From Thermocatellispora tengchongensis (GTDB lineage: Bacteria; Actinomycetota; Actinomycetes; Streptosporangiales; Streptosporangiaceae), in contig NZ_JACHGN010000004.1 in assembly GCF_014202315.1 (NCBI RefSeq), positions 496,001 through 560,000 of the forward strand: DNA of 64,000 nucleotides, given 5' to 3'. The notes below the pieces were generated by a model. That model did not search any database and was not told the DNA's origin. It saw nothing but the letters and a program-made list of their open reading frames with translations. Positions 1 through 64,000 of this stretch are shown in pieces (the stretch's first letter is position 1; the number at the start of each line of letters is the position of its first letter). The position numbers and the translations under genes were made by a program.

Positions 1-924
1 GAGCATCTGCTTGAAGATCACCCGGTTCTGCACGTGCTCGCCGGTGGCGACCCGGATCGGCGCGATGGCGCGGGCGATCTCGGCGTGGCCGAGCACGTCG
101 TCGGGGCTGGTCGGCTCCTCCACCCACCACGGGTCGAACTCGGCCAGCTCGCGCACCCAGGCGATGGCGGCGCCGACGTCCCAGCGCTGGTTGGCGTCGA
201 TCGCGATGGGAAACCCCGGGCCGCACACCTCGCGGGCGATCCGCAGCCTGCGCCGGTCGTCTCCCAGATCGGCCCCCACCTTCAGCTTGATCATCGGGAA
301 GCCGTCGGCCAGCGCCTGCGCGCACAGGCGGCGCAGCTTGTCATCGGAGTAGCCGAGCCAGCCCGGGGAGGTGGCGTACGCCGGGTAGCCGTGCCGCCGG
401 AGGCGTTCGATCCGGTCCGCGCGGCCCGGCTCGGCCGCGCGCAGGATGTCCAGGGCGTCCTGGCGGGTCAGCGCGTCGGACAGGTAGCGCAGGTCGAGCA
501 GCTCCACGAGCTGTTCCGGGGACATCTCCGCCAGCAGCAGCCACAGCGGCAGCCCCGCCCGCCTGGCCTTCAGGTCCCACAGGGCGTTGACGACCGCGCC
601 GACGGCCATGTGCATGACGCCCTTCTCCGGCCCGAGCCAGCGAAGCTGCGAGTCGCCGATCATCTCCCGGTAGCGGGCGCCCATGTCCTCGGCGTCGCGC
701 CCGAGCACGTACGGCTCCAGCGCCCGGATCGCGGCGGTCTGCACGTCGTTGCCGCGTCCGATGGTGAAGGCGAACCCGTGCCCCTCGGCACCGTCGTCGG
801 TGCGCAGCACCACGTAGGAGGCGGAGTAGTCGGGGTCGGGGTTCATCGCGTCGGACCCGGCGCGCTCCCGCGAGGTGGGGAAGCGGATGTCATGGGTCTC
901 CATCGCGACGATCCGGTAGGGCAC
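1..924 (-). CDS. L-fuconate dehydratase, enolase superfamily (3' part outside the window)
   Basis: Enolase-superfamily dehydratase that converts L-fuconate to 2-keto-3-deoxy-L-fuconate in cytoplasmic fucose catabolism. The visible 308 residues contain DIRFPTS and [11 protein letters not shown] near the N-terminus, the TIGRGN segment, the catalytic-barrel KLKVG, the metal-ligand regions DANQRW and EEPTSPDD, and [10 protein letters not shown]. This set is characteristic of the FucD/ENOSF1 group rather than general mandelate racemases. The GTG start at 924 is chosen because a GGAGG lies 8 nt upstream; in-frame ATGs at 945 and 903 are alternatives. The gene runs off the left edge, so the C-terminus and downstream partners are not seen. 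A near-palindrome just upstream may be its operator. Confidence 0.9.
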
Positions 925-942
925 CGCGGCCACCTCCGGCAG

Positions 943-960
943 CATACATCGGATGATATG
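943..960. promoter_or_regulatory. Candidate operator upstream of the fuconate dehydratase gene
   Basis: The sequence CATACATCGGATGATATG is an imperfect palindrome (ATACATC against GATG-ATAT). It overlaps the 5' end of the leftward dehydratase gene. A similar half, ATCGGATGT, lies near 1037-1045. GntR-type regulators of sugar-acid genes often bind such ATACATC/GATGTAT palindromes; the assignment here is inference. Confidence 0.35.
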
Positions 961-1140
961 TCGCGATAGTGATCGATATAGCGGCTCCTGTCAAGATGCG
1001 ACATGCTGATTCGGCCGTAGCGGACACTTCAGAGATCGGATGTCCTCGCTTCACCACCCCTCCACCCGGGGCGGCCTTATACGATCATGAACGTCAGGGG
1101 GCGGCGACACGACCGCCTTGACGTAAGCTCGGACAAGTAA

Positions 1141-1154
1141 TAGAACACGTTCTA
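1141..1154. promoter_or_regulatory. KstR-type operator upstream of the P450 gene
   Basis: TAGAACACGTTCTA has two perfect 6-bp arms around a 2-nt spacer. It matches the published KstR consensus TNNAACNNGTTNNA at every fixed position. KstR is the TetR-family repressor of upper cholesterol catabolism in mycolic-acid actinobacteria. The site lies 64 nt before the P450 start, where a repressor would block initiation. That a KstR orthologue acts here is inference. Confidence 0.65.
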
Positions 1155-1218
1155 GATACGCCACAACCAAACGCTCGCTCAAATACATGGTCCATATCCC
1201 GGCGGAGGTATCCCGATC

Positions 1219-2433
1219 ATGAATCCTTCGGACATCGACCTCGTCGACCAGGATCGGTACGCCACCGCCGGCGCCCCGCACGAGCAGTTCACGTGGCTGC
1301 GCGCGAACGCGCCGGTGTTCCGGCACAAGGGCGACGACGAGCGCGGCTGGCCCGGCTTCTGGGCGGTGACCCGGCACGAGGACGTCGTGCACGTGTCGCG
1401 GAACTCCGACCTGTTCTCCTCCGCCCGCCGGCTCGCGCTGTTCAACGAGATGCCCGAGGAACAGCGCGCGCTCCAGCGGATGATGATGCTCAACCAGGAC
1501 CCGCCGGAGCACACCCGCCGCCGCTCCCTGGTCAACCGGGGCTTCACCCCGCGCGCGATCGGCGCGCTGGAGCAGCACATCCGCGAGATCTGCGAGAGCC
1601 TGCTGGACGAGGCCGCCGCCCTGCCCGAAGTGGACTTCGTCCGCGACATCGCCGCGCCCCTCCCCCTGTACGTGATCTGCGAACTGCTGGGCGCGCCGGT
1701 CGAGGACCGCGACAAGATCTTCGCCTGGTCCAACCGCATGATCGGCTCGGAGGACCCCGACTTCGCCACGAGCCCCGAGGAGGGCCAGGCGGCGGCGATG
1801 GAGGTCTACGCGTACGCCAACCAGCTCGCCGCCCTACGCCGCGAGAACCCGCGCGACGACATCGTCACCAAGCTCCTCCAGCCCGACGACAACGGCGAGA
1901 CGCTGAGCGAGGACGAGTTCGACCTGTTCGTGCTGCTCCTGGTGGTGGCGGGCAACGAGACCACCCGCAACGCGGCCTCCGGCGGCATGCTCGCCCTGTT
2001 CGAGCACCCCGAGCAGTGGCGCCTGCTGACCGAGGACCCCTCACGCGCCCGCACCGCCGCGGACGAGATCGTCCGCTGGGTCTCCCCGGTCAACCTCTTC
2101 CGCCGCACCGCCACCGCCGACACCGTCCTGGGCGGCCAGAAGGTCAGCGAGGGCGACAAGGTCGTGGTCTTCTACTCCTCCGCCAACCGCGACGAGTCCG
2201 TCTTCACCGACCCCTTCACCTTCGACATCACCCGCGACCCCAACCCGCACATCGGCTTCGGCGGCGGCGGCGCCCACTTCTGCCTCGGCAACCACCTCGC
2301 CAAGCTGGAACTCCGCGTCCTGTTCGAAACCCTGGCCCGCCGCTTCCCCGGCCTCCGCCAGACCGGCGAGGCCCGCCGCCTGCGCTCCAACTTCATCAAC
2401 GGCATCAAGGACCTCCCGGTCGCCCTCTCCTGA
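1219..2433 (+). CDS. Cytochrome P450, steroid-type monooxygenase candidate (CYP125/CYP142-like)
   Basis: Soluble bacterial class-I P450 of 404 residues, the usual length. The I-helix oxygen-activation motif AGNETT is at 244-249, the K-helix E-I-V-R is at 283-286, and the heme-binding segment FGGGGAHFCLG has its ligand Cys at 355. It would accept electrons from a ferredoxin; a 3Fe-4S ferredoxin gene occurs at 18598. The ATG at 1219 follows a GGAGG at about 1204. The N-terminal region (WPGFWAVTRHEDVVHVSR) and the QDPPEHTRRR stretch resemble steroid and branched-chain hydroxylating CYP124/125/142 enzymes. The KstR-like box upstream supports steroid side-chain oxidation, but substrate assignment is inference. 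A hairpin terminator follows. Confidence 0.85.
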   Translation: MNPSDIDLVDQDRYATAGAPHEQFTWLRANAPVFRHKGDDERGWPGFWAVTRHEDVVHVSRNSDLFSSARRLALFNEMPEEQRALQRMMMLNQDPPEHTRRRSLVNRGFTPRAIGALEQHIREICESLLDEAAALPEVDFVRDIAAPLPLYVICELLGAPVEDRDKIFAWSNRMIGSEDPDFATSPEEGQAAAMEVYAYANQLAALRRENPRDDIVTKLLQPDDNGETLSEDEFDLFVLLLVVAGNETTRNAASGGMLALFEHPEQWRLLTEDPSRARTAADEIVRWVSPVNLFRRTATADTVLGGQKVSEGDKVVVFYSSANRDESVFTDPFTFDITRDPNPHIGFGGGGAHFCLGNHLAKLELRVLFETLARRFPGLRQTGEARRLRSNFINGIKDLPVALS

Positions 2434-2450
2434 CGGCCCGCCCCCTTTCC

Positions 2451-2475
2451 CGGCCCCTCCCCAACGGAGGGGCCG
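2451..2475 (+). terminator. Hairpin terminator after the P450 gene
   Basis: A 10-bp perfect stem, CGGCCCCTCC with GGAGGGGCCG, encloses a 5-nt loop 18 nt after the P450 stop codon. No strong T-tract follows, as is common in actinobacteria. Confidence 0.7.
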
Positions 2476-2693
2476 TTGCCATTTCCCGCCTCCGGACGGG
2501 AAACACCGGCCCAGCGAGCGAGCCCGCCCGCCCCGGCGCACCCCCGGCACGCACACGCCCGCAGGTATGCACTCCGTACGCAGCACACGCTCCGTACGCA
2601 CGCATGCGCCCCGCACCCACGCATCCCCCCGACATACGTAGGCGCGTAAAGAATCGCGCGACCGGAGACCGCCACAGACCCCACGAATACTAC

Positions 2694-2731
2694 TTGACGA
2701 CCGAGAGCAAGTACTTGCTATTGTCCGTCAA
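2694..2731 (+). promoter_or_regulatory. Promoter with KstR2-like palindrome for the HTH protein/hydrolase pair
   Basis: A TTGACG at 2694-2699 and an extended -10, TGCTATTGT (2716-2724), would place the transcript start at or next to the GTG at 2732, giving a leaderless mRNA. Between them AGCAAGTACTTGCT (2706-2719) is a perfect 14-bp palindrome. It matches the KstR2 consensus ANCAAGNNCTTGNT. A wider pair, TTGACG and CGTCAA, flanks it. A repressor here would block polymerase directly. Confidence 0.55.
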
Positions 2732-3220
2732 GTGAGTACGAGCGAGCATGTCGCCTTGGCCCGTGAGCTGTTCACCTTGATCGAGCGGCGGATCGTCGAT
2801 CCGCTGGAGATCCTGTTCGGCTCGGACGAGCAGGTGGGCCCGGTCAGGGAGCGACTGCGGATCGAGGCCGAGGTGTGGGCCGCGCAGTTGCTGGGACGCG
2901 ACGACAGGCTCGCGGTGCGCACGGCAGCGCGGTTGATCGCGGCGGTCTTCCCCGGGGACGGCCCGTTCGATCCTCCCGACGAGTGGTGGCGCACCGCCTT
3001 CGGCAGGGCGGTGGCCAGACGCGCGGGCCACCCGGGCAAGGACGCGGTGTCGTTCGCCACGGCGGGGGCGATGCTCGGCATCACCCGGCAGGGAGTTCAC
3101 GACCTCGTCAAACGCGCGAAGCTCGACCGGCATCCCGACGGCGGGGTGACCACGGAGTCGATACGCGAACGGCTGAATCAACCTCAGGAGCGTTATGCCG
3201 CACGACATGACCATCGCTGA
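2732..3220 (+). CDS. Small HTH-containing protein, probable regulator
   Basis: Protein of 162 residues with no family I can name. The C-terminal third contains a helix-turn-helix-like stretch, AGAMLGITRQGVHDLVKRA (about residues 110-128), like MerR/Xre-type recognition helices. The N-terminal part is a charged helical domain. The GTG start coincides with the predicted transcript start, so translation would be leaderless. It overlaps the following hydrolase gene by 26 nt, so the two are very likely co-transcribed and translationally coupled. The palindrome in its promoter could be bound by this protein or by a TetR-type repressor elsewhere. Function as a DNA-binding regulator is inference. Confidence 0.65.
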   Translation: MSTSEHVALARELFTLIERRIVDPLEILFGSDEQVGPVRERLRIEAEVWAAQLLGRDDRLAVRTAARLIAAVFPGDGPFDPPDEWWRTAFGRAVARRAGHPGKDAVSFATAGAMLGITRQGVHDLVKRAKLDRHPDGGVTTESIRERLNQPQERYAARHDHR

Positions 3221-4046
3221 CCACGAGATCCCCCTCGCGGTACGGGACTACGGCGGGGACGGCGAACCCGTGCTCCTCCTCCACGGACTGGGCGGCACCC
3301 TGGAGGCATGGGACGCCCTGGAGCTCGAAGGCCACCGCGCCGTGGCCATGGACCTGCGGGGCCACGGCCTGTCGGGCGACGGGCCGTGGGAATGGGACCG
3401 GGTCCTGGACGACATCGAGGCCGTGGTGCGGCATCTCGGCCTCGGCGTCCCGGCCGTCGCCGGGCACTCGCTCGGCGGAATGCTCGCCGTGCTGTGGGCC
3501 CGGCGCCACCCGGAATGCCCGGCCATCGTCAACCTCGACGGGTTGCGCTCGGCCGAGAACGACCCGGACAACTATCCCGGGATGGACCCGGCCGCACGGG
3601 ACCAGGAGCTGGCGAAGCTCAAGGCCATGTTCGACGCCCAGGCCGCGAGCATGGGCCGGCCACTCCCCGCCGAGCTTCAGGCGATGTTCCCCAAGCGGGC
3701 TCTCACCGAGAAGGACGGCGAAACGTACGCGCGGCCGGACGCGGAACTCCTCCAAGCCGTGCGCTACACACCGGAGTTCCGCGACACGATCCCGCTGCTG
3801 CGTCAGGTCACCTGTGCCGCACTGGTCGTGATCCCGACCCAGGACCCGCCGGGGATGTCGGGCGGGGAGCTGATGGAGGCGTTCCGGAGAGGCGTACGCC
3901 GCGACCTGGCCGGCATGCCGGCCAACGTCCAGGTCGAGGAGCTGGACGCCAGCCACAACATGCTCGCCGAGCAGCCGAAGGCGGTCGCCGCGCTCGTCAC
4001 CGGCTTCCTCGCCGCGAACCGTCCGGGCACCGCGCCGTCGGCGTGA
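3195..4046 (+). CDS. Alpha/beta-fold hydrolase
   Basis: Hydrolase of 283 residues, cytoplasmic, with no signal peptide. The oxyanion motif LLLHGLGG lies near residue 28 and the nucleophile elbow GHSLGG places the catalytic Ser at 92. An acidic residue and the late His (DASHNM) fit a Ser-Asp-His triad. The ATG at 3195 is preceded by AGGAG at 6 nt spacing; an in-frame ATG at 3207 is less well placed. The gene starts inside the preceding HTH gene. The substrate is unknown; esters, lactones or meta-cleavage products are all possible. The KstR2-like operator hints at steroid-related catabolism only by association. Confidence 0.8.
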   Translation: MPHDMTIADHEIPLAVRDYGGDGEPVLLLHGLGGTLEAWDALELEGHRAVAMDLRGHGLSGDGPWEWDRVLDDIEAVVRHLGLGVPAVAGHSLGGMLAVLWARRHPECPAIVNLDGLRSAENDPDNYPGMDPAARDQELAKLKAMFDAQAASMGRPLPAELQAMFPKRALTEKDGETYARPDAELLQAVRYTPEFRDTIPLLRQVTCAALVVIPTQDPPGMSGGELMEAFRRGVRRDLAGMPANVQVEELDASHNMLAEQPKAVAALVTGFLAANRPGTAPSA

Positions 4047-4085
4047 ACCCGCGCGCTTCCGGAAAGACCACCGCCCCCGGATCGG

Positions 4086-4916
4086 TCACGACCCCGCGGT
4101 GAAGGTGGCGGCGTGCTCGCGCACCCACTGCGCGAACGTCCGCGGCGGCCTGCCCGTGACCTCCTCGACCGTCGGCTGCACGGTGTAGCCGACGGCCGGC
4201 GGGTTCGTACTGATCATCAGGAACCAGTCGATGGTCTCGTCGTCGTAGCCGCTCTCCCGCCACAGGGCGACGCGCTCGTCCTGGGAGAGCTCGATGTACT
4301 TGATCTCACGGCCCAGCACCTCGCCGATGATCCGCACCTTGTCGGGCACGGTCAGCGCCTGCGGCCCGGTCAGGAAGTACTCCTTGCCCGCGTGGCCGTC
4401 GGAGGTCAGCGCGACGGCGGCCACACCGGCGATGTCGGCCTCGTGCACCATGGCGCTCCTGGACTCGGGGAACGCCTCGCGTACGACGCCCTCCTCCCGG
4501 ATGGACGGGGCCCACTCCAGGGCGTTGGACATGAACTCCACCGGCGACAGGTACGTCCACTCCAGCCCACCGGCCTCGACGGCCCGCTCCAGCGGCCCCT
4601 TCTCGATGTCGCCCCGGAGCACCGTCACCTTGCGCACCCCCGCCTGCTCGGCCAGGCGCACAATCTCTTCGGCGTGGGCCAGAGGCGCGTAGTCGTCCCC
4701 GGCGAAGCAGATCAGGTGAGCGGCGGTGACGTTCTCGAACGCCGCGGCCAGCCCGGCCGGCTCGGCCAGATCGCCGGCGACGACCTCCACACCCTCGGGC
4801 AGATCCGCCTTGGCGGGGTTGCGAGTAAGGGCACGCACCTCGTGCCCGCCGGCATGAAGCTGCTCGACAAGAGCACGGCCGACTGTGCCGGTGGCACCGG
4901 TCACGAGAACGGGCAT
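4086..4916 (-). CDS. NmrA-family NAD(P)-binding atypical SDR
   Basis: Protein of 276 residues with the N-terminal Rossmann motif GATGTVG (residues 7-13). The rest has the NmrA/HSCARG-like layout: GDLAEP dinucleotide-specificity loop, YLSPVEFM region and a C-terminal NPPAVGYTVQPTVEEVTG segment. It lacks the classical YxxxK pair. Such proteins act as NAD(P)H sensors or quinone/nitrile-type reductases. The ATG has AAGGAG upstream. It converges on the hydrolase gene with a 39-nt gap and appears to be a single-gene unit. Confidence 0.8.
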   Translation of the reverse strand: MPVLVTGATGTVGRALVEQLHAGGHEVRALTRNPAKADLPEGVEVVAGDLAEPAGLAAAFENVTAAHLICFAGDDYAPLAHAEEIVRLAEQAGVRKVTVLRGDIEKGPLERAVEAGGLEWTYLSPVEFMSNALEWAPSIREEGVVREAFPESRSAMVHEADIAGVAAVALTSDGHAGKEYFLTGPQALTVPDKVRIIGEVLGREIKYIELSQDERVALWRESGYDDETIDWFLMISTNPPAVGYTVQPTVEEVTGRPPRTFAQWVREHAATFTAGS

Positions 4917-5121
4917 AGGGATCTCCTTCGGTTCGGGACTCTGTCAGCGAGGCCCCACGCTAGGCACGAACGCGGCCACCCCCGGGCCGCGATTCACCAC
5001 GCTTCATCGCAATCCCCCGAACCCGAAACCCGAAGTCCCCCGAAGCCGAATACGGGAAGCCCCGCAGACCCCCCGCCGCACGTCCCCCACCCGCCGTACG
5101 CCGCCCGCCGAATCCGCAAAG

Positions 5122-5319
5122 TCACCGCTTGTTACGAAACCACGGGCCTTCGTTCAGCCAGATGACCCCGGCGAAGATCAGCCCCATGACACCGGCGATG
5201 ATCACACCGGTCGCGATCTGAAGGTTCACGGGACGCAGCACAATGCCGACCACCAGCAGCAGCGCACCCAAACTCAAGGACCAGATGAGAATCCTCTTGT
5301 CGAGGCCCGTCACGTTCAC
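5122..5319 (-). CDS. Small two-helix membrane protein
   Basis: Protein of 65 residues with two hydrophobic segments (about 10-28 and 34-54), a short positively charged turn with RPVN between them, and a basic C-terminus WFRNKR. This suggests a small integral membrane protein. The GTG at 5319 has a weak TTGGA site; the GTG two codons later is better spaced. No function can be assigned. It stands alone at the edge of the non-coding repeat region. Confidence 0.6.
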   Translation of the reverse strand: MNVTGLDKRILIWSLSLGALLLVVGIVLRPVNLQIATGVIIAGVMGLIFAGVIWLNEGPWFRNKR

Positions 5320-5344
5320 TCCAATCGCCCAGCCGTGACGGGTC

Positions 5345-6755
5345 TCACCCTAGTGGTGATCGCCTCACACCGGCCGAACCCAGGCACACACGGGCAGCCA
5401 AGGCAGCCCGGCACCGGCACGGCGGGTACTGGCACGGGCTGCACGGCACGCAAGGGGGCGGGCGGACTGCGCGGCCGGGCTCACTGCGCTCGGCGCGGTC
5501 CAGCCCGGCATGCGGGGCGACCCAGCTCGCTCTGGCGTGGCCCGGCGCGGCACGGCCGACATGGCCCAGCTCGCCGCAGCCCGGCTCAACACGGCCCGCC
5601 TGGCTCCACACGGCGCGGCCTGCCTCGGCCGCCGGGCCCTGCATAGCGCGGCATAGCCCGGCACGCGGCCCGGTTTGCCGTGACATGTCCTGTCTCGGCC
5701 CGGTTTGGCACGGCACCGCCCTGCCGAGGGCGCGGCACCGCCCGCTCGGCACGACCAGCACGCGCGGGTACAGGCGGCACCGCCCGGCGGGCACCGGCAC
5801 GGGGTAAGAGGACCGGGGGGTACCCCGGACACGGGCGAACACAGCGGGCACGGGCCGGCCCGCCAGCACGGCGGGCCACGGCAAGCACGGCGGGGCACGG
5901 CAAGCACAGCCGGGCACTGCCGCACGGTCCGGCATGCATACGGCGTACACGGGAGGGCGCGGCGGCCGATCGGTGCGGGCACTGCTTGAGGACTGTCGGT
6001 CGCTCCGGCTTCACGAGCTTCCCCGCCCTGACTGGGCACCGACTGTCGCCCATCGCGGCCCGGCGCGGCGGCTCCGCGAGGGACGCGGCGCTGCGCGGCC
6101 GGGCTCACTGCGCTCGGCGCGGTCCAGCGCGGCAGGCGGGGCCGACCCGGCTCGCCATGGCGCGGGGCGGCGGGGCGGGGCGCGGCCGACACGGCCCGCC
6201 TCACCACAGCCCAGCTCGGCACGGTCCGCCCTGCCTCGGCCGCCGGGCCCTGCATAGCGCGGCATAGCCCGGCACGGCATAGCCCAGCACGGCACGGGCA
6301 TAGCCCGGCACGCGCCCCGGTTTGCCGTGACATGGCCTGCCTCGGCCCGGTTTGGCGCGGACCGCCCGCCGAGGGCGCGGCACCGCCCGCTCGGCACGAC
6401 CCAGCACGTGCGGGCACAGGCGGACACAGCCCGCGCGGCACTACCAGCACGCGCGGGCACAGGCGGGCACCGCTCGGCGGGCACTGGCACGGGCGAATAT
6501 GGGAAGACCCATACGTACACCCCGACACGGCCGGCACCGGAGGGCACCCGGACACGGGCCGACCCCGCCGTGCACGGATGGACACCGGCACGCGCGAACG
6601 CCGGAGGACCGGGCGCACCCCCGGACACGGGAGGGCACGGGCGGCGACGCGGGCATGGAAGGCACGGACGACATGTGGACGCGGCGGGGGCGGCCGGGTG
6701 CGGGAGGGGCCCTGCGCCGGGATTGCGATCGGGGGGCGGTTCCGTGCCGCCCGGT
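5345..6755. repeat. 1.4-kb low-complexity region with a diverged direct duplication
   Basis: No convincing gene is seen here. The DNA is built from short GGCACGG/CGGCCCG words. A block at about 5465-5830 recurs with indels at about 6090-6510. Exact shared stretches include a 37-nt run at 5468-5504 and 6092-6128, and a run of about 46 nt at 5620-5665 and 6231-6276. The region around GGTTTGCCGTGACATG also recurs. Long open frames exist on both strands only because the sequence lacks A and T; their translations are Ala/Arg/Gly/Pro strings without domain character. Confidence 0.8.
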
Positions 6756-7385
6756 CTATCGGAGGGTCGCCTTGCCTATGACGCAGGGGGAGTTGGGCCT
6801 GGTGCGGCCGTTGATGAGGAAATCGAAGTGGCGGGCTCGGATGATGGTGAAGCCCGCCTTGGTGATGGACTGCTCGGTGTCGCGGGCGAGGTGACAGCCT
6901 GCTCCCTGCAATGGCCAGATCAGGTCGAGGGCGCGCTGCATCCGGGCGAAAGCCGGGCGCGATGAGCGGATGTGTTCGTAGAAGTACAGGTGACCTCCGG
7001 GGCGCAGTACGCGGGCCGCTTCGGCCAGGGAGCGGGGGACGTCGCGGACCGAGCAGAGCACCTGGGAGGCCACGACGGCGTCGACCGAGTCGTCGGGGAG
7101 CGGCAGGTGCTCGGCGAGGCCCTCGCGTACCCGGACGGGGATGGGGGCGTGCGTGGCGGCGTCTTCGGCCAGGGCTCGCAGCCGGGGCTCGGGCTCGATG
7201 GCGATGACCTCGTGCACGGTGGGCGGGTAGTGACGGAAGTTGGCGCCGTGCCCGGCCCCGATCTCCAGGACGCGCCCGCTCGCCTCGGCGAGGAGTTCTC
7301 GCCGATGTTCGAGCGCTCCATGGGCGTCTTCGTAGTCGCTGGCGCGCGGATAGAGCCGCGCGAACAACGGGTGCCGCACCGTCAT
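6756..7385 (-). CDS. Class I SAM-dependent methyltransferase
   Basis: Protein of 209 residues with a Rossmann-type methyltransferase fold. Motif I VLEIGAGHGAN lies near residues 39-49, the acidic end of strand 2 is IAIEPEP, and the motif IV/post-I region LPLPDDSVDAVVAS precedes LRPGGHLYFYEH. It resembles the UbiE/METTL7-like class with a late GCHLARDT segment. The ATG has GAAAGG upstream. It lies 66 nt downstream of the DUF559-type gene on the same strand, so co-transcription is possible. The substrate is unknown. Confidence 0.85.
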   Translation of the reverse strand: MTVRHPLFARLYPRASDYEDAHGALEHRRELLAEASGRVLEIGAGHGANFRHYPPTVHEVIAIEPEPRLRALAEDAATHAPIPVRVREGLAEHLPLPDDSVDAVVASQVLCSVRDVPRSLAEAARVLRPGGHLYFYEHIRSSRPAFARMQRALDLIWPLQGAGCHLARDTEQSITKAGFTIIRARHFDFLINGRTRPNSPCVIGKATLR

Positions 7386-7451
7386 CGTGGTGCCTTTCTT
7401 TCTACTTCATCCCGATGACATCCTTCCGGGTGACGGGGGCCGGCGCGAAGG

Positions 7452-8309
7452 TCAGAACGGCCACAGGGGGCGGTAGCCGGGTCTTCGGGCGGCGCGGATG
7501 TGGGCCTGCACGGTGACCAGGTGGTCTGGGGGCGGGCGCCAGCCTCGGGCGAGGAGGGCGTCGGCCATGTGGCGCAGGTAGGCGGCGACGCGGTACGGGA
7601 TGACGTCGTGGGCGACCGGGATGATCCGCCAGCCCTGTTCGCGGAGGACCGCGCGCCGCTCGTCGTCGCGTTCGCGGTCGCTCGCGGACGAGTGGTGTTC
7701 GCGGCCGTCGTACTCGGTGGCCAACTGGTACTCCTCCCAGGCCAGGTCGAGGTAGCAGATGCGGCCGGCCCCGAGCGGGACGCGCATCTGGGTGCTGGGA
7801 CGCGGCAGGCCCGCGCCGATCAGGCAGAGGCGGAGCCAGGTCTCTCTGGGCGACGCGGCCCCGGGGTCGGCCAGTCGCAGCGCCTCGCGGGCGCGGCGGG
7901 CGTGCCGGGCCGACGGCAGCGCGGCCACGCGGGCCTTCAGGTCGCGCCGCCGTACGCCGTGACCGCGCAGGAACTGGTCCAGCGCGATCACGGCCTCGAC
8001 CCGGTCCAGGCGCACGGCGCAGTCGAGCGCCGTGCGCTCCGGCGTCGTGACGCGCACGCCCCGGCACGTGGTCACATCCTCGGCCGGGATGGGCTCCTCA
8101 CGCACCACCCAGCCGGGAACGTGGGTGCGTGCGGATGGAGTGAGCACGCCCAGCTCCAGGGCGGGGGTGCCGCCCACGCTCGTGCTCACCCCGTGCACGT
8201 ACGCGGCGGTGGCTCCGCACGCCACCGCCCACGGCTCGCGGGCGGTGATCGCACGCGCCTGTGCGAGCAGCGAATCACCGCCGCCGGTCGCGGCCTCGGC
8301 TCCGTTCAT
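7452..8309 (-). CDS. DUF559/PD-(D/E)XK nuclease-like protein with AbiEi-type N-terminus
   Basis: Protein of 285 residues of a common actinobacterial two-domain type. The N-terminal half (TPERTALDCA, about residue 90) resembles the AbiEi-like antitoxin domain found in many such proteins. The C-terminal half resembles Vsr/DUF559 endonucleases: SPRETWLRLCL, then CYLDLAW with an acidic metal ligand, TEYDGREHH, and DDERRAVLREQGWRII. These motifs fit a PD-(D/E)XK core. No partner toxin gene is adjacent, so a toxin-antitoxin role is not supported here. The biological role of the family is not established. Confidence 0.75.
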   Translation of the reverse strand: MNGAEAATGGGDSLLAQARAITAREPWAVACGATAAYVHGVSTSVGGTPALELGVLTPSARTHVPGWVVREEPIPAEDVTTCRGVRVTTPERTALDCAVRLDRVEAVIALDQFLRGHGVRRRDLKARVAALPSARHARRAREALRLADPGAASPRETWLRLCLIGAGLPRPSTQMRVPLGAGRICYLDLAWEEYQLATEYDGREHHSSASDRERDDERRAVLREQGWRIIPVAHDVIPYRVAAYLRHMADALLARGWRPPPDHLVTVQAHIRAARRPGYRPLWPF

Positions 8310-8423
8310 GGGGCAAGGATGACCGGGTGGGAGGGGGTGAGGCGGGGCCGAATGGCGTTCTGTGGACAGCGGCAGGTGGGCGGGCCGGGACGCCTCCGCG
8401 CTGTGGACGAGCGCGGCGCGGAT

Positions 8424-8966
8424 TCACCGCAAGACCCGGTACCACAGGTTCGCCGCCTGCGGGGCCTCGCTCATGTGGAGGCGTTCGAGGCGGATGTCCG
8501 TTCCGCCCGGGTGGCTGAACAGGCGTACGCCGTCGCCGAGCAGCACCGGTGCGATGAGCACGAGGATCTCGTCGAGCACGCCCGCGGCGAGGCACTGGCG
8601 GGCGATGTCGGCGCCCAGGACGTTGACGTACTTCTCCCCGGCGGCGGCCTTGGCCTGCTTGACGGCGGTGTCGAGGTCGCCGGCGAAGGTGACGCCGGGC
8701 ACCGGCTCGGCGGGGGCGTGGTGGGTGAGCACGAACTGGGGGCCGGACCAGCCGCCGCCGAACGCCTCGCCCTCATGCTCCGTCCCCTTGTACGGGTCGT
8801 CGCCGCGGAAGGTGCGGTTGCCGGCGAGGATCGAGCCGACGCGCGTGATGAGGTCGTCCACCAGGGGGTTGGGCCCGAGGTGCGGGGTGAGCCAGGACAT
8901 GTCGCCGCCGGGGCCGGCGATGAAGCCGTCCAGTGACATGGTGACCGAGTACAGGAGCTTGGCCAT
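8424..8966 (-). CDS. Dihydrofolate reductase/RibD C-terminal family protein
   Basis: Protein of 180 residues starting MAKLLYSVTMSLDGFIAGP, the typical opening of RibD-C/DHFR-like reductases. Further motifs are GRTF-like GNRTFRGDD, VNVLGADIARQCLAAGVLDEI and PVLLGDGVRLF. These proteins bind NADPH, but most members have no proven substrate. An in-frame ATG 25 codons upstream is possible, but the ATG at 8966 matches the family start and has AAAGGCGG before it. It lies downstream of a SnoaL-tailed sigma factor gene on the same strand. Confidence 0.85.
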   Translation of the reverse strand: MAKLLYSVTMSLDGFIAGPGGDMSWLTPHLGPNPLVDDLITRVGSILAGNRTFRGDDPYKGTEHEGEAFGGGWSGPQFVLTHHAPAEPVPGVTFAGDLDTAVKQAKAAAGEKYVNVLGADIARQCLAAGVLDEILVLIAPVLLGDGVRLFSHPGGTDIRLERLHMSEAPQAANLWYRVLR

Positions 8967-9170
8967 CGTGATCCGCCTTTCCGTCTTTCCGTCGCATTCA
9001 GGGGTTTGGTGGTTGAGACGGCGGATCGGGGCGGGAGTCATCGGTGGGAGCCTCTCGGGACCCTTGGCGTCCCGGGGAAGGGCGGGTGTCCTGGGGGAGG
9101 GCTGCTGTCCTGCGGGATGGCGGCGGTCCTGCGTGACGCCGGCTGTGTCCTGGCGATATTCGGGCGACGG

Positions 9171-10148
9171 TCAGTTGGGGGGTGTGGCTGGGAGGGCGAA
9201 GGCGGGGAACAGGGCGGGGGTGTGGAAGGCGGTCATCTCCGCGATGCGGCCGTCCTCCACGCGCAGGACCGAGATCGCGGCGGGGGCGTACGCGGTCTCG
9301 CCGGGGCCGCGGAGGTAGACGCCGGCGGCGGGGTGGCCGTTGGCGCGGGTGGGCAGCAGGCGGAACCGGCCGGTGTAGTGCGGTGAGGCGGGGTCCCAGC
9401 TCGTCGTGAGGGTGGCCATGACGGCCTCGCGGCCCCGGTACCACATCGGGAACGGCGGCATCGCGGCGCGGACGTCTTCGGCCAGCAGGGCCGCGACGGC
9501 GGCGAGGTCGGCGCGTTCGACGGCGGCCATGTAGCGGCGCAGCACGGCGCGCTCCCCGTGCGACGGCTCGGCCGCGGGCGCCCAGTCCGTACGCCGCTCG
9601 GGCAGGTGCTCGCGCATCGTCGCCCGCGCCCGTTGCAGGGCGCTGTTCACCGACGCGACGCTCGCGTCCAGCAGCGCGGCGGTCTCCCTGGCCGGCCAGC
9701 CGAGCACGTCGCGCAGGATGAGCACCGCCCGCTGCCGGGGCGGCAGGTGCTGGATCGCGGCCAGGAACGCCAGCTCGATCGTCTCCCGGGCCTCGGCCGC
9801 GGTCTCCGGCTGGTCCAGCAGATGGTCCGGGAACGGCTGCAACCAGGGGATGTCGGTGCGCGGCGGCAGATCGGCGTCCGGGTCGTACGGGCCGGAGAGG
9901 TCCTGCGGGAGCACCCGGCGCGCCCGGCCGTCCAGGACGTCCAGGCAGGCGTTCGTGGCGATCCGGTACAGCCAGGCGCGAACCGTCGAGCGTCCCTCGA
10001 AGCCCGGCAGGTTCTTCCAGGCGCGCAGGAACGTCTCCTGCACCAGGTCCTCCGCCTCGTCGTAGGAGCCGAGCATGCGGTAGCAGTGCACCCGCAGTTC
10101 CCCGCGGTGCCGCTCGAACAGTTCCGCGAAGGCGGCCTCGTCTCGCAC
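9171..10148 (-). CDS. ECF-type sigma-70 factor with SnoaL-like C-terminal domain
   Basis: RNA polymerase sigma factor of about 325 residues. Region 2 is CYRMLGSYDEAEDLVQETF followed by the WLYRIATNACLD core. Region 4 has LPPRQRAVLILRDVLGW and an HTH ending VNSALQRAR. A SnoaL-like domain of about 115 residues follows (YMAAVERADLAAVAALLAEDV, WYRGREAV), as in SigG/SigJ-type and TIGR02960-like factors, where the tail modulates activity. The GTG at 10148, 5 nt after the GDP-mannose dehydratase stop, is the only normal start available. Family members usually have about ten more residues, and a matching DELALTA is encoded in frame just upstream without an ATG or GTG. The true start may therefore be non-canonical. 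Confidence 0.8.
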   Translation of the reverse strand: MRDEAAFAELFERHRGELRVHCYRMLGSYDEAEDLVQETFLRAWKNLPGFEGRSTVRAWLYRIATNACLDVLDGRARRVLPQDLSGPYDPDADLPPRTDIPWLQPFPDHLLDQPETAAEARETIELAFLAAIQHLPPRQRAVLILRDVLGWPARETAALLDASVASVNSALQRARATMREHLPERRTDWAPAAEPSHGERAVLRRYMAAVERADLAAVAALLAEDVRAAMPPFPMWYRGREAVMATLTTSWDPASPHYTGRFRLLPTRANGHPAAGVYLRGPGETAYAPAAISVLRVEDGRIAEMTAFHTPALFPAFALPATPPN

Positions 10149-10153
10149 GGCGG

Positions 10154-11182
10154 TCAGGGCCAGCTCGTCGCCTGGGCCGGGTCGGGGCCCGCGGCCAGCA
10201 GGCGGGTGTCGGCCTCGACCATCATGGCGACCAGTTCCTCGAAGCTGACGCCGGGGTCCCAGCCGAGGTTCGCGCGGGCCTTCTTGGGGTCGGCGCACAG
10301 CAGGTCCACCTCGGCGGGGCGGTGCAGGGACTGGTCGGCCACCACGTAGTCCTCCCAGTTCAGGCCGGCGGCGGTGAAGGCGGCCTCGACCAGCTCGCGT
10401 ACGGAGTGGGTGCGGCCGGTGCCGATGACGTAGTCCTCGGGCGCGTCGGCCTGGAGCATGAGGTGCATCGCGCGTACGTAGTCGCCGGCGTAGCCCCAGT
10501 CGCGGCGGGCCTCCAGGTTGCCGAGCCGCAGCTCGCCTGCCAGGCCGAGCCTGATCCGGGCCACGCCGAGGCTGACCTTGCGGGTGACGAACTCGGCGCC
10601 GCGCCTGGGGCTCTCGTGGTTGAACAGGATGCCGGAGACGGCGAACATGCCGTACGACTCGCGGTAGTTCTGGGTCAGGAAGTGGCCGTACGCCTTCGCC
10701 ACGCCGTACGGCGACCTGGGGTGGAAGGGGGTGCGCTCGTTCTGCGGGGTCTCGCGGACCTGGCCGAACATCTCCGAGGAGGACGCCTGGTAGAAGCGGA
10801 TCTGGCCCGACCGGTCGGCGGTGCGGGAGCTGGAGATGCCGCTGCACACGCGGATGGCCTCCAGCATGCGCAGCACGCCCATGCCGGTGACCTCGGCGGT
10901 CAGCTCGGCCTGCTCCCAGGACATGGGGACGAAGGAGATCGCGCCCAGGTTGTAGACCTCGTCGGGGTGCACCTTCTCCACCGCGGAGATCAGCGAGCCC
11001 TGGTCCAGCAGGTCGCCGCGGACCAGCCGCACATCGCGGAGCAGCTCGCGGACGTTGGAGACCCGGGGGTTGGCCTGACCGCGGACCAGGCCCCAGACCT
11101 CGTACCCCTGGGCGAGCAGGTGCTCTGCCAGGTAGGACCCGTCCTGTCCGGTGATGCCGGTGATCAGCGCACGCCTGGCCAA
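10154..11182 (-). CDS. gmd: GDP-mannose 4,6-dehydratase
   Basis: Extended SDR enzyme that makes GDP-4-keto-6-deoxy-D-mannose, the precursor of GDP-L-fucose, rhamnose and related sugars. The start ALITGITGQDGSYLAEHLL, then VYNLGAISFVPMSWEQ, YQASSSEMFGQVRETPQ, the catalytic YGVAK, and the RRDWGYAGDYV and TGRTHSVRE motifs are diagnostic. TTG at 11182 is selected as start because GGAGG lies 4 nt upstream and the protein then begins at the family-typical position. An ATG at 11209 would add nine poorly conserved residues. It is divergent from the GT4 glycosyltransferase cluster, which may use its product. Confidence 0.93.
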   Translation of the reverse strand: MARRALITGITGQDGSYLAEHLLAQGYEVWGLVRGQANPRVSNVRELLRDVRLVRGDLLDQGSLISAVEKVHPDEVYNLGAISFVPMSWEQAELTAEVTGMGVLRMLEAIRVCSGISSSRTADRSGQIRFYQASSSEMFGQVRETPQNERTPFHPRSPYGVAKAYGHFLTQNYRESYGMFAVSGILFNHESPRRGAEFVTRKVSLGVARIRLGLAGELRLGNLEARRDWGYAGDYVRAMHLMLQADAPEDYVIGTGRTHSVRELVEAAFTAAGLNWEDYVVADQSLHRPAEVDLLCADPKKARANLGWDPGVSFEELVAMMVEADTRLLAAGPDPAQATSWP

Positions 11183-11505
11183 CGGTCCTCCACACGCTCG
11201 TACGCACACGGTTCGGGCGCCGGTGGACGCACGACCCGTTGCGGGACATTTAGCGCGAATGTACAGCCTGACCCCGTCGCGATCACCGTCTCGGCCCCCG
11301 TCCAGCTAGAACTCGTTCCACCGAATCACGCTCGGTCGGGCTAACTGCCCAGTTCGCACAGTGTGATGGTGATGCGAGGCACAATTCCACATCAGCCCCC
11401 ACGGACCTACCGAATGGTAAGGTTCCGGACTAAGGTCATCTTTCACGGTACAAGCCCCACTCGGGCGGCTACCGGTCGCCATCGGCGAGAACGAAAGGGG
11501 TTACC
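11183..11505. other. Divergent intergenic region between gmd and the GT4 gene
   Basis: No gene is seen. The region must hold both divergent promoters. At 11307-11320, TAGAACTCGTTCCA fits TNNAACNNGTTNNA with one arm imperfect; it is a weak KstR-like match that may be chance. The stretch near 11411-11445 (GGTAAGGTTCCGGACTAAGG) is locally less GC-rich and is the likely rightward promoter area. Confidence 0.4.
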
Positions 11506-12753
11506 GTGGCAGGTGCGGAGTCGCTGCGGGTCGCGCTGCTCTCCTACCGCAGCAAGCCCACCTGCGGGGGGCAAGGGGTCTACCTCCGCCATCTGAGCCG
11601 GGAGCTCGTCGGGCTGGGCCACTCCGTGGAGGTGTTCTCCGGCCAGCCCTACCCGGAGCTGGACGAGGGCGTGAAGCTGACCAAGGTGCCCAGCCTGGAC
11701 CTCTACCGCGACGAGGACCCGTTCCGCACCCCCGGCCTGCGCGAGTTCCGCGACTGGATCGACGTCCTGGAAGTCGGCACGATGTGGACCGCCGGCTTCC
11801 CCGAGCCGCTGACCTTCTCGCTGCGGGCGTACCGGGAGCTGAAGAAGCGGGTCGGCGACTTCGATGTGGTGCAGGACAACCAGACGCTCGGGTACGGCCT
11901 GCTCGGCATCCAGAAGCTGTTCCCGGTGGTCGGCACGATCCACCACCCGATCAGCGTGGACCGGCGGATCGAGCTGGAGGCGGCCGAGGGGATCAAGAAG
12001 CTGACCATGCGCCGCTGGTACGGCTTCGTGCGCATGCAGAGCCACGTCGCGCCGCGGCTCAGCCCGATCCTCACCGTCAGCGAGTCCTCCCTGGCCGACA
12101 TCCACCGCGACTTCAACGTGCCGCAGGCGAACATGCGGCTGATCCCGCTGGGTGTGGACACCCGCTACTTCCACCCCCGTCCGCACCTGCCCAAGCGCAA
12201 GGGCTCGATCGTGGCCGTGGCCAGCGCCGACTCCCCGATGAAGGGCGTGGCCACGCTGCTGCGGGCGGTCGCCAAGCTGGCCACCGAGCGCGACGTGAAC
12301 CTGACCGTGGTCAGCAAGCCGACGCCGGGCGGGCCCACCGAGAAGCTGGTGGGCGAGCTGAGCCTGCACGACCGGGTGCGCTTCGTGCACGGCATCTCGG
12401 ACGAGGAGCTGGGCGAGCTGATCGCGACCTCGGAGATCTCGGTCGTGCCCAGCCTGTACGAGGGCTTCTCGCTGCCCGCCGTGGAGCACATGGCGTGCGG
12501 CACCCCGCTGGTCGCCAGCCGTACGGGCGCGCTGCCCGAGGTGGTCGGCGACGCGGCGGTGCAGGTCGCCCCGGGTGACGCCGAGGAGCTGGCCGCCGTG
12601 CTGCGCCGCCTGCACGACTCGCCCGAGGAGCGCGAGGCGGTGGGCCGCCGGGGCTACGACCGGGTGATGGAGCGCTTCACCTGGCGCGTCGTCGCCAAGC
12701 GCACCGCCGAGACGTACCGCGAGGCCATCGAACGCCACAAGACGCGCAAGTAA
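11506..12753 (+). CDS. Glycosyltransferase family 4
   Basis: GT-B retaining glycosyltransferase of 415 residues, cytoplasmic or peripheral to the membrane. The N-terminal GGQGVYLRHLSREL motif binds the acceptor side. The C-terminal nucleotide-sugar domain has IPLGVDTRYF, SADSPMKG and the E-x7-E motif in EGFSLPAVEHMACG, which contacts the donor. The GTG at 11506 is preceded by GAAAGGGG. The next gene starts 30 nt later, and three to four genes on this strand form an apparent operon. The acceptor is unknown. The divergent gmd gene suggests a GDP-6-deoxyhexose or GDP-mannose donor, which is inference. Confidence 0.88.
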   Translation: MAGAESLRVALLSYRSKPTCGGQGVYLRHLSRELVGLGHSVEVFSGQPYPELDEGVKLTKVPSLDLYRDEDPFRTPGLREFRDWIDVLEVGTMWTAGFPEPLTFSLRAYRELKKRVGDFDVVQDNQTLGYGLLGIQKLFPVVGTIHHPISVDRRIELEAAEGIKKLTMRRWYGFVRMQSHVAPRLSPILTVSESSLADIHRDFNVPQANMRLIPLGVDTRYFHPRPHLPKRKGSIVAVASADSPMKGVATLLRAVAKLATERDVNLTVVSKPTPGGPTEKLVGELSLHDRVRFVHGISDEELGELIATSEISVVPSLYEGFSLPAVEHMACGTPLVASRTGALPEVVGDAAVQVAPGDAEELAAVLRRLHDSPEEREAVGRRGYDRVMERFTWRVVAKRTAETYREAIERHKTRK

Positions 12754-12783
12754 CCCCCACCCACACACAGCGAGGAGCGGCGC

Positions 12784-13497
12784 GTGCTGACTGTCGATTT
12801 CGAACACCTGCCGGTCGGGCCGGGGAACCGGGTGCTCGACCTGGGCTGCGGCGGCGGGCGGCACGCCTTCGAGGTGTTGCGCCGCGGCGCCGACGTGGTG
12901 GCCTTCGACCAGGACGCGGCGGAGCTGGAGAACGTGGCGAACATGTTCGCGGCGATGGACAAGGCGGGCGAGGTGCCGCCGGGCGCGACGGCGGAGACGA
13001 CGGTCGGCGACGCGCTGGCCATGCCGTTCGACGACGAGTCCTTCGACCGGGTGATCGCCGCGGAGGTGCTGGAGCACATCCCGGACGACATGGCCGCGAT
13101 GCGGGAGATCGTACGGGTGCTCAAGCCGGGCGGGCGCGCGGCGATCACGGTCCCGAGCTTCCTGCCCGAGCGCATCTGCTGGGCGCTGGACGAGGACTAC
13201 CACACCGCGCCCGGCGGGCACGTGCGCATCTACACCCTGGCCGAGCTGCGGGCCAAGCTGAAGTCGGCGGGCCTGGAGGTCGGGCCGCACCACCACGCGC
13301 ACGGGCTGCACTCCCCGTACTGGTGGCTGAAGTGCGCGGTGGGGGTGAACAACGACGACCACCCGCTGGCGCAGGCGTACCACAAGCTGCTCGTGTGGGA
13401 CATCATGGAGCGGCCGGCGATCACCCGGCTGGCCGAGTCCGTGCTCAACCCGCTCATCGGCAAGAGCGTGGTCGTGTACGCGCGGAAGCCCGCATGA
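12784..13497 (+). CDS. Class I SAM-dependent methyltransferase of the glycan cluster
   Basis: Protein of 237 residues. Motif I VLDLGCGGGRHAFE starts near residue 18, followed by VVAFDQD, the motif GDALAMPFDDESFDRVIAAEVLEH and LKPGGRAAITVPS. The C-terminal half (HVRIYTLAELRAKLKSAG) is typical of UbiE/Methyltransf_11 enzymes acting on sugars or lipids. The GTG start follows GAGGAGCGGC. Its stop overlaps the start of the next gene as ATGA, indicating translational coupling. Confidence 0.87.
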   Translation: MLTVDFEHLPVGPGNRVLDLGCGGGRHAFEVLRRGADVVAFDQDAAELENVANMFAAMDKAGEVPPGATAETTVGDALAMPFDDESFDRVIAAEVLEHIPDDMAAMREIVRVLKPGGRAAITVPSFLPERICWALDEDYHTAPGGHVRIYTLAELRAKLKSAGLEVGPHHHAHGLHSPYWWLKCAVGVNNDDHPLAQAYHKLLVWDIMERPAITRLAESVLNPLIGKSVVVYARKPA

Positions 13498-14567
13498 CGG
13501 CTCCGCCCGAGGTGCCCGGGGTGCTGACCCGGGAGCAGGTGGTGCAGACGGCGCGCAGCATCGCCGCCGTACAGGAGCCCGACGGCGGCGTGCCCTGGCC
13601 CGAGGGGCACGTGGACGCCTGGAACCACATCGAGTGCCTGATGGCCATGACCGTGGCCGGGCTGACCGAGCCTGCCCGGCGCGGGTACGAGTGGCTGGCG
13701 CGGCACCAGCGCGCCGACGGGTCCTGGCCGATGAAGCTGGCCGGCGGCCGGCCGGTTGAGACCGCGGGCGAGAGCAACCACGCGGCCTACATCGCGGTGG
13801 GGGTCTGGCACGAGCTGCTGGTCACCGGGGACGAGGCGTTCGCCCGCGCCATGTGGCCGGTCGTGCGGCGGGCGCTGGACTTCGTGGTGGACCTGCAGAC
13901 GCCGCGCGGGGAGATCCTGTGGGAGCGTGACGCGGACGGGACGCCGGCGGAGTACGCGCTGCTCACCGGCTGCTCCTCGATCCACCAGGGCCTGCGCTGC
14001 GGGGTGAGCCTGGCCGAGCACGTCGGCGACCCGCAGCCCGACTGGGAGCTGGCCGCCGACCGGCTCGGGCACGTGCTGGCCGCGCACCCGGAGGCGTTCG
14101 CCGACAAGAGCCGGTTCTCGATGGACTGGTACTACCCGGTCCTCGGCGGGGCGGTGCGCGGCGCGGCGGCGCGCGAGCGGATCGCGGCCGAGTGGGACAC
14201 GTTCGTGGTGCCGGGCCTGGGCGTGCGGTGCGTGTCGGACCAGCCGTGGGTGACCGGGGCCGAGACCTGCGAGCTGGTGCTCACGCTCGACGCGCTGGGC
14301 GAGCGGGAGCGGGCGCTGGAGCTGTTCGCGGACATGCAGCACCTCCGGCACGAGGACGGCTCGTACTGGACCGGCTGGCAGTTCGTCAACCACAAGCACT
14401 TCCCGCACGAGCGCTCGTCCTACACGGCCGCCGCGGTGGTCCTGGCCGCGGACGCGCTGGCCGGCACCGGCCCGGCCGCGGGCCTGTTCCGGGACGCGCC
14501 GCCCCAGGCCGCGACCGCGGTCTCGGCCACCCCGTGCGGCTGCGACCGCGCCGCCTCGCACACCTGA
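13494..14567 (+). CDS. Prenyltransferase/squalene-cyclase-like alpha/alpha-toroid protein
   Basis: Protein of 357 residues with repeated QW-like segments: IAAVQEPDGGVPWPEG, YEWLARHQRADGSWPMK and MQHLRHEDGSYWTGWQF. Helical stretches alternate between them, as in terpenoid-cyclase toroid folds. It lacks an obvious DxDD or DDxxD catalytic motif, so cyclase activity is not supported. Related proteins are annotated simply as prenyltransferase-like. The last residues hold a CGC motif. ATG overlaps the stop of the methyltransferase gene. It probably works with the neighbouring transferases on a lipid-linked or glycan substrate, which is inference. Confidence 0.75.
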   Translation: MTAPPEVPGVLTREQVVQTARSIAAVQEPDGGVPWPEGHVDAWNHIECLMAMTVAGLTEPARRGYEWLARHQRADGSWPMKLAGGRPVETAGESNHAAYIAVGVWHELLVTGDEAFARAMWPVVRRALDFVVDLQTPRGEILWERDADGTPAEYALLTGCSSIHQGLRCGVSLAEHVGDPQPDWELAADRLGHVLAAHPEAFADKSRFSMDWYYPVLGGAVRGAAARERIAAEWDTFVVPGLGVRCVSDQPWVTGAETCELVLTLDALGERERALELFADMQHLRHEDGSYWTGWQFVNHKHFPHERSSYTAAAVVLAADALAGTGPAAGLFRDAPPQAATAVSATPCGCDRAASHT

Positions 14568-14613
14568 AGCTTTCTTTGCGGGGTTTTGCGGGCCACGGTG
14601 GCGGCCCGCGTTG

Positions 14614-14635
14614 AACCGCCGCATGAGCGGCGGTT
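14614..14635 (+). terminator. Hairpin after the toroid-protein gene
   Basis: AACCGCCGC pairs perfectly with GCGGCGGTT across a 4-nt loop. A second stem, GCGGGCC/GGCCCGC, lies just upstream. Together they may terminate the GT4 operon or attenuate transcription into the KS-AT gene. Confidence 0.5.
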
Positions 14636-14671
14636 AGCGTCGGTGGCCCAGTTGGGGGCATCGGGGGAAGC

Positions 14672-17320
14672 GTGAGCGGTACGGGGACAGGGACGCGCGG
14701 GCCCGTGGACGTGGCGATCGTCGGGATGGCGTGCGTGTATCCGGACGCGCCTGGGGTGCAGGCCCTCTGGGAGAGCGTGCTGTGGCGGCGGCGGGCGCTG
14801 CTGCCCCGGCCCGGCGGCCCGCGGGGCGCGCGCACGGCGCTGATCGAGGGCTGGTCACCGAGCGGGACCAAGCCCCCGATACCGGTCCTGGACGACGACG
14901 CGGCGGGCGGCGACCCGCTGCGCGCGCTGGCCGTGGACACCGCGCACCGCGCGCTCGCCGACCTGAGCGAGCCGTGCGACTGGCTCGACCCGGCGCGGAT
15001 CTCGGTCGTCATCGGCAACCTGCCCTTCACCCCCAAGCCGGGCGGCGGGGACGTGCTCGACCGGCTCGGCCTGGGCGTGGACCGGGCGGGGCCGCTCGGC
15101 GACGACCCGCGCGGCTCCTCGTTGCTGTGCCTGATCACCGCCTGCCGCACCCTGCGCGACGGCGGCGCGGACCTGGCGCTGGCGGGTGGGGTCGAGCTGG
15201 GCACCGGCGCGCTCGCACCGCTGTTCGGCGGCCCCGCGGACGGCCGGGTGGACGGGTTCTGGCCCGGCCAGGGCTGCGGGGTGGTGGCGCTGATGCGCGC
15301 CGCCGACGCCCGCGCCCGGGGGCTGCGCGTGTACGCCGAGATCGCGGGCTGGGGCGTGTCGGCCGAGCGGGCGCCGGGGCCGGGCGGCCCCGCCCTGCCC
15401 GAGGTGGACGGGCGGCTGCTCGCGCTGCGCCGGGCGTACGCGCATTCGGGGGTCCGGCCGCAGGACGTGCGGCTGTTCGAGGGGCACGCCACCACCACGC
15501 CGTACGGGACGGCGGGCCTGGCCGCGCTGGCGCGGCTGCTGCGCCGCCCACCGGCCGAGCCGACGGCCGGGGATGGGCGGCCCGGGGACCAGCAGTCCGG
15601 GGATCAGCGGCCCGGAGACCAGCCGCTGGACACCCGCGCTTACGGCGGGGCGTGGGCGGCCGTCGGCGCGATCGGCGGGAACATCGGGCACAGCGGCGCG
15701 GCGGCCGGGGTCGCCGGGGTCATCAAGGCGGCGCTGGCCGTGGCGCACGGCGTGCTGCCGCCCGCCTGCGGGGCCGACGAGCCGCCGCACCCGCTGGTCA
15801 CCGCGCCCGAGGGGCCGTTGCGCGCGCTCGCCGGGCCGCGCCCGTGGCCGGACGGGGAGCCGCGGCACGCGGGCGTGAGCGCGATGGGCCACGGCGGCGT
15901 GCACGCGCACCTCGTGCTGCGCGAGCCGGGCGCCACTGTGCGCGCCGGCGAGCCGGGCGCGGTGGAGCGCGGCGGCGAGCCGGTGATCGTGCCGCGCACC
16001 CGCGACAGCGCCGCCGCCCCGCCCCGGCCCCGCGACGGCGGCACGGTGCCCCGGGCGTACGCGCACACCCCGTGGCCCTCACCGGCCGATCCGGTGGTGT
16101 TCCCGATCTCGGGCTCCCCCGGCGACGTGCGCACGATGCTGGAGCGGATCGCGGACCAGGCCACCTGCTGGCACGAGGCCGAACTGCTCGACCTGGCCCG
16201 CGCGCTCGCCCACCAGACGCCCCGCGGCCCGCTGCGGGTGGCGCTGGTGGCCGGCTCGGCGGAGCTGCTGGCCGAGCGCGCCCGGCTGGGCCTGGAACTG
16301 GCCGCCGACCCGCCACCGGGCAGGCTGGTCACGCGGCGGGGCGTGCGGGCCGGACTGGGCGTGCGCGGCCGGGTGACGCTGCTGTTCCCGGGCCAGACCG
16401 CCCCGCTGCGACGTCCCGAGGATGTGGCCTGGCGGCGCCGCGAGGAGCCCGTGTGGGACACCGCGGTGGCACAGCCGGCCGCGCTGGAGGCCGCCCTGGT
16501 GGCGCTGCGCGAGCTGGACGCGCTCGGGCTGAACGCGGGCGCGGCCATCGGGCACGGCGTGGGCGAAGTGGCCGGGCTGGTCTGGGCGGGCTGCCTGACC
16601 TCGCAGGACGCGCGCCGGCTGGTACGCCGCCGGGGGCGGCTGATGAGCGACGCCGGGACCCCCGGCACCGGCATGCTGAGCGTGACGGCGTCCCGGGAGG
16701 AGGTCGAGCGGCTGGTCACCGGGACGGGGCTGGTGGTGGCCGCGGTGGACGGGCCCAGGGCGCACGTGTTGTCGGGCCGTACGGCGGAGCTGATGCTGGC
16801 GGCCAAGCGGGCCGAGGCCGAGGGGCTGGAGACGGTGCGGCTGCCGGCGACCAGGGCGCTGCACTCGCCGTACGTGGCGGCCTGCCAGCAGGGCTTCGCC
16901 GAGTGCCTCCAGGGCGTGACGTTCCTGCCCGCGCAGCGGCCGCTGATCTCGACGGTGACCGCCCAGCCGGTGGGCCCGCACGACGACCTGGCGGTGCTGC
17001 TGCGGGCGCAGATCGTCGCGCCGGTGCGGTTCTGGGACGCGGTGCAGCGGGTCGCCGGGGCCACCGACCTGTTCTGCGAGGCCGGTCCGGGGCGCGGGCT
17101 GTCGGCGCTCGCCGCCGCCACGGGGGTGCCGACGGCGGCCACCGACACGTACGGGCCCGACGGGGTGGCGCGGGCGGAGACGGCGGCGGCGCTGTGGGCG
17201 TGCGCGGCCGTGCCCGACCTGACCGCCTGCTACGCCGACTGCCCGGGGCGCCCGATGGACCCCTGGCGCGAGCGCGTCTTCGCCGGGGCCCCGCTCAGAT
17301 CCCCGGACCTACGCGCCTGA
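14672..17320 (+). CDS. KS-AT didomain protein lacking both catalytic nucleophiles
   Basis: Protein of 882 residues with a beta-ketoacyl-synthase domain (about 10-430) and an acyltransferase domain (about 565-850), and no ACP. The KS keeps both histidines, H272 (EGHATTTPYG) and H340 (NIGHSG). At the active-site elbow, where TACSSSL is expected, it has DPRGSSL, so Cys is replaced by Arg147 (alignment by eye). The AT keeps the FPGQ start and the HSPY His, but the GHSxG serine is Gly629 (IGHGVGE). Both domains therefore look catalytically silent, and a scaffold or regulatory role is more likely than chain extension. The linker at 300-319 is a four-fold pentapeptide repeat. Its end overlaps the convergent methyltransferase gene by 26 nt. 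Confidence 0.85.
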   Translation: MSGTGTGTRGPVDVAIVGMACVYPDAPGVQALWESVLWRRRALLPRPGGPRGARTALIEGWSPSGTKPPIPVLDDDAAGGDPLRALAVDTAHRALADLSEPCDWLDPARISVVIGNLPFTPKPGGGDVLDRLGLGVDRAGPLGDDPRGSSLLCLITACRTLRDGGADLALAGGVELGTGALAPLFGGPADGRVDGFWPGQGCGVVALMRAADARARGLRVYAEIAGWGVSAERAPGPGGPALPEVDGRLLALRRAYAHSGVRPQDVRLFEGHATTTPYGTAGLAALARLLRRPPAEPTAGDGRPGDQQSGDQRPGDQPLDTRAYGGAWAAVGAIGGNIGHSGAAAGVAGVIKAALAVAHGVLPPACGADEPPHPLVTAPEGPLRALAGPRPWPDGEPRHAGVSAMGHGGVHAHLVLREPGATVRAGEPGAVERGGEPVIVPRTRDSAAAPPRPRDGGTVPRAYAHTPWPSPADPVVFPISGSPGDVRTMLERIADQATCWHEAELLDLARALAHQTPRGPLRVALVAGSAELLAERARLGLELAADPPPGRLVTRRGVRAGLGVRGRVTLLFPGQTAPLRRPEDVAWRRREEPVWDTAVAQPAALEAALVALRELDALGLNAGAAIGHGVGEVAGLVWAGCLTSQDARRLVRRRGRLMSDAGTPGTGMLSVTASREEVERLVTGTGLVVAAVDGPRAHVLSGRTAELMLAAKRAEAEGLETVRLPATRALHSPYVAACQQGFAECLQGVTFLPAQRPLISTVTAQPVGPHDDLAVLLRAQIVAPVRFWDAVQRVAGATDLFCEAGPGRGLSALAAATGVPTAATDTYGPDGVARAETAAALWACAAVPDLTACYADCPGRPMDPWRERVFAGAPLRSPDLRA
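15569..15628 (+). repeat. In-frame 15-nt tandem repeat within the KS-AT gene
   Basis: Four consecutive 15-nt units encode GDGRP, GDQQS, GDQRP and GDQPL. They sit in the linker between the two KS histidine segments. Units differ at a few positions. Confidence 0.85.
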
Positions 17321-17939
17321 GCACGCGCAGCGAGCCCTCCTTGCGCACCTCGGCGAACGCGCCGGAGCCGATCGCGCGGAGGTAGACGTGGTACGGCGCC
17401 TGCCCGCCGTCCTCGGGCGATTCGAACACGTCGTGGATGGCCAGCGCGCCGCCCTCCACCACGTGCGGCGCCCAGCCCTCGTAGTCGGCGTTGGCGGGCT
17501 CCTCGGAGTGCCCGCCGTCGATGAACAGCATGCCGAGCGGGGTGTTCCACAGCCGGGAGACCTGCTCGGAGCGGCCGACGACCGCGATCACCTCGTCCTC
17601 CAGCCCGGCGGCGGCGATGGTCTGCCGGAACACCGGCAGCGAGTCCATCTTGCCGAAGCGCAGGTCCATCAGCGTGGGGTCGTGGTGCGCCCAGCCGGGC
17701 TGGATCTCCTCCGAGCCGCGGTGGTGGTCCACGGTGATCACGACCGACCCGGTCAGCCGGGCGGCGGCCCCCAGGTAGATCGCGGACTTGCCGCAGTAGG
17801 TGCCGATCTCGCACAGCGGCCCGCGGGAGCCGTACTCGCACGCGGTCTCGAACAGCGCGCGGCCCTCGGCGGACGGCATGAACCCCTTGGCGCGCTCGGC
17901 CGCCTTGAGCAGATCCGGCGGCATGATCGCCTCGACCAT
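17295..17939 (-). CDS. Methyltransferase_24-type SAM-dependent methyltransferase
   Basis: Protein of 214 residues. CEIGTYCGKSAIYLG (about residues 43-57) is the SAM-binding motif I of the Methyltransf_24/CmcI-like family, followed by VITVDHHRGSEE and MLFIDGGHSEEP, which supplies the metal-binding and catalytic acidic residues. These enzymes O-methylate sugars or catechol-like substrates. It is convergent with, and overlaps, the KS-AT gene. It belongs to the glycan cluster by position only. Confidence 0.85.
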   Translation of the reverse strand: MVEAIMPPDLLKAAERAKGFMPSAEGRALFETACEYGSRGPLCEIGTYCGKSAIYLGAAARLTGSVVITVDHHRGSEEIQPGWAHHDPTLMDLRFGKMDSLPVFRQTIAAAGLEDEVIAVVGRSEQVSRLWNTPLGMLFIDGGHSEEPANADYEGWAPHVVEGGALAIHDVFESPEDGGQAPYHVYLRAIGSGAFAEVRKEGSLRVLRRVGPGI

Positions 17940-18096
17940 CGACAGGCCCCTTTTGCAGGTGTGTGACCCAGTTGAGGATGCACCTTACGAGGTCGGAGCA
18001 CCCCCGCGCCAACCGGGAGCCGGGGCCGTGCAACGAACCGAACAACATTCCGGAGACCCCTTGCCCGAGCTGGCTGAAACCTGTTCTACTGACCTC

Positions 18097-18579
18097 GTGA
18101 ACCAACGGGCCCGCATCGCGATGTCCCCCGCGGAGGTCGAGGCCGTCGTCGCCGAGTCGCGCAAGCTCCAGCTCGGCACGATCAACCCCGACGGCACGCC
18201 GCACATGGTGACCATGTTCTATGGCACCCGGGACGGCAAGATCACCTTCTGGACCTACGCCAAGGCGCAGAAGGCGCGCAACATCGCCCGCGACCCCCGG
18301 GTGACCTGCCTGATCGAGGCCGGCGACGAGTACGCGGAGCTGCGGGGGGTCATGATCTACGGCGAGGCGCGGCTGATCGACGCGCCCGAGGAGATCCTGG
18401 ACGTCGGCCTGGCGGTGACCAGGCGGATGGCCGGGCTCCAGGAGGCCGACGTCAACGATCAACTCCGCGAATACGTCGCGCATACCGGACGCAAACGAGT
18501 CGCCTTCGTCGTCGAGCCGCGCCGCGTGGTGTCATGGGACCATCGCAAGCTCGGCGCCGCGGCGCCCGCCGGCGCATGA
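18097..18579 (+). CDS. PPOX-class split-barrel protein, probable F420- or FMN-dependent
   Basis: Protein of 160 residues of the pyridoxamine-phosphate-oxidase-like split barrel. LQLGTINPDGTPHMVTMFYG, ITFWTYAKAQKARNIARDPRVT and RGVMIYGEARL match the actinobacterial F420-binding group, which reduces or oxidises small molecules with F420H2 or FMN. A TTGCCC (18061-18066) and TGTTCTACT (about 18082-18090) form a promoter that would start the transcript at the GTG, so the mRNA is probably leaderless. An in-frame ATG at 18121 is the alternative. Ferredoxin and alcohol dehydrogenase genes follow on the same strand. Confidence 0.82.
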   Translation: MNQRARIAMSPAEVEAVVAESRKLQLGTINPDGTPHMVTMFYGTRDGKITFWTYAKAQKARNIARDPRVTCLIEAGDEYAELRGVMIYGEARLIDAPEEILDVGLAVTRRMAGLQEADVNDQLREYVAHTGRKRVAFVVEPRRVVSWDHRKLGAAAPAGA

Positions 18580-18597
18580 TTCCCGGAGGTGACCCAG

Positions 18598-18789
18598 GTG
18601 AAGGTCAAAGTCGACTACTTGGTGTGCGAGGCCAACGCGGTCTGCACCGGTCTCGCGCCAGAGGTCTTCGAGCTCGACGACGAGGACCAGTTGCACCTGC
18701 TGCTGCCCGAACCGCCGGCCGAGATGGCCGACCGGGTCCGGCAGGCGGTGCGTTCCTGCCCGAAAGCCGCCCTGTCCCTAGAGGAATAG
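18598..18789 (+). CDS. [3Fe-4S]-type ferredoxin
   Basis: Protein of 63 residues. Cys residues occur as C-x5-C (CEANAVC) and a distal CP (SCPKAA), the pattern of small 3Fe-4S ferredoxins that feed actinobacterial P450s. The usual APEVFELDDEDQ stretch is present. GTG at 18598 is chosen because GGAGG lies 8 nt upstream; an earlier GTG at 18589 would overlap that site. It sits 18 nt after the split-barrel gene, in an apparent operon with the zinc alcohol dehydrogenase. The P450 at 1219 is a possible partner. Confidence 0.88.
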   Translation: MKVKVDYLVCEANAVCTGLAPEVFELDDEDQLHLLLPEPPAEMADRVRQAVRSCPKAALSLEE

Positions 18790-18799
18790 GTTCCGACGA

Positions 18800-18874
18800 G
18801 GAATAGCCCCTGGCGGGACGATCCCCAGCGAAACGGCCCCCAGCGGAACAGCCCCTAGCGGAACAGCCCCGGAA
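18800..18874 (+). repeat. Five-unit 15-nt tandem array between the ferredoxin and ADH genes
   Basis: Five diverged 15-nt units, such as GGAATAGCCCCTGGC and GGAACAGCCCCTAGC, fill most of the 121-nt gap. They start 11 nt after the ferredoxin stop. The first unit resembles the gene's own last codons (GAGGAATAG). Confidence 0.85.
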
Positions 18875-18910
18875 GGAGCGGGCGGCGCCCGCCCGAGGAG
18901 GTAACCCCCC

Positions 18911-19996
18911 ATGCGAGCCGCGCTGTTGCACGCCGTCGGTGACGACAAGCTGGACATCCGCGACGACTTCACCCTCGCCCCGATGGGGCCCGCCGACGTG
19001 CGGGTGAAGGTCAAGGCCACGGGTGTGTGCCACTCGGACCTGTCCGTGCTCACCGGGGTCCTGCCGATGCCGCTGCCGGTGATCCCCGGGCACGAGGGCT
19101 CCGGGGAGGTCCTGGAGGTCGGCGACCACGTCACCACGGTCAAGCCCGGCGACCACGTGATCATCAACTGGACCCCGGCGTGCGGCCAGTGCGATCTGTG
19201 CCTGGTGGGCCAGCCGTTCCTGTGCATGACCTACGTCATGGACAGCTTCGTCAAGCCCCGCTTCCGCTTCGGCGGCGAGACCCCGGCCTTCGGCATGGCC
19301 GGATGCGGCACCTGGGCCGAGGAGATCGTGGTGCCCTGGCAGGGCGCGATCAAGATCGACCCCGAGGTGCCCTACGACGTGGCCGCGCTGATCGGCTGCG
19401 GGGTCACCACCGGCGTCGGCGCCGCGCTGAACACCGCCAAGGTACGCCCCGGCTCGACGGTCGCGGTCATCGGCTGCGGCGGCGTCGGCCTGTCGGTGAT
19501 CCAGGGCGCGCGGGTCTCCGGTGCGACCGCGATCCTGGCCGTCGATCCGCTGGAGTCCAAGCACGAGCTGGCCAAGAAGGTCGGGGCCACCCACGCGTGC
19601 ACGCCCGACCAGCTCGCCGGGGCGATCGGCGAGATCACCGGCGGGCGGGGCTTCGACTACGCCTTCGAGGTCGTCGGCAAGTCCCAGGCGATCACGACCG
19701 CCTGGCAGGCGGCCCGGCGCGGCGGCGACGTCATCGTCGTCGGCGCGGGCGCGGCCGACGACATGGTGTCGATCTCCGCGTTCAGCCTGCTGTTCGAGGG
19801 CAAGAACCTGCTCAGCTCGCTGTACGGCGGCTCCGACGCGCGACGCGACTTCCCGTTCTTCGCCAACCTCTGGAAGGCCGGCAAGCTCGACCTGGAGAGC
19901 ATGATCAGCTCCCGGATCAGGCTGGCCGACATCAACGACGCCGTGGCCGCGCTGAAGGGCGGCGAGGTGCTGCGCCAGATCGTCGTCTTCGACTGA
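18911..19996 (+). CDS. Zinc-dependent alcohol dehydrogenase, class-III/NDMA-dependent type
   Basis: Medium-chain dehydrogenase of 361 residues. The catalytic zinc site is GVCHSD, GHEGSGEV and a later Cys, and the structural zinc loop is CGQCDLCLVGQPFLC. VIGCGGVGLSVIQGA binds NAD. Actinobacterial homologues beside ferredoxin genes oxidise primary alcohols, including steroid side-chain alcohols made by P450s, often with tightly bound NAD(H). ATG at 18911 follows GAGGAGG. A very strong palindromic terminator follows. Pairing with the P450 for side-chain oxidation is inference. Confidence 0.88.
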   Translation: MRAALLHAVGDDKLDIRDDFTLAPMGPADVRVKVKATGVCHSDLSVLTGVLPMPLPVIPGHEGSGEVLEVGDHVTTVKPGDHVIINWTPACGQCDLCLVGQPFLCMTYVMDSFVKPRFRFGGETPAFGMAGCGTWAEEIVVPWQGAIKIDPEVPYDVAALIGCGVTTGVGAALNTAKVRPGSTVAVIGCGGVGLSVIQGARVSGATAILAVDPLESKHELAKKVGATHACTPDQLAGAIGEITGGRGFDYAFEVVGKSQAITTAWQAARRGGDVIVVGAGAADDMVSISAFSLLFEGKNLLSSLYGGSDARRDFPFFANLWKAGKLDLESMISSRIRLADINDAVAALKGGEVLRQIVVFD

Positions 19997-20014
19997 CCGC
20001 CGCCCCCATGGACG

Positions 20015-20056
20015 AAAGGGCCGGGCCCGCATTCCCCCCGACGGGCCCGGCCCTTT
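20015..20056 (+). terminator. Strong intrinsic terminator after the ADH gene
   Basis: AAAGGGCCGGGCCCG and CGGGCCCGGCCCTTT form a perfect 15-bp stem with a 12-nt loop. It is followed by CCTTTCC. Confidence 0.9.
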
Positions 20057-20101
20057 CCTTTCCGGTTCGAGCACCGATCTTGAATGCGGCATCATGGGCC
20101 G

Positions 20102-20587
20102 GTGGACATCAGGGCGGAATACGAACTTTCGAACGCGGAGCTGAACCGCGCGATACGCCTCGTCGTGGGGCACCGCAAGCTGGCTCTGTTCTACGGGGTG
20201 GCGGCGTTCGCCCTCGTCGCCGGGGGGCTGTGCTACGGCCCGTTCGACAGGCCGCTCTACGCCGCGATGTTCCTGCCCCTCGGCGCGGCGCTGGCCATCG
20301 CGGCGACGCTGCTCGTGCCGATGTCGGCCCGGCAGGTACGCGCACAGGTCTGCCTGCCGACGCGGGCCCACCTGACCGACGAGCACGCCGAGTTCGTCAC
20401 CGACGCGCACACCAGCACCATCAGGTGGCCGACGTTCGTCAAGGCCGTGACGGGCCCGGAGTTCTGGCTGTTCTACCTCAACCGCAACAGCGCGGCCATC
20501 CTGCCCCGCCGGGCGTTCGGCCCGGCGGAACAGGCGGAGATCGACGCGTTCGTGGCCGGGGCGCGCTGGAGCGCGTCCCGGCCGTAG
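20102..20587 (+). CDS. YcxB-like membrane protein
   Basis: Protein of 161 residues. Two hydrophobic helices (about 27-47 and 53-73) precede a soluble C-terminal domain. That domain contains FVTDAHTSTIRWPTFVKAV and FWLFYLNRNSAAILPRRAF, the hallmark of the YcxB-like C-terminal domain family, whose function is unknown. The GTG at 20102 is the best-placed start. It converges on the isomerase gene with a gap of only 12 nt. Confidence 0.75.
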   Translation: MDIRAEYELSNAELNRAIRLVVGHRKLALFYGVAAFALVAGGLCYGPFDRPLYAAMFLPLGAALAIAATLLVPMSARQVRAQVCLPTRAHLTDEHAEFVTDAHTSTIRWPTFVKAVTGPEFWLFYLNRNSAAILPRRAFGPAEQAEIDAFVAGARWSASRP

Positions 20588-20599
20588 CCGCCGGTACGG

Positions 20600-21607
20600 T
20601 CAGTCGCTGGAGAAGGCCGCGTCGAACGCGGCGGCCGGCGGGGTGATCGCGTTCAGCCGCCGGATGTACGCCAGCGCCTCCGGGGCGCCGTCGAGGCGGT
20701 CCATGCCCGCGTCCTCCCACTCGATGGAGATCGGGCCCTGGTAGCCGATCGCGTTCAGCGCCCGGAAGCAGTCCTCCCAGGGCACGTCGCCGCGCCCGGT
20801 GGACACGAAGTCCCAGCCGCGGCGCAGGTCGGCCCAGGGCAGGTGCGAGGACATCACGCCGCGGCGGCCGTCGCCGAGCCGGACCTTGGCGTCCTTGCAG
20901 TCCACGTGGTAGATGCGGTCGGCGAAGTCGAGGATGAAGTTCACCGGGTCGATCCGCTGCCACACCATGTGCGAGGGGTCCCAGTTCAGCCCGAACGCCG
21001 GGCGGCGGCCCACGGCCTCCAGGGCGCGCACGGTGGTGTGGTAGTCGTAGGCGATCTCGCTCGGGTGCACCTCGTGCGCGAAACGCACGCCCACCTCGTC
21101 GAAGACGTCCAGGATCGGGTTCCACCGGTCGGCGAAGTCGGTGTAGCCGGCCTCGATCATCGACGGCGGCACCGGCGGGAACATCGCGACGGTGTGCCAG
21201 ATCGAGGAGCCGGTGAAGCCGACCACGGTATCGACCCCGAGCAGCGCCGCGGCGCGCGCGGTGTTCTTCATCTCCTCGGCGGCGCGCTGCCGCACACCCT
21301 CGGGCTCGCCGTCGCCCCAGATGCGCGCGGGCAGGATCGCCTTGTGCCGCTCGTCGATCGGGTGGTCGCACACGGCCTGGCCGAGCAGGTGGTTGGAGAT
21401 CGTCCACACCTTGAGGTTGTGCTTCTCCAGCATCTCCAGCTTGCGCGGCACGTACGAGTCGTCGGCCAGGGCCTTGTCCACCTCGAAGTGGTCGCCCCAG
21501 CAGGCGATCTCCAGGCCGTCGTACCCCCACTCCGACGCCAGCCGGCAGACCTCCTCGAAGGGCAGGTCGGCCCACTGGCCGGTGAACAACGTGACGGGCC
21601 GGGTCAT
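20600..21607 (-). CDS. Sugar phosphate isomerase/epimerase-like TIM-barrel protein
   Basis: Protein of 335 residues of the AP-endonuclease-2/xylose-isomerase-like TIM barrel. Metal-binding motifs are visible: [13 protein letters not shown], the VGFTGSS strand, [13 protein letters not shown] with Glu and His, [17 protein letters not shown] and IEWED. Such proteins isomerise, epimerise or eliminate on sugars and keto-sugars. ATG overlaps the upstream oxidoreductase stop (ATGA), so it is the last gene of the leftward ABC-transporter operon. It probably acts on the product of that oxidoreductase in the cytoplasm. Confidence 0.88.
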
Positions 21608-22785
21608 GATTCCTCCACACGGACGTAGCGGCTGTCCTGCGCCGCGCTCTGCTCCACCGCCGCCAGCACCCGCTGCACCCGCAGCCCGTCGGCGAAGGAC
21701 GGCGAGGGGTCCTGGCCCGCGGCGATGGCCTCCAGGAAGTCCTTCACCTCGTGGGTGAAGGTGTGCTCGTAGCCGAGCCCGTGGCCCGGCGGCCACCACG
21801 CGCCCACGTACGGGTGGGTGGCCTCGGTGACCAGGACGCGGCGGAACCCGCCCTCCTCGTCGGGCAGCGTGGCGTCGTGGAACCACAGCTCGTTCATCGC
21901 CTCGAAGTCGAAGTACAGGCTGCCGCGCGAGCCGTTGACCTCGATCCGCAGCGCGTTCTTGCGCCCGGTGGCGAACCGGGTGGCCTCGAAGGAGGCCAGC
22001 CCGCCGCCGCTGAGCCGGGCGATGAACAGGGCGGCGTCGTCCACGGTGACCGGCCCGCGGGCCGTGCCGCCGCTGGCGGCCAGCCCGGCCGACTCCTCAG
22101 CGAGCGGGCGCTCCTTGACGAACGTCTCGGTGATGGCCGAGACGCCGTCGATGCGCTGCCCGGTGACGAAGCCGACCGTGTCGATGATGTGCGCGCCGAT
22201 GTCGCCCAGCGCGCCGGAGCCGGCCTTGTCCTTCTGTAGCCGCCACACTAGCGGGAACTCCGGATCGGTGATCCAGTCCTGTAGGTAGACCGCCCGCGCG
22301 TGACGCACCTCGCCGATCCTGCCCTCGGCGACCAGCTTGCGGGCCAGCGCCACGGCGGGCACCCGCCGGTAGTTGAAGGCCACCATGGACCGCACGCCCT
22401 TGGCCGCGGCGGCGGTGGCCGCCGCGGTCATCGCCTCGGCCTCGGCCACCGTGTTGGCCAGCGGCTTCTCGCACAGGACGTGCTTTCCGGCCTCCAGCGC
22501 GGCGATGGCGATCTCGGCGTGGGAGTCGCCGGGCGTGCAGATGTCCACGATCGCCACGTCGTCGCGGTTGACCAGCTCCTTCCAGTCGGTCTCCACCGCG
22601 GCCCAGCCGAGCCGGGCCGCCGCAGCCGCCGTACGCTCGGCCGATCTGCCGGACAGCACCGCCATCTCGGGCCGTACCGGCAGGTCGAAGAAGGCGCCGA
22701 CGCTGCGCCACGCCTGGGAGTGGACCCGCCCCATGAAGGCGTAGCCCACCATGCCGACTCCCAGGGCCGGCCTGTTGTCACGCAC
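21604..22785 (-). CDS. Gfo/Idh/MocA family oxidoreductase
   Basis: NAD-dependent sugar or inositol oxidoreductase of 393 residues. The N-terminal Rossmann motif is [17 protein letters not shown]. The signature [13 protein letters not shown] supplies the conserved Lys, and [12 protein letters not shown] supplies the His/Asp of the active site. A C-terminal beta-sheet substrate domain follows. The GTG at 22785 has GGGGGA upstream. It lies between the binding-protein and isomerase genes and shares a 4-nt overlap with the latter. In such operons these enzymes oxidise or reduce a ring carbon of the imported sugar. Confidence 0.9.
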
Positions 22786-22799
22786 GTGTGATCCCCCGA

Positions 22800-23861
22800 T
22801 CAGGACTCGAAGCCGAGCGGCAGGTACTGCTCGACATTCTCCTTGGTGATGGTCTCCGAGGCGAGAGTGATGGACTGCGGCACCTGGTTCTCCACCAGAT
22901 CGCTCATGCCCTTGTTCTGCGCGATCAATCGCGCCAGCTTGATGGCCGAGGACGCCATGGTGGGGCTGTAGGTGACCGTCGCCTCCAGCACCGAGGAGCC
23001 CGACTGGATCTCCCGCATGGCGTTGGCCGAGCCCGCGCCGCCGACCATGAAGAACTCGTTCCGGCCGGCCTCCTTGATCGCGGCCAGCACGCCCACGCCC
23101 TGGTCGTCGTCGTGGTTCCACAGCGCGTCGATCTTCGAGTGCGCCTGGAGCAGGTTGCTGGCGACCTCGGTGCCGGTCTCCACCGTGAACTGGGCGTCCT
23201 GCTTGGCGGTGACGCTGAAGCCGTAGCTCTTCAGCGCGTCCGCGAAGCCCTTGCTGCGGTCCTGCGTCAGCGGCAGCGTGGCGATGCCCTGGATCTCCAC
23301 GATCACCGGGTTCGACACGCCCTTCTCCTTGAGCTTGGCGCCGATGTAGTGACCCGCGGCCACGCCCATGCCGTAGTTGTCGCCGCCGATCCAGGTGCGG
23401 TAGGAGAGCTTGTCGGGGAAGATCCGGTCCAGGTTGACCACCGGGATTCCGGCGTCCATGGCCCGGCGCGCGACCTGGTTGAGCTGCTCGCCGTCGTTGG
23501 GCAGCAGCACCAGCACGTTCACCTTCTGCTGGATCAGCGATTCCACCGCGGAGATCTGCTGGTTGATGTCGTTGGTCGGCTCGACCGGCGTGAACGTGAC
23601 GTCGGAGTACTGCTTGGCCGTCGCCTCGGCGTTCTTGGCGATGGCGGCGATCCAGCCGTGGTCGGCGGCCGGAGCGGAGAAGCCGATGGTCACCTTCTGG
23701 CCGGGCTGGTCGTTGCCGCCACTGGCGGCGGCGGCCGGAGCGCTGGCGGGGGAGGAGGGCTGGGCCGCGGGCTCGTTGCTGGTGCACGCGCTGACCAGGG
23801 CGCCGGCGCCGACCACGGCTCCACCGAGCAAAAAGCCACGTCGTCCGACTTTCTCGCTCAT
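22800..23861 (-). CDS. Sugar ABC transporter substrate-binding lipoprotein, Tat-type
   Basis: Periplasmic-binding-protein-1-like (RbsB-type) receptor of 353 residues. The N-terminus has a twin-arginine start, GRRGFLLGG, and a lipobox LVSAC, so it is probably exported folded by Tat and lipid-anchored. The mature part begins with a Ser/Ala-rich linker and then VTIGFSAPAADHGW. The ribose-type core motifs NLDRIFPDK, DDDQGVGVLAAIKEAG and MVGGAGSA follow. ATG at 23861 has AGGAG at 5-nt spacing. It is followed by the oxidoreductase gene and preceded by the permease gene with an 8-nt gap. Confidence 0.92.
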   Translation of the reverse strand: MSEKVGRRGFLLGGAVVGAGALVSACTSNEPAAQPSSPASAPAAAASGGNDQPGQKVTIGFSAPAADHGWIAAIAKNAEATAKQYSDVTFTPVEPTNDINQQISAVESLIQQKVNVLVLLPNDGEQLNQVARRAMDAGIPVVNLDRIFPDKLSYRTWIGGDNYGMGVAAGHYIGAKLKEKGVSNPVIVEIQGIATLPLTQDRSKGFADALKSYGFSVTAKQDAQFTVETGTEVASNLLQAHSKIDALWNHDDDQGVGVLAAIKEAGRNEFFMVGGAGSANAMREIQSGSSVLEATVTYSPTMASSAIKLARLIAQNKGMSDLVENQVPQSITLASETITKENVEQYLPLGFES

Positions 23862-23869
23862 CGTTTCTC

Positions 23870-24925
23870 CTAAGTTCGTGTTTCGAGGCTGCGCCTCTGG
23901 AGCAGCACGGCGACGACGATGATCAACCCTTTGGCGATGAGCTGATCGCTGGTGTTCAGGCCGTTGAGGATGAACAGGTTGGTGATCAAGGTGAAGATCA
24001 GCAGACCGAGGATCGAGCCGATGATCGTGCCCCGGCCGCCGGTGAGGAGCGTGCCGCCGATGATGACGGCGGCGATGGCGTCCAGCTCGTACAGGTCTCC
24101 GTGGGTGGAGGAGCCCGTCGTGGTGCGGGCCATGATGAGCACGGCGGCGATGCCGCAGCACAGCCCGGAGAGCGCGTAGAGGATCACGGTGTGCCTGCGC
24201 ACGTTGATGCCGGCCAGGCGGGCGGCCTCGGGGTTGCCGCCCACCGCGTACGTCCGGCGGCCGAAGGTGGTGCGGTTCAGCACCACCCAGCCGACCACGA
24301 CGACCGCGAGGAAGACGAACACCAGCGGCGGCACGCCGAGGATGCGGCCGGTGGACAGCTCGACCAGCAGGTTGTTGTCGGGCTGGACGAGCTGGGTGCG
24401 CCGGTCGGACATGCGCTGGGCCAGGCCGCGCGCCGCGACCAGCATGGCCAGCGTGGCGATGAACGGCACCATCCGGCCGTACGCGATCAGGAACCCGTTG
24501 ATCAGCCCGGCTCCGGTGCCGACCAGGAGCGCGCACATCACCATGACCCACGGCCCGTACGACTGGGTGGCCAGCGTCGTGGCCCAGACCGAGGCCAGCG
24601 CCATGATCGCGCCCACCGACAGGTCGATGCCGCCACCGATGATCACGAAGGTCATGCCGACCGTGATCACGCCGATGGTCGAGGCCAGGGCCAGGATGGT
24701 GACCAGGTTCGAGGTGGTGGCGAAGTTCTCCGGCCTGGTGACCAGGCCGACGACCGCCAGCAGCACCAGGGCGATCACCAGGCCGAGGTGCCGGTACTCG
24801 CCGAGGCGGGCCAGCGGCCCCTGGCCGGCGGCGACCGCGCGCCGGGCCTGGGCCTCGACCCGGTCCTGTTCCTCTGCCGGGGGCGCGCCGGACGGCGCGG
24901 CCTGCTTGGGATTCGCCTCACTCAC
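23870..24925 (-). CDS. Sugar ABC transporter permease (RbsC-like)
   Basis: Integral membrane protein of 351 residues with about ten hydrophobic helices after a cytoplasmic N-terminal tail of about 45 residues. GGIDLSVGAIMAL and VGGNPEAARLAGINV, followed by GGRGTIIGSILG, are the family motifs of ribose/xylose-type permeases. It pairs with the adjacent ATPase; the genes overlap by 8 nt. The energy-coupling loop is the EAARLAGI stretch. Confidence 0.93.
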   Translation of the reverse strand: MSEANPKQAAPSGAPPAEEQDRVEAQARRAVAAGQGPLARLGEYRHLGLVIALVLLAVVGLVTRPENFATTSNLVTILALASTIGVITVGMTFVIIGGGIDLSVGAIMALASVWATTLATQSYGPWVMVMCALLVGTGAGLINGFLIAYGRMVPFIATLAMLVAARGLAQRMSDRRTQLVQPDNNLLVELSTGRILGVPPLVFVFLAVVVVGWVVLNRTTFGRRTYAVGGNPEAARLAGINVRRHTVILYALSGLCCGIAAVLIMARTTTGSSTHGDLYELDAIAAVIIGGTLLTGGRGTIIGSILGLLIFTLITNLFILNGLNTSDQLIAKGLIIVVAVLLQRRSLETRT

Positions 24926-26465
24926 CGGCGTCCTCCTTCTCCTGCGTCGCGGGGTGGGCGGCCATGACGAGGTCGAGCACCCGGTGCTCGTCCAGTTCGC
25001 CCGCCTGTGCCTCGTGCACGACCTCGCCCTCGCGGATGACCAGCACGCGATCGGCCAGCCCCAGCACCTCGGGCACCTCGCTGGACACCAGCAGCACGCC
25101 GATGCCCTGGTCGGCGAGGCGGCGGATCACGGCGTACAGCTCGGCGCGGGCGCCGACGTCCACGCCCCGGGTGGGCTCGTCCAGGAGCAGCAGCCGGAGC
25201 GGTGCGCCGGACGAGGAGGAGCCGCCGTCGATCAGCCATCGGGCCAGCACCGCCTTCTGCTGGTTGCCGCCCGACAGGGTCTTGATCGGCCGGCGCGGGT
25301 CGCCGGGCCGGATGTCCAGGGCCTCGATCTGGGCGCGGGCGTCGGCCAGCTCGCGGCGGCGGTCCAGCCAGCCGAAGCGGGAGTAGCGGCCGAGCCCGGC
25401 CAGGGTGATGTTGCGGGCCACGCTCTCGTCCAGCAGCAGGGCTTGGGCCTTGCGCTCCTCGGGGGCCAGGCCCATGCCGAGGCGGACGGCGCGGTCGGTG
25501 CCCGCGCCTACCGGGCGGCCGTCCAGCAGCACCCGGCCGGACGCCTTGCGCGCGCCGTACACGGCCTCGATGATCTCCGAGCGGCCGGAGCCGACCAGGC
25601 CGGCCAGGCCCACGATCTCCCCCGCGCGCACCGAGAACGACACGTTCGCGAACACGCCGGGCACGCTCAGGTTCTCCACCCGCAGCACCTCCGGGCCCGG
25701 TTCGGCGCGATCGGGGCGCGGCGGGAAGACGTACTCGACGTTGCGGCCGGTCATCAGCGAGACGATCGTCGAGGTCGGCGTGTCACGGGCCGGCAGGCCG
25801 ACGGCGGCGGTGCGGCCGTCCTTGAGCACGGTCACCCGGTCGCCGATCTCGCGGATCTCCTCCAGGCGGTGGGAGATGTACACGACGGCGACGCCCTGCG
25901 CGGTCAGCTCGCGGATGATCCGGAACAGGTTGGCCACCTCGTCGTGCGCGAGCGCGGCCGAGGGCTCGTCCATCACGATCAGCCGGGCGTCGTGCGAGAG
26001 AGCCCGCGCCATGCTGACGACCTGCTTGCCCGCCGGGGACAGCCGGCCCACCTCGGTCGTCGGGCGGATCTCGCCGTGGCCGAGCCGGGCGAGCAGGTCG
26101 CGGGCGGCGGCGTTGGTCTCGCCGCGCCGGGTGAAGCCCAGGCTCGCCTTTTCGTGGCCGAGGAAGATGTTCTCCGCCACGCTCAGCCCGTCCACCAGGT
26201 CGAGCTCCTGGTAGATGGTGGAGATGCCGAGCCTGATCGCGTCGGTGGGGCCGGCCGGGCGGATCTCCTCGCCGGCCAGGGAGATCGTGCCCTCGTCGGG
26301 CAGGTGCGCGCCCGCGAGGATCTTGATCAGGGTGGACTTGCCGGCGCCGTTCTGGCCGAGCAGACAGTGCACCTCGCCCGCGCGCACCTCCAGGTCCACG
26401 CCGTCCAGCGCGCGCACGCCGGGGAACTGCTTGACGATCCCGCGCATCACCAGCAGCTCGCTCAT
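24918..26465 (-). CDS. Sugar ABC transporter ATP-binding protein (RbsA-like, two NBDs)
   Basis: Tandem ATPase of 515 residues. NBD1 has Walker A GQNGAGKSTLIKI, signature LSPAGKQ and Walker B LIVMDEPSA. NBD2 has a degenerate Walker A GLVGSGRSEI, a good signature LSGGNQQK and LLLLDEPTRG. This asymmetry is normal for ribose/monosaccharide importers, where one site is weakly active. It overlaps the ROK regulator gene by 4 nt and the permease gene by 8 nt. Confidence 0.95.
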   Translation of the reverse strand: MSELLVMRGIVKQFPGVRALDGVDLEVRAGEVHCLLGQNGAGKSTLIKILAGAHLPDEGTISLAGEEIRPAGPTDAIRLGISTIYQELDLVDGLSVAENIFLGHEKASLGFTRRGETNAAARDLLARLGHGEIRPTTEVGRLSPAGKQVVSMARALSHDARLIVMDEPSAALAHDEVANLFRIIRELTAQGVAVVYISHRLEEIREIGDRVTVLKDGRTAAVGLPARDTPTSTIVSLMTGRNVEYVFPPRPDRAEPGPEVLRVENLSVPGVFANVSFSVRAGEIVGLAGLVGSGRSEIIEAVYGARKASGRVLLDGRPVGAGTDRAVRLGMGLAPEERKAQALLLDESVARNITLAGLGRYSRFGWLDRRRELADARAQIEALDIRPGDPRRPIKTLSGGNQQKAVLARWLIDGGSSSSGAPLRLLLLDEPTRGVDVGARAELYAVIRRLADQGIGVLLVSSEVPEVLGLADRVLVIREGEVVHEAQAGELDEHRVLDLVMAAHPATQEKEDAGE

Positions 26466-27673
26466 GCCGACACCCCCGCGCTCTCGCCGGCGTTGACGAT
26501 CCGGTTGATGTTGTCGGGGGCCAGGTAGTGCTCGATGGCGAGGATGCCGGCGCCGAGCGCGGCGGCGTCCTCGCCGGTGTGGCTCGGCACGATCGTGAGG
26601 TGGTGCGTCGCCAGCGGCAGCGACCTGCGGTAGATCGTCTCCCTGATCCCGGCCAGCAGGTGGTCGTGCACGCGGGCCAGCGCGCCGCCGATCACGATGA
26701 CCTCGGGGTTGTAGAAGTTGACCAGGCTGGCCAGCACCTCGCCGATGAGCCGGCCCGCCTCGCGTACGAGGCGGAGGGCCTGGGTGTTGCCGCTCTGCAC
26801 CAGCGCCACCACGTCGCCGGCGGACTCGGCGGGGAAGCCGAGGTCGGTCAGCCGCCTGGCCAGCGCCGCGCCCCCGGCGACCGCCTCCAGGCAGGCGGAG
26901 TTGCCGCAGCGGCAGCCCGCCTCGTCGTGCCCGCTGACCCGGATGTGCCCGATGTCGCCGGCCGAGCCCTGCGCGCCCCGGTGCAGCCGGCCCTCGGTGA
27001 CGATGCCGCAGCCGATGCCGGTGCCGACCTTGACGAACAGCAGGTATCCGCTGTTCTCGAACGCGTCGCGCTGCTCCCCCAGGGCCATGACGTTCACGTC
27101 GTTGTCCACCAGCACGGTCGCGTCGTACCGGCCGGCGAAGAACTCGGGCACCGGGTAGTCGTTCCAGCCGGGCATGATCGGCGGGTTGTTCGGCCGCCCG
27201 GTCGCGAACTCCACCGGGCCCGGCACGCCCATGCCGATCGCCTTCAGCGCGCCGCGGTCCCGGCCCGCCTCGGTGAGCAGGCGCGCGATCCGGGCGTCCA
27301 CGTGCGTCAGCACCGTCTCCGGGCCCTCGGCGATCAGCATCGGGTCCTCGCAGGTCGTCAGCACGGCGCCGCTGATGTCCATCAGCTTGATCCGGCAGTG
27401 GGTGGCGCCGAGGTCCACGCCCGCCACCACGTGGTCGGCGGTGTGCAGGCGGAGCTGGCGCGGCGGGCGTCCGCCGGTGGACTCGCCGCTCTCGGTCTCG
27501 CGGACGAGCCCCCGCTCGATCAGCGCGTCCACCCGCTGCGAGATGGTCGATCTGGCCAGCCCGGTGACCCTGGCCAGGTCGGAGCGGGTGGTGGCCGATC
27601 CGGCGCTGATGAGCGTGAGCACGTCGCCGGGCGAGCCGGGTACCGTCCGCTCCTCTCCGGAACTGAACGTCAT
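26462..27673 (-). CDS. ROK-family transcriptional regulator
   Basis: Protein of 403 residues. An N-terminal winged HTH (RSDLARVTGLARSTISQRVDALIERG) is followed by a sugar-kinase-like ROK domain with DLGATHCRIKL and the DNDVNVMALGE catalytic-type Asp region. The Cys/His zinc motif GCRCGNSACLEAVAGG is also present. Such proteins repress sugar operons and release DNA on binding a sugar or sugar-phosphate. It heads the leftward transporter operon, so it is autoregulatory if it binds the operator at 27675-27703. Homology does not tell repressor from activator. Confidence 0.9.
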   Translation of the reverse strand: MTFSSGEERTVPGSPGDVLTLISAGSATTRSDLARVTGLARSTISQRVDALIERGLVRETESGESTGGRPPRQLRLHTADHVVAGVDLGATHCRIKLMDISGAVLTTCEDPMLIAEGPETVLTHVDARIARLLTEAGRDRGALKAIGMGVPGPVEFATGRPNNPPIMPGWNDYPVPEFFAGRYDATVLVDNDVNVMALGEQRDAFENSGYLLFVKVGTGIGCGIVTEGRLHRGAQGSAGDIGHIRVSGHDEAGCRCGNSACLEAVAGGAALARRLTDLGFPAESAGDVVALVQSGNTQALRLVREAGRLIGEVLASLVNFYNPEVIVIGGALARVHDHLLAGIRETIYRRSLPLATHHLTIVPSHTGEDAAALGAGILAIEHYLAPDNINRIVNAGESAGVSA

Positions 27674-27674
27674 G

Positions 27675-27703
27675 TCGCGACGATAAGAGTCGATTTATCG
27701 CGA
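27675..27703. promoter_or_regulatory. Candidate ROK operator in the divergent promoter region
   Basis: CGATAA (27681-27686) and TTATCG (27695-27700) form a perfect inverted repeat with an 8-nt spacer. TCGCGA and CGCGA extend it outward. It lies immediately upstream of the ROK gene and about 190 nt before the divergent Tat-exported protein gene, so one regulator could control both directions. A TTGACA is present at 27812-27817 for the rightward gene. Confidence 0.5.
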
Positions 27704-27892
27704 AATCAAGACCAAACGGCGCCGTGATCTGACTGAAACCTTGCAGGGCTTCCGCCGACCTCCGAACAAAGTCCGGGGGTCACATCTCCTAACGAAACGC
27801 CCTTCTAGGTCTTGACACCCCATGAGACTCCGGCTCACAGTTCGAACGGCGCGCCAAGTGAACACGGACGGGGGGCTGAACAGGAGGACAGC

Positions 27893-28990
27893 ATGGGACG
27901 CGACTTCAGCCTCGACCGGCGCGGCTTCATCGCCGTCGCCGGAGGCGCCGCCGCCAGCGCCCTCGTGGGCGCCTGGGCCACGCCCGCGGCGGCCCAGGGC
28001 GACGACGACCGCGGCCATGGCAGCACCCACGACAGGGACTTCAACAGGGACTTCAACAGGGACCGGGGACGCGGCAGGCTCGTGCCGCGCGACCGGCTGG
28101 GCATCCAGTTGTTCACCATCCGCGACCAGGTGGCCGGCGCCGGCTTCGCCGCCGTCTTCGCCGAGCTGGAGCGCATCGGCTACAAGGAGGTGGAGTTCGC
28201 CGGCTACACCCAGGGCTCGGTGGGCCCCATCACCATCGCGCAGATCAAGCAGTTGCTCGACGACCACGGCCTGCGCGGCGTCGGCAGCCACGTCGGGTAC
28301 CACTCCAGCAACCCCAACGCCGTCACCTTCGCCACCAACCTCACCCGGGTGCTGGACGAGGCGCAGGCGCTCGGCCTGCCGCACATCGGCACCGCCAGCA
28401 GCCCCGCACGCTACGGCAACACCGTGGACGCGTGGAAGCGCGCCGCGGCCGAGTTCAACGAGTACGGCGCCGCGGCCAAGGCCCGCGGCATGAAGTTCTA
28501 CCAGCACAACCACGGCGGGGAGTTCGGCTTCGCCACCGACAAGCCCGAGGTCCGCCTGTACGACGTGCTGCTGGCCGAGACCGACCCCGACCTGGTGTAC
28601 CTGCAGATGGACATCTACTGGGCGTACGTCGGCCAGTACCTCTACAGCTCGCGCCCCGACCCGAACGGCGGCCCGCCGATCCCCACCCCGTTCGACCCGC
28701 TCGACTACGTGCTGCGCAACCGGGAGCGCTACCCGCTGTTCCACGTCAAGGACGGCGTGAAGGACACCACCGTGCCCAACGGCTACCGCTTCGCGGACGT
28801 GGGCGACGGCGACATCGACTACCAGCGCTTCATCGAGGCGGTCCAGGACCGCGACAAGCGCGGCCGGCGGAAGGTCCGCCACCACTACATCGTCGAGCGC
28901 GACGACGCCCCGTCGAACCCGGCGGGCTCCTTCAGCACCGCGGAGCGCAGCCACGACCACCTCACCGGCCTGCGCGAAACCCGGCACTGA
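27893..28990 (+). CDS. Tat-exported TIM-barrel sugar isomerase/lyase-like protein
   Basis: Protein of 365 residues with a twin-arginine signal (LDRRGFIAVAGGAAA, cleavage likely near AAAQG, residue 37). The AP-endonuclease-2-like TIM barrel has GIQLFTIRDQVAG, EFAGY, GSHVGYHS, YQHNHGGEF, YLQMDIYWAYV, FHVKDG and VGDGDIDY, which carry the usual metal ligands. Its extracytoplasmic location contrasts with the cytoplasmic homologue at 20600. Secreted relatives in other bacteria have been linked to 3-keto-glycoside cleavage, which would fit the oxidoreductase in the operon; this is inference. The ATG at 27893 has AGGAGG at ideal spacing. A 12-nt direct repeat encodes the RDFNRDFNRD linker after the signal. 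Confidence 0.85.
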   Translation: MGRDFSLDRRGFIAVAGGAAASALVGAWATPAAAQGDDDRGHGSTHDRDFNRDFNRDRGRGRLVPRDRLGIQLFTIRDQVAGAGFAAVFAELERIGYKEVEFAGYTQGSVGPITIAQIKQLLDDHGLRGVGSHVGYHSSNPNAVTFATNLTRVLDEAQALGLPHIGTASSPARYGNTVDAWKRAAAEFNEYGAAAKARGMKFYQHNHGGEFGFATDKPEVRLYDVLLAETDPDLVYLQMDIYWAYVGQYLYSSRPDPNGGPPIPTPFDPLDYVLRNRERYPLFHVKDGVKDTTVPNGYRFADVGDGDIDYQRFIEAVQDRDKRGRRKVRHHYIVERDDAPSNPAGSFSTAERSHDHLTGLRETRH

Positions 28991-29028
28991 GCCCCTCACT
29001 CCCACCCCCCGTCCGGGAGCCCTCCCCC

Positions 29029-32000
29029 ATGTTCTTCTTACGCAGGGTGCTCCCGCCGGCATGCGCGGGCGCGCTGGCCTTGTCCGGCGTGCTCGCCTCG
29101 CCCGCGGCGGCCGATCCCACTCCCACCCCCGCTCCCGTCTCGACTCCCACCCCGACATCCGCCCCGACGTCCGGCAAGGCCCCGCCGCGCCCCGACGACG
29201 CGGGCTACTACCGCCACGGCAACCGGCCCGCGTACAAGGTGCTGGTGTTCACCAAGGGCGCCGAGCCCGCGGTGGCCGAGGCCGGGACCGGCCTGGTGCG
29301 GCGGCTCGGCAGAGAGCAGCGCTTCGCCGTGGACGCCACCGCGGACGCCGCCGCCTTCACCCCGGAGAAGCTCGCGGACTACCGCGCGGTGATCTTCCTG
29401 GGCACCGGGGCCGGCGACCTGCTCGACGCGGGCCAGCAGGCCGCGTTCGAGGAGTACTTCACCGCCGGAGGCGGGTACGTCGGCCTGTCCTCGGCCGCCG
29501 CCACCGAGCCCTCCTGGTCGTTCTACACCCAGGTCGTCGGCACGACCGCGGGCCAGGCCACCGCCACGGCCGCGAAGGCCACGGTCAAGGTCGCCGACCG
29601 CGTCCACCCGGCGGGCAAGCCGCTGCCGGAGCGGTGGCAGATCTCCGAGCGCTGGTACGACTACGCCGCCAACGTGCGCGGCACCGCGCACGTGCTGGCC
29701 ACCGTGGACGAGAGCACGTACACGGGCGGCGGCATGGGCGCCGACCACCCGATCTCCTGGTGCCGCGACTACCGCGGCGGCCGGACCTGGTACACCGGGC
29801 TCGGCCTGTCCGCCGGCACGTACGCCGACAGGAACTTCGCCAAGCACCTGCTCGGCGGCATCGAGTGGGCGTCCGGCGCGGCCACCGGCGACTGCGGCGC
29901 CACCGTGCTCGCCAACTACGAGAAAGTGACGCTGAACGACGAGCCCGGCGAGCCCATGACGATGGCCGTGCTGCCCGACGGCCGGGTGCTGCACAACACC
30001 CGCAACGGCCAGATCCGTTTGTACGACCCGGCGACCGGCCTCAGCCCGGTGATCACCACCATCCCGGTGTACAGCCACGACGAGGACGGCCTGCAGAGCG
30101 TCGCGATCGACCCCGGCTTCGCGCGCAACAAGTGGGTCTACTTCTACTACGCCCCGCCGCTGAACACGCCCGTGGACGACCCGGCCACGCCCGGCGTGAA
30201 CGAGGGCGACGCCCCGGTGGACAGCGCCGACCCCACCGTCTGGGACAAGTTCAAGGGCTACAACGTGCTGGCCCGCGCCAAGCTGGTCGAGGAGCCCACC
30301 CCGCACCTCGACCTGACCACCCGGCAGGAGATCCTGCGCGTGGACTCCAACCGCGGCACCTGCTGCCACGTCGGCGGCGAGATCCGGTTCGACGGGCGCG
30401 GCCTGCTCTACCTGGCCACCGGCGACGACACCAACGCGGGCGGCTCCGACGGCTACACGCCGATCAACGAGGCCGCGACGCGCAACCCGGCCTACGACGC
30501 CCAGCGCTCGTCCGCCAACACCAACGACCTGCGCGGCAAGATGCTGCGGATCAAGGTCGCGGCCGACGGGTCGTACACGATCCCGAAGGGCAACCTGTTC
30601 CGGCCCGGCACCCCCAATACCCGGCCGGAGATCTACCTGATGGGCCTGCGCAACCCGTTCCGGTACGACGTGGGCTCCGACGGCACGCTCTACATCGCCG
30701 ACTACTCCCCCGACGCCAGGGCCGGCGACCACCGGCGCGGCCCGCAGGGCACCGGCAAGTGGTTCGTGGCCCGCAAGGCGGGCAACTGGGGCTGGCCGTA
30801 CTGCGCGACCCGCGACCTGCCCTACACCGACTTCGACTTCACCACCCGCACGTCCGGGCAGCCGTTCGACTGCGCGGGCGGCCCGGTGAACGACTCTCCG
30901 CGCAACACCGGCCTGACCAAGCTGCCGCCGGTGGAGCGGCCGGAGGTCTGGTACAGCTACACCGCCGAGACCCCCTGCCCGGCCTCCATCGCCAACCCGC
31001 CCGGCGCCTGCCCGGCGCTCTTCCCCGAGCTGGGCACGGGCGGCGTCGGCCCGATGGGCGGCGACGTCTACGAGTACGACCGCAGGCTGAACTCGGCGGT
31101 CAAGTTTCCGGCCTACTACGACGACACGATCGTCTTCGGCGAGTTCACCCGCGACTACCTGCGCGAGTTCCGGCTCGACGGCACGGGCGGGATGTTCAAG
31201 ATCAACCCGCTGCTGAACGAGTTCGTCTGGGACAACCCCATGGACATGGAGTTCGGCCCGGACGGCGCGCTGTACATGCTGGAGTACGGCGACGGCTTCT
31301 TCCGCGCCAACCCCGACGCCCAGCTCTCGGTGGTCAGGTACGTCAAGGGCACCCGGGCGCCGGTGGCCAGGATGACCGCCACCCCGTCCTCCGGCCCCGC
31401 GCCGCTGACGGTGTCGTTCTCCAGCGCGGGCTCCGCCGACGCCGACCCCGGCGAGTCGATCACGTACGCGTGGGACTTCACCGGCGACGGAACGGTGGAC
31501 TCGGTGGACCCGGAGGCCACCCACACCTACACGGCCAACGGCACGTACACGGCCACGCTCACGGTGACCGACAGCAGCGGCAAGACCGACGTCGAGAACC
31601 GTACGATCACGGTCGGCAACACCGCGCCCACCGTGACGGTCGAGACCCCGGCCGAGGGCGGCTTCTTCTCCTGGGGCGACACGGTGCCGTGGACGGTCAC
31701 CGTGACCGACCCGGAGGACGCCTCCATCGACTGCTCCCGGGTGAAGGTGACGTTCGTGCTCGGCCACGACACGCACGGCCACGCGATCAGCGAGACGACC
31801 GGATGCTCGGGCACCTTCCAGACGCCCGAGGACGGCGGCGACCACGCCGGCGGCTACCTGTTCGGCGCCATCAGCGCCGAGTACACCGACACGGCCGGCG
31901 GCGGCCAGCCGGCGCTCAGCGACCTGGACCAGAACGTGATCCAGGTCCGCCGCCAGGAGGCGGAGAACGCCCAGGCCAAGCAGGGCGTGGAGGTCACCGT

Positions 32001-32379
32001 CACCGGCGACGCGGGCGGCGGCCTGTACCAGACCGGCATCGACGCCGGCGACTGGATCGCCTTCGACCCGGTCAACCTGGTGAACATCGACGCCGTCACG
32101 TTCCGCACGGCCGGTGGCAGCGCCGCCACCGCGGGCACGCCGAGGGCGACGGTGGAACTCCGCCTCGACGCCCCCGACGGCCCCCTCGCCGGCACGGTCA
32201 CGATCAACGCCACGACGGGCAACAACGCGTGGGCGAGCCACCAGGCGGCGATCACCGACCCCGGCGGCACCCACCGCCTGTACCTGGTGTTCCGCTCCGT
32301 CCCCGGAGGTCCCACGACCGGCCTGTTCAACCTCAACTGGGTCGAGTTCAACGGCCGGGGAGTGACCACCCAGCCGTGA
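29029..32379 (+). CDS. Secreted ThuA / sorbosone-type dehydrogenase / PKD / CBM6 protein
   Basis: Large exported protein of 1116 residues. Signal peptide 1-28 and a Pro/Thr-rich linker are followed by a ThuA-like domain (about 64-285; VLVFTKG, GGGYVGLSSA, HPISWCRDYRGGRTWYTGLG). A beta-propeller of the glucose/sorbosone dehydrogenase class comes next (about 290-770; EPMTMAVLPDGRVL, DEDGLQSVAIDP, CCHVGGEIRFD). Then come a PKD domain (about 774-865; YAWDFTGDG), an Ig-like segment and a C-terminal CBM6-like domain from about 976 (EAENA... NLNWVEF). It probably binds polysaccharide and oxidises or processes sugars outside the cell. Whether PQQ is the cofactor cannot be told from sequence. It follows the Tat TIM-barrel gene by 38 nt. 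Confidence 0.88.
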   Translation: MFFLRRVLPPACAGALALSGVLASPAAADPTPTPAPVSTPTPTSAPTSGKAPPRPDDAGYYRHGNRPAYKVLVFTKGAEPAVAEAGTGLVRRLGREQRFAVDATADAAAFTPEKLADYRAVIFLGTGAGDLLDAGQQAAFEEYFTAGGGYVGLSSAAATEPSWSFYTQVVGTTAGQATATAAKATVKVADRVHPAGKPLPERWQISERWYDYAANVRGTAHVLATVDESTYTGGGMGADHPISWCRDYRGGRTWYTGLGLSAGTYADRNFAKHLLGGIEWASGAATGDCGATVLANYEKVTLNDEPGEPMTMAVLPDGRVLHNTRNGQIRLYDPATGLSPVITTIPVYSHDEDGLQSVAIDPGFARNKWVYFYYAPPLNTPVDDPATPGVNEGDAPVDSADPTVWDKFKGYNVLARAKLVEEPTPHLDLTTRQEILRVDSNRGTCCHVGGEIRFDGRGLLYLATGDDTNAGGSDGYTPINEAATRNPAYDAQRSSANTNDLRGKMLRIKVAADGSYTIPKGNLFRPGTPNTRPEIYLMGLRNPFRYDVGSDGTLYIADYSPDARAGDHRRGPQGTGKWFVARKAGNWGWPYCATRDLPYTDFDFTTRTSGQPFDCAGGPVNDSPRNTGLTKLPPVERPEVWYSYTAETPCPASIANPPGACPALFPELGTGGVGPMGGDVYEYDRRLNSAVKFPAYYDDTIVFGEFTRDYLREFRLDGTGGMFKINPLLNEFVWDNPMDMEFGPDGALYMLEYGDGFFRANPDAQLSVVRYVKGTRAPVARMTATPSSGPAPLTVSFSSAGSADADPGESITYAWDFTGDGTVDSVDPEATHTYTANGTYTATLTVTDSSGKTDVENRTITVGNTAPTVTVETPAEGGFFSWGDTVPWTVTVTDPEDASIDCSRVKVTFVLGHDTHGHAISETTGCSGTFQTPEDGGDHAGGYLFGAISAEYTDTAGGGQPALSDLDQNVIQVRRQEAENAQAKQGVEVTVTGDAGGGLYQTGIDAGDWIAFDPVNLVNIDAVTFRTAGGSAATAGTPRATVELRLDAPDGPLAGTVTINATTGNNAWASHQAAITDPGGTHRLYLVFRSVPGGPTTGLFNLNWVEFNGRGVTTQP

Positions 32380-32391
32380 CGCAGAGGGCCC

Positions 32392-32419
32392 GCCGCCCGC
32401 GCCTGGTGGCGCGGGCGGC
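32392..32419 (+). terminator. Terminator after the ThuA/dehydrogenase gene
   Basis: GCCGCCCGCGCC and GGCGCGGGCGGC form a perfect 12-bp stem with a TGGT loop, 12 nt after the stop codon. Confidence 0.85.
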
Positions 32420-32428
32420 GCGGCGCGC

Positions 32429-32518
32429 CACAGCATCGCCCGCTACAGCATGGCCCTTTACAGCATCGCCCTTTACAACACTGCCCTTTACAACACTGCC
32501 CTTTACAGCATCGCCCGC
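32429..32518 (-). repeat. Six-unit 15-nt tandem array overlapping the SDR stop codon
   Basis: Six consecutive 15-nt units, such as TACAGCATCGCCCTT and TACAACACTGCCCTT on the + strand. The unit at 32504-32518 is the end of the SDR coding sequence and the others lie beyond its stop. Because the period is five codons, the stop recurs in frame (TAA four times, then TAG, then TGG). Confidence 0.9.
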
Positions 32519-33399
32519 AGCGACGCGTTCGCCTGCTCGCCCAGGGCCACCGGCGTCAGGTACGGCTGCTCCGCCATGATCGAGTCCCAGTTGTCGCGGA
32601 TGTCCTCGACGGTGAGGTCCTCCTTGCGCCAGCCGGGCCCCTCGGCCACGAACACCCGGGCCACCCGCCCGCCGCCGACGCTGAACACCTCCCCGCTGAC
32701 CGGGCAGCTCTCGTGCGCCAGGAACGCCACCAGCGCGCTGACCCGCTCCGGGGTCAGCTTGCTCTCGAACTCGGCCGGCAGCAGCGACTCGGTCATCCGG
32801 GTCCACGCCACCGGCGCGATGGCGTTGGCCTTGATGTTCGCCCGCGCCCCCTCGATGCCGATCGTCTTGGTCAGCCCGACCAGCCCCATCTTGGCCGTGG
32901 CGTAGTTGGCCTGGCCGAAGTTGCCGAACAGCCCGGCGGGCGAGGAGGTGTTGACCACCCGCCCGTACGCCTGCTCCTTCATGTGCGGGAAGGCGGCCCG
33001 GCTGACGAGGTACGACCCGCGCACGTGCACCGCGAGCACCGCGTCGAAGTCCTCCACCGACATCTTGCCGAAGGACTTGTCCCGCAGGATGCCCGCGTTG
33101 TTGACGACGATGTCGATCCGCCCGAACGCGTCCAGCGCCGCTCGGACGATCCCTTCGGCCCCCTCGGGCGTCGCGACGTTGTCGGCGTTGGCCACGGCCT
33201 CCCCGCCGTTCTTGGTGATCACCTCGACCACCTCGTCCGCCGGCCCGGCGGAGGCGCCCGTCCCGTCCAGCGCCCCGCCCAGATCGTTCACCACGACCTT
33301 GGCCCCCCGCTCCGCCAGCAGCAGCGCATGCGCCCTGCCCAGCCCATGCCCCGCCCCGGTGACGACCGCCACCTTCCCGTCGAACCGAAGATCGGCCAT
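32503..33399 (-). CDS. SDR-family dehydrogenase, 17beta-HSD4/3-hydroxyacyl-CoA type
   Basis: Classical SDR of 298 residues. The NAD motif TGAGHGLGRAHA, VVVNDLGGALDG, NNAGILRDKSF, the catalytic Ser in NTSSPAGLFGNFG and the YATAK Tyr-Lys pair are all present. The VNDLGG and LFGNFGQANY stretches are typical of the peroxisomal multifunctional-enzyme-2/hydroxysteroid dehydrogenase branch, which oxidises 3-hydroxyacyl-CoAs or hydroxysteroids. The ATG at 33399 has GGAGG upstream. A stem-loop-like AGAATGATGTTCT lies just before it. The downstream 15-nt array begins at its stop codon. Confidence 0.88.
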   Translation of the reverse strand: MADLRFDGKVAVVTGAGHGLGRAHALLLAERGAKVVVNDLGGALDGTGASAGPADEVVEVITKNGGEAVANADNVATPEGAEGIVRAALDAFGRIDIVVNNAGILRDKSFGKMSVEDFDAVLAVHVRGSYLVSRAAFPHMKEQAYGRVVNTSSPAGLFGNFGQANYATAKMGLVGLTKTIGIEGARANIKANAIAPVAWTRMTESLLPAEFESKLTPERVSALVAFLAHESCPVSGEVFSVGGGRVARVFVAEGPGWRKEDLTVEDIRDNWDSIMAEQPYLTPVALGEQANASLRAML

Positions 33400-34051
33400 A
33401 ACCTCGCCCTCCAGAAGAACATCATTCTGTTTCTCCCCAACATATCCCCCCACCCCCACCCCAACCAGGCCCACACGCACCGCCGTGGGGGTCTCCGGGC
33501 CGGACAGGAGGCGAGAAGCGGGCCGCGTCCGAGCAGGTTCCCGCCCTCGGCCATCCCGCCTGCACGTCCCCGGCGGCGCCCTACGTCCGAGCACCGCCGC
33601 ATAGGGCGCCGCAGCGTAGGGCGCGAGGCGGTGGACGCGGAGCGGTGGGCGCGGCAGCGCGAGGAGGTGGGCCCGTCAGCGCAGGGCGCGAGACGGTGGG
33701 CCCGTCAGCGCGAGGCGGCGGGCGCGGCAGCGCAGCGCCCGAAGCGGTGGGCGCGGAGCGGCGGGCGCGACAGCGCGAGGCGGCGGGCCTGGCGCGACGT
33801 TCTCATGGGGCCGGCCTCCCTGTCGCCCGAAACGCTGGGGCGGATGCGGCGGAGGGGGCATGTGGATGGCCGCAAAGGGCTTACCGGGCGTGATGTTTTC
33901 GCAGTGAGGGGGGTGAATCGTTGCGGATAGTGATCGGGCGTATCCGTTTCTGCTAGGGTTTTCACCTCCCGAAACGGGCGCTGGTCAATGGCGACTTCCC
34001 CGGCCATCGGTTACGACCCCCGCCCGCAGCACCCTGGGCTGGAGGCTTTGC
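33400..34051. other. Intergenic region with a 22/29-nt minisatellite (33620-33795)
   Basis: No gene is supported here. From 33620 to 33795 the DNA is a mosaic of GGGC-starting units, chiefly 22 nt (GGGCGCGACAGCGCGAGGCGGC type) and 29 nt, with one 14-nt unit. The units differ by 7- or 8-nt blocks. The final 150 nt are less GC-rich and should contain the promoter of the rightward reductase gene, but I cannot place -35/-10 boxes with confidence. Confidence 0.65.
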
Positions 34052-35110
34052 ATGCCCGCACAGCCGCCCTTGCGTGTGGTCCAGTGGGCCACGGGCGCCG
34101 TCGGTCGCAGCGCGTTGCGCGCTTTGGTTTCGCGTCCCGAGTTCGAGCTCGCGGGCGTGCTGGTGTACGACCCCGACAAGGTGGGGCGTGACGCCGGGGA
34201 TCTGGTGGGGCTGCCCGCGACCGGTGTGAAATGCACCGATGACGTGGAGCGGGTGCTCGCGCTCGACGCCGACTGCGTGCTGCACATGCCGCTGCCCTCG
34301 GCGTACTTCGGGGGCGACCGCGCCGGCGACGTGGAGATGATCTGCGCGCTGCTGGCCTCGGGGAAGAACGTGATCACCACGACCGGGTTCGTCTACCCGC
34401 GCTGTCACGGGCCCGCGCTGGTCGAGCGGCTGGAGGCCGCCTGCCTGGCCGGGGGCACGACGCTGCACGGGACCGGGGTCAACCCGGGGTTCATGGCCGA
34501 CCTGATGCCGCTGGCGCTGAGCGGGCTGTCCACGCGGGTGGACCACATCTTCGTCCGAGAGTCGTCCGACTTCCGCGGCCATCCCTCGCGGCAGATCGTC
34601 ACCGACCTGATCGGGTTCACCCGCTCGCCCAAGGACTACGCCGCGGCGGTGCGGCCGTTCCGGATGTTGCAGCGGGGGCTGTTCGCCGAGAGCGTCCAGC
34701 TCGTGGCCGACTCCCTCGGCGTGACCCTGGACGAGGTCGAGGAGAGCGACGACTACGAGCTGGCCCGCGAGGACTTCCCGATCGCGGCCGGCACGGTGCG
34801 GCGGGGCACGGTGTGCGCCTCGCGGTGGGTGTTCTCCGGTCTCGTACGCGGCCGCCCCTTCATGTCGGTCGAGTGCGTCTACAAGGCCGACGCCACGAAG
34901 GTGGCGCGCTGGCCCGAGCCCGGGTTCACCGTGCACATCGAGGGCGTGCCGCAGATGACGATCACGGTGAGCGAGATGTCGCACGGCCTGGCCGGGGCGG
35001 CGGCGCACGCCGTGAACTCGATCCGGGCCGTGTGCGCGGCGCCGCCGGGCATCGCCACGTTCCTCGATCTGCCGCTGGCCGTCGGCGCCGGCACCGCCCG
35101 GCTCGCCTAG
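34052..35110 (+). CDS. DapB-like NAD(P)-dependent reductase (amine dehydrogenase type)
   Basis: Protein of 352 residues. The Rossmann start RVVQWATGAVGRSALRAL and the VLVYDPDKVGRDAGDL loop match the dihydrodipicolinate-reductase N-terminal fold found in 2,4-diaminopentanoate dehydrogenase-like proteins. A C-terminal alpha/beta domain follows (GTGVNPGFMADLMPLALSG). Actinobacteria encode many such proteins near lipid and steroid catabolic genes; their substrates are unproven. An ATG at 34052 fits, with GGAGG about 13 nt upstream. It converges on the flavin reductase gene with a 15-nt duplication between the two. Confidence 0.82.
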   Translation: MPAQPPLRVVQWATGAVGRSALRALVSRPEFELAGVLVYDPDKVGRDAGDLVGLPATGVKCTDDVERVLALDADCVLHMPLPSAYFGGDRAGDVEMICALLASGKNVITTTGFVYPRCHGPALVERLEAACLAGGTTLHGTGVNPGFMADLMPLALSGLSTRVDHIFVRESSDFRGHPSRQIVTDLIGFTRSPKDYAAAVRPFRMLQRGLFAESVQLVADSLGVTLDEVEESDDYELAREDFPIAAGTVRRGTVCASRWVFSGLVRGRPFMSVECVYKADATKVARWPEPGFTVHIEGVPQMTITVSEMSHGLAGAAAHAVNSIRAVCAAPPGIATFLDLPLAVGAGTARLA

Positions 35111-35140
35111 GCGATCGGTCAGAGGGCGATCGGTCAGGGG
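35111..35140. repeat. Two-unit 15-nt tandem duplication at the flavin reductase stop codon
   Basis: GCGATCGGTCAGAGG is followed directly by GCGATCGGTCAGGGG. On the minus strand the flavin reductase stop TGA lies in one unit, and the duplicate carries a second in-frame TGA. Confidence 0.85.
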
Positions 35141-35658
35141 TAGGGGATGAAACGGCCGAACCTGCCGCCGTGGTAGAGCAGCGGGCGCCCGGCGGGGCCG
35201 ATTCGGGCCTCGTTGACCAGGCCGACCACCAGGTGGTGGTCTCCGACCTCCATCTGGGTGTGCATGGTGCAGACCAGGTGCGCCGACACGCCGTCCAGGA
35301 GCGGCACGCCGCGCTCGCCGGGGCTCCAGCGGGTGGGCGGCGCGAAGCGGTCCACGCCCTTGCGGGCGAACCTGGCCGCGACCTCGGCCTGATCGCCGGC
35401 CAGCACGTTCACCGCGAACAGCTCGGCCTTGCGCAGTGAGGGCCAGGTGGTGGAGCCCTGGTCCACGTAGAAGGAGACCAGCGGGGGCTTGAGGCTGACC
35501 GAGGAGAACGAGGTGGCGGTCAGGCCCACCGGCACCCCTTCGGGGCGGGCGGTGACCACGACGACGCCGGCGGCGTGCACGGCCAGCGCGCGCCGGAAGT
35601 CCTCACCACCGATGCCCTCGCCGCCCACGGCCTCCCTCTCCGCCACGGTGTCGCTCAT
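35134..35658 (-). CDS. Flavin reductase-like domain protein
   Basis: Protein of 174 residues with the FMN-binding split barrel of two-component monooxygenase reductases. FRRALAVHAAGVVVVTA, GLTATSFSSVSLKPPLVSF and NVLAGDQAEVAARFA are the family motifs, with the terminal GRFGRF. It supplies reduced flavin to an oxygenase partner, which is not visible nearby. ATG at 35658 has GGAGG 6 nt upstream and overlaps the preceding FMN reductase gene as ATGA, so the two are co-translated. Confidence 0.88.
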   Translation of the reverse strand: MSDTVAEREAVGGEGIGGEDFRRALAVHAAGVVVVTARPEGVPVGLTATSFSSVSLKPPLVSFYVDQGSTTWPSLRKAELFAVNVLAGDQAEVAARFARKGVDRFAPPTRWSPGERGVPLLDGVSAHLVCTMHTQMEVGDHHLVVGLVNEARIGPAGRPLLYHGGRFGRFIPYP

Positions 35659-36179
35659 GCGCGCACCTCCGATCTGAGCGCGGCGGCCACCTGGGGCGCC
35701 ACCTTGTCGGCCCACGGCCCGAGCACGGCGTCGAGGTCGGCGAGCTGGGATTCCAGCAGGGCCAGCCCCGGCGTCGGCACGTACGCCCCCAGCTCGACGA
35801 GCAGCGGCCGGAAGTGCACCTCGACGGCCAGCGCGTGCTGCGGCGCGCCCATGACCAGCAGCGGCACCGCCGCCTTGCCGGCCAGCGCCCCCGAGGGCAG
35901 CCGGTCCAGGAACGCCTTGAGCAGCCCGGTGTAGGTGCCCTTGTACGTCGGCGAGGCCACCACGAGCACGTCGGAGGTGTTGACGAGCTCTAATGCGACT
36001 TCCAGTGGTGAGGAGGGCGTCGGCGCCAGCAGCACGGACGCCAGCGCGGCGAGGTCCACCACCTCGCCGGTCCGCGCCGGGTCGCCGAGCCGCTCGGCGA
36101 GGGCGGCGGTGGCCGCGACGGCGGCGTCATGGGTACGCGAGCCCGCGCGCGGGTTGCCGACCAGGGTCAGGATCGCCAT
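35655..36179 (-). CDS. NAD(P)H-dependent FMN reductase (SsuE/MsuE-like)
   Basis: Flavodoxin-like protein of 174 residues. LVGNPRAGSRTHDAA is the FMN phosphate loop and ASPTYKGTYTGLLKAFLDRLP is the isoalloxazine-binding segment typical of the SsuE group. It would reduce FMN for monooxygenases such as sulfonate or steroid-ring oxygenases. A well-formed promoter lies upstream (36256-36284). Two reductases in one operon suggest a missing or distant oxygenase. Confidence 0.88.
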   Translation of the reverse strand: MAILTLVGNPRAGSRTHDAAVAATAALAERLGDPARTGEVVDLAALASVLLAPTPSSPLEVALELVNTSDVLVVASPTYKGTYTGLLKAFLDRLPSGALAGKAAVPLLVMGAPQHALAVEVHFRPLLVELGAYVPTPGLALLESQLADLDAVLGPWADKVAPQVAAALRSEVRA

Positions 36180-36255
36180 GAGATGCCCCTCCAGGTCTCA
36201 GACGGGAACCCGGGGCGCGGGGGGAGTCCGCGACCCGGAACGTCGCACGTCTTCG

Positions 36256-36284
36256 ACGGTACGCAGCACTCCCCACTAAGTCAA
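36256..36284 (-). promoter_or_regulatory. Sigma-A-type promoter of the FMN reductase operon
   Basis: Reading leftward, TTGACT (36284-36279) and TACCGT (36261-36256) are separated by exactly 17 nt. This predicts a start near 36249 and a leader of about 70 nt. Confidence 0.65.
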
Positions 36285-36299
36285 TATTTCCTACAGGGT

Positions 36300-37352
36300 T
36301 TATAGGGAATACCAGAGGTCGGGCTCCCCGGCGACCTTGCGCACCCGGCCCTTGGCCTCCAGCCAGACCAGGTGGGCCAGCGTCTCGTTGTTGGCGCTGC
36401 GGCGCATGAAGGTCGGGATCGACTCCCACGGCCGCGACCAGGTCAGCTTGGTCGCGACCTCCCAGCAGCTCAGCCCGTCGGCACCGGCCAGCACCGACTC
36501 GATCTCCGCCAGCCGCTCCTCGTGGTGGGCCATGACGTAGTCCACCCGCTCGGCCAGCTCCAGGAAGCGGTACTCGTGCGCGGGCAGCACCTCCTCCACG
36601 TCCCACTTGCGCACGTTGGCGAGGGAGTCGAGGTAGTCGGCCAGCGGGTTGGCGTCGGACTGCGGGTGCACGGCCACGATCGGGGTGATCTTGGCGAGCA
36701 CGTGGTCGCCGGAGAACAGCAGCTTGCGCTCGGGCTCGACGAAGCACAGGTGGCCGGGCGAGTGCCCGGGGGTCCACAGGGCGCGCAGGTCCCAGCCGGG
36801 CAGGCCGATCCGCTCGCCGTCCTCGATGACCCGGTCGGGCTTGGCCATGGAGACGAACTGCCGGATCATCTTGGACGCGCCGGCCAGCTCCTCGGCCGCG
36901 ATCGGCGGCACGCCGCAACGTACGAGCAGCATGCGCTCGCGCTCGATCAGCTCGCCGATCTCGCTGTCGTCGTAGCGCCCGTGCAGCAGCCGGGCGTCGG
37001 CCTCGTGCAGCCCGATCCAGGCGCCCGACTCCTCGCGGACCCGCCCGGCCAGGCCGTAGTGGTCGGGGTGGATGTGGGTGACCAGCACCGCGCGCACGTC
37101 GCCGATGCCGTAGCCGGCCACGCGCAGGCCCTCGGCCAGCCCGTTGTACGCCTCGTCGGTGTTCCATCCGGCGTCGATGATCGCCACGCCGTCGTCGAGT
37201 TCGAGGGCGTAGACGAGCACGTACCGGAGCGGGTTGATCGGGATGGGCACGGGGATCGACCACAGGCCCGGCCGGACGCGCTCCACCTCCGGAAACCCAC
37301 CGGTCCTCCACGCCTCGCGCTGGGCCTCGTTCGCCGCCGTCACCATCCGCAT
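36300..37352 (-). CDS. Metallo-beta-lactamase-fold hydrolase
   Basis: Protein of 350 residues. The zinc motif THIHPDHYG, the later TPGHSPGHLCF, the FSGDHVLAKITP Asp/His and the PAHE stretch give the full MBL metal set. The C-terminal winged-helix-like extension (SCWEVATKLTW... ETLAHLVWLEAKGRV) is like the BLACT_WH domain of LACTB2 relatives. Such enzymes hydrolyse thioesters, lactones or phosphodiesters. The start ATG at 37352 follows AAGGGG at 7-nt spacing. It is downstream of the MFS gene on the same strand (19-nt gap). Confidence 0.87.
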   Translation of the reverse strand: MRMVTAANEAQREAWRTGGFPEVERVRPGLWSIPVPIPINPLRYVLVYALELDDGVAIIDAGWNTDEAYNGLAEGLRVAGYGIGDVRAVLVTHIHPDHYGLAGRVREESGAWIGLHEADARLLHGRYDDSEIGELIERERMLLVRCGVPPIAAEELAGASKMIRQFVSMAKPDRVIEDGERIGLPGWDLRALWTPGHSPGHLCFVEPERKLLFSGDHVLAKITPIVAVHPQSDANPLADYLDSLANVRKWDVEEVLPAHEYRFLELAERVDYVMAHHEERLAEIESVLAGADGLSCWEVATKLTWSRPWESIPTFMRRSANNETLAHLVWLEAKGRVRKVAGEPDLWYSL

Positions 37353-37371
37353 GCGCAAACCCCTTTCACCC

Positions 37372-38682
37372 TTACGATTCTGCCCCTTGACCGAACCATG
37401 TTCTACAGCGGGGCCGTCCGAGCGCCGCCTCCGCGCGAACGCCACGGTAGAGGCCGGTGGCGAGCAGTACGACGCCGCCGGCCACCCACCAGGCCGGGCC
37501 CGGCCCGTGCGCGTCCGCGAGCGCGCCCAGGCCCAGGTTGGCCAGACAGGCGCCGAGCTGGAGGGCCAGCGAGTCCACCGAGATCAGCGTCGCGCGCCGC
37601 GCCGCCCCGACGCGCCGGTGCATGATCTCGGCGCGGAGCAGCCCCGCGACCGACATGCCGGCGAACATCGCCAGGTACGCCCCCGCCGCCACCGCCAGCC
37701 CCGGCGCCCCCGGCAGCGTCGCCGACGCGGCCAGCACGCCGAGCGAGACCGCGAGCAGCGCGGTGCCCAGGGCCGCGCCCCGCGCGGAGGAGCCCGCCAG
37801 CCGGGCCACCCGCGGCGCCAGCGCGCTCCCGGCCGCGCTCGCGGCGAACCCGACCGCGGTCACCAGCCCGTACGCCGTGCCGCCCGCCTCCGCGCCGCCC
37901 GCGAGCCGGGCCAGCCGAACCGGGGTGAGCAGTTCGACGGCGCACAGGGCGACACCGACCGCCCCGCTCACCAGGAGCAACCGCCCGAGCACGCCGTCAC
38001 GCGCGGCCAGGGCCAGCCCGGCGCCGACCGTACGGGGGACGCCGCGCAGCACCCCGGCGAGCGAGGCGCGCGGGTGCGGCGGCTCGGGCAGCGCGGCCAG
38101 CACGACCGCGAACAGCCCCACCGAGGCGACGGCGGCGAGCAGGACGGGGACCGCCAGCGGCTCGCCGAAGGGCGGCCCGAGCCGCGCGACGGCCGGCGGC
38201 AGGAGCCCGCCCGCCAGCACCCCCAGGCACAGCGCGAGCGAGCCCGCCGCCTCGCCCCGGGCCAGGCCGGGCTTGAGGTCGGCGCCGGGCCCTTCGGCGG
38301 CGTGCAGCGTGTCCACGTACCACGCCTGCGCCGGGCCGCTGGACAGCGCCCTGGCCACGCCCTTGAGCAGGGAGGCGAGCAGGAACGGCCAGAACGAGCC
38401 GGCGAACGCCATCACCGTCAGCCCGGCCGCGCCGACCAGCGCGGACGCGGCCAGCACCCCGCGCCGTCCGATCACGTCGGCCAGGCCGCCGGTGGGCAGT
38501 TCGAGCAGCACCACGACGGCGCCGTACGCCGCCATGACCGTGCCGGCCTCGCCCAGGCCGAGCCCGCGCTCGGTCATCAGCAGGATCATCGGGGCCGTCA
38601 TCAGGCCCGGGGGGAGCCAGGTCAGGAAGCTGACCAGCGCGTAGCGGCGGACGGCCGCGCGGGCCGTGAGCGCGGGGGGCAT
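37372..38682 (-). CDS. MFS transporter, drug-efflux type
   Basis: Membrane protein of 436 residues with about twelve hydrophobic segments. The loop 2-3 motif A-like GGLADVIGRRGVLA lies near residue 62. A second copy in the C-terminal half is degenerate. The N-terminus TARAAVRRYALVSFLTWLPPGL resembles actinobacterial multidrug exporters. It starts 6 nt after the ArsR-type regulator gene, so the pair forms a regulator/efflux operon controlled by the palindrome at 39269. Confidence 0.88.
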   Translation of the reverse strand: MPPALTARAAVRRYALVSFLTWLPPGLMTAPMILLMTERGLGLGEAGTVMAAYGAVVVLLELPTGGLADVIGRRGVLAASALVGAAGLTVMAFAGSFWPFLLASLLKGVARALSSGPAQAWYVDTLHAAEGPGADLKPGLARGEAAGSLALCLGVLAGGLLPPAVARLGPPFGEPLAVPVLLAAVASVGLFAVVLAALPEPPHPRASLAGVLRGVPRTVGAGLALAARDGVLGRLLLVSGAVGVALCAVELLTPVRLARLAGGAEAGGTAYGLVTAVGFAASAAGSALAPRVARLAGSSARGAALGTALLAVSLGVLAASATLPGAPGLAVAAGAYLAMFAGMSVAGLLRAEIMHRRVGAARRATLISVDSLALQLGACLANLGLGALADAHGPGPAWWVAGGVVLLATGLYRGVRAEAALGRPRCRTWFGQGAES

Positions 38683-38688
38683 GGCGTC

Positions 38689-39267
38689 TCACTCCTCGGG
38701 GGGTGTGCGGGGGTAGGCGGCGACGTGCACGGTGACCTGGCGGGCGGCGGGGTCGCCGGCGTCGCGCTCGGCCAGGCGGGCGAGCAGGGCCTCGATGCCC
38801 TCGTGGAGCTCGCCGAGCGAGCGGGGCGTGAGGCGTACGACGTGGTCGCTCATGCCGGCGGCCTCCACCCATTCGGGGCTCCAGGCGTCGAGGTCGCGCC
38901 CGAACGCCGCCGCGCCCTCGGCCAGCACCTCGATCTGCCGGTGCCGCATGAACGCCATGGCCTCGCGGCCCTCGGCGGTGGCGGCCATCTCGCCGTTGCT
39001 CCAGGAGGTGTAGCGGTGGGCGGCCCGCCACCGGCGCTCGCGGGCGTCGCGCCGCTCCGGGTCCTCCTCGATGAAGCCGTGCCTGGCCAGCTCGCGCAGG
39101 TGGTAGCTGGTCAGGCCGGAGCTCTCGCCCACCTTGCGGGCCAGCTCGGTGGCGGTGGCCGGGCCCTCGGCGCGCAGCAGCCCGAGCATCCGCACGCGCA
39201 GCGGGTGGGCGACGACCTTGAGGATGCGGGGGTCGCTGATCCGATAGCTATCCGACTTGTCCGACAT
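38689..39267 (-). CDS. ArsR/HTH_20-type winged-helix regulator
   Basis: Protein of 192 residues. The N-terminal winged helix is ISDPRILKVVAHPLRVRMLGLLRAEGP followed by SSGLTSYHLRELARHGFIEED. The C-terminal half is an effector or dimerisation domain with a short DARERRWRAAHRYT wing. No metal-binding Cys motif is seen, so a small organic ligand is more likely than a metal. Its promoter contains a perfect inverted repeat, and it is co-transcribed with the MFS exporter gene, which is the expected target. Confidence 0.87.
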   Translation of the reverse strand: MSDKSDSYRISDPRILKVVAHPLRVRMLGLLRAEGPATATELARKVGESSGLTSYHLRELARHGFIEEDPERRDARERRWRAAHRYTSWSNGEMAATAEGREAMAFMRHRQIEVLAEGAAAFGRDLDAWSPEWVEAAGMSDHVVRLTPRSLGELHEGIEALLARLAERDAGDPAARQVTVHVAAYPRTPPEE

Positions 39268-39268
39268 A

Positions 39269-39288
39269 TTGCAAAGATAGCTTTGCAA
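39269..39288. promoter_or_regulatory. Operator of the ArsR/MFS operon
   Basis: TTGCAAAG and CTTTGCAA form a perfect 8-bp inverted repeat around ATAG, starting 2 nt upstream of the regulator's ATG. A further TTGCAATG half-site follows at about 39297. The position argues for autorepression. Confidence 0.7.
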
Positions 39289-39504
39289 AGGTTCCCTTGC
39301 AATGAACGTTTCAGCGCCCGCGGGCGACGGCTCATACGAGCCGGTCCCCACATCCCCGAGGCCGCGCCGTCCCTCCTCGCTCTGGTCGCCGCGCCCGCGA
39401 CAGCGCCGGACCGGCCCCCGATCAGGCCCCGGGCGGGACCCCGGCCGCGCCGGGGCCATTGACGGGACGCGAAACACGCTGGAAACATCGGGGCCTGCGC
39501 AGTT

Positions 39505-39518
39505 TGGGAGCGCTCCCA
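39505..39518. promoter_or_regulatory. CebR-type operator of the cellulase gene
   Basis: TGGGAGCGCTCCCA is a perfect 14-bp palindrome identical to the known CebR operator that controls cellulase and cellobiose genes in Streptomyces and Thermobifida. It lies 33 nt before the GH9 start codon. Confidence 0.9.
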
Positions 39519-39550
39519 CTCCTGGTTCCGACACCCCCCGAGGACCGCCC

Positions 39551-41803
39551 GTGACCCGTCCGATCCGACGCCTCGCCGTCATCGTGGCCGCGGCGCTGAC
39601 CGCGACCGCCCTGTCCGGCGCCACCGCCCCCGGCGCCTCGGCCCGCGCCGACGAGGGGCCCGAACAGATCGTCAACGGCACCTTCGACGCCGGCACCGCG
39701 CCCTGGTGGCACACCTCCAACATCGAGTTCGCCGTCCAGGACGGCCGGCTGTGCGCCGACATCCCCGGCGGCACCGCCAACCCCTGGGACGTGATCATCG
39801 GCCAGAACGACGTCCCGCTGGTCCAGGACGAGACCTACGCCTTCTCCTTCTTCGCCGCGGCCGACCCGGGCCGTCCGGTGCGGGCGCTGGTGCAGCTCCC
39901 GCAGGACCCGTGGACGCAGTACGCCGTGGTCAACACGCAGCCGGCGCCGTCCGGCGGCACCCACTCCACCACCTTCACCTCGCCGGTGGCCCTGCCGAAC
40001 GCGCAGGTCGTCTTCCAGGTCGGCGGCAGCGCCGAGCCGTGGCGGCTGTGCCTGGACGACATCTCGCTCAAGGGCGGCGCCGAGCCCGAGGAGTACGAGC
40101 CCGACACCGGCCCGCGGGTGCGCGTGAACATGGTCGGCTACCTGCCCGGCGGCCCCAAGAACGCCACCGTCGTCACCGAGCTGACCACCGCCACCACGTG
40201 GAAGCTGAAGAACTCCGGCGGCAAGGTGGTCGCGAGCGGCAAGACCCGGCCCCGCGGCACCGACGTCAGCTCCGGCCAGAACGTGCACTCCATCGACTTC
40301 TCCTGGTACACCAGGCCGGGCACGGGCTACACGCTGGAGGCCGACGGCGAGACCAGCCGCCCGTTCGACATCGGCGGCACGTTCTACCAGCAGCTTCGGG
40401 TGGACGCGCTGAAGTTCTACTACACCCAGCGCAGCGGCATCGAGATCCGCGAGGACCTGCGGCCCGGCTACGCGCGCCCCGCCGGCCACCTCGGCGTCGC
40501 GCCCAACCAGGGCGACACCCGGGTGCCGTGCCAGCCGGGCGTGTGCGACTACACGCTCGACGTGCGCGGCGGCTGGTACGACGCGGGCGACCACGGCAAG
40601 TACGTCGTCAACGGCGGCATCTCGGTGCACCAGCTCATGGCCGCCTACGAGCGGGGCCGCAGGACCGTGTTCAAGGACGGCGAGCTGGTCATCCCCGAAA
40701 GCGGCAACGGCGTGCCCGACATCCTCGACGAGGCCCGCTGGGAGCAGGAGTTCCTGCTCAGCATGCAGGTGCCGGACGGCAAGCCGTACGCGGGGATGGC
40801 GCACCACAAGATCCACGACCGCGAGTGGACCGGGCTGCCGCTGCTGCCGCACCTCGACCCGCAGCCGCGCGAGCTGCACCCGCCGTCCACGGCGGCCACG
40901 CTCAACCTCGCCGCCACCGCGGCGCAGGCGGCCCGGCTGTTCGCGCCGTACGACAAGGCGTTCGCGGCGCGGAACCTGACCGCGGCCCGCAAGGCGTGGG
41001 CGGCGGCCAAGGCCAACCCGCAGATCTACGCCCCGGCCTCCGACAGCGTGGGCGGCGGCGCGTACAACGACGACAACGTGACCGACGAGTTCTACTGGGC
41101 CGCCGCGGAGCTGTACCTGACCACCGGCGAGAAGGAGTTCCGGGACTTCGTGCTGGCCTCGCCGCACCACACCGGCGACATCTGGCGCGATCGCGGCTTC
41201 GACTGGGGCAACACCGCCCAGCTCGGCCGGCTGCAGCTCGCCGTCGTGCCCAGCAAGCTGCCCGGCAGGGCGGCCGTGCGGGCGTCGGTGCTGCAGGGCG
41301 CGGACAAGTACCTCGCCACGCAGAAGGCGCACCCGTACGGGCTGCCGTACGCGCCGACCGGCAACACCTACGACTGGGGCTCCAACAATCTGGTGCTGAA
41401 CAACATGGTCGTCATGGCGCTCGCGCACGACATCAGCGGCAAGCGCAAGTACCTCGACGGCGTGATCGAGGGCATGGACTACCTGTTCGGCCGCAACGCG
41501 CTGAACCAGTCGTACGTCACCGGGTACGGCGAGGTGGCCTCGCGCAACCAGCACAGCCGCTGGTACGCCCACCAGCTCGACGCCTCCCTGCCCAACCCGC
41601 CCAGGGGCACCCTGGCCGGCGGCCCCAACTCCGCCATTCAGGACCCGCTCGCGCAGCGGCTGCTGCGGGGCTGCGCGCCGCAGTTCTGCTACGTGGACGA
41701 CATCGAGTCCTGGTCCACCAACGAGCTGACCATCAACTGGAACTCCCCGCTGGCCTGGGTCTCGGCGTACCTGACCTCGCCGAGGCCCCCGCACAGGGGG
41801 TGA
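39551..41803 (+). CDS. Secreted glycoside hydrolase family 9 cellulase
   Basis: Exported endo- or exoglucanase of 750 residues. After a signal peptide (about 1-33) comes a CBM4/9-like module ([14 protein letters not shown]... [13 protein letters not shown], about 38-175). An N-terminal Ig-like cellulase domain follows ([14 protein letters not shown], about 185-275), and then the GH9 (alpha/alpha)6 barrel. The nucleophile-side motif [11 protein letters not shown] holds Asp344 and Asp347, and [11 protein letters not shown] holds the proton donor Glu725. [14 protein letters not shown] is also typical. GTG at 39551 has GAGG upstream. Induction by cello-oligosaccharides through CebR is expected. 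No cellobiose transporter is next to it. Confidence 0.93.
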
Positions 41804-41834
41804 CACCCATCAACGGCACGACCTGCCGCTGATC

Positions 41835-41867
41835 CCCGTACGGCGGCACGACCTGCCGCCGTACGGG
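41835..41867 (+). terminator. Terminator after the GH9 gene
   Basis: CCCGTACGGCGGCA and TGCCGCCGTACGGG form a perfect 14-bp stem with a 5-nt loop. Part of it duplicates the preceding CGGCACGACCTGCCGC word. Confidence 0.85.
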
Positions 41868-41953
41868 CTCGGGCACGCCGGCCGCTCCCCCTCCTGAGCG
41901 GCCGGCGTGCCCTCGCCCCGTGAACGATCGAGCGCGCGCCCGGGTTCACTACA

Positions 41954-42631
41954 GTGGTGCGGGTGCGGATCGAGGACATCTGGATCGACGAAGCCGTCAC
42001 GGCCCTGCGCCCCGACTTCGAGGTGCTGCTCATGACCGTGCGCGGCCTGGCCAACAGCCCCTCCGACGACCGTTCCCGCGCCTGGCTGGCCGAGGCCGCG
42101 GCGGGCGCGGTCTCCCCCGACCACGAGAAGGTCGAGGCGTGGCGGGCGGCCTACCGGGCGTTCGGGGCCAAGCCGCAGCGCACCCGTCCCTCGGTGGACG
42201 CGCTGCTGCGCCGGATGCCGCTGCCCGAGATCAACGCGGTGGTCGACGCGTACAACGCGGTGAGCGTCAAGCACGTGCTGCCGATCGGCGGCGAGGACCT
42301 GGCCCACTACTCCGGCCCGGCGCGGCTGGTGCGGGCGACCGGCGAGGAGCCGTTCGACACCGTGGACCGGGGCGAGCCGGTGACCGAGCACCCCGAGATC
42401 GGCGAGGTCGTCTGGCGCGACGACACGGGCGTGACCTGCCGCCGGTGGAACTGGCGGCAGTGCGTGCGCACCCGGATCACCGAGAGCACCACCGACGCGC
42501 TGTTCATCCTGGAGCGCCTGGCGCCGTTGGAGCGCGACGAGTTGACCGCGGCGGCTTCGGAACTGGCCGAAATGTTGCGCGAGATCTCGCCCGGCATCCA
42601 GGTCGAGTCACGACTTGTCACCGCAAGGTGA
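41954..42631 (+). CDS. B3/B4 tRNA-binding-domain protein
   Basis: Protein of 225 residues that is essentially one B3/B4 domain, the fold of the phenylalanyl-tRNA synthetase beta-chain editing module. KPQRTRPSVDALLRRMP, LPEINAVVDAYNAVSVKH, PIGGEDLAHY and VVWRDDTGVTCRRWNWRQC are family motifs. Free-standing versions may clear mischarged tRNA or free amino acids, but this is unproven. Three in-frame GTGs at 41954, 41957 and 41963 are possible starts. No clear ribosome site is seen, so a leaderless transcript is possible. Confidence 0.83.
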   Translation: MVRVRIEDIWIDEAVTALRPDFEVLLMTVRGLANSPSDDRSRAWLAEAAAGAVSPDHEKVEAWRAAYRAFGAKPQRTRPSVDALLRRMPLPEINAVVDAYNAVSVKHVLPIGGEDLAHYSGPARLVRATGEEPFDTVDRGEPVTEHPEIGEVVWRDDTGVTCRRWNWRQCVRTRITESTTDALFILERLAPLERDELTAAASELAEMLREISPGIQVESRLVTAR

Positions 42632-42823
42632 GATCGCCTACTCCCCCCAGTTACCCAGGCGACACCCCCTGGATGGGCCACCCACTGGTGACCTCTTGAG
42701 AGTGTCCTGGGAGGATCGGGCGGGGACGTGCGCAGGGACGGCGTCCGGCACCTTGCTGGGCGAGTAACCTTGAACAGGTTCTCTAACATCAACGCCGATC
42801 TGCGGAAGAGGGCGATTTCCGCC

Positions 42824-45800
42824 GTGTCGTCTGAGTCGTCGCGGACAAACCCGCTGGCAAGCTTCGGGCAGAACGAGTGGCTTGTCGATGAGCTGTATCA
42901 AAAGTACCTCCAGGATCCCGAGTCCGTAGACCGGGCCTGGTGGAACTTCTTCGCTGACTACAACCCCGATTACGGACCCAACCGCACCGGGACGCCGGCC
43001 ACGGCCAACGGCGCGAGCACCGCGACCACGGCCACCCCTCCGCAGGCTCCCCCGGCGCCCCAGGCGGCCCCCGCCGCCGCACCGGCGGCTCCCGCCCCGG
43101 CGAAGCCGGCGGCGCAGAAGCCCGCCGCCGCGGCCCCGGCCGCCCCCGCGGGCGCCGAGGAGGTCCGGCTGCGCGGCGCCGCCGCGCGCACGGCGCAGAA
43201 CATGGAGTCCTCGCTCGCGGTGCCGACCGCGACGAGCGTCCGCGCGGTGCCGGCGAAGCTGCTCATCGACAACCGCATCGTCATCAACAACCACCTGTCG
43301 CGTGGCCGCGGCGGCAAGGTGTCCTTCACGCACCTGATCGGCTACGCGATCGTCAAGGCGTTGAAGACGATGCCCGAGATGAACTACTCCTACGCCGAGA
43401 TCGACGGCAAGCCGACGCTGATCAAGCCCGAGCACATCGGCTTCGGCCTGGCGATCGACGTGCAGAAGAGCGACGGCACCCGTCAGCTCCTGGTGCCCTC
43501 CATCAAGAAGGCCGAGACCCTCGACTTCCGCAAGTTCTGGATGGCCTACGAGGAGGTCGTGCGCAAGGCCCGGTCGGGCAAGCTCGCCATCGACGACTTC
43601 GCGGGCACCACGATCAGCCTGACCAACCCCGGCACGATCGGCACCGTCCACTCGGTGCCGCGCCTGATGCCGGGCCAGGGCACGATCATCGGCGTCGGCG
43701 CCATGGAGTACCCGGCGGAGTACCAGGGCGCCTCCCCCGAGACCCTCTCCCGGCTCGCGGTCAGCAAGGTCATGACCCTGACCAGCACCTACGACCACCG
43801 GATCATCCAGGGCGCGCAGTCGGGCGACTTCCTGCGCCAGATCCACCGGCTGCTGCTGGGCGAGGACGGCTTCTACGACGAGATCTTCGAGGCGCTGCGC
43901 ATCCCGTACGAGCCGGTGCGCTGGGTGCAGGACATCTCGGCCTCCCACGACGACGACGTGGCCAAGTCCGCCCGGGTCATCGAGCTCATCCACGCCTACC
44001 GGGTGCGCGGCCACCTCATGGCCGACACCGACCCGCTGGAGTACCGCCAGCGCCGTCACCCCGACCTGGACATCCAGTCCCACGGGCTGACCCTGTGGGA
44101 CCTGGAGCGCGAGTTCGCCACCGGCGGCTTCGGCGGCAAGCCGCTGATGAAGCTGCGCGAGATCCTGGGCGTGCTGCGCGACAGCTACTGCCGCACGGTC
44201 GGCATCGAGTACATGCACATCCAGGGCCCCGAGGAGCGGGCCTGGATCCAGGAGCGGGTGGAGAAGCCGCACGCCAAGCCCAGCCGCGAGGAGCAACTGC
44301 ACATCCTGCGCCGGCTGAACACCGCCGAGGCGTTCGAGACCTTCCTGCAGACCAAGTTCGTCGGCCAGAAGCGGTTCTCCCTCGAGGGCGGCGAGTCGCT
44401 GATCCCGCTGCTCGACTCGGTGATCTCCGCGGCGGCCGAGGAGGAGCTGGACGAGGTCGTCATCGGCATGGCCCACCGCGGCCGGCTGAACGTCCTGGCC
44501 AACATCGTCGGCAAGTCGTACGCGCAGATCTTCGGCGAGTTCGAGGGCAACCTCGACCCGCGCAGCGCCCACGGCTCCGGCGACGTGAAGTACCACCTCG
44601 GCTCCGAGGGCGACTTCGTCACGCCCAGCGGCAAGAAGATCAAGGCGTCGGTGGTCGCCAACCCGTCCCACCTGGAGGCGGTCGATCCGGTCCTGGAGGG
44701 CGTCGTGCGCGCCAAGCAGGACCTCCTGGAGCGCGGCGAAGAGGGCTTCACCGTGCTGCCGCTGCTGGTCCACGGCGACGCCGCGTTCGCCGGGCAGGGC
44801 GTGGTGGCCGAGACCCTGCACCTGTCGCAGCTTCGCGGCTACCGCACCGGCGGCACTGTCCACGTGGTGGTCAACAACCAGGTGGGCTTCACCACCTCGC
44901 CGGCGTCCTCGCGCTCGTCGGTCTACGCCACCGACGTCGCCCGGATGATCCAGGCGCCGATCTTCCACGTCAACGGCGACGACCCCGAGGCCGTGGTCCG
45001 CGCCGGGCGGCTGGCGTTCGAGTACCGCCAGGCGTTCCGCAAGGACGTCGTGATCGACCTGGTCTGCTACCGGCGGCGCGGGCACAACGAGACCGACAAC
45101 CCGGGCTTCACCCAGCCGCTGATGTACGACCTGATCGACGCCAAGCGGTCCACCCGCAAGCTCTACACCGAGGCGCTGATCGGCCGCGGCGACATCACGG
45201 TCGAGGAGGCCGAGCAGGCGCTGCGCGACTACCAGGAGCGCCTGGAGCGGGCCTTCACCGAGACCCGCGAGGCGAGCAAGGAGCACACCGGCGAGTTCGC
45301 CCGGCCGGTCGATCCCGAGGTCGTCCCGTGGTCGCACGAGCAGACCCCGACCGGCATCGCCGACGAGACCATCAAGCGGGTGGTCGAGACCCAGCTCAAC
45401 CTGCCCGAGGGCTTCACCGTGCACCCGAGGCTGGCGCCGATCATCCAGCGCCGCGGCCAGATGGTCACCGAGGGCGCGATCGACTGGGCGATGGGCGAGA
45501 CCCTCGCGTTCGGCTCCCTGCTGCTCGACGGCCACCCGGTCCGGCTGGTCGGCCAGGACTCCCGGCGCGGCACCTTCGGCCAGCGGCACGCGGTGCTGGT
45601 CGACCGGGTCACCGGCGCCGAGCACACCCCGCTCAAGGCGTTCAACGAGGGCACCACGAAGTTCTACGTGTACGACTCGCTGCTGAGCGAGTTCGCCGCG
45701 CTGGGCTTCGAGTACGGCTACAGCGTGGTCCGCCCCGACGCCCTGGTCTGCTGGGAGGCCCAGTTCGGCGACTTCGTCAACGGCGCCCAGACGATCATCG

Positions 45801-46510
45801 ACGAGTTCGTCTCGTCGGGCGAGCAGAAGTGGGGCCAGCGCTCCTCCGTGGTGCTGCTGCTGCCGCACGGCTACGAGGGCCAGGGCCCCGACCACTCCTC
45901 GGCCCGCATCGAGCGGTTCCTGCAGGTCTGCGCCCAGGACAACATGACCGTGGCGCAGCCGAGCACCCCGGCCAACTACTTCCACCTGCTGCGCTGGCAG
46001 GTCAAGTCGGGCCGGCGCAAGCCGCTGATCGTCTTCACGCCCAAGTCGCTGCTCCGGCTCAAGGCCGCGGCCTCGGCCACCGCCGAGTTCACCGCGGGCT
46101 CCTTCCGCCCGGTCCTCGGCGACCCCGGCGTCGATCCGGCGTCGGTGCGCCGCGTGGTGCTGTGCAGCGGCCGGATCTACTACGACCTGGCCGCCACCCG
46201 CGACAAGCGCGAGCGGCGCGACACCGCGATCGTCCGCCTGGAGCGGCTCTACCCGTTCCCGGCCGAGGAGCTGCGGGCCGAGCTGGCCAAGTACGCCCCC
46301 GACGCCGAGCTGCTCTGGGTCCAGGACGAGCCCGTCAACATGGGCCCGTGGCCGTACCTGACCCTCAAGCTCATCGAGACCCCCGACCTGCTGGGCGGAC
46401 GCGGCCTGCAGCGGGTGTCCCGCAAGCCCAACAGCTCGCCTGCCGTGGGCAGCCACAGCGCCCACGAAGCCGAACTGCACGAGATCCTGGACCAGGTCTT
46501 CCCGGTCTGA
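42824..46510 (+). CDS. kgd: Multifunctional 2-oxoglutarate metabolism enzyme (KGD/OdhA type)
   Basis: Protein of about 1228 residues combining 2-oxoglutarate decarboxylase/dehydrogenase E1 with a succinyltransferase-like domain, as in actinobacterial KGD. The N-terminal [16 protein letters not shown] segment recruits partners. An Ala/Pro linker (about 50-110) leads to an E2-like catalytic domain ending [16 protein letters not shown] near residue 325. The E1 domain follows with [19 protein letters not shown] and the thiamine-diphosphate loop GDAAFAGQG near 651. There is no lipoyl domain. The GTG at 42824 matches the family start [15 protein letters not shown] and has GGAAGAGGG upstream; an upstream in-frame GTG at 42728 would add 32 unconserved residues. 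It is central to the TCA cycle. Confidence 0.95.
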
Positions 46511-46521
46511 CCCCATCCACC

Positions 46522-46557
46522 CGAGGGCCCTCCGCGACCACTCGCGGGGGGCCCTCG
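46522..46557 (+). terminator. Terminator after kgd
   Basis: CGAGGGCCCTCCGCGA pairs with TCGCGGGGGGCCCTCG over 16 positions (one T-G wobble-type pair) with a 4-nt loop, 11 nt after the stop. Confidence 0.85.
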
Positions 46558-46591
46558 CGTTACCGGTTCACCACACCGTGAGGAGGAACGG

Positions 46592-46786
46592 ATGTACTTC
46601 ACCGACCGCGGCATCGAGGAACTCGCCGACCGCCGGGGCGAGGAGGAGGTCAGCATCGCCTGGCTGGCCGAACGCCTCCGCGACTTCGTGGATCTCAACC
46701 CCGAGTTCGAGATCCCGGTCGAACGCCTGGCCACCTGGCTGGCCCGCCTGGACGACGAGGAGGACACCCCGAACGACGACCTGTGA
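46592..46786 (+). CDS. Small DUF6104-like protein
   Basis: Acidic protein of 64 residues starting MYFTDRGIEELADRRGEEEV, then WLAERLRDFVDLNPEFEIPVERLA. This matches a small conserved actinobacterial family (DUF6104) usually found next to the 2-oxoglutarate enzyme gene. The ATG has GAGGAGG upstream. Function is unknown. The placement after kgd, behind a terminator, is conserved as far as I recall from other actinobacteria; that recollection is the basis for the name. Confidence 0.75.
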   Translation: MYFTDRGIEELADRRGEEEVSIAWLAERLRDFVDLNPEFEIPVERLATWLARLDDEEDTPNDDL

Positions 46787-46976
46787 CCCCCGCCCGCGCT
46801 CCTCTCCCGGCGGAAGGCGACGTGATGAGGACCCGCGCGTGCCGACTGGTCGCCCCGCAGGCTGGGAACGGCGTGTCCCCCGCACCACCACCCACAGACG
46901 CGATACATCTTGATTTTCCAGGAACGCGACATATCGTGTTTGATGTACGTTGTCGGTGTAGGGAAGGGCGAAGGCC

Positions 46977-47789
46977 ATGCCCCAATGGACCATTGACAGG
47001 CCCGAGAAGCTCACGTTCGAAAGCGTGCGGAGGCTCAGCGTGCGGATCGTGGCGGGACGGTTGGCCGTGCTCGCCAGCGACGGGCCGCCCATGCTGGAGG
47101 TGACCGACATCGGCACGCCGCCGCTGGTGGTGACGCACGAGGAGGAGACCGGTGCGCTGACGGTGGCGTACCGCGATCTGACCTGGGACGGGTTGCTGGG
47201 CTGGTTGCGTCCGGGCCGGCGTGAGACCACGCTCACCCTCACCGTGCCGAAGGACTGCCCGGTGCAGGCGGGGGTGATCTCCGCGTCCGCGCTCGTCGCG
47301 GGGTTCGAGAACAGCACCAGGCTGAAGAGCGTGTCCGGGGAGATCGTGCTCGACGGCGTGAGCGGCGACATCCACGCCGAGACCGTCTCCGGCGACGTCG
47401 AGAGCCGCACGCTCACCGGCGACCTCGCCTTCACCAGCGTCTCGGGGGAGCTGACCGTGGCCGACGGCACGCCGCGCCGGCTGCGCGCCAACACGGTGAG
47501 CGGACGCATCACCGCCGACCTCAGCCTCCCGCCGACCGGCCACGTCACGCTGAACAGCGTGTCGGGGCCGATCGTGGTACGACTGCCGGAGAAGGTGGAC
47601 GTGGACGTCACCTTGTCCACCGCCTCGGGCCGGCTGAGCAGTTCCTTCGGCAAACTGAACGGCCCCGAGGCCAAGTGGCAGGTCCCGGGCACCAAGACGC
47701 TGGCCGGCAGGCTCGGCGGCGGCATGGCATCACTGACGGCGACCACGATCTCGGCCGACGTCACTCTGCTCAAGGGAGAAACGCGATGA
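46977..47789 (+). CDS. DUF4097-family beta-repeat protein
   Basis: Protein of 270 residues without signal peptide or membrane helix. The second half consists of short beta-solenoid-like repeats: LKSVSGEIVLDGVSGDI, AETVSGDVESRTLTGDL, TSVSGELTVAD and NTVSGRITADL. This SGD-rich pattern is the DUF4097 (bactofilin/adhesin-like) signature. These genes are very often coupled to PadR regulators, as here, where the next ATG overlaps the stop. Function is unknown; membrane-stress sensing has been suggested for relatives. An AT-richer promoter region lies just upstream. Confidence 0.82.
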   Translation: MPQWTIDRPEKLTFESVRRLSVRIVAGRLAVLASDGPPMLEVTDIGTPPLVVTHEEETGALTVAYRDLTWDGLLGWLRPGRRETTLTLTVPKDCPVQAGVISASALVAGFENSTRLKSVSGEIVLDGVSGDIHAETVSGDVESRTLTGDLAFTSVSGELTVADGTPRRLRANTVSGRITADLSLPPTGHVTLNSVSGPIVVRLPEKVDVDVTLSTASGRLSSSFGKLNGPEAKWQVPGTKTLAGRLGGGMASLTATTISADVTLLKGETR

Positions 47790-48616
47790 GCCCGGTGTTC
47801 GGACACGGCCGCCTCAGGCTGTACCTGCTCAAGCTGCTGGAGGAGAGCCCCCGGCACGGCTACGAGGTGATCCGGCTGCTGCAGGACCGCTTCCTCGGCG
47901 TCTACTCCCCCTCCCCCGGCACGATCTACCCGCGCCTGGCCCGCCTGGAGGAGGAGGGCCTGGTCACGCACGAGGTCGTGGAGGGCAAGAAGGTCTTCTC
48001 GCTCACCGACAAGGGGCGCGCCGAACTGAACGAGCGGCTCGACGAGCTGGCCGAGCTGGAGCAGGAGATCTCCGAGTCGGTGCGCGACATCGCCCGCGAG
48101 GTCAAGGAGGACGTGCGCGACACGGTCAGGTCGCTGCGCGAGGAGCTGACCCAGATGGCCCGCGACGTACGCAGGGCGGGCGGCGAGTCCGGTGAGACCT
48201 GGCGCGAGCAGAAGGCCGACTGGAAGCGCATGCAACGGGAGCAGAAGGACGAGTGGCGGCGCGCCCAGCGCGAGTACCGGCTCCGGTGGCAGCAGCTCGC
48301 CCGGGAGCAGCGCGAGGAGTGGCGCAGGCACGCCCAGCAGATCCGCCAGGAGGGCGAGCGCTGGGGCGGCGAGTGGCGCCGGATCTGGAACGACGCCTGG
48401 TCCACCTTCAGCGGCGCGCCCTGGGACGTGAACGACGACGCGGAGGAGGCGGGCCGCCGCGCCGAGCTCGACGCCGAGCTGGGCGAGGCGCTGGCCGACT
48501 TCGTGGCCGAGGTGCGCCGCGAGGTGTCCGATGCCGCGCTGACCCCGGCCATGGTCGCGGAGTGCCGTACGGTCCTCGACGAGGCCGCCGCCCGGATCCG
48601 CGACGCCCTGCGATGA
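47786..48616 (+). CDS. PadR-family regulator with a Trp-hendecad helical tail
   Basis: Protein of 276 residues. The N-terminal PadR winged helix is LLKLLEESPRHGYEVIRLLQDRF with SPSPGTIYPRLARLEEEGLV (residues 10-60). A long, highly charged helix follows (about 85-200). In it Trp recurs every 11 residues at 146, 157, 168 and 179, in units such as WKRMQREQKDE and WRRAQREYRLR. The C-terminal part returns to a mixed acidic helical region. Normal PadR proteins have a short dimerisation helix, so this tail is unusual. It is translationally coupled to the DUF4097 gene (ATGA). Confidence 0.87.
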   Translation: MSPVFGHGRLRLYLLKLLEESPRHGYEVIRLLQDRFLGVYSPSPGTIYPRLARLEEEGLVTHEVVEGKKVFSLTDKGRAELNERLDELAELEQEISESVRDIAREVKEDVRDTVRSLREELTQMARDVRRAGGESGETWREQKADWKRMQREQKDEWRRAQREYRLRWQQLAREQREEWRRHAQQIRQEGERWGGEWRRIWNDAWSTFSGAPWDVNDDAEEAGRRAELDAELGEALADFVAEVRREVSDAALTPAMVAECRTVLDEAAARIRDALR

Positions 48617-48912
48617 CCATGCTGGCCGCCCTCCGGCCGCCGCTGCTCCGCCCCCTCACGCCGGTGCGGCGCGCGGAGCAGCGTCCCGAGGGTCCTCCCC
48701 CCGTCCTCGCGCCCGAGAGCCCGCGCCCCCGCCTGACCCTCGTCCCGCCCCCGACGATCCCACCACCAACGATCCCACCACCGACGGCCCCGTCCCCGGC
48801 GGTCCCGACACCGGCGGCCGGTGCGAGGCCGCGCCCGGCGCCGAGCGTACGGCGCGGCGGGCGCGACAGGCGACCGGCGTGCGCGGCCCCCGTACCGGAA
48901 GGCGCGGCGTGA
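48613..48912 (+). CDS. Short Pro-rich hypothetical protein
   Basis: Possible protein of 99 residues whose ATG overlaps the PadR stop codon (ATGA), the same coupling used by the two genes before it. The middle is a Pro-rich repeat (PPTIP, PPTIP, PPTAP, SPAVP) encoded by exact 15-nt units, and the C-terminus is Arg-rich. No domain or membrane segment is seen. It could be a real coupled gene or a chance open frame in GC-rich DNA. Confidence 0.4.
   Translation: MTMLAALRPPLLRPLTPVRRAEQRPEGPPPVLAPESPRPRLTLVPPPTIPPPTIPPPTAPSPAVPTPAAGARPRPAPSVRRGGRDRRPACAAPVPEGAA
48751..48825 (+). repeat. 15-nt tandem array within the Pro-rich reading frame
   Basis: Four clear units (CCGACGATCCCACCA type) and a fifth degenerate one. 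The first two differ at one position. Confidence 0.8.
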
Positions 48913-48957
48913 GCTGCACCCGAACCAGAACGCCCGCACCGGCCGGCCGATCCCGGC

Positions 48958-49914
48958 TCAGACCGTGAACACCACCTTGCCGAACAGCTCGCCCCGATGC
49001 ATGGCCTCGAACCCGTCGCGGGCCTCGGTCAGCGGCATCGTCCGGTCGATGACCGGGCGGACGCCCGTCTGCTCCATGAAGATCGTGAGCCGGGCGAGCT
49101 GATCGCGGGTGCCCATGGTGCTGCCGCTGATCGACAGTTGCAGGAAGAAGACCCGGTTCAGCTCCGCGGGCGGGGCGTACCCCGTGGTGGCGCCGCTGAC
49201 CACGATCCGGCCGCCCGGCCGCAGCGACTTCAGCGAATGGTCCCAGGTGGCCTGGCCCACGGTCTCCATGACCGCGTCCACCCGCTCCGGCAGCCGCGCC
49301 CCGGTCTCGAACACCCGGTCGGCGCCCAGGCTGAGCGCGCGTTCGCGCTTCTCCTCCGACCGGCTGGTGGCCCACACCCGGAACCCGCCGGCCCGGCCCA
49401 GCGCGATGAGCGCCGTCGCCACCCCGCCGCCCGCGCCCTGCACCAGCACGGTCGAGCCGGGCTCCAGCCCCGACTTGTCGAACAACATCCGGTACGCCGT
49501 GAGCCACGCCGTCGGCAGGCAGGCCGCCTCGGCGAACGTCAGCGCGGCCGGCTTGGGCACCAGGTTCCGCCGCGGCACGGCCACCCGCTCGGCGAACGTC
49601 CCGTCGTACACCTCCGACAGCAGTGAGCGCTTGGGGTCGAGGGTCTCGTCGGCGCCGGTTCCGATGACCGAGTGCACGATGACCTCGTTGCCGTCCTCGT
49701 CGAGCCCGGCCGCGTCGCAGCCGAGCACGATCGGCAGCCGGTCCTGGCTGATGCCCACGCCCTTGAGGGTCCACAGGTCGTGGTGGTTGAGCGCGGTCGC
49801 CTTGACGGTCACCGTTGTCCAGCCGTCGGGCGTCTTCGGCTCGGGATGCTCACCCAGCGTCAGGCCGGCGAGCGGATTGTCGGGATCGGTCTGTGTGGCG
49901 GTTACGGCGAACAT
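48958..49914 (-). CDS. Zinc-type alcohol dehydrogenase/quinone oxidoreductase-like protein
   Basis: Medium-chain reductase of 318 residues. It has the GroES-like start ALNHHDLWTLKG and the Rossmann motif VLVQGAGGGVATALIALG, but lacks the structural-zinc four-Cys loop, so it belongs to the zinc-independent quinone-oxidoreductase branch. VVSGATTGYAPPAELNRVFF is typical. It would use NADPH on enones or quinones. It reads toward the PadR operon and appears monocistronic or paired with the gene at 49939. Confidence 0.87.
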   Translation of the reverse strand: MFAVTATQTDPDNPLAGLTLGEHPEPKTPDGWTTVTVKATALNHHDLWTLKGVGISQDRLPIVLGCDAAGLDEDGNEVIVHSVIGTGADETLDPKRSLLSEVYDGTFAERVAVPRRNLVPKPAALTFAEAACLPTAWLTAYRMLFDKSGLEPGSTVLVQGAGGGVATALIALGRAGGFRVWATSRSEEKRERALSLGADRVFETGARLPERVDAVMETVGQATWDHSLKSLRPGGRIVVSGATTGYAPPAELNRVFFLQLSISGSTMGTRDQLARLTIFMEQTGVRPVIDRTMPLTEARDGFEAMHRGELFGKVVFTV

Positions 49915-49938
49915 GGCGGCACCATACCCCGCGGCCCC

Positions 49939-50844
49939 TCAGCCGCCGCCCATCGCCCGCACCTCGATGCCCTTCAGCACCCTTTGCGCGAACCACCGCT
50001 CGGCCCCGACCGCCACGAGCATGTCGCCCTTGCAGGTCTTGGCCGTGTAGCCCTGCCCGGTCACGATGGCCGGCATCGGGGAGCGGGCGTCGCAGCCGGG
50101 CGTGGGGGCCAGCACCACGACCCTGCCGCCCACGCCGCCGAACCAGAGCTGGGGGCCGACGGGCGCGTCGCCGTACGTCTCGCCGGGCCGGCCGAGGGTG
50201 ACCGGCCCGCCCGCGCGCAGCACCAGGAACCCGCGACGGGGCACCGTGCCGCGTACGTGCCGGGCCAGGTCCATCCGCTCGTCGAACGCCACCCCGTCGC
50301 CGCGCGGTTCGTCCATGGCCAGGATCCAGCGCCCGAAGCGGAAGACCGTCACATACCCGCCGTCGCGCCCGGCGCGCTGCGGCCACAACGACACGTCGTC
50401 GGTCAGGCGGCGCAGCCTCTGCCCGCCCGCGGCGATCTCCGCCTCGCCCTCCAGCGGCGCGTACAGGATGCGGAACCCGTCCCAGGCGGCGTGCCGCACT
50501 CCGATCGCGGGCCGGACGCCGAGGGCGGCCAGGCCCAGCCGCGCCGGATAGGACACGCGCGCCCGCGACCCGTCGGGGAAGGTGACGTCCACGGCCTCGG
50601 CGTCCCGCCCGGCCCGGCGGGGCTCGGGCACCAGGGCGTTCGGCCTGGTCTCGATCACACTGAGCGCGGGCCGCGGCGTGGCGGTCGTGGCGGCCGGCGG
50701 CCCGGCGCCGTCGCCACGGCCGAGCATCACCACGGCCACCGGCACGGCGATCAGCCCCACGACGACGACGGCGCCCAGCCACCCCGGGCCGCGCCGCCGA
50801 GGCGGGTCCGCGTCGATGACGTCGTAGCGACCACCGCCGACCAA
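49939..50844 (-). CDS. Membrane-anchored protein of unknown function
   Basis: Protein of about 301 residues. A short basic N-terminus (about 1-20, with PPRRRGPG) precedes one membrane helix (WLGAVVVVGLIAVPVAVVML). A Thr/Pro linker and an extracytoplasmic beta-rich domain follow, with VDVTFPDGSRARVSYP and two late Cys. Type II topology is likely. I do not recognise the domain. TTG at 50844 is preferred because AAGGTGG lies 6 nt upstream and the N-terminus is then short; an upstream in-frame start at 50973 would add 43 unlikely residues. Confidence 0.65.
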   Translation of the reverse strand: MVGGGRYDVIDADPPRRRGPGWLGAVVVVGLIAVPVAVVMLGRGDGAGPPAATTATPRPALSVIETRPNALVPEPRRAGRDAEAVDVTFPDGSRARVSYPARLGLAALGVRPAIGVRHAAWDGFRILYAPLEGEAEIAAGGQRLRRLTDDVSLWPQRAGRDGGYVTVFRFGRWILAMDEPRGDGVAFDERMDLARHVRGTVPRRGFLVLRAGGPVTLGRPGETYGDAPVGPQLWFGGVGGRVVVLAPTPGCDARSPMPAIVTGQGYTAKTCKGDMLVAVGAERWFAQRVLKGIEVRAMGGG

Positions 50845-51193
50845 GGCCAGCCACCTTACAACCGCACGAACATACGCACCCTCCAGTTCACCACCGCGGG
50901 CCGAGAGCCTGTGACACACGTGAACGCAGCGACGAGAATCAATCAGAAAAACGCCGGAGAACGATGCGCACATCAGCCGGAAAAGCGTGGTTCACCACTG
51001 CGCCACACCCCGCCCCACCTGCACCTATATCGGTTGCGTGGGTATTCGGAAAAGGTATATCCATAACGGACCCGCATCACCGATAGCTTTCCGGTTGGTT
51101 CTGCGGCGAGGGGGAGATCGAGACCGTTAGCGTTCCGATCGTTTACCGGGCATGGGAAGTCCCGCCCAGCCCGGAGAAACGAAAGGAGCACCC

Positions 51194-52315
51194 TTGAATT
51201 CCCGAGCACGGCGCCTCACGATCCCCCTCACCGGCGCGCTGCTGGCCGCCGGCGCGATCGGCGCCTCCACCTCAACCGCGGAGGCGACCCAGGCCGCCCC
51301 GTCCGACGTCATCACCCGCGCCGCCGGAGCGTCCGTCGAGGAGGCCATCTCGTTCTGGTCTCCGGCGAAGATGCGGGCCGCCAAGGACGCCACCGGCGAC
51401 CTGGACGTCAGCCTGCGCAACACCAGTGGCGCCCACAAGGCGACCCCCGACGGCCCGGCGGGCACGGTGCCGCCGATCGGCCAGGAGAAGGCCAAGCCGA
51501 TCAAGAGCAAGCAGGTCAACCTGCCCAACACGGTCGGCCGGGTGTTCTTCACCCTGCCCGGCAAGAACCCGCAGGACCCGTCGAGCTGGCGCTACTGCTC
51601 CGGCACGTCCATCCAGGGCAAGTACCGCAACGTGGTCGCCACCTCGGCGCACTGCGTGTACGACACCAAGCACAACACCTTCTACGACAACTGGATCTTC
51701 ATCCCGTCGTACTGGGACGGCGACCAGGTGTGGGACGGCAAGACCCCGTACGGGATCTACGTCGCGAAGTGGTTCAACGCGCACGACGACTTCGTCGTGA
51801 AGGAGGACTTCGACTACGACTACGCCTTCGTCAACGTCCACAGCGGCATCAAGGTCAAGTGGAAGAAGGTCAACGGCAAGTGGGTTCCCGACGACATCAC
51901 CAGGGTCGGCAGGCTGGGTGACAACGTCGGCGGCCAGGGCTTCACGTGGAACCGCAGCACCAAGGCCACCGTCTTCTCCTTCGGCTACCCGGCCGGCCCC
52001 CACCCCGACGGCGACAAGCCGTACACCGGCCGCACCATGAAGTGGTGCTACGGCACCACGGCCCCGATGCCGGCCGGCCCGGCGTACCGGATCGAGGAGC
52101 ACATCGGCTTCAAGTGCGCCTTCACCGCCGGCGCCAGCGGCGGCCCGTTCCTGTACAACTACAAGAACGCCAGCCGCACCGGCTACCTGATCGGCGTCAA
52201 CAGCGTCGCCTGGGACACCGACAAGAACGACAGGTACGACCGCATCTCCTCGCCGTACTTCAACGGCGAGACCTACCAGGTCTACAAGAAGGCCGCCAAC
52301 CGCTGGACCAAGTAA
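51194..52315 (+). CDS. Secreted trypsin-like serine protease, short form (paralogue 1)
   Basis: Exported protease of 373 residues. After a signal peptide (about 1-32) and a propeptide of about 90 residues, a chymotrypsin-fold domain carries His153 (TSAHCVYD), Asp209 (DYDYAFVNV) and Ser315 (GASGGPF). CSGTSIQ and KCAFT supply likely disulfide Cys. Only about 19 residues separate the Asp strand from RLGDNVGGQGF, unlike paralogues 2 and 4. TTG at 51194 follows AAAGGAG; the resulting N-terminus matches the other paralogues. It ends with a strong terminator. It is the first of five related genes between 51 and 64 kb. Confidence 0.9.
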   Translation: MNSRARRLTIPLTGALLAAGAIGASTSTAEATQAAPSDVITRAAGASVEEAISFWSPAKMRAAKDATGDLDVSLRNTSGAHKATPDGPAGTVPPIGQEKAKPIKSKQVNLPNTVGRVFFTLPGKNPQDPSSWRYCSGTSIQGKYRNVVATSAHCVYDTKHNTFYDNWIFIPSYWDGDQVWDGKTPYGIYVAKWFNAHDDFVVKEDFDYDYAFVNVHSGIKVKWKKVNGKWVPDDITRVGRLGDNVGGQGFTWNRSTKATVFSFGYPAGPHPDGDKPYTGRTMKWCYGTTAPMPAGPAYRIEEHIGFKCAFTAGASGGPFLYNYKNASRTGYLIGVNSVAWDTDKNDRYDRISSPYFNGETYQVYKKAANRWTK

Positions 52316-52336
52316 CAACTGACTGAAGGGCGGACG

Positions 52337-52404
52337 TCAGGCCATTACGCCCGCCCAGCACGACCCCAAGGGGGCCCGGACCACCTCACCCGGGCCCCCT
52401 TTCT
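52337..52404 (+). terminator. Terminator of protease paralogue 1; first copy of a duplicated flank
   Basis: GGGGGCCCGG and CCGGGCCCCC form a 10-bp stem followed by TTTCT. The surrounding sequence, from TCAGGCCATTACG onward, recurs in degenerate form at 55974-56037, on the far side of the toxin island. Confidence 0.85.
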
Positions 52405-52822
52405 ACGTGAGTCCACGCCCCGCCGTACGTGTCAACGGCCCTCGCTATCGCTCGGACGCCCTTCTCAATGTCGGGCTCCGCCCGACGCTAGCGCCCTGAG
52501 CTCCACCCATTACCCACCATCTCCGATCACCCGCCTGGCGGGCCAGAACGCGCCCTGCCGACGCACCCGCCGCCCATGCTCGCGAAGCGCCGGCCGACAG
52601 CCGCGCTGCCGCCCCCTGGGTCCCCTTGGCCGCTACGGGGGGATGACGGCCAAGGGAACCCGCCCTCCGGTGGATCGACACCCGGAGGCACCGCCCTGGG
52701 GTGGGGAAGACCAAGGCGGCAACTTGTCAGCCGGGGACAAACCCCTGCCGCCCCGCTTCCGATGCTCGGGCCTGGAGGCCCTGCGCTTCGGGTCGGGTTG
52801 TCATCGGATGACATGGTTGCTG
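52405..52822. other. Gene-free stretch at the left edge of the toxin island
   Basis: No convincing gene. It contains several inverted repeats, including CCCTTGGCCG (52623-52632) with CGGCCAAGGG (52647-52656). A GTCGGGCTCCGCCCGAC hairpin lies near 52472. It may be a degraded element or structured RNA; I see no conserved RNA family. Confidence 0.45.
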
Positions 52823-53053
52823 TCAGCCGGAGTGCTCGATTCGTCGGCTAGGCCCGGATGCATTCATGCGGGTCAGCGCCTTATCGACCAGACGGCCGAC
52901 GCTTCCGAGGTCCGACAGCATCCGGCGGCGATCGGTCTCTTCCCAAGCCCTGATAGCCGCTTGGATGTCGCCCGACTTACCGGCCTTGACGATGACGTCC
53001 CGACCGTTGACCCGCTTCGTGGCCAGGTCGCCGACGATGATCCAGCCATTCAA
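52823..53053 (-). CDS. Small hypothetical protein
   Basis: Protein of 76 residues with normal composition: MNGWIIVGDLATKRVNG, then VIVKAGKSGDIQAAIRAWEETDRR and a helical, basic C-terminus. The TTG start at 53053 overlaps the stop codon of the preceding frame at 53050 (TTGA), which suggests coupling to that frame. I do not recognise the family. Confidence 0.5.
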   Translation of the reverse strand: MNGWIIVGDLATKRVNGRDVIVKAGKSGDIQAAIRAWEETDRRRMLSDLGSVGRLVDKALTRMNASGPSRRIEHSG

Positions 53054-53360
53054 CGATCACGCTGCCGAGCGGCCACGATCAGGTCAACGACCTTTTCCGG
53101 GTGTTCTCGTTCGACCGTTGAAGATCTTGACCGTTGCGGATGGACACGAGATAGCACCCAGAGCGCGGTCCAATGGCCACCGTGGCATCGCGCCACCCCT
53201 GAGGGCCGGTCACCGTGAGTTCGGGCGGATGCCGTTTCACCCACGTCAGGGAGTCGGGCCGGTCGGGCCAGGCGGGGAGGTTCCATCCGGCGTCGTGAAG
53301 ACCGAAATGGTCGATCAAAAAGTTCGTCCGCACCGCCGGCCGCTGCCGCACCATCCGCAT
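53050..53360 (-). pseudogene. Small hypothetical gene with probable frameshift
   Basis: One frame (53360 to 53079) gives a natural-looking protein: TNFLIDHFGLHDAGWNLPAW and GPRSGCYLVSIRNGQDLQRS. After the CGGTCGAACGAGAAC stretch near 53110-53125 the sensible reading shifts to another frame, STVEREHPEKVVDLIVAARQR. That frame ends at 53050 and overlaps the next gene's start. A one-base indel or a recoding event would explain both. Function is unknown. Confidence 0.5.
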
Positions 53361-53544
53361 CCAAGCCGACGACTACCTCCTGACCGCCGCCGACCCACTG
53401 CCGCCCGGCCTACGCGACGCGCTCAAGCAGATCCACGCTCCCGAAGGTGCGCACTACTGTAGCAGCACGAGCGGTAGAACTCCCTGCTCGTCCACCCAAT
53501 CGTGGCGGGACCTGGCAACAGACAGAATTTCGGGATTCGCCACA

Positions 53545-54303
53545 CTAAAGAAAGGTTACCTCAACCTCGCGATCGCGGAACACCGACAATATATCGCCGG
53601 CTTCGGCATCGCCGACACGCTGCTTAAATTCTAGAAAGTTTCGCCAAATAATTCGGAAAGCCTCTTTGTTCGACCTGCTTTTCCTAAGACAATCGTTAAG
53701 GGCGCTCAAGTTTGATCCGAAATAACCTCCCACCCCGTTCACCGCCTCTCCAAGAGCGCAGTAAAAACCGTACACGTTAACCATCTCGACGCCATCGACA
53801 AACCATTCGACCGTGTCGCCATAGCGCATTCCCTCGCGACCAGCGGAGAACCAGGCATTTTGAACTACATGCAACCAGGATGCGTAATGCGCGGGGGGAA
53901 ACTTCTTCCATTCACCCAAGCGGGTAGGCCCACCAGCCGCCCAATAACGCCAGAACTCGCCCGCTCTCGGATATGGATACGAAACCCCAAAAAAGGAGGC
54001 CGACAGGTCTGTGGCGCCCGGCAAGGTCTTGCTCTCACATATAGCATCGACACGCATTTCTCTCATATAATACTCCCCTATCGCCTCCCCCCTAATGTCC
54101 ATCACCTGCAGGGCGACATCGCCAAAGAATGCGGGAGTGGTCGTCACGTCGAGCGTAGCCCCATATATCCGTATATTGTCGGATGCCGCCTGTGACGACT
54201 CCAGGAAGAATCCTTGAATATCGACGGCCGAAAAAAACTTTAGTCCTGATCCCTCCTCAACGAATCGATACAGAGTGACGACTGAGCCTTTATCGTTGGG
54301 CAT
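53545..54303 (-). CDS. Barstar-domain immunity protein
   Basis: Protein of 252 residues. The N-terminal part (about 1-160) is not recognised. The C-terminal part (about 165-252) reads VEWFVDGVEMVNVYGFYCALGEA in two steps, then GGYFGSNLSALNDCLR, the barstar motif, and ends with VFRDREVEVTFL. Barstar domains block barnase-type RNases by covering their active site. The gene lies just downstream of a barnase-like toxin fragment, as expected for toxin/immunity order. Base composition is much less GC-rich than its surroundings, typical of horizontally acquired immunity genes. Confidence 0.75.
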   Translation of the reverse strand: MPNDKGSVVTLYRFVEEGSGLKFFSAVDIQGFFLESSQAASDNIRIYGATLDVTTTPAFFGDVALQVMDIRGEAIGEYYMREMRVDAICESKTLPGATDLSASFFGVSYPYPRAGEFWRYWAAGGPTRLGEWKKFPPAHYASWLHVVQNAWFSAGREGMRYGDTVEWFVDGVEMVNVYGFYCALGEAVNGVGGYFGSNLSALNDCLRKSRSNKEAFRIIWRNFLEFKQRVGDAEAGDILSVFRDREVEVTFL

Positions 54304-54437
54304 GACTATTCGATCCCGTCAATCTTAACCATTTTGCGCCGCCCGGCGGCGGCCAGTCGATGGTCAGGTCCTACGTACCCCTCGCCGGGGGCCACCTCCC
54401 AGCTTAGCGCAAAGTCGGAGGAAGTATGCGCTAGCTA

Positions 54438-54725
54438 CTAACGCCAACCAGAATCTGGGAAGTGGGGCGATTTGAACGGGTGTATAGTCTCATAATGATC
54501 ATTGGTCCATCCCATGACTTTCGTACCGCCGGGAAGCGTCTTCTCTAGAATTCGGTGTTTATTACCTTTTGCCCCCGGAACCAGATACTCTTTAGCGCCA
54601 GTCCAGGGCTTTTCGTGGGGTTTCCGCCCTTCGAATATCCCCTGCTTTCCCGTGTTAGGGTCAATCTCGGGAACTCCACGCCCCGCTCGGATATCCTCAT
54701 AGGCATCGACAGTTGCCTTGGACAT
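54438..54725 (-). CDS. Barnase-like RNase toxin tip, detached from its carrier
   Basis: Protein of 95 residues. The start (TVDAYEDIRAGRGVPEIDP) looks like the linker that precedes C-terminal toxin domains. The rest resembles barnase/N1-T1 ribonucleases: W41, a possible catalytic Glu46 (GAKEYLVPG), the basic NKHRILE with Arg58, and His77 in TNDHYETI. The spacing matches E73, R87 and H102 of barnase by eye. There is no secretion signal of its own. It sits 16 nt after the RHS-type N-terminal gene but in another frame, and is followed by the barstar-domain gene. Confidence 0.65.
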   Translation of the reverse strand: MSKATVDAYEDIRAGRGVPEIDPNTGKQGIFEGRKPHEKPWTGAKEYLVPGAKGNKHRILEKTLPGGTKVMGWTNDHYETIHPFKSPHFPDSGWR

Positions 54726-54741
54726 TTGATTAGGAAGTGGG

Positions 54742-55566
54742 TCAGACGGTGACGATAACGCGCCACTGGTATTGGGCGCTCCACTTCAATGCCCCTGTCG
54801 GCACCTTCCACTTGTTCACGCCATTGCTCAACTGCCCGGAGGACACGCACTCCGGTCCCTGCTGGATATGCGCCGGGCATACATCGAACTCGTAGTTGAG
54901 TACGGCCCCGCTCACCGACGTGGCCTGCGCGGTCAGCGTGGGAGTGAGGGTCGTAAGAAGCAGTTCCCCTCTAGGGCTCAGGCTGGACAGGTCGAGGGAG
55001 GGCGGTGGCGGTGCAGGACAGGCGCCGCGATCCGTCCATATAAAACTGACGCCGGGTTCCCCTCCGCTTCCCGACGTCAAGCGCTCCCACACTCGGCCCT
55101 TGTATCCGACCAGCGTTCCGGCCCCGTACCAGCGGGTTGGGCTCCATATCTCGTACGATCCGCAGTACTCCGCAGCGGCGACCAGCGAAGACGCAACAGC
55201 GATATCGCTCTGCTCCGCCCGCCGCACCCCGGAGGGCAGCTTGTCCAACCCCGTCACGGGCTTGGTGTAGGGACGGACACCACCTGGTCCCCGTTCAATG
55301 GGTAGCGCGCCCTTCGGGCTCTCCGCTCGTTGCTCGGGGAGGGTCACCCTGGCGGATGTAGTCGTCGCGGCGGGGGCAACCAGGGACGGCAATCCGGCAG
55401 CCGCTCCGGCCATTTGGTCCGGCGTGTCCGGCGGTGCCGCGGCCATGGGTGTGGGGACGGCCGCAACCGGCTCGGCCGTCAGCGAGAGAAGACCCGGGGC
55501 GACGGCGACCAGGACAAGCGACGCGAGCCAGGAACGTCTTTTGGGCACGCCAAACCAACGCGACAT
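54742..55566 (-). pseudogene. N-terminal remnant of an RHS/polymorphic-toxin carrier
   Basis: Reading frame of about 274 residues. KRRSWLASLVLVAVAPGLL is a signal/anchor. A Pro/Ala-rich stretch leads to a module with YEIWSPTRWYGAGTLVGYKGRVWE and FIWTDRGAC. LDLSSLSPRGELLLTTLTP, NYEFDVCPAH and SAQYQWRVIVTV follow. This is the usual secreted N-terminal half of large actinobacterial RHS-type toxins, which normally continue for thousands of residues of YD repeats. Here it stops, and the toxin tip begins 16 nt later out of frame, so the core appears deleted. The start could be 55566 or 55575. Confidence 0.6.
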
Positions 55567-55575
55567 CCCGCGCAT

Positions 55576-56177
55576 ACGCCCCTCACGCCCCGAACCACCG
55601 GTCAACAACACAGAACACAACGCCTGCGTCGCTCTTACTCCGGCATTCAGGCACCGCACTGCCTACCGGAGGCTCGAAGCGATCTCAGGAAAATCGCCCA
55701 AAACGTAACTCTGTCCGACAACCAGTGCAAGTGTGGCATAGATCACAGACACGGGCTGTGTGCGACCGAGCGCGGAAATAGATCGAATAGGGAGCGACCA
55801 GAATTGGAGGCAACGACGCCGGTCACGACGCTGCGTTACCAGCAGCCACGTCTGGTCGCGCACTTCGAGTGAGCAGAAGGTGTCTTGCAGGACTATTCCG
55901 GAAGGGACCTTGTCGAGTAAGAGGCAGAAGAGAGAGTCGTACTAGCTCTGCCAACTTTTGAGGTGGCGGCGCGTCAGGCCCTTACGGTCTCCGGGAGGAG
56001 CACAGGGGCCCGGAGCACCTCATCTGGACCCCTTTCTCATGCTCCCTAGGCTCATGATCGGCTCGGGCGACCAGCGCGGGTGGGTCGGTTCACCTCACCG
56101 CCCAGGAGTGATTAACAGAAAAGCGGCCGGCCGTTTCGGGGTGGGGCGGTCGATGACGACGTGCTGGATGTGGGCCG
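55576..56177. other. Right edge of the toxin island with a degenerate protease-type terminator
   Basis: No gene is supported. At 55974-56037 the sequence TCAGGCCCTTACGG, then GGGGCCCGGAGCACCTCAT and CCCCTTTCT, aligns with the terminator region of protease paralogue 1 at 52337-52404, at roughly 70% identity by eye. The similarity extends left to a shared CAACT that follows the protease stop codon in copy 1. Confidence 0.6.
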
Positions 56178-57224
56178 TTATTTCGGGTGCTCTCGGAATT
56201 CGGTGAGCTTGGCGTCGAGCTGGGGGCGGATTCGCTCTCGGGCTGTCATTCTGGGGACGCCGGACATGAGCAGGTCGTCGTAGTCGGTGTCCTCGTGGCG
56301 GATGGAGGCCACGACCGCCAGGGTCACGGCTTCCTCGTCCAGGGCCTTGGCGGCGGCGGTTCTGCCGACGCGGCCGCTGCCGCGTTCGGCGGCGTGGGCG
56401 GCGATGGCCTCGGCTCGGGGCTGTGGGCAGCCGGGGAAGAGGCGGCGGATCTCCGCGGCCATGCGGGCCTGGAATTCGAGGTCTTGGGTGGCGCGGCGTT
56501 CGCGGTCGCGTTCGCGGCGGCGGGCTCTGGCGTCCTCGTCGGCGAGGCACTGTTCCTCGGCCCTGGTCAGGGCCTGCTCCTCTACCAGGATGCCCTGGCG
56601 CTGGTAGACCTTGCGGCGGCGGTTGAACTGGACGACCACCGCGGACAGACCGCTTTCCTTTTTCGCGCGGCGGCTCAGTGCGGCGTTGCCCGCGGGGAGG
56701 AAGACCAAGTGGTCCAGGTCGGTGCAGGTCAGGCAGTGCGGGGCGTCGTCTTCCATGATCAGGTACGGGCCGGTGCCGCCGCAGGTGGCGCAGGTCCATT
56801 CGCGTTCGGGGATCACGACCGTCAGGTCGGGGACCTTCTCGGCCAGCTTGCGGGCCCGGGTCTCGCTCACCTCGGGCGAGAGCCACTGGATGCGGAAGGC
56901 CCGTTCGGCGGCCTCGTCGCCGGTGGCGGTGAAGCGCAGCTCGCGGCGGTCGCGGGTGCCGGCGACGTACGGGATCTCGACCGGGCGCAGGCCCTTGCTC
57001 TCGGCCCAGCGGCGCAGCAGGTCGGCGGTGTCGATCAGGCGGTCGGCGGACACGTCGGTCAGCTCGTCGAGGGAGGCGACCCTGCCCTGGCGCCAGATGT
57101 CGACGTGCCGGCTGTGCAGCCAGCGTACGCCGGTCAGGACGTCGATGATCGTGACGTACTTGCGGTTGGTGAGCGCGATCTCGGCCGCGTCCGCGACCCT
57201 TCTGGCAAGGTTCGGGCGGGTCAT
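56178..57224 (-). CDS. DUF2293-domain protein
   Basis: Protein of 348 residues. The N-terminal half includes a zinc-ribbon-like pair CATCGG and CLTC (about 143-168). A charged coiled-coil stretch rich in Arg and Glu follows (about 195-245). The C-terminal DUF2293 has FQARMAAEIRRLFPGCP, AEAIAAHAAERGSGRVGRTAAA and VASIRHEDTDYDDLLMSG. The family is conserved in actinobacteria but has no known role; the Cys ribbon and basic composition suggest nucleic-acid binding. The ATG at 57224 is the only good start. Confidence 0.82.
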   Translation of the reverse strand: MTRPNLARRVADAAEIALTNRKYVTIIDVLTGVRWLHSRHVDIWRQGRVASLDELTDVSADRLIDTADLLRRWAESKGLRPVEIPYVAGTRDRRELRFTATGDEAAERAFRIQWLSPEVSETRARKLAEKVPDLTVVIPEREWTCATCGGTGPYLIMEDDAPHCLTCTDLDHLVFLPAGNAALSRRAKKESGLSAVVVQFNRRRKVYQRQGILVEEQALTRAEEQCLADEDARARRRERDRERRATQDLEFQARMAAEIRRLFPGCPQPRAEAIAAHAAERGSGRVGRTAAAKALDEEAVTLAVVASIRHEDTDYDDLLMSGVPRMTARERIRPQLDAKLTEFREHPK

Positions 57225-57291
57225 TCGCCTAGCTTGCCATGGGGGAAGGGCGGCCCGGAGCCGGTCAGGGACCGGCTCCGGGGCGTTTTCT

Positions 57292-57864
57292 CTAGAAGCG
57301 GTAGACCGCGCCGGTGGCGGCGTGCATCCGGCACATGTTGCTGAAGGTGTGCTGGTAGCGGATGTACCGGCCGTCCCAGGTGCCGCTGGCGGAGGCGGTC
57401 ACGGGGTTGTACTCGTGGGTGCACACCAGCCCGGAGTGCGTACGCATGGCCCCCGGCAGGCCGCCGGAACGGGACAGCTCGGCGCAGGCCGCGACGGCGT
57501 TCGGGTGGCCGGGCGAGAACGGCGCGCAGGACAGGACGACCTGGCGCCCCGGGCGGCGGGAATCCCTGCCGGGCGTGATGGTGAGCACGAGTTGCCGCGT
57601 GCCGCGGACGGTGTTGTGGTTCGGGACCGGCCAGCCCGGAGCCGGACGCGGGGCCGACCACCAGGGGGCGGGCGTCTCCCACCACCTGTGGGGCCGGGGC
57701 CAGCCGGCGGGCTCCTCGCCGGGCGGGAACGGGATGGAGGTGACCGCCGGCGCCGATGGCGCCGACGCCGCATTGGCCGGGGCGGCGGCCAGGGCCGCAG
57801 CGGTCAGCGTCATGCCGGTGAGAAGTGCCGGGCCGAGGATGGCCGGACGAGTGAGACGTCGCAT
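57292..57864 (-). CDS. Secreted SSI-like serine protease inhibitor
   Basis: Exported protein of 190 residues. The signal peptide (about 1-33) is followed by a Pro/Trp-rich spacer and a subtilisin-inhibitor-like domain. LVLTITPGRD, VVLSCAPFSPGHPNAVAACAEL, then CTHEYNPVTASASGTW and TFSNMCRMHAATGAVYRF reproduce the four-Cys SSI framework. The reactive loop CTHEYNPV aligns with CPMVYDPV of SSI, giving P1 His150 instead of Met or Lys. The ATG has GGGGGA upstream. It is divergent from protease paralogue 2, and five protease genes lie within 7 kb. It may restrain those proteases or foreign ones. Confidence 0.88.
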   Translation of the reverse strand: MRRLTRPAILGPALLTGMTLTAAALAAAPANAASAPSAPAVTSIPFPPGEEPAGWPRPHRWWETPAPWWSAPRPAPGWPVPNHNTVRGTRQLVLTITPGRDSRRPGRQVVLSCAPFSPGHPNAVAACAELSRSGGLPGAMRTHSGLVCTHEYNPVTASASGTWDGRYIRYQHTFSNMCRMHAATGAVYRF

Positions 57865-58193
57865 CGATCCCCCGATTTCGCCTACGTCGTGTACCGGCCC
57901 CAGCCTCCCCCCGCGATCCCGCTCTGACCGGGAACGACGCCGCTCCCGAAGGTCAAAATCCGACGCCGGGACCACCATTTTGGTTCCATGGATTTGATAA
58001 CGAAATGATAACGGTCTCGCCCTTTGTCCATGTTTGGGATGCTTCTCGCAAGATCAGGCGAGTACGGTCTCGACTTGTCTCTTTACGCGGTCATGGTCTG
58101 CGCTTGTGGATTCATGACCAACGTGCGTACGGCCGTGCGGCCCTCACACCCTCACCTGGCCCCGCCGTACGCCTCGGTCTGAGAAGGAGCTAG
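57865..58193. other. Divergent region between the inhibitor gene and protease paralogue 2
   Basis: No gene is supported. It has a short AT-richer patch (GATTTGATAACGAAATGATAACGG, in two parts, near 57991-58014) with a repeated GATAACG word. This is a candidate promoter or operator area for one or both genes. Confidence 0.4.
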
Positions 58194-59762
58194 ATGAAAA
58201 CCCGAGCAAAGCGCCTGGTCCTGCCGCTGGGTGGCGCCCTCGTCGCCTCAACGGTGATCGGCGCCTCGATGGCGGGGACGGCCGAGGCCGCCCCAGAGCG
58301 GAAGAGCAAGACGCTGGCGTCCGGTTCCGAGGCGAAGTCCATCGCGGGAAACTGGAACACGAAGAAGCTCAAGTCCGCCAAGAACTACCTTGAGGACTCC
58401 ACCGCGGCGGGCAACCTGAAGTCCTCCTCCGACAAGGCGACCGCCGACGGCAAGCCCGGCGAGGTCGCCCCCACCGGCCAGGGCACCCGGTCCGCCGGCA
58501 AGTCGAAGAACGTGAACCTGCCCACCACGGTCGGTAAGGTGTTCTTCGAGGTGGACGGCAAGCCGTACTGGTGCTCCGGCTCCTCGATCCAGTCGAAGTA
58601 CCGCAACCTCGTCGTGACCGCCGGCCACTGCGTGTACGACACCGACAAGAACAAGCCGGTGTCGAACTGGGTGTTCATCCCCGGCTACTACCAGGGCAAG
58701 GCGCCGTGGGGCATCTACGTCGGCGCGAAGGTCCACACGCACTACGACTTCGACGTCTACGAGGACTACGACAAGGACTACGCCTTCGTCAACGTCTACA
58801 ACGGGATCAAGCAGACGGGCGAGAAGGAAGTCGTCAAGTCCGAGTACGACAAGCACAAGGGCTTCAAGTACACCGTCGACAAGGAGATCTCCGCCGACGA
58901 GTACGCGAAGGGCATCGACAAGTACGGCGTCAACGGCCCGTACTGGAAGGAACTGAGCAGCCCGACGGTCGAGACGGTCGGCAAGCCGGCCGACGCGGCC
59001 AAGTACCTTGAGGAGTACGTCAAGGACGGGCGCAACGGCATCAAGCTGTCGGCCGTCGAGGTCACCGAGGGCACCTACAAGGCGGCCCCGGACGGCCTGG
59101 ACAACAACGCGAAGTACGTCCGCAAGACGGTGCGCACGCCGATCAGCCAGGAAGAGTACAAGGAGCTTCTCAAGCTCAAGGGCGACGGCAAGTTCCTCGG
59201 CAAGCTTGAGGCGACCAAGGACGGCAACGGCAACGAGATCGCCTGGTTCAAGACCCAGTTCTTCATCAAGAAGTGGGTCAAGACCACGGTGAAGGAGCAC
59301 TACTACTACACGCGCTACTTCATCAAGATCTTCTCCGACGCCGGCCGCCTCGGCGACAACGTCGGCGGCCAGGGCTTCGCGTGGAACCAGAAGCTGTACA
59401 AGAAGGTCTTCGCCTTCGGCTACCCGACCGGGTCCCACCCCGACGGCAACAGGCCGTACACCGGGCAGACCATGAAGTGGTGCTACAACAAGACCTACCC
59501 GGCCCCGGCCGTCGGGAAGTACAAGGTCGAGGAGCAGATGGCGATCAAGTGCGCCTTCACTCCCGGTGCCAGCGGCGGCCCGCTCATCTGGCAGTACAAG
59601 AGCAGTAAGCGGACCGGTTACATCAATGGTGTGGTCAGCCTGACGCTCGACACCGACGGCAACAAGCGCTACGACAGGATCACCTCGCCGTACTTCGACG
59701 GCGACACCTACGGCATCTACAAGTACGCGGCCAACCTCTGGACGGGCAAGCTCGGCGGCTGA
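58194..59762 (+). CDS. Secreted trypsin-like protease, long form with inserted domain (paralogue 2)
   Basis: Exported protease of 522 residues. Signal peptide about 1-31; propeptide to about 110. His145 (TAGHCVYD), Asp195 (KDYAFVNV) and Ser460 (GASGGPL) form an intact triad. Between the Asp strand (to about 206) and RLGDNVGGQGF (from 385) lie about 178 residues, roughly 160 more than in the short paralogues. This insert is Lys/Tyr/Glu-rich with SEYDKHKG, YAKGIDKYGVNGPYWKE and VKTTVKEHYYYTRYF. It is shared with paralogue 4 and probably forms a separate exosite or cap. ATG has AGAAGGAG upstream. A terminator follows. Confidence 0.9.
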   Translation: MKTRAKRLVLPLGGALVASTVIGASMAGTAEAAPERKSKTLASGSEAKSIAGNWNTKKLKSAKNYLEDSTAAGNLKSSSDKATADGKPGEVAPTGQGTRSAGKSKNVNLPTTVGKVFFEVDGKPYWCSGSSIQSKYRNLVVTAGHCVYDTDKNKPVSNWVFIPGYYQGKAPWGIYVGAKVHTHYDFDVYEDYDKDYAFVNVYNGIKQTGEKEVVKSEYDKHKGFKYTVDKEISADEYAKGIDKYGVNGPYWKELSSPTVETVGKPADAAKYLEEYVKDGRNGIKLSAVEVTEGTYKAAPDGLDNNAKYVRKTVRTPISQEEYKELLKLKGDGKFLGKLEATKDGNGNEIAWFKTQFFIKKWVKTTVKEHYYYTRYFIKIFSDAGRLGDNVGGQGFAWNQKLYKKVFAFGYPTGSHPDGNRPYTGQTMKWCYNKTYPAPAVGKYKVEEQMAIKCAFTPGASGGPLIWQYKSSKRTGYINGVVSLTLDTDGNKRYDRITSPYFDGDTYGIYKYAANLWTGKLGG

Positions 59763-59793
59763 GCGAGACCGGAAGAACGCGTGATGTCAGGTC

Positions 59794-59822
59794 AGGGGGC
59801 CCGGTTCTACCGGGTCCCCTGG
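59794..59822 (+). terminator. Terminator of protease paralogue 2
   Basis: CAGGGGGCCCGG and CCGGGTCCCCTG pair over 12 positions with one G-U, loop TTCTA. It resembles the paralogue 1 terminator. Confidence 0.8.
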
Positions 59823-60047
59823 GCGCGGCTTCACGTGAACTCCGTCACTCCGATGCGGTATAGAGGGAGGCGGTAACCGGTGTTGCGTGCCGGTTGATGC
59901 GGCCCTTATACCCCTCCAGGCACACTCGATCAGGTAACAGAGCAGAACCAGATCCGGCCAGCGAGATGCCGCCTGTCTCGACGATCTGGAAAAATCTGCC
60001 GAAACAACACCTATCTCAGCACATGATGGCGGAAAGGCCAGGCACAG

Positions 60048-61193
60048 ATGTCCCCCCGAACGCGGCGAATCGTGGCCGCACTCGGCGGTCTCGCGACCGC
60101 GGCGAGTGTGATCATTATGCCCGCGTTCACGACGGGTGCTCAAGCCGGGACGGCCGCGGCCTCCGGCGCCGCGGCTCTGGTGACGGTGCCGCTGGCGACG
60201 ACGCCGAGCCAGGTGGCCGCGGTCGAGGAGTACTGGAAGCCCGACCGCCTCGCCAAGGCCGACGACTCCACGCCCAAGACCGCCGACCCCAAGCCGGCCG
60301 CGACGTCCTCCAGCCGTCCGGCGTCCGGGGGGCAGGTCGCCTCGCTCACGCCCGTGCGGGCCGCTGAGGACTCGAAGAGGAAGGTGCCCTGGACGGTGCA
60401 GCCCGCGCTGCCCACCAAGGGCGGCGGCACCGGCTCGGCGCCGCAGACGGTCGGCAAGGTGTTCTTCCGAACCGGCGGCAAGGAGTACTGGTGCTCGGCC
60501 ACGTCGGTACGGGCGCAGAACCGCAGCCTGGTGGCCACCGCCGGCCACTGCGCCTTCGACGTGCGCTCCGGCAAGCCGGTCGAGTACTGGGTGTTCGTGC
60601 CGAACTACAAGCCGGGCTCCCAGCCCGACGGCATCTACGTCGGCCACACGCTGGCGATGCACAGCGACTTCCAGGGGTTGGCCGACTACGACTACGACTA
60701 CGCGTTCATCGCCGTCCACCGGGGCTTCAGGTGGGAGGCGGTCAAGGACGCCAAGGGGCAGACGACGTACAAGAAGGTGAGCGTCGGGCTGCTGCAGGAC
60801 AACGTGGGCGGGCAGGGCATCACGGCCGGGCGCGGCGCCACGGTGGCGGCCAGGGCGTTCGGGTTCCCGGCGGGGCCGCAGCCCGACGGCAGCCGGCCGT
60901 ACAACGGGCACGAGCTGAAGACCTGCGCCGGCACCACCCGCAAGGTGAGCGCGCCGACGTACCAGGTCGAGAACGGGATCGCGATCAAGAACTGCGCCTT
61001 CACCGCCGGCGCGAGCGGCGGCCCGTGGCTGGTCGTCTACAACAGCGGGACCAGGCTCGGCTTCCTGAACGGCATCAACAGCCTGAGCTGGAACCGCAAG
61101 GCCGACGGCAAGAACGACGAGATCTCCTCGTCCTACTTCGGCGCGGCCGTCCAGGTGATCTACAACCGCGCCCAGAGCGTGGCCATCCCGTAA
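60048..61193 (+). CDS. Secreted trypsin-like protease, short form (paralogue 3)
   Basis: Exported protease of 381 residues. Signal peptide about 1-35, Ala/Pro-rich propeptide, then His167 (TAGHCAFD), Asp217 (DYDYAFIAV) and Ser323 (GASGGPW). The gap between the Asp strand and the DNVGGQGI motif is short, as in paralogue 1. It is the most diverged of the five at the N-terminus. ATG at 60048 has GGAAAGG upstream. An inverted repeat AACCGG (59875-59880)/CCGGTT (59890-59895) lies in its upstream region. Confidence 0.9.
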   Translation: MSPRTRRIVAALGGLATAASVIIMPAFTTGAQAGTAAASGAAALVTVPLATTPSQVAAVEEYWKPDRLAKADDSTPKTADPKPAATSSSRPASGGQVASLTPVRAAEDSKRKVPWTVQPALPTKGGGTGSAPQTVGKVFFRTGGKEYWCSATSVRAQNRSLVATAGHCAFDVRSGKPVEYWVFVPNYKPGSQPDGIYVGHTLAMHSDFQGLADYDYDYAFIAVHRGFRWEAVKDAKGQTTYKKVSVGLLQDNVGGQGITAGRGATVAARAFGFPAGPQPDGSRPYNGHELKTCAGTTRKVSAPTYQVENGIAIKNCAFTAGASGGPWLVVYNSGTRLGFLNGINSLSWNRKADGKNDEISSSYFGAAVQVIYNRAQSVAIP

Positions 61194-61230
61194 GACTTTT
61201 GCGACGTTCGTCCGATACGTACTTCTATGG

Positions 61231-61254
61231 GGCCCTGGCGGTTTCGCCGGGGCC
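61231..61254 (+). terminator. Terminator of protease paralogue 3
   Basis: GGCCCTGGCG and CGCCGGGGCC pair over 10 positions with one U-G, loop GTTT. Confidence 0.7.
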
Positions 61255-61306
61255 TCAGCCGTTCGGGCGCGTTAGACGTGGCTCGGCCCGGATCGGTGCC
61301 ATCGAA

Positions 61307-61330
61307 CCTATGTGATCTGCGTCACATAGG
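61307..61330. promoter_or_regulatory. CRP-family binding site upstream of paralogue 4
   Basis: CCTATGTGA and TCACATAGG are perfect 9-bp arms around TCTGCG, containing TGTGA-N6-TCACA, the CRP/GlxR consensus. It lies about 270 nt upstream of the start codon in a 408-nt gene-free stretch (61194-61601), which otherwise shows no gene. A partial second site (GTGATCTGCGG) is near 61392. Confidence 0.75.
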
Positions 61331-61533
61331 GCCTGTTACGCAGCGTATCGTGACACTCACACCACATCGGTCACACCCACACCACGCTAAACGTGATCTG
61401 CGGAAACTGCGCCAATCTGGATCGATGCCGCCACACCCGCAACCCCGCTTTAAACATCACGGAATGGTCACGGCGCCCGAGGGTGGATCTTTCCCTCCGA
61501 ATCAGCTTCCGATCCTCAAGATCGCCACTGTAT

Positions 61534-61601
61534 GTTTCTGGCTATCCCTTTACTGACGCATGGGACGCAAGAGGCGTTCCACGACAGCGCAAGGAGTCAC
61601 C
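61534..61601 (+). promoter_or_regulatory. Conserved leader with hairpin, shared with paralogue 5
   Basis: This leader aligns closely with 63411-63478. Shared blocks are ATCCCTTT, CTGACGC, TGGGACGC and CGACAGCGCAAGGAG. GGGACGC (61562-61568) pairs with GCGTTCC (61574-61580) across AAGAG; in copy 2, GGACGC pairs with GCGTCC across ATGAG. The ribosome site AAGGAG follows the hairpin in both. Confidence 0.7.
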
Positions 61602-63200
61602 TTGAAGCGCATCCTCATCCCGGCCAGTGGCGCCGTTCTGGCCACTGGTCTGCTCGCTGCTGGTCTGGCCACCACCGCTCAGGCCGCTCCCGACTGGAGC
61701 ACCGACCCGCTGGCGGGCGCGGGCGCTCCGGCCTACTCCGTCGCCAAGTTCTGGCTCGACGCCAACGGCGCTGCGCTGAAGAAGGCGAAGGAGTACCAGT
61801 GGGACGCCAAGGAGGTCACGAAGCTGGTCTCCGGTGGCGGCTATAGCCCCGACGGCAAGCCGGGCCTCACCGCCCCGATCGGCCAGGAGAAGGTCACCCC
61901 GACCAAGGTCAAGAACATCAACCTGCCGAAGACCATCGGCAAGGTGTTCTTCGTCGACACCAAGGGCAACCTGAACTGGTGCTCCGCCACCTCGATCCAG
62001 TCGAAGTACCGCAACCTGGTTGCGACCGCTGGCCACTGCGTCTACGACGTTGCTGGCAACGGTGACGTCCTCAAGCACTGGGTCTTCGTCCCGGGCTACT
62101 ACCAGGGCAAGGCTCCTTGGGGCGTCTACGTGGGTAAGCAGGCCTTCACCCACTACGACTTCGACAACTACGAGGACTGGGACCGCGACTACGCGTTCGT
62201 CACCGTCTACAACGGCATCTCCATCGCCGGCGAGAAGCAGGTGACGAAGAGCGAGTACGACGGGTACAAGGGCGACAAGTACATCGAGTCCAAGCCCATC
62301 ACCAAGGAGGAGTACGAGGCCGGCGTCGACAAGTACGGCCCGTACGGTCCCTTCTGGAAGAAGCCGTCCGACCCCAACGTCGCGACGGTTGCCAAGCCGG
62401 CCGACGCCGACAAGAACGTCGAGAAGTACATCTCCGAGGGCATCAACGGTGTGAAGCTCACCTCCGTTGAGGTCACCGAGTCGGTGTACAACGCCGCTCC
62501 GAGCGGCCTGGACAACAACGCCAAGTTCGAGCGTCTGTCCGAGGCTTACGCGATCAGCCAGGAGGAGTACAAGAAGCTCCTGGCCGAGAAGGCGGACGGC
62601 AAGTTCCTCGGCAAGGTGTGGGCCGAGAAGGACAAGAACGGCAACGAGATCTCCTGGCACGCCCAGCGCTTCTTCGTGAAGAAGTGGGTCAAGACCAGCG
62701 TTGTCGAGCTGTACTTCGTCGACCAGTACTTCATCCAGTTCGTGGCGGACAAGGGCCGTCTCGGCGACAACGTCGGTGGCCAGGGCTTCGCCTGGAACCA
62801 GAAGACCGGCCAGCCGGTCTTCGTGTTCGGCTACCCGGCCGCGCCCCACGCGGACGGCAACAAGCCGTACACCGGTGTCACGCCGAAGTGGTGCTACAGC
62901 GCCAAGCCGAGCGGCAAGGTCTACACCGCCGCTGCGTACAAGGTCGAGGAGCACGTTGCGATCAAGTGCGCGATGACCGGGGGCGCCGACGGTGGCCCGT
63001 GGCTCATCAAGTACAACAACAACAAGCGTCTCGGCTACGTCAACGGCGTGACCAGCCTGTTCGGCGACCAGGACCAGAACGGCCGCGTCGACGCGATCTC
63101 CTCCGCCTACTTCGACGGTGAGACCGCTGCGATCTACGCCAAGGCCGCCAACGTGTGGTCCGGCAAGATCGTCGGCCCCAAGGGCGAGATCCTCAAGTAA
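61602..63200 (+). CDS. Secreted trypsin-fold protein, long form with Ser-to-Asp active site (paralogue 4)
   Basis: Exported protein of 532 residues with the same layout as paralogue 2: signal about 1-27, propeptide, His145 (TAGHCVYD), Asp196 (RDYAFVTV), then the Lys/Tyr-rich insert (SEYDGYKGDKY, YEAGVDKYGPYGPFWKK, VKTSVVELYFVDQYF). The catalytic Ser motif GASGGP is GADGGP here, with codon GAC giving Asp463, so it should not work as a serine protease. Cys residues and fold motifs are otherwise kept. Codons with final T (GCT, GTT, GGT) are clearly more frequent than in its neighbours. TTG start with AAGGAG. It may be a decoy, inhibitor-binding protein or structural protein. Confidence 0.9.
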   Translation: MKRILIPASGAVLATGLLAAGLATTAQAAPDWSTDPLAGAGAPAYSVAKFWLDANGAALKKAKEYQWDAKEVTKLVSGGGYSPDGKPGLTAPIGQEKVTPTKVKNINLPKTIGKVFFVDTKGNLNWCSATSIQSKYRNLVATAGHCVYDVAGNGDVLKHWVFVPGYYQGKAPWGVYVGKQAFTHYDFDNYEDWDRDYAFVTVYNGISIAGEKQVTKSEYDGYKGDKYIESKPITKEEYEAGVDKYGPYGPFWKKPSDPNVATVAKPADADKNVEKYISEGINGVKLTSVEVTESVYNAAPSGLDNNAKFERLSEAYAISQEEYKKLLAEKADGKFLGKVWAEKDKNGNEISWHAQRFFVKKWVKTSVVELYFVDQYFIQFVADKGRLGDNVGGQGFAWNQKTGQPVFVFGYPAAPHADGNKPYTGVTPKWCYSAKPSGKVYTAAAYKVEEHVAIKCAMTGGADGGPWLIKYNNNKRLGYVNGVTSLFGDQDQNGRVDAISSAYFDGETAAIYAKAANVWSGKIVGPKGEILK

Positions 63201-63252
63201 GACCGAGGATTGACGAGGACGAGGGTCCAAACCTCTGACTCGACAGCTTCAC

Positions 63253-63282
63253 CACAAGGCCCGGCTTCGGCCGGGCCTTGTG
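63253..63282 (+). terminator. Terminator of paralogue 4
   Basis: CACAAGGCCCGGC and GCCGGGCCTTGTG form a perfect 13-bp stem with a TTCG loop, followed by CCTTTTCT. Confidence 0.93.
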
Positions 63283-63478
63283 CCTTTTCTGGCGCGATTT
63301 CCCGACGTCACCCCAGGTCCGTGCCAGGTTTACCGACCGCCGGTCACGATCACGTAACGGTAGATCTTTTTTGATCGTTGACCTTTCAGCGTGCGGATCA
63401 CCTCGGTATGGTCCTGAGCATCCCTTTTCTGACGCGTGGGACGCATGAGGCGTCCGCGACAGCGCAAGGAGCTCCCCC

Positions 63479-64000
63479 TTGAAGACCCCAGCAAAGCGCT
63501 TGGCCCTCCCCTTCGCCGGCGCCCTGGTCACCAGTAGCCTGATCGGCGCGTCCTTCGCGGGGTCCGCTCAGGCCGCCCCCGACTGGTCCAGCGACCCCCT
63601 GACGAACAAGCGTCCCGAGGCGTACGCCGTCGCGAACTTCTGGCTCGACGCCAACGGTGCGGCGCTGAAGAAGGCGAGCCAGTACAACTGGGACGCCAAG
63701 GACGTCACCAAGCTGGTACGCGGCAGCGGCGACGCGGCCGACGGCAAGCCCGGCACCGTAGCCCCGATCGGCGGCCAGAGCGGCCCCGCGGCCAAGGTGA
63801 AGAACATCAACCTGCCGAAGACCATCGGCAAGGTCTTCTTCGTCACCAGCAAGGGCGAGTACCGCTGGTGCTCGGCCACCTCCATCCAGGCTCGCTACCG
63901 CAACCTGGTCGCCACGGCCGGCCACTGCGTCTACGACATCGACGGCAACGAAGACGTCATGCGCAACTGGGTCTTCGTCCCCGGCTACTACCAGGGCAAG
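63479..64000 (+). CDS. Secreted trypsin-like protease (paralogue 5, cut by the window end)
   Basis: The first 174 residues are visible. Signal peptide about 1-32, then APDWSSDPLTN and a propeptide very close to that of paralogue 4 (NFWLDANGAALKKASQYNWDAK). His149 (TAGHCVYD) is present. Whether the insert and the catalytic Ser exist lies beyond the window. The TTG start at 63479 follows AAGGAG, and the leader is shared with paralogue 4, so the two genes look like a recent tandem duplication. Confidence 0.88.
   Translation, partial: MKTPAKRLALPFAGALVTSSLIGASFAGSAQAAPDWSSDPLTNKRPEAYAVANFWLDANGAALKKASQYNWDAKDVTKLVRGSGDAADGKPGTVAPIGGQSGPAAKVKNINLPKTIGKVFFVTSKGEYRWCSATSIQARYRNLVATAGHCVYDIDGNEDVMRNWVFVPGYYQGK

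Follow-up and report, generated by a model that had tools for sequence, protein, structure and literature searches.

A KS-AT protein without its catalytic nucleophiles that is probably maintained for a non-catalytic role

The 64,000-nt stretch of the 11.6-Mb genome of Thermocatellispora tengchongensis analysed here (contig NZ_JACHGN010000004.1, positions 496,001 to 560,000; hereinafter, the window) encodes an 882-aa KS-AT didomain protein (14672..17320, + strand, GTG start codon) that lacks both catalytic nucleophiles, and the question is why such a gene has stayed open. PKS relics are usually taken as junk, whereas in this case, a PKS fragment without both nucleophiles shows signs of selection in three genera. 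The ORF list, Pfam matches, alignment, codon model and trees identify the protein as a probable pseudoenzyme, the N-terminal remnant of an enediyne-PKS-like synthase. Our preferred reading, to which we assign a probability of about 0.6, is that this putative pseudo-acyltransferase with a relic KS is maintained in a non-catalytic role.

Alignment with intact relatives confirms the substitutions proposed in the initial annotation. The KS sequence DDPRGSS aligns on DGACASS, so that Arg147 (codon 15110..15112, + strand) takes the place of the nucleophilic Cys, and GHGVG of the AT aligns on GHSLG, with Gly629 (16556..16558, + strand) in place of the nucleophilic Ser; the histidines are retained as described (His272 and His340 in the KS, His731 in the AT), and Arg654 of the AT is present as well. 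The damage extends beyond the nucleophiles. In the KS, the position of the catalytic Lys is occupied by Gly335 (15674..15676, + strand), and both lysines of the VKxNxGHTK motif are gone (Gly335 and Gly342). In the AT, Thr576 (16397..16399, + strand) replaces the second Gly of FPGQG that is found in all 14 live ATs, and Leu730 (16859..16861, + strand), adjoining the catalytic His731, stands where the 14 live relatives used have Phe. An alternative active site at "C156" had been considered but residue 156 is Thr; the nearby cysteines are at 153 and 158. All 11 intact relatives have Ala or Ser in column 153, and 8 of the 11 have Cys at 158 in addition to the true nucleophile, so the KS is not rescued by any alternative alignment.

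The gene was also taken to be full-length and well preserved, which does not hold: the parent is a KS-AT-ACP-KR-DH protein of about 1,800 aa, of which only the truncated KS-AT end is left, and the KS is eroded. The region from residue 113 to 147 spans 35 residues compared with 91-94 in intact relatives, that from 174 to 197 spans 24 compared with 35, and 98 of the 159 positions invariant in 10 full-length intact sequences are retained. The Pfam matches to the two KS halves are weak (45 and 57 bits), and the match to the AT is better (81 bits). In an AlphaFold model, most of the KS has pLDDT below 50; however, the mean pLDDT was 54 for the window protein and only 42 for an intact control from Sinosporangium, each modelled from the same shallow alignment of eight sequences, and because the intact control was modelled worse, we draw nothing about KS folding from the model.

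The gene resides within a conserved host locus that starts on the left with a GDP-mannose 4,6-dehydratase-like gene (10154..11209, - strand), followed by a GT4 glycosyltransferase (11506..12753, + strand), a class I SAM methyltransferase (12784..13497, + strand) and the gene for what the initial annotation called a toroid protein (13323..14567, + strand; ORF start uncertain). The toroid protein, searched as 13389-14564, shows a weak match to an oligosaccharide amylase and none to Pfam; its gene is present in 149 of 150 family genomes, with or without a KS-AT alongside. The KS-AT slot is the convergent gap between the rightward toroid gene at its left edge and a leftward Methyltransf_24 gene at its right edge (17295..17939, - strand), which overlaps the 3' end of the KS-AT gene by 26 bp. 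A perfect 9-bp inverted repeat, present in a single copy in the window, lies between the toroid and KS-AT genes (14614..14635, + strand). The 104-nt gap between these genes folds more stably than shuffled sequences (z = -3.47), and the repeat is not followed by a T-run; judging from the sequence, it may limit read-through. Near the host locus, the window also encodes a fusion of an ECF-like factor of the sigma-70 type with a SnoaL-like domain (9171-10100, - strand).

Intact relatives in the same slot point to the origin of the KS-AT. In Sinosporangium album, the slot contains a full KS-AT-ACP-KR-DH protein with all motifs intact, beside genes for UnbV/FG-GAP, DUF1702 and 4HBT-type thioesterase proteins; in S. 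siamense, it holds DUF1702, UnbV and a PKS of the same type; and Rhizohabitans encodes, near the same host genes, DUF1702, UnbV and a protein of the order KS-AT-KR-DH in which no ACP was matched at the limit used. A PDB search with the model of the window protein retrieved, as the top match by E-value, the AT of the enediyne synthase DynE8 (4amo; TM 0.90 by target length, 35% identity). The enediyne proteins E3, E4, E5 and E10 are taken here to be DUF1702, UnbV, UnbU and thioesterase, respectively. In the literature, the KR-DH pair after the ACP is described as specific to enediyne PKSs (PMC4599437), DUF1702 proteins are placed in enediyne clusters (PMC7692728), and a five-gene enediyne cassette is given as E3/E4/E5/E/E10 (PMC5181780). 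Given the intact slot relatives, these papers and the DynE8 fold match, the parent of the window protein is, as far as sequence comparison can tell, an enediyne-PKS-like synthase from a DUF1702/UnbV/PKS/thioesterase cassette. No UnbU/E5 gene was identified in the intact cassettes. A "MOSC" query was dropped as a marker of the cassette, since the frame of the thioesterase overlaps with the N-terminal half of this query.

Of 65 loci, 63 have the four host genes complete, and the contents of the slot were surveyed in these; 60 regions were chosen non-randomly, by the better toroid score among 150 genomes, and four loci (L016, L017, L018 and L122) entered the survey via the PKS. The slot is empty (gap below 300 bp) in 29 of the 63 loci, so the host locus does not require the KS-AT, and contains other DNA in 11. 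Another 11 slots hold DUF1702 as the only cassette gene; DUF1702 with UnbV, and DUF1702 with UnbV and a full PKS, occur in two each, a KS-AT-only gene in six, and a DH remnant in one; the last slot holds DUF1702 and a PKS whose AT is deleted. The slots with DUF1702 alone (L059, L068, L079, L084, L085, L090, L096, L104, L107, L108 and L111) suggest that the orphan DUF1702 may also be retained for a function. In the host-gene tree, which includes the same 63 loci (L091 and L106, each lacking a host gene, were left out), the 23 cassette-derived slots all belong to a single clade, which has 24 members and 66% support at its base, with none among the other 39.

An alignment-based scan of genome contigs recovered 45 loci, of which 11 were read as protein, and the closest of these were used in the alignments and trees; a scan of genome contigs with a single-protein query yielded no match. 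By name, carriers of the orthologous gene belong to Microtetraspora, Streptosporangium, Spongiactinospora and Sinosporangium, all presumably members of the family Streptosporangiaceae. The KS-AT-only form is found in seven known genomes, in all of which the protein lacks ACP, KR and DH and the KS is eroded: the region between residues 113 and 147 comprises 25-50 residues, as opposed to the 91-94 of the intact proteins, and 84-104 of the 159 KS invariants are retained. Because these features are common to all seven, the KS was probably crippled before or together with the truncation, even where the Cys remains, as it does in Spongiactinospora rosea, S. gelatinilytica and Streptosporangium sp. 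KLBMP 9127; in the last of these, the KS His is changed to Tyr, and in Spongiactinospora TRM90649 the KS Cys is changed to Ser. The AT motif GHSxG is intact in four of the seven proteins. The AT serine is lost in the other three, namely those from the window, genome G012 and Microtetraspora, and all three have lost the KS Cys as well. The open frames of this dead trio extend over 882, 794 and 1166 codons. The Microtetraspora protein (L017, 8846-12346) has long low-complexity Pro-rich and Thr/Gly-rich insertions within and after the relic KS, and its AT is compact.

What is conserved in the trio is the loss of the nucleophiles rather than the residues that replace them: Arg147 corresponds to a gap in G012 and to Gly in Microtetraspora, and Gly629 is common to the window protein and Microtetraspora, with Asp in G012. 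The initial annotation would have read close homologues with intact Cys and Ser as a sign of recent decay. Such homologues do exist, in S. rosea, S. gelatinilytica and KLBMP 9127; however, both residues are also missing from the two lineages placed with the window protein in the trees, so the loss is not a private, recent decay of the window gene. A second, independent double loss is represented by G028 (L019, about 15027-20000) and the MAG JOPF054 (L126, 9698-12535), which form a separate clade (100% support) with the KS Cys replaced by His and Gln, respectively, and the AT Ser by Gly in both; G028 has also lost the catalytic His of the AT. In the PKSs of Streptosporangium subroseum (L122, 9989-14479) and S. 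canum (L123, 9989-14446), the AT core is deleted in frame and the KR-DH region is still open; the KS Lys is lost in both, and the KS Cys is changed to Gly in S. subroseum.

The joint PKS tree places all seven truncated proteins (the six slot KS-ATs and that of S. gelatinilytica) in one clade with 100% support, and the dead trio is supported at 99%; the window protein groups with the cassette PKSs of Sinosporangium and Streptosporangium at 100%. The trio is also monophyletic in the KS-only tree (96%) and in the host-gene tree (81%); in the latter, one clade (99%) unites the six genomes with a KS-AT only, and all genomes sampled from the clade to which the window belongs (6 of 6) have the KS-AT. 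In the AT-only tree, the trio is weakly supported (65%), and the branching order within it differs between the trees. Thus, the host-gene and PKS trees fit one acquisition of the cassette, vertical descent and erosion that took a different course in each lineage. Loss of the AT activity in a single common ancestor of the trio is the simplest reading although it falls short of proof.

The pattern of change in the AT is concentrated at the active site. Of the 64 AT columns that are invariant in 14 live sequences (a set without the AT-deleted S. subroseum and S. canum, the dead G028 and JOPF054, and the second Microtetraspora cassette), 51 are retained by all three dead proteins, nine by two, one by a single protein, and three by none. 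These three, Gly576 in GQG, Ser629 in GHSxG and Phe730 next to the catalytic His, all belong to catalytic motifs. In live control clades or single sequences, GQG, GHSxG and AFHS are unchanged at the positions that are invariant in the rest; in the live G020, Pro573 beside the GQG loop is changed. The probability of such clustering in the motifs is 0.003 (0.023 with wider windows), for windows drawn after the result had been seen.

The same pattern bears on the unlikely scenario in which the truncated KS-AT was a trans-acting malonyltransferase until recently, each of the three lineages lost the Ser late and on its own, and the gene is on its way out. Retention of GHSxG in four of the seven truncated proteins, with the AT motifs intact in S. 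rosea, is compatible with this course of events, as are the replacements, which differ among the three proteins (Gly, Asp and Gly at 629; Thr, Ser and Asp at 576), and the 65% support in the AT-only tree. Nevertheless, the loss of the same three AT positions, with Phe730 changed to Leu in all three proteins, fits one ancestral loss, and so does the monophyly of the trio in the joint and host-gene trees.

Another alternative is an active enzyme whose nucleophile was re-sited to the polar residue at 576, in a loop that adjoins the former serine. The Gly at this position, present in 14 of 14 live ATs, is replaced in all five dead ATs seen, each time by an oxygen-bearing residue (Thr, Ser and Asp in the trio, Asp in both G028 and JOPF054). 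These residues differ in chemistry, however, and G028 additionally lacks the catalytic His. Moreover, PMC4186864 reports no detectable hydrolysis by a Ser to Ala mutant of the yersiniabactin AT, refutes the idea that the elbow His can step in, and cites the loss of acyl transfer in a purified AT with the same change. Insofar as these results on another AT can be extended by analogy, they support the inactivity of the dead AT; a re-sited nucleophile is very improbable.

A branch codon model with separate omega values for background, other truncated and dead branches shows that the dead AT is as constrained as live ATs, whereas the KS is relaxed but not neutral. For the AT, omega is 0.175 on the background, 0.162 on other truncated branches and 0.178 on the dead branches, and fixing the last value at 1 worsens the fit by 2dlnL = 239.5; for the KS, the respective values are 0.118, 0.205 and 0.218, with the fit worse by 164.3. 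Three omegas instead of one bring a gain of 23.4 for the KS and only 0.4 for the AT. A converged rerun gave identical values, and an alternative topology yielded, for the AT, 0.180 on the dead branches, 0.177 on the background and 2dlnL = 235.5; IQ-TREE fits on the dead trio alone gave 0.157 (AT) and 0.126 (KS). Pairwise dN/dS values within the trio (0.39-0.64) are higher although still below 1, and the codon models are trusted over these counts because the base composition is extreme. The window genus is represented by one species among the genomes searched, and the branches on which the test depends are therefore long (0.60-0.74 neutral substitutions per site at the dead AT tips), so that the omega values carry model error. 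If Ser629 had been lost late and separately in each lineage, the purifying selection on the AT would partly stem from its active past.

These results also bear on a functionless, decaying pseudogene that would be open only because the very high GC content of the genome makes stop codons rare, an explanation that we regard as quite unlikely. It is favoured by the eroded KS, the cassette partner genes that were not found, the low-complexity insertions in one orthologue, and the identity to syntenic orthologues, which is about 52-60% for the KS-AT compared with roughly 75-93% for the host-locus proteins (GT4, methyltransferases, toroid and GMD). It is contradicted by the rejection of neutral omega in both domains, the three frames that stay open over long branches, the third-position GC of 0.965 (0.973 and 0.936 in two neighbouring genes) and the retention of most AT invariants outside the active site. 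The selection for a non-catalytic role proposed in the initial annotation gains support from the codon test even though its premises were only half right, given the truncation and the eroded KS. Having been preserved in three lineages, the dead KS-AT probably does a job other than catalysis.

By sequence and trees, the protein derives from the KS and AT portion of an iterative PKS of the enediyne type, with ACP, KR and DH lost and the KS eroded. The active site of the AT has been dismantled at Ser629, Gly576 and Phe730, most simply in the common ancestor of the window, G012 and Microtetraspora lineages, and the rest of the domain is kept under normal purifying selection. The AT pocket of the window protein retains Gln575, His628, Arg654 and His731, which we take to be, respectively, part of the oxyanion loop, the elbow His, the residue that contacts the malonate carboxylate and the catalytic base. 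Because these residues are retained, the AT together with the KS-AT linker fold may now bind instead of catalysing. Most likely, the pocket would hold an acyl-CoA or acyl-carrier ligand, or a partner protein, without turnover, and the KS-AT would act in sensing, as an adaptor or in docking, the relic KS forming a stalk; any particular ligand is much less probable than a maintained non-catalytic role as such.

Searches of the window genome for DUF1702 and UnbV (PF08012 and PF07593) gave no match; the same searches found matches in six of eight genomes in one case and five of eight in the other. Hence the partner is probably not a cassette protein but a product of the host locus or one of the many PKSs of this genome. 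Neither family was matched in the two Spongiactinospora genomes searched, S. rosea and TRM90649. In G012 (L160, 6219-17072), Microtetraspora sp. NBRC 13810 and Streptosporangium sp. KLBMP 9127 (L161 and L162), a second cassette lies elsewhere in the genome and comprises UnbV, a full PKS and two DUF1702 genes. The motifs of these PKSs are intact, and in G012 a flavin reductase gene follows; the cassettes are possible enediyne-type clusters, and in these three genomes a trans partner for the KS-AT is conceivable.

A broader and only tentative proposal, with the odds against it, is that an enediyne-type cassette was taken over piecewise by a core carbohydrate/methylation locus of Streptosporangiaceae, with one clade keeping a KS-AT, dead in three lineages, as a binder of a ligand or partner and others DUF1702 with or without UnbV, and that on at least two occasions, in the clade of the window and in that of G028 and JOPF054, the AT fold turned into a sensor or adaptor without catalysis. 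The orthologous slot holds relatives in full, truncated and dead form, which provide a natural series for the study of non-catalytic KS-AT roles. There is also a warning for genome mining: the locus resembles enediyne PKS genes, yet the window gene would make no polyketide by the usual chemistry.

Among open-licence papers, we recognised no description of this dead KS-AT or of this slot, but several known systems offer partial parallels. The closest are the enediyne PKSs (DynE8, CalE8, SgcE), which share the domain order KS-AT-ACP-KR-DH with the Sinosporangium album protein and, in the case of DynE8, have the AT that ranks first by E-value among the fold matches of the window protein. The latter, however, consists of KS-AT only, without ACP, KR, DH or nucleophiles; the window thus shows neither the domain order nor the active Cys and Ser, nor the cassette partners searched for (DUF1702 and UnbV), and what it has in common with these synthases is the descent of the KS-AT region, with the DynE8 AT structure as the sole known enediyne PKS in the comparison. 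The KSQ-AT loading didomains (GfsA, PikA1) are likewise KS-AT pairs without the KS Cys. These have Gln at the Cys position and a working AT, whereas the window protein, as the initial annotation recognised, is distinct, with Arg147, an eroded KS, a dead AT (Gly629) and no downstream ACP. The chain-length factor, or KS-beta, of type II PKSs is a KS fold without the active Cys that has a non-catalytic role and pairs with an adjacent KS-alpha; the window contains no other KS at the Pfam cut-off, the nearest weak match being about 18 kb upstream, and the conserved part of the window protein is the AT instead of the KS. The AT-docking remnants of trans-AT PKSs are small, in-line AT-derived pieces kept without catalysis, in contrast to the stand-alone window protein with its near-complete AT fold. 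Finally, the features that define a pseudoenzyme, loss of the catalytic residues with constraint on the rest of the fold, are both seen in the AT of the window protein, and the KS is relaxed.
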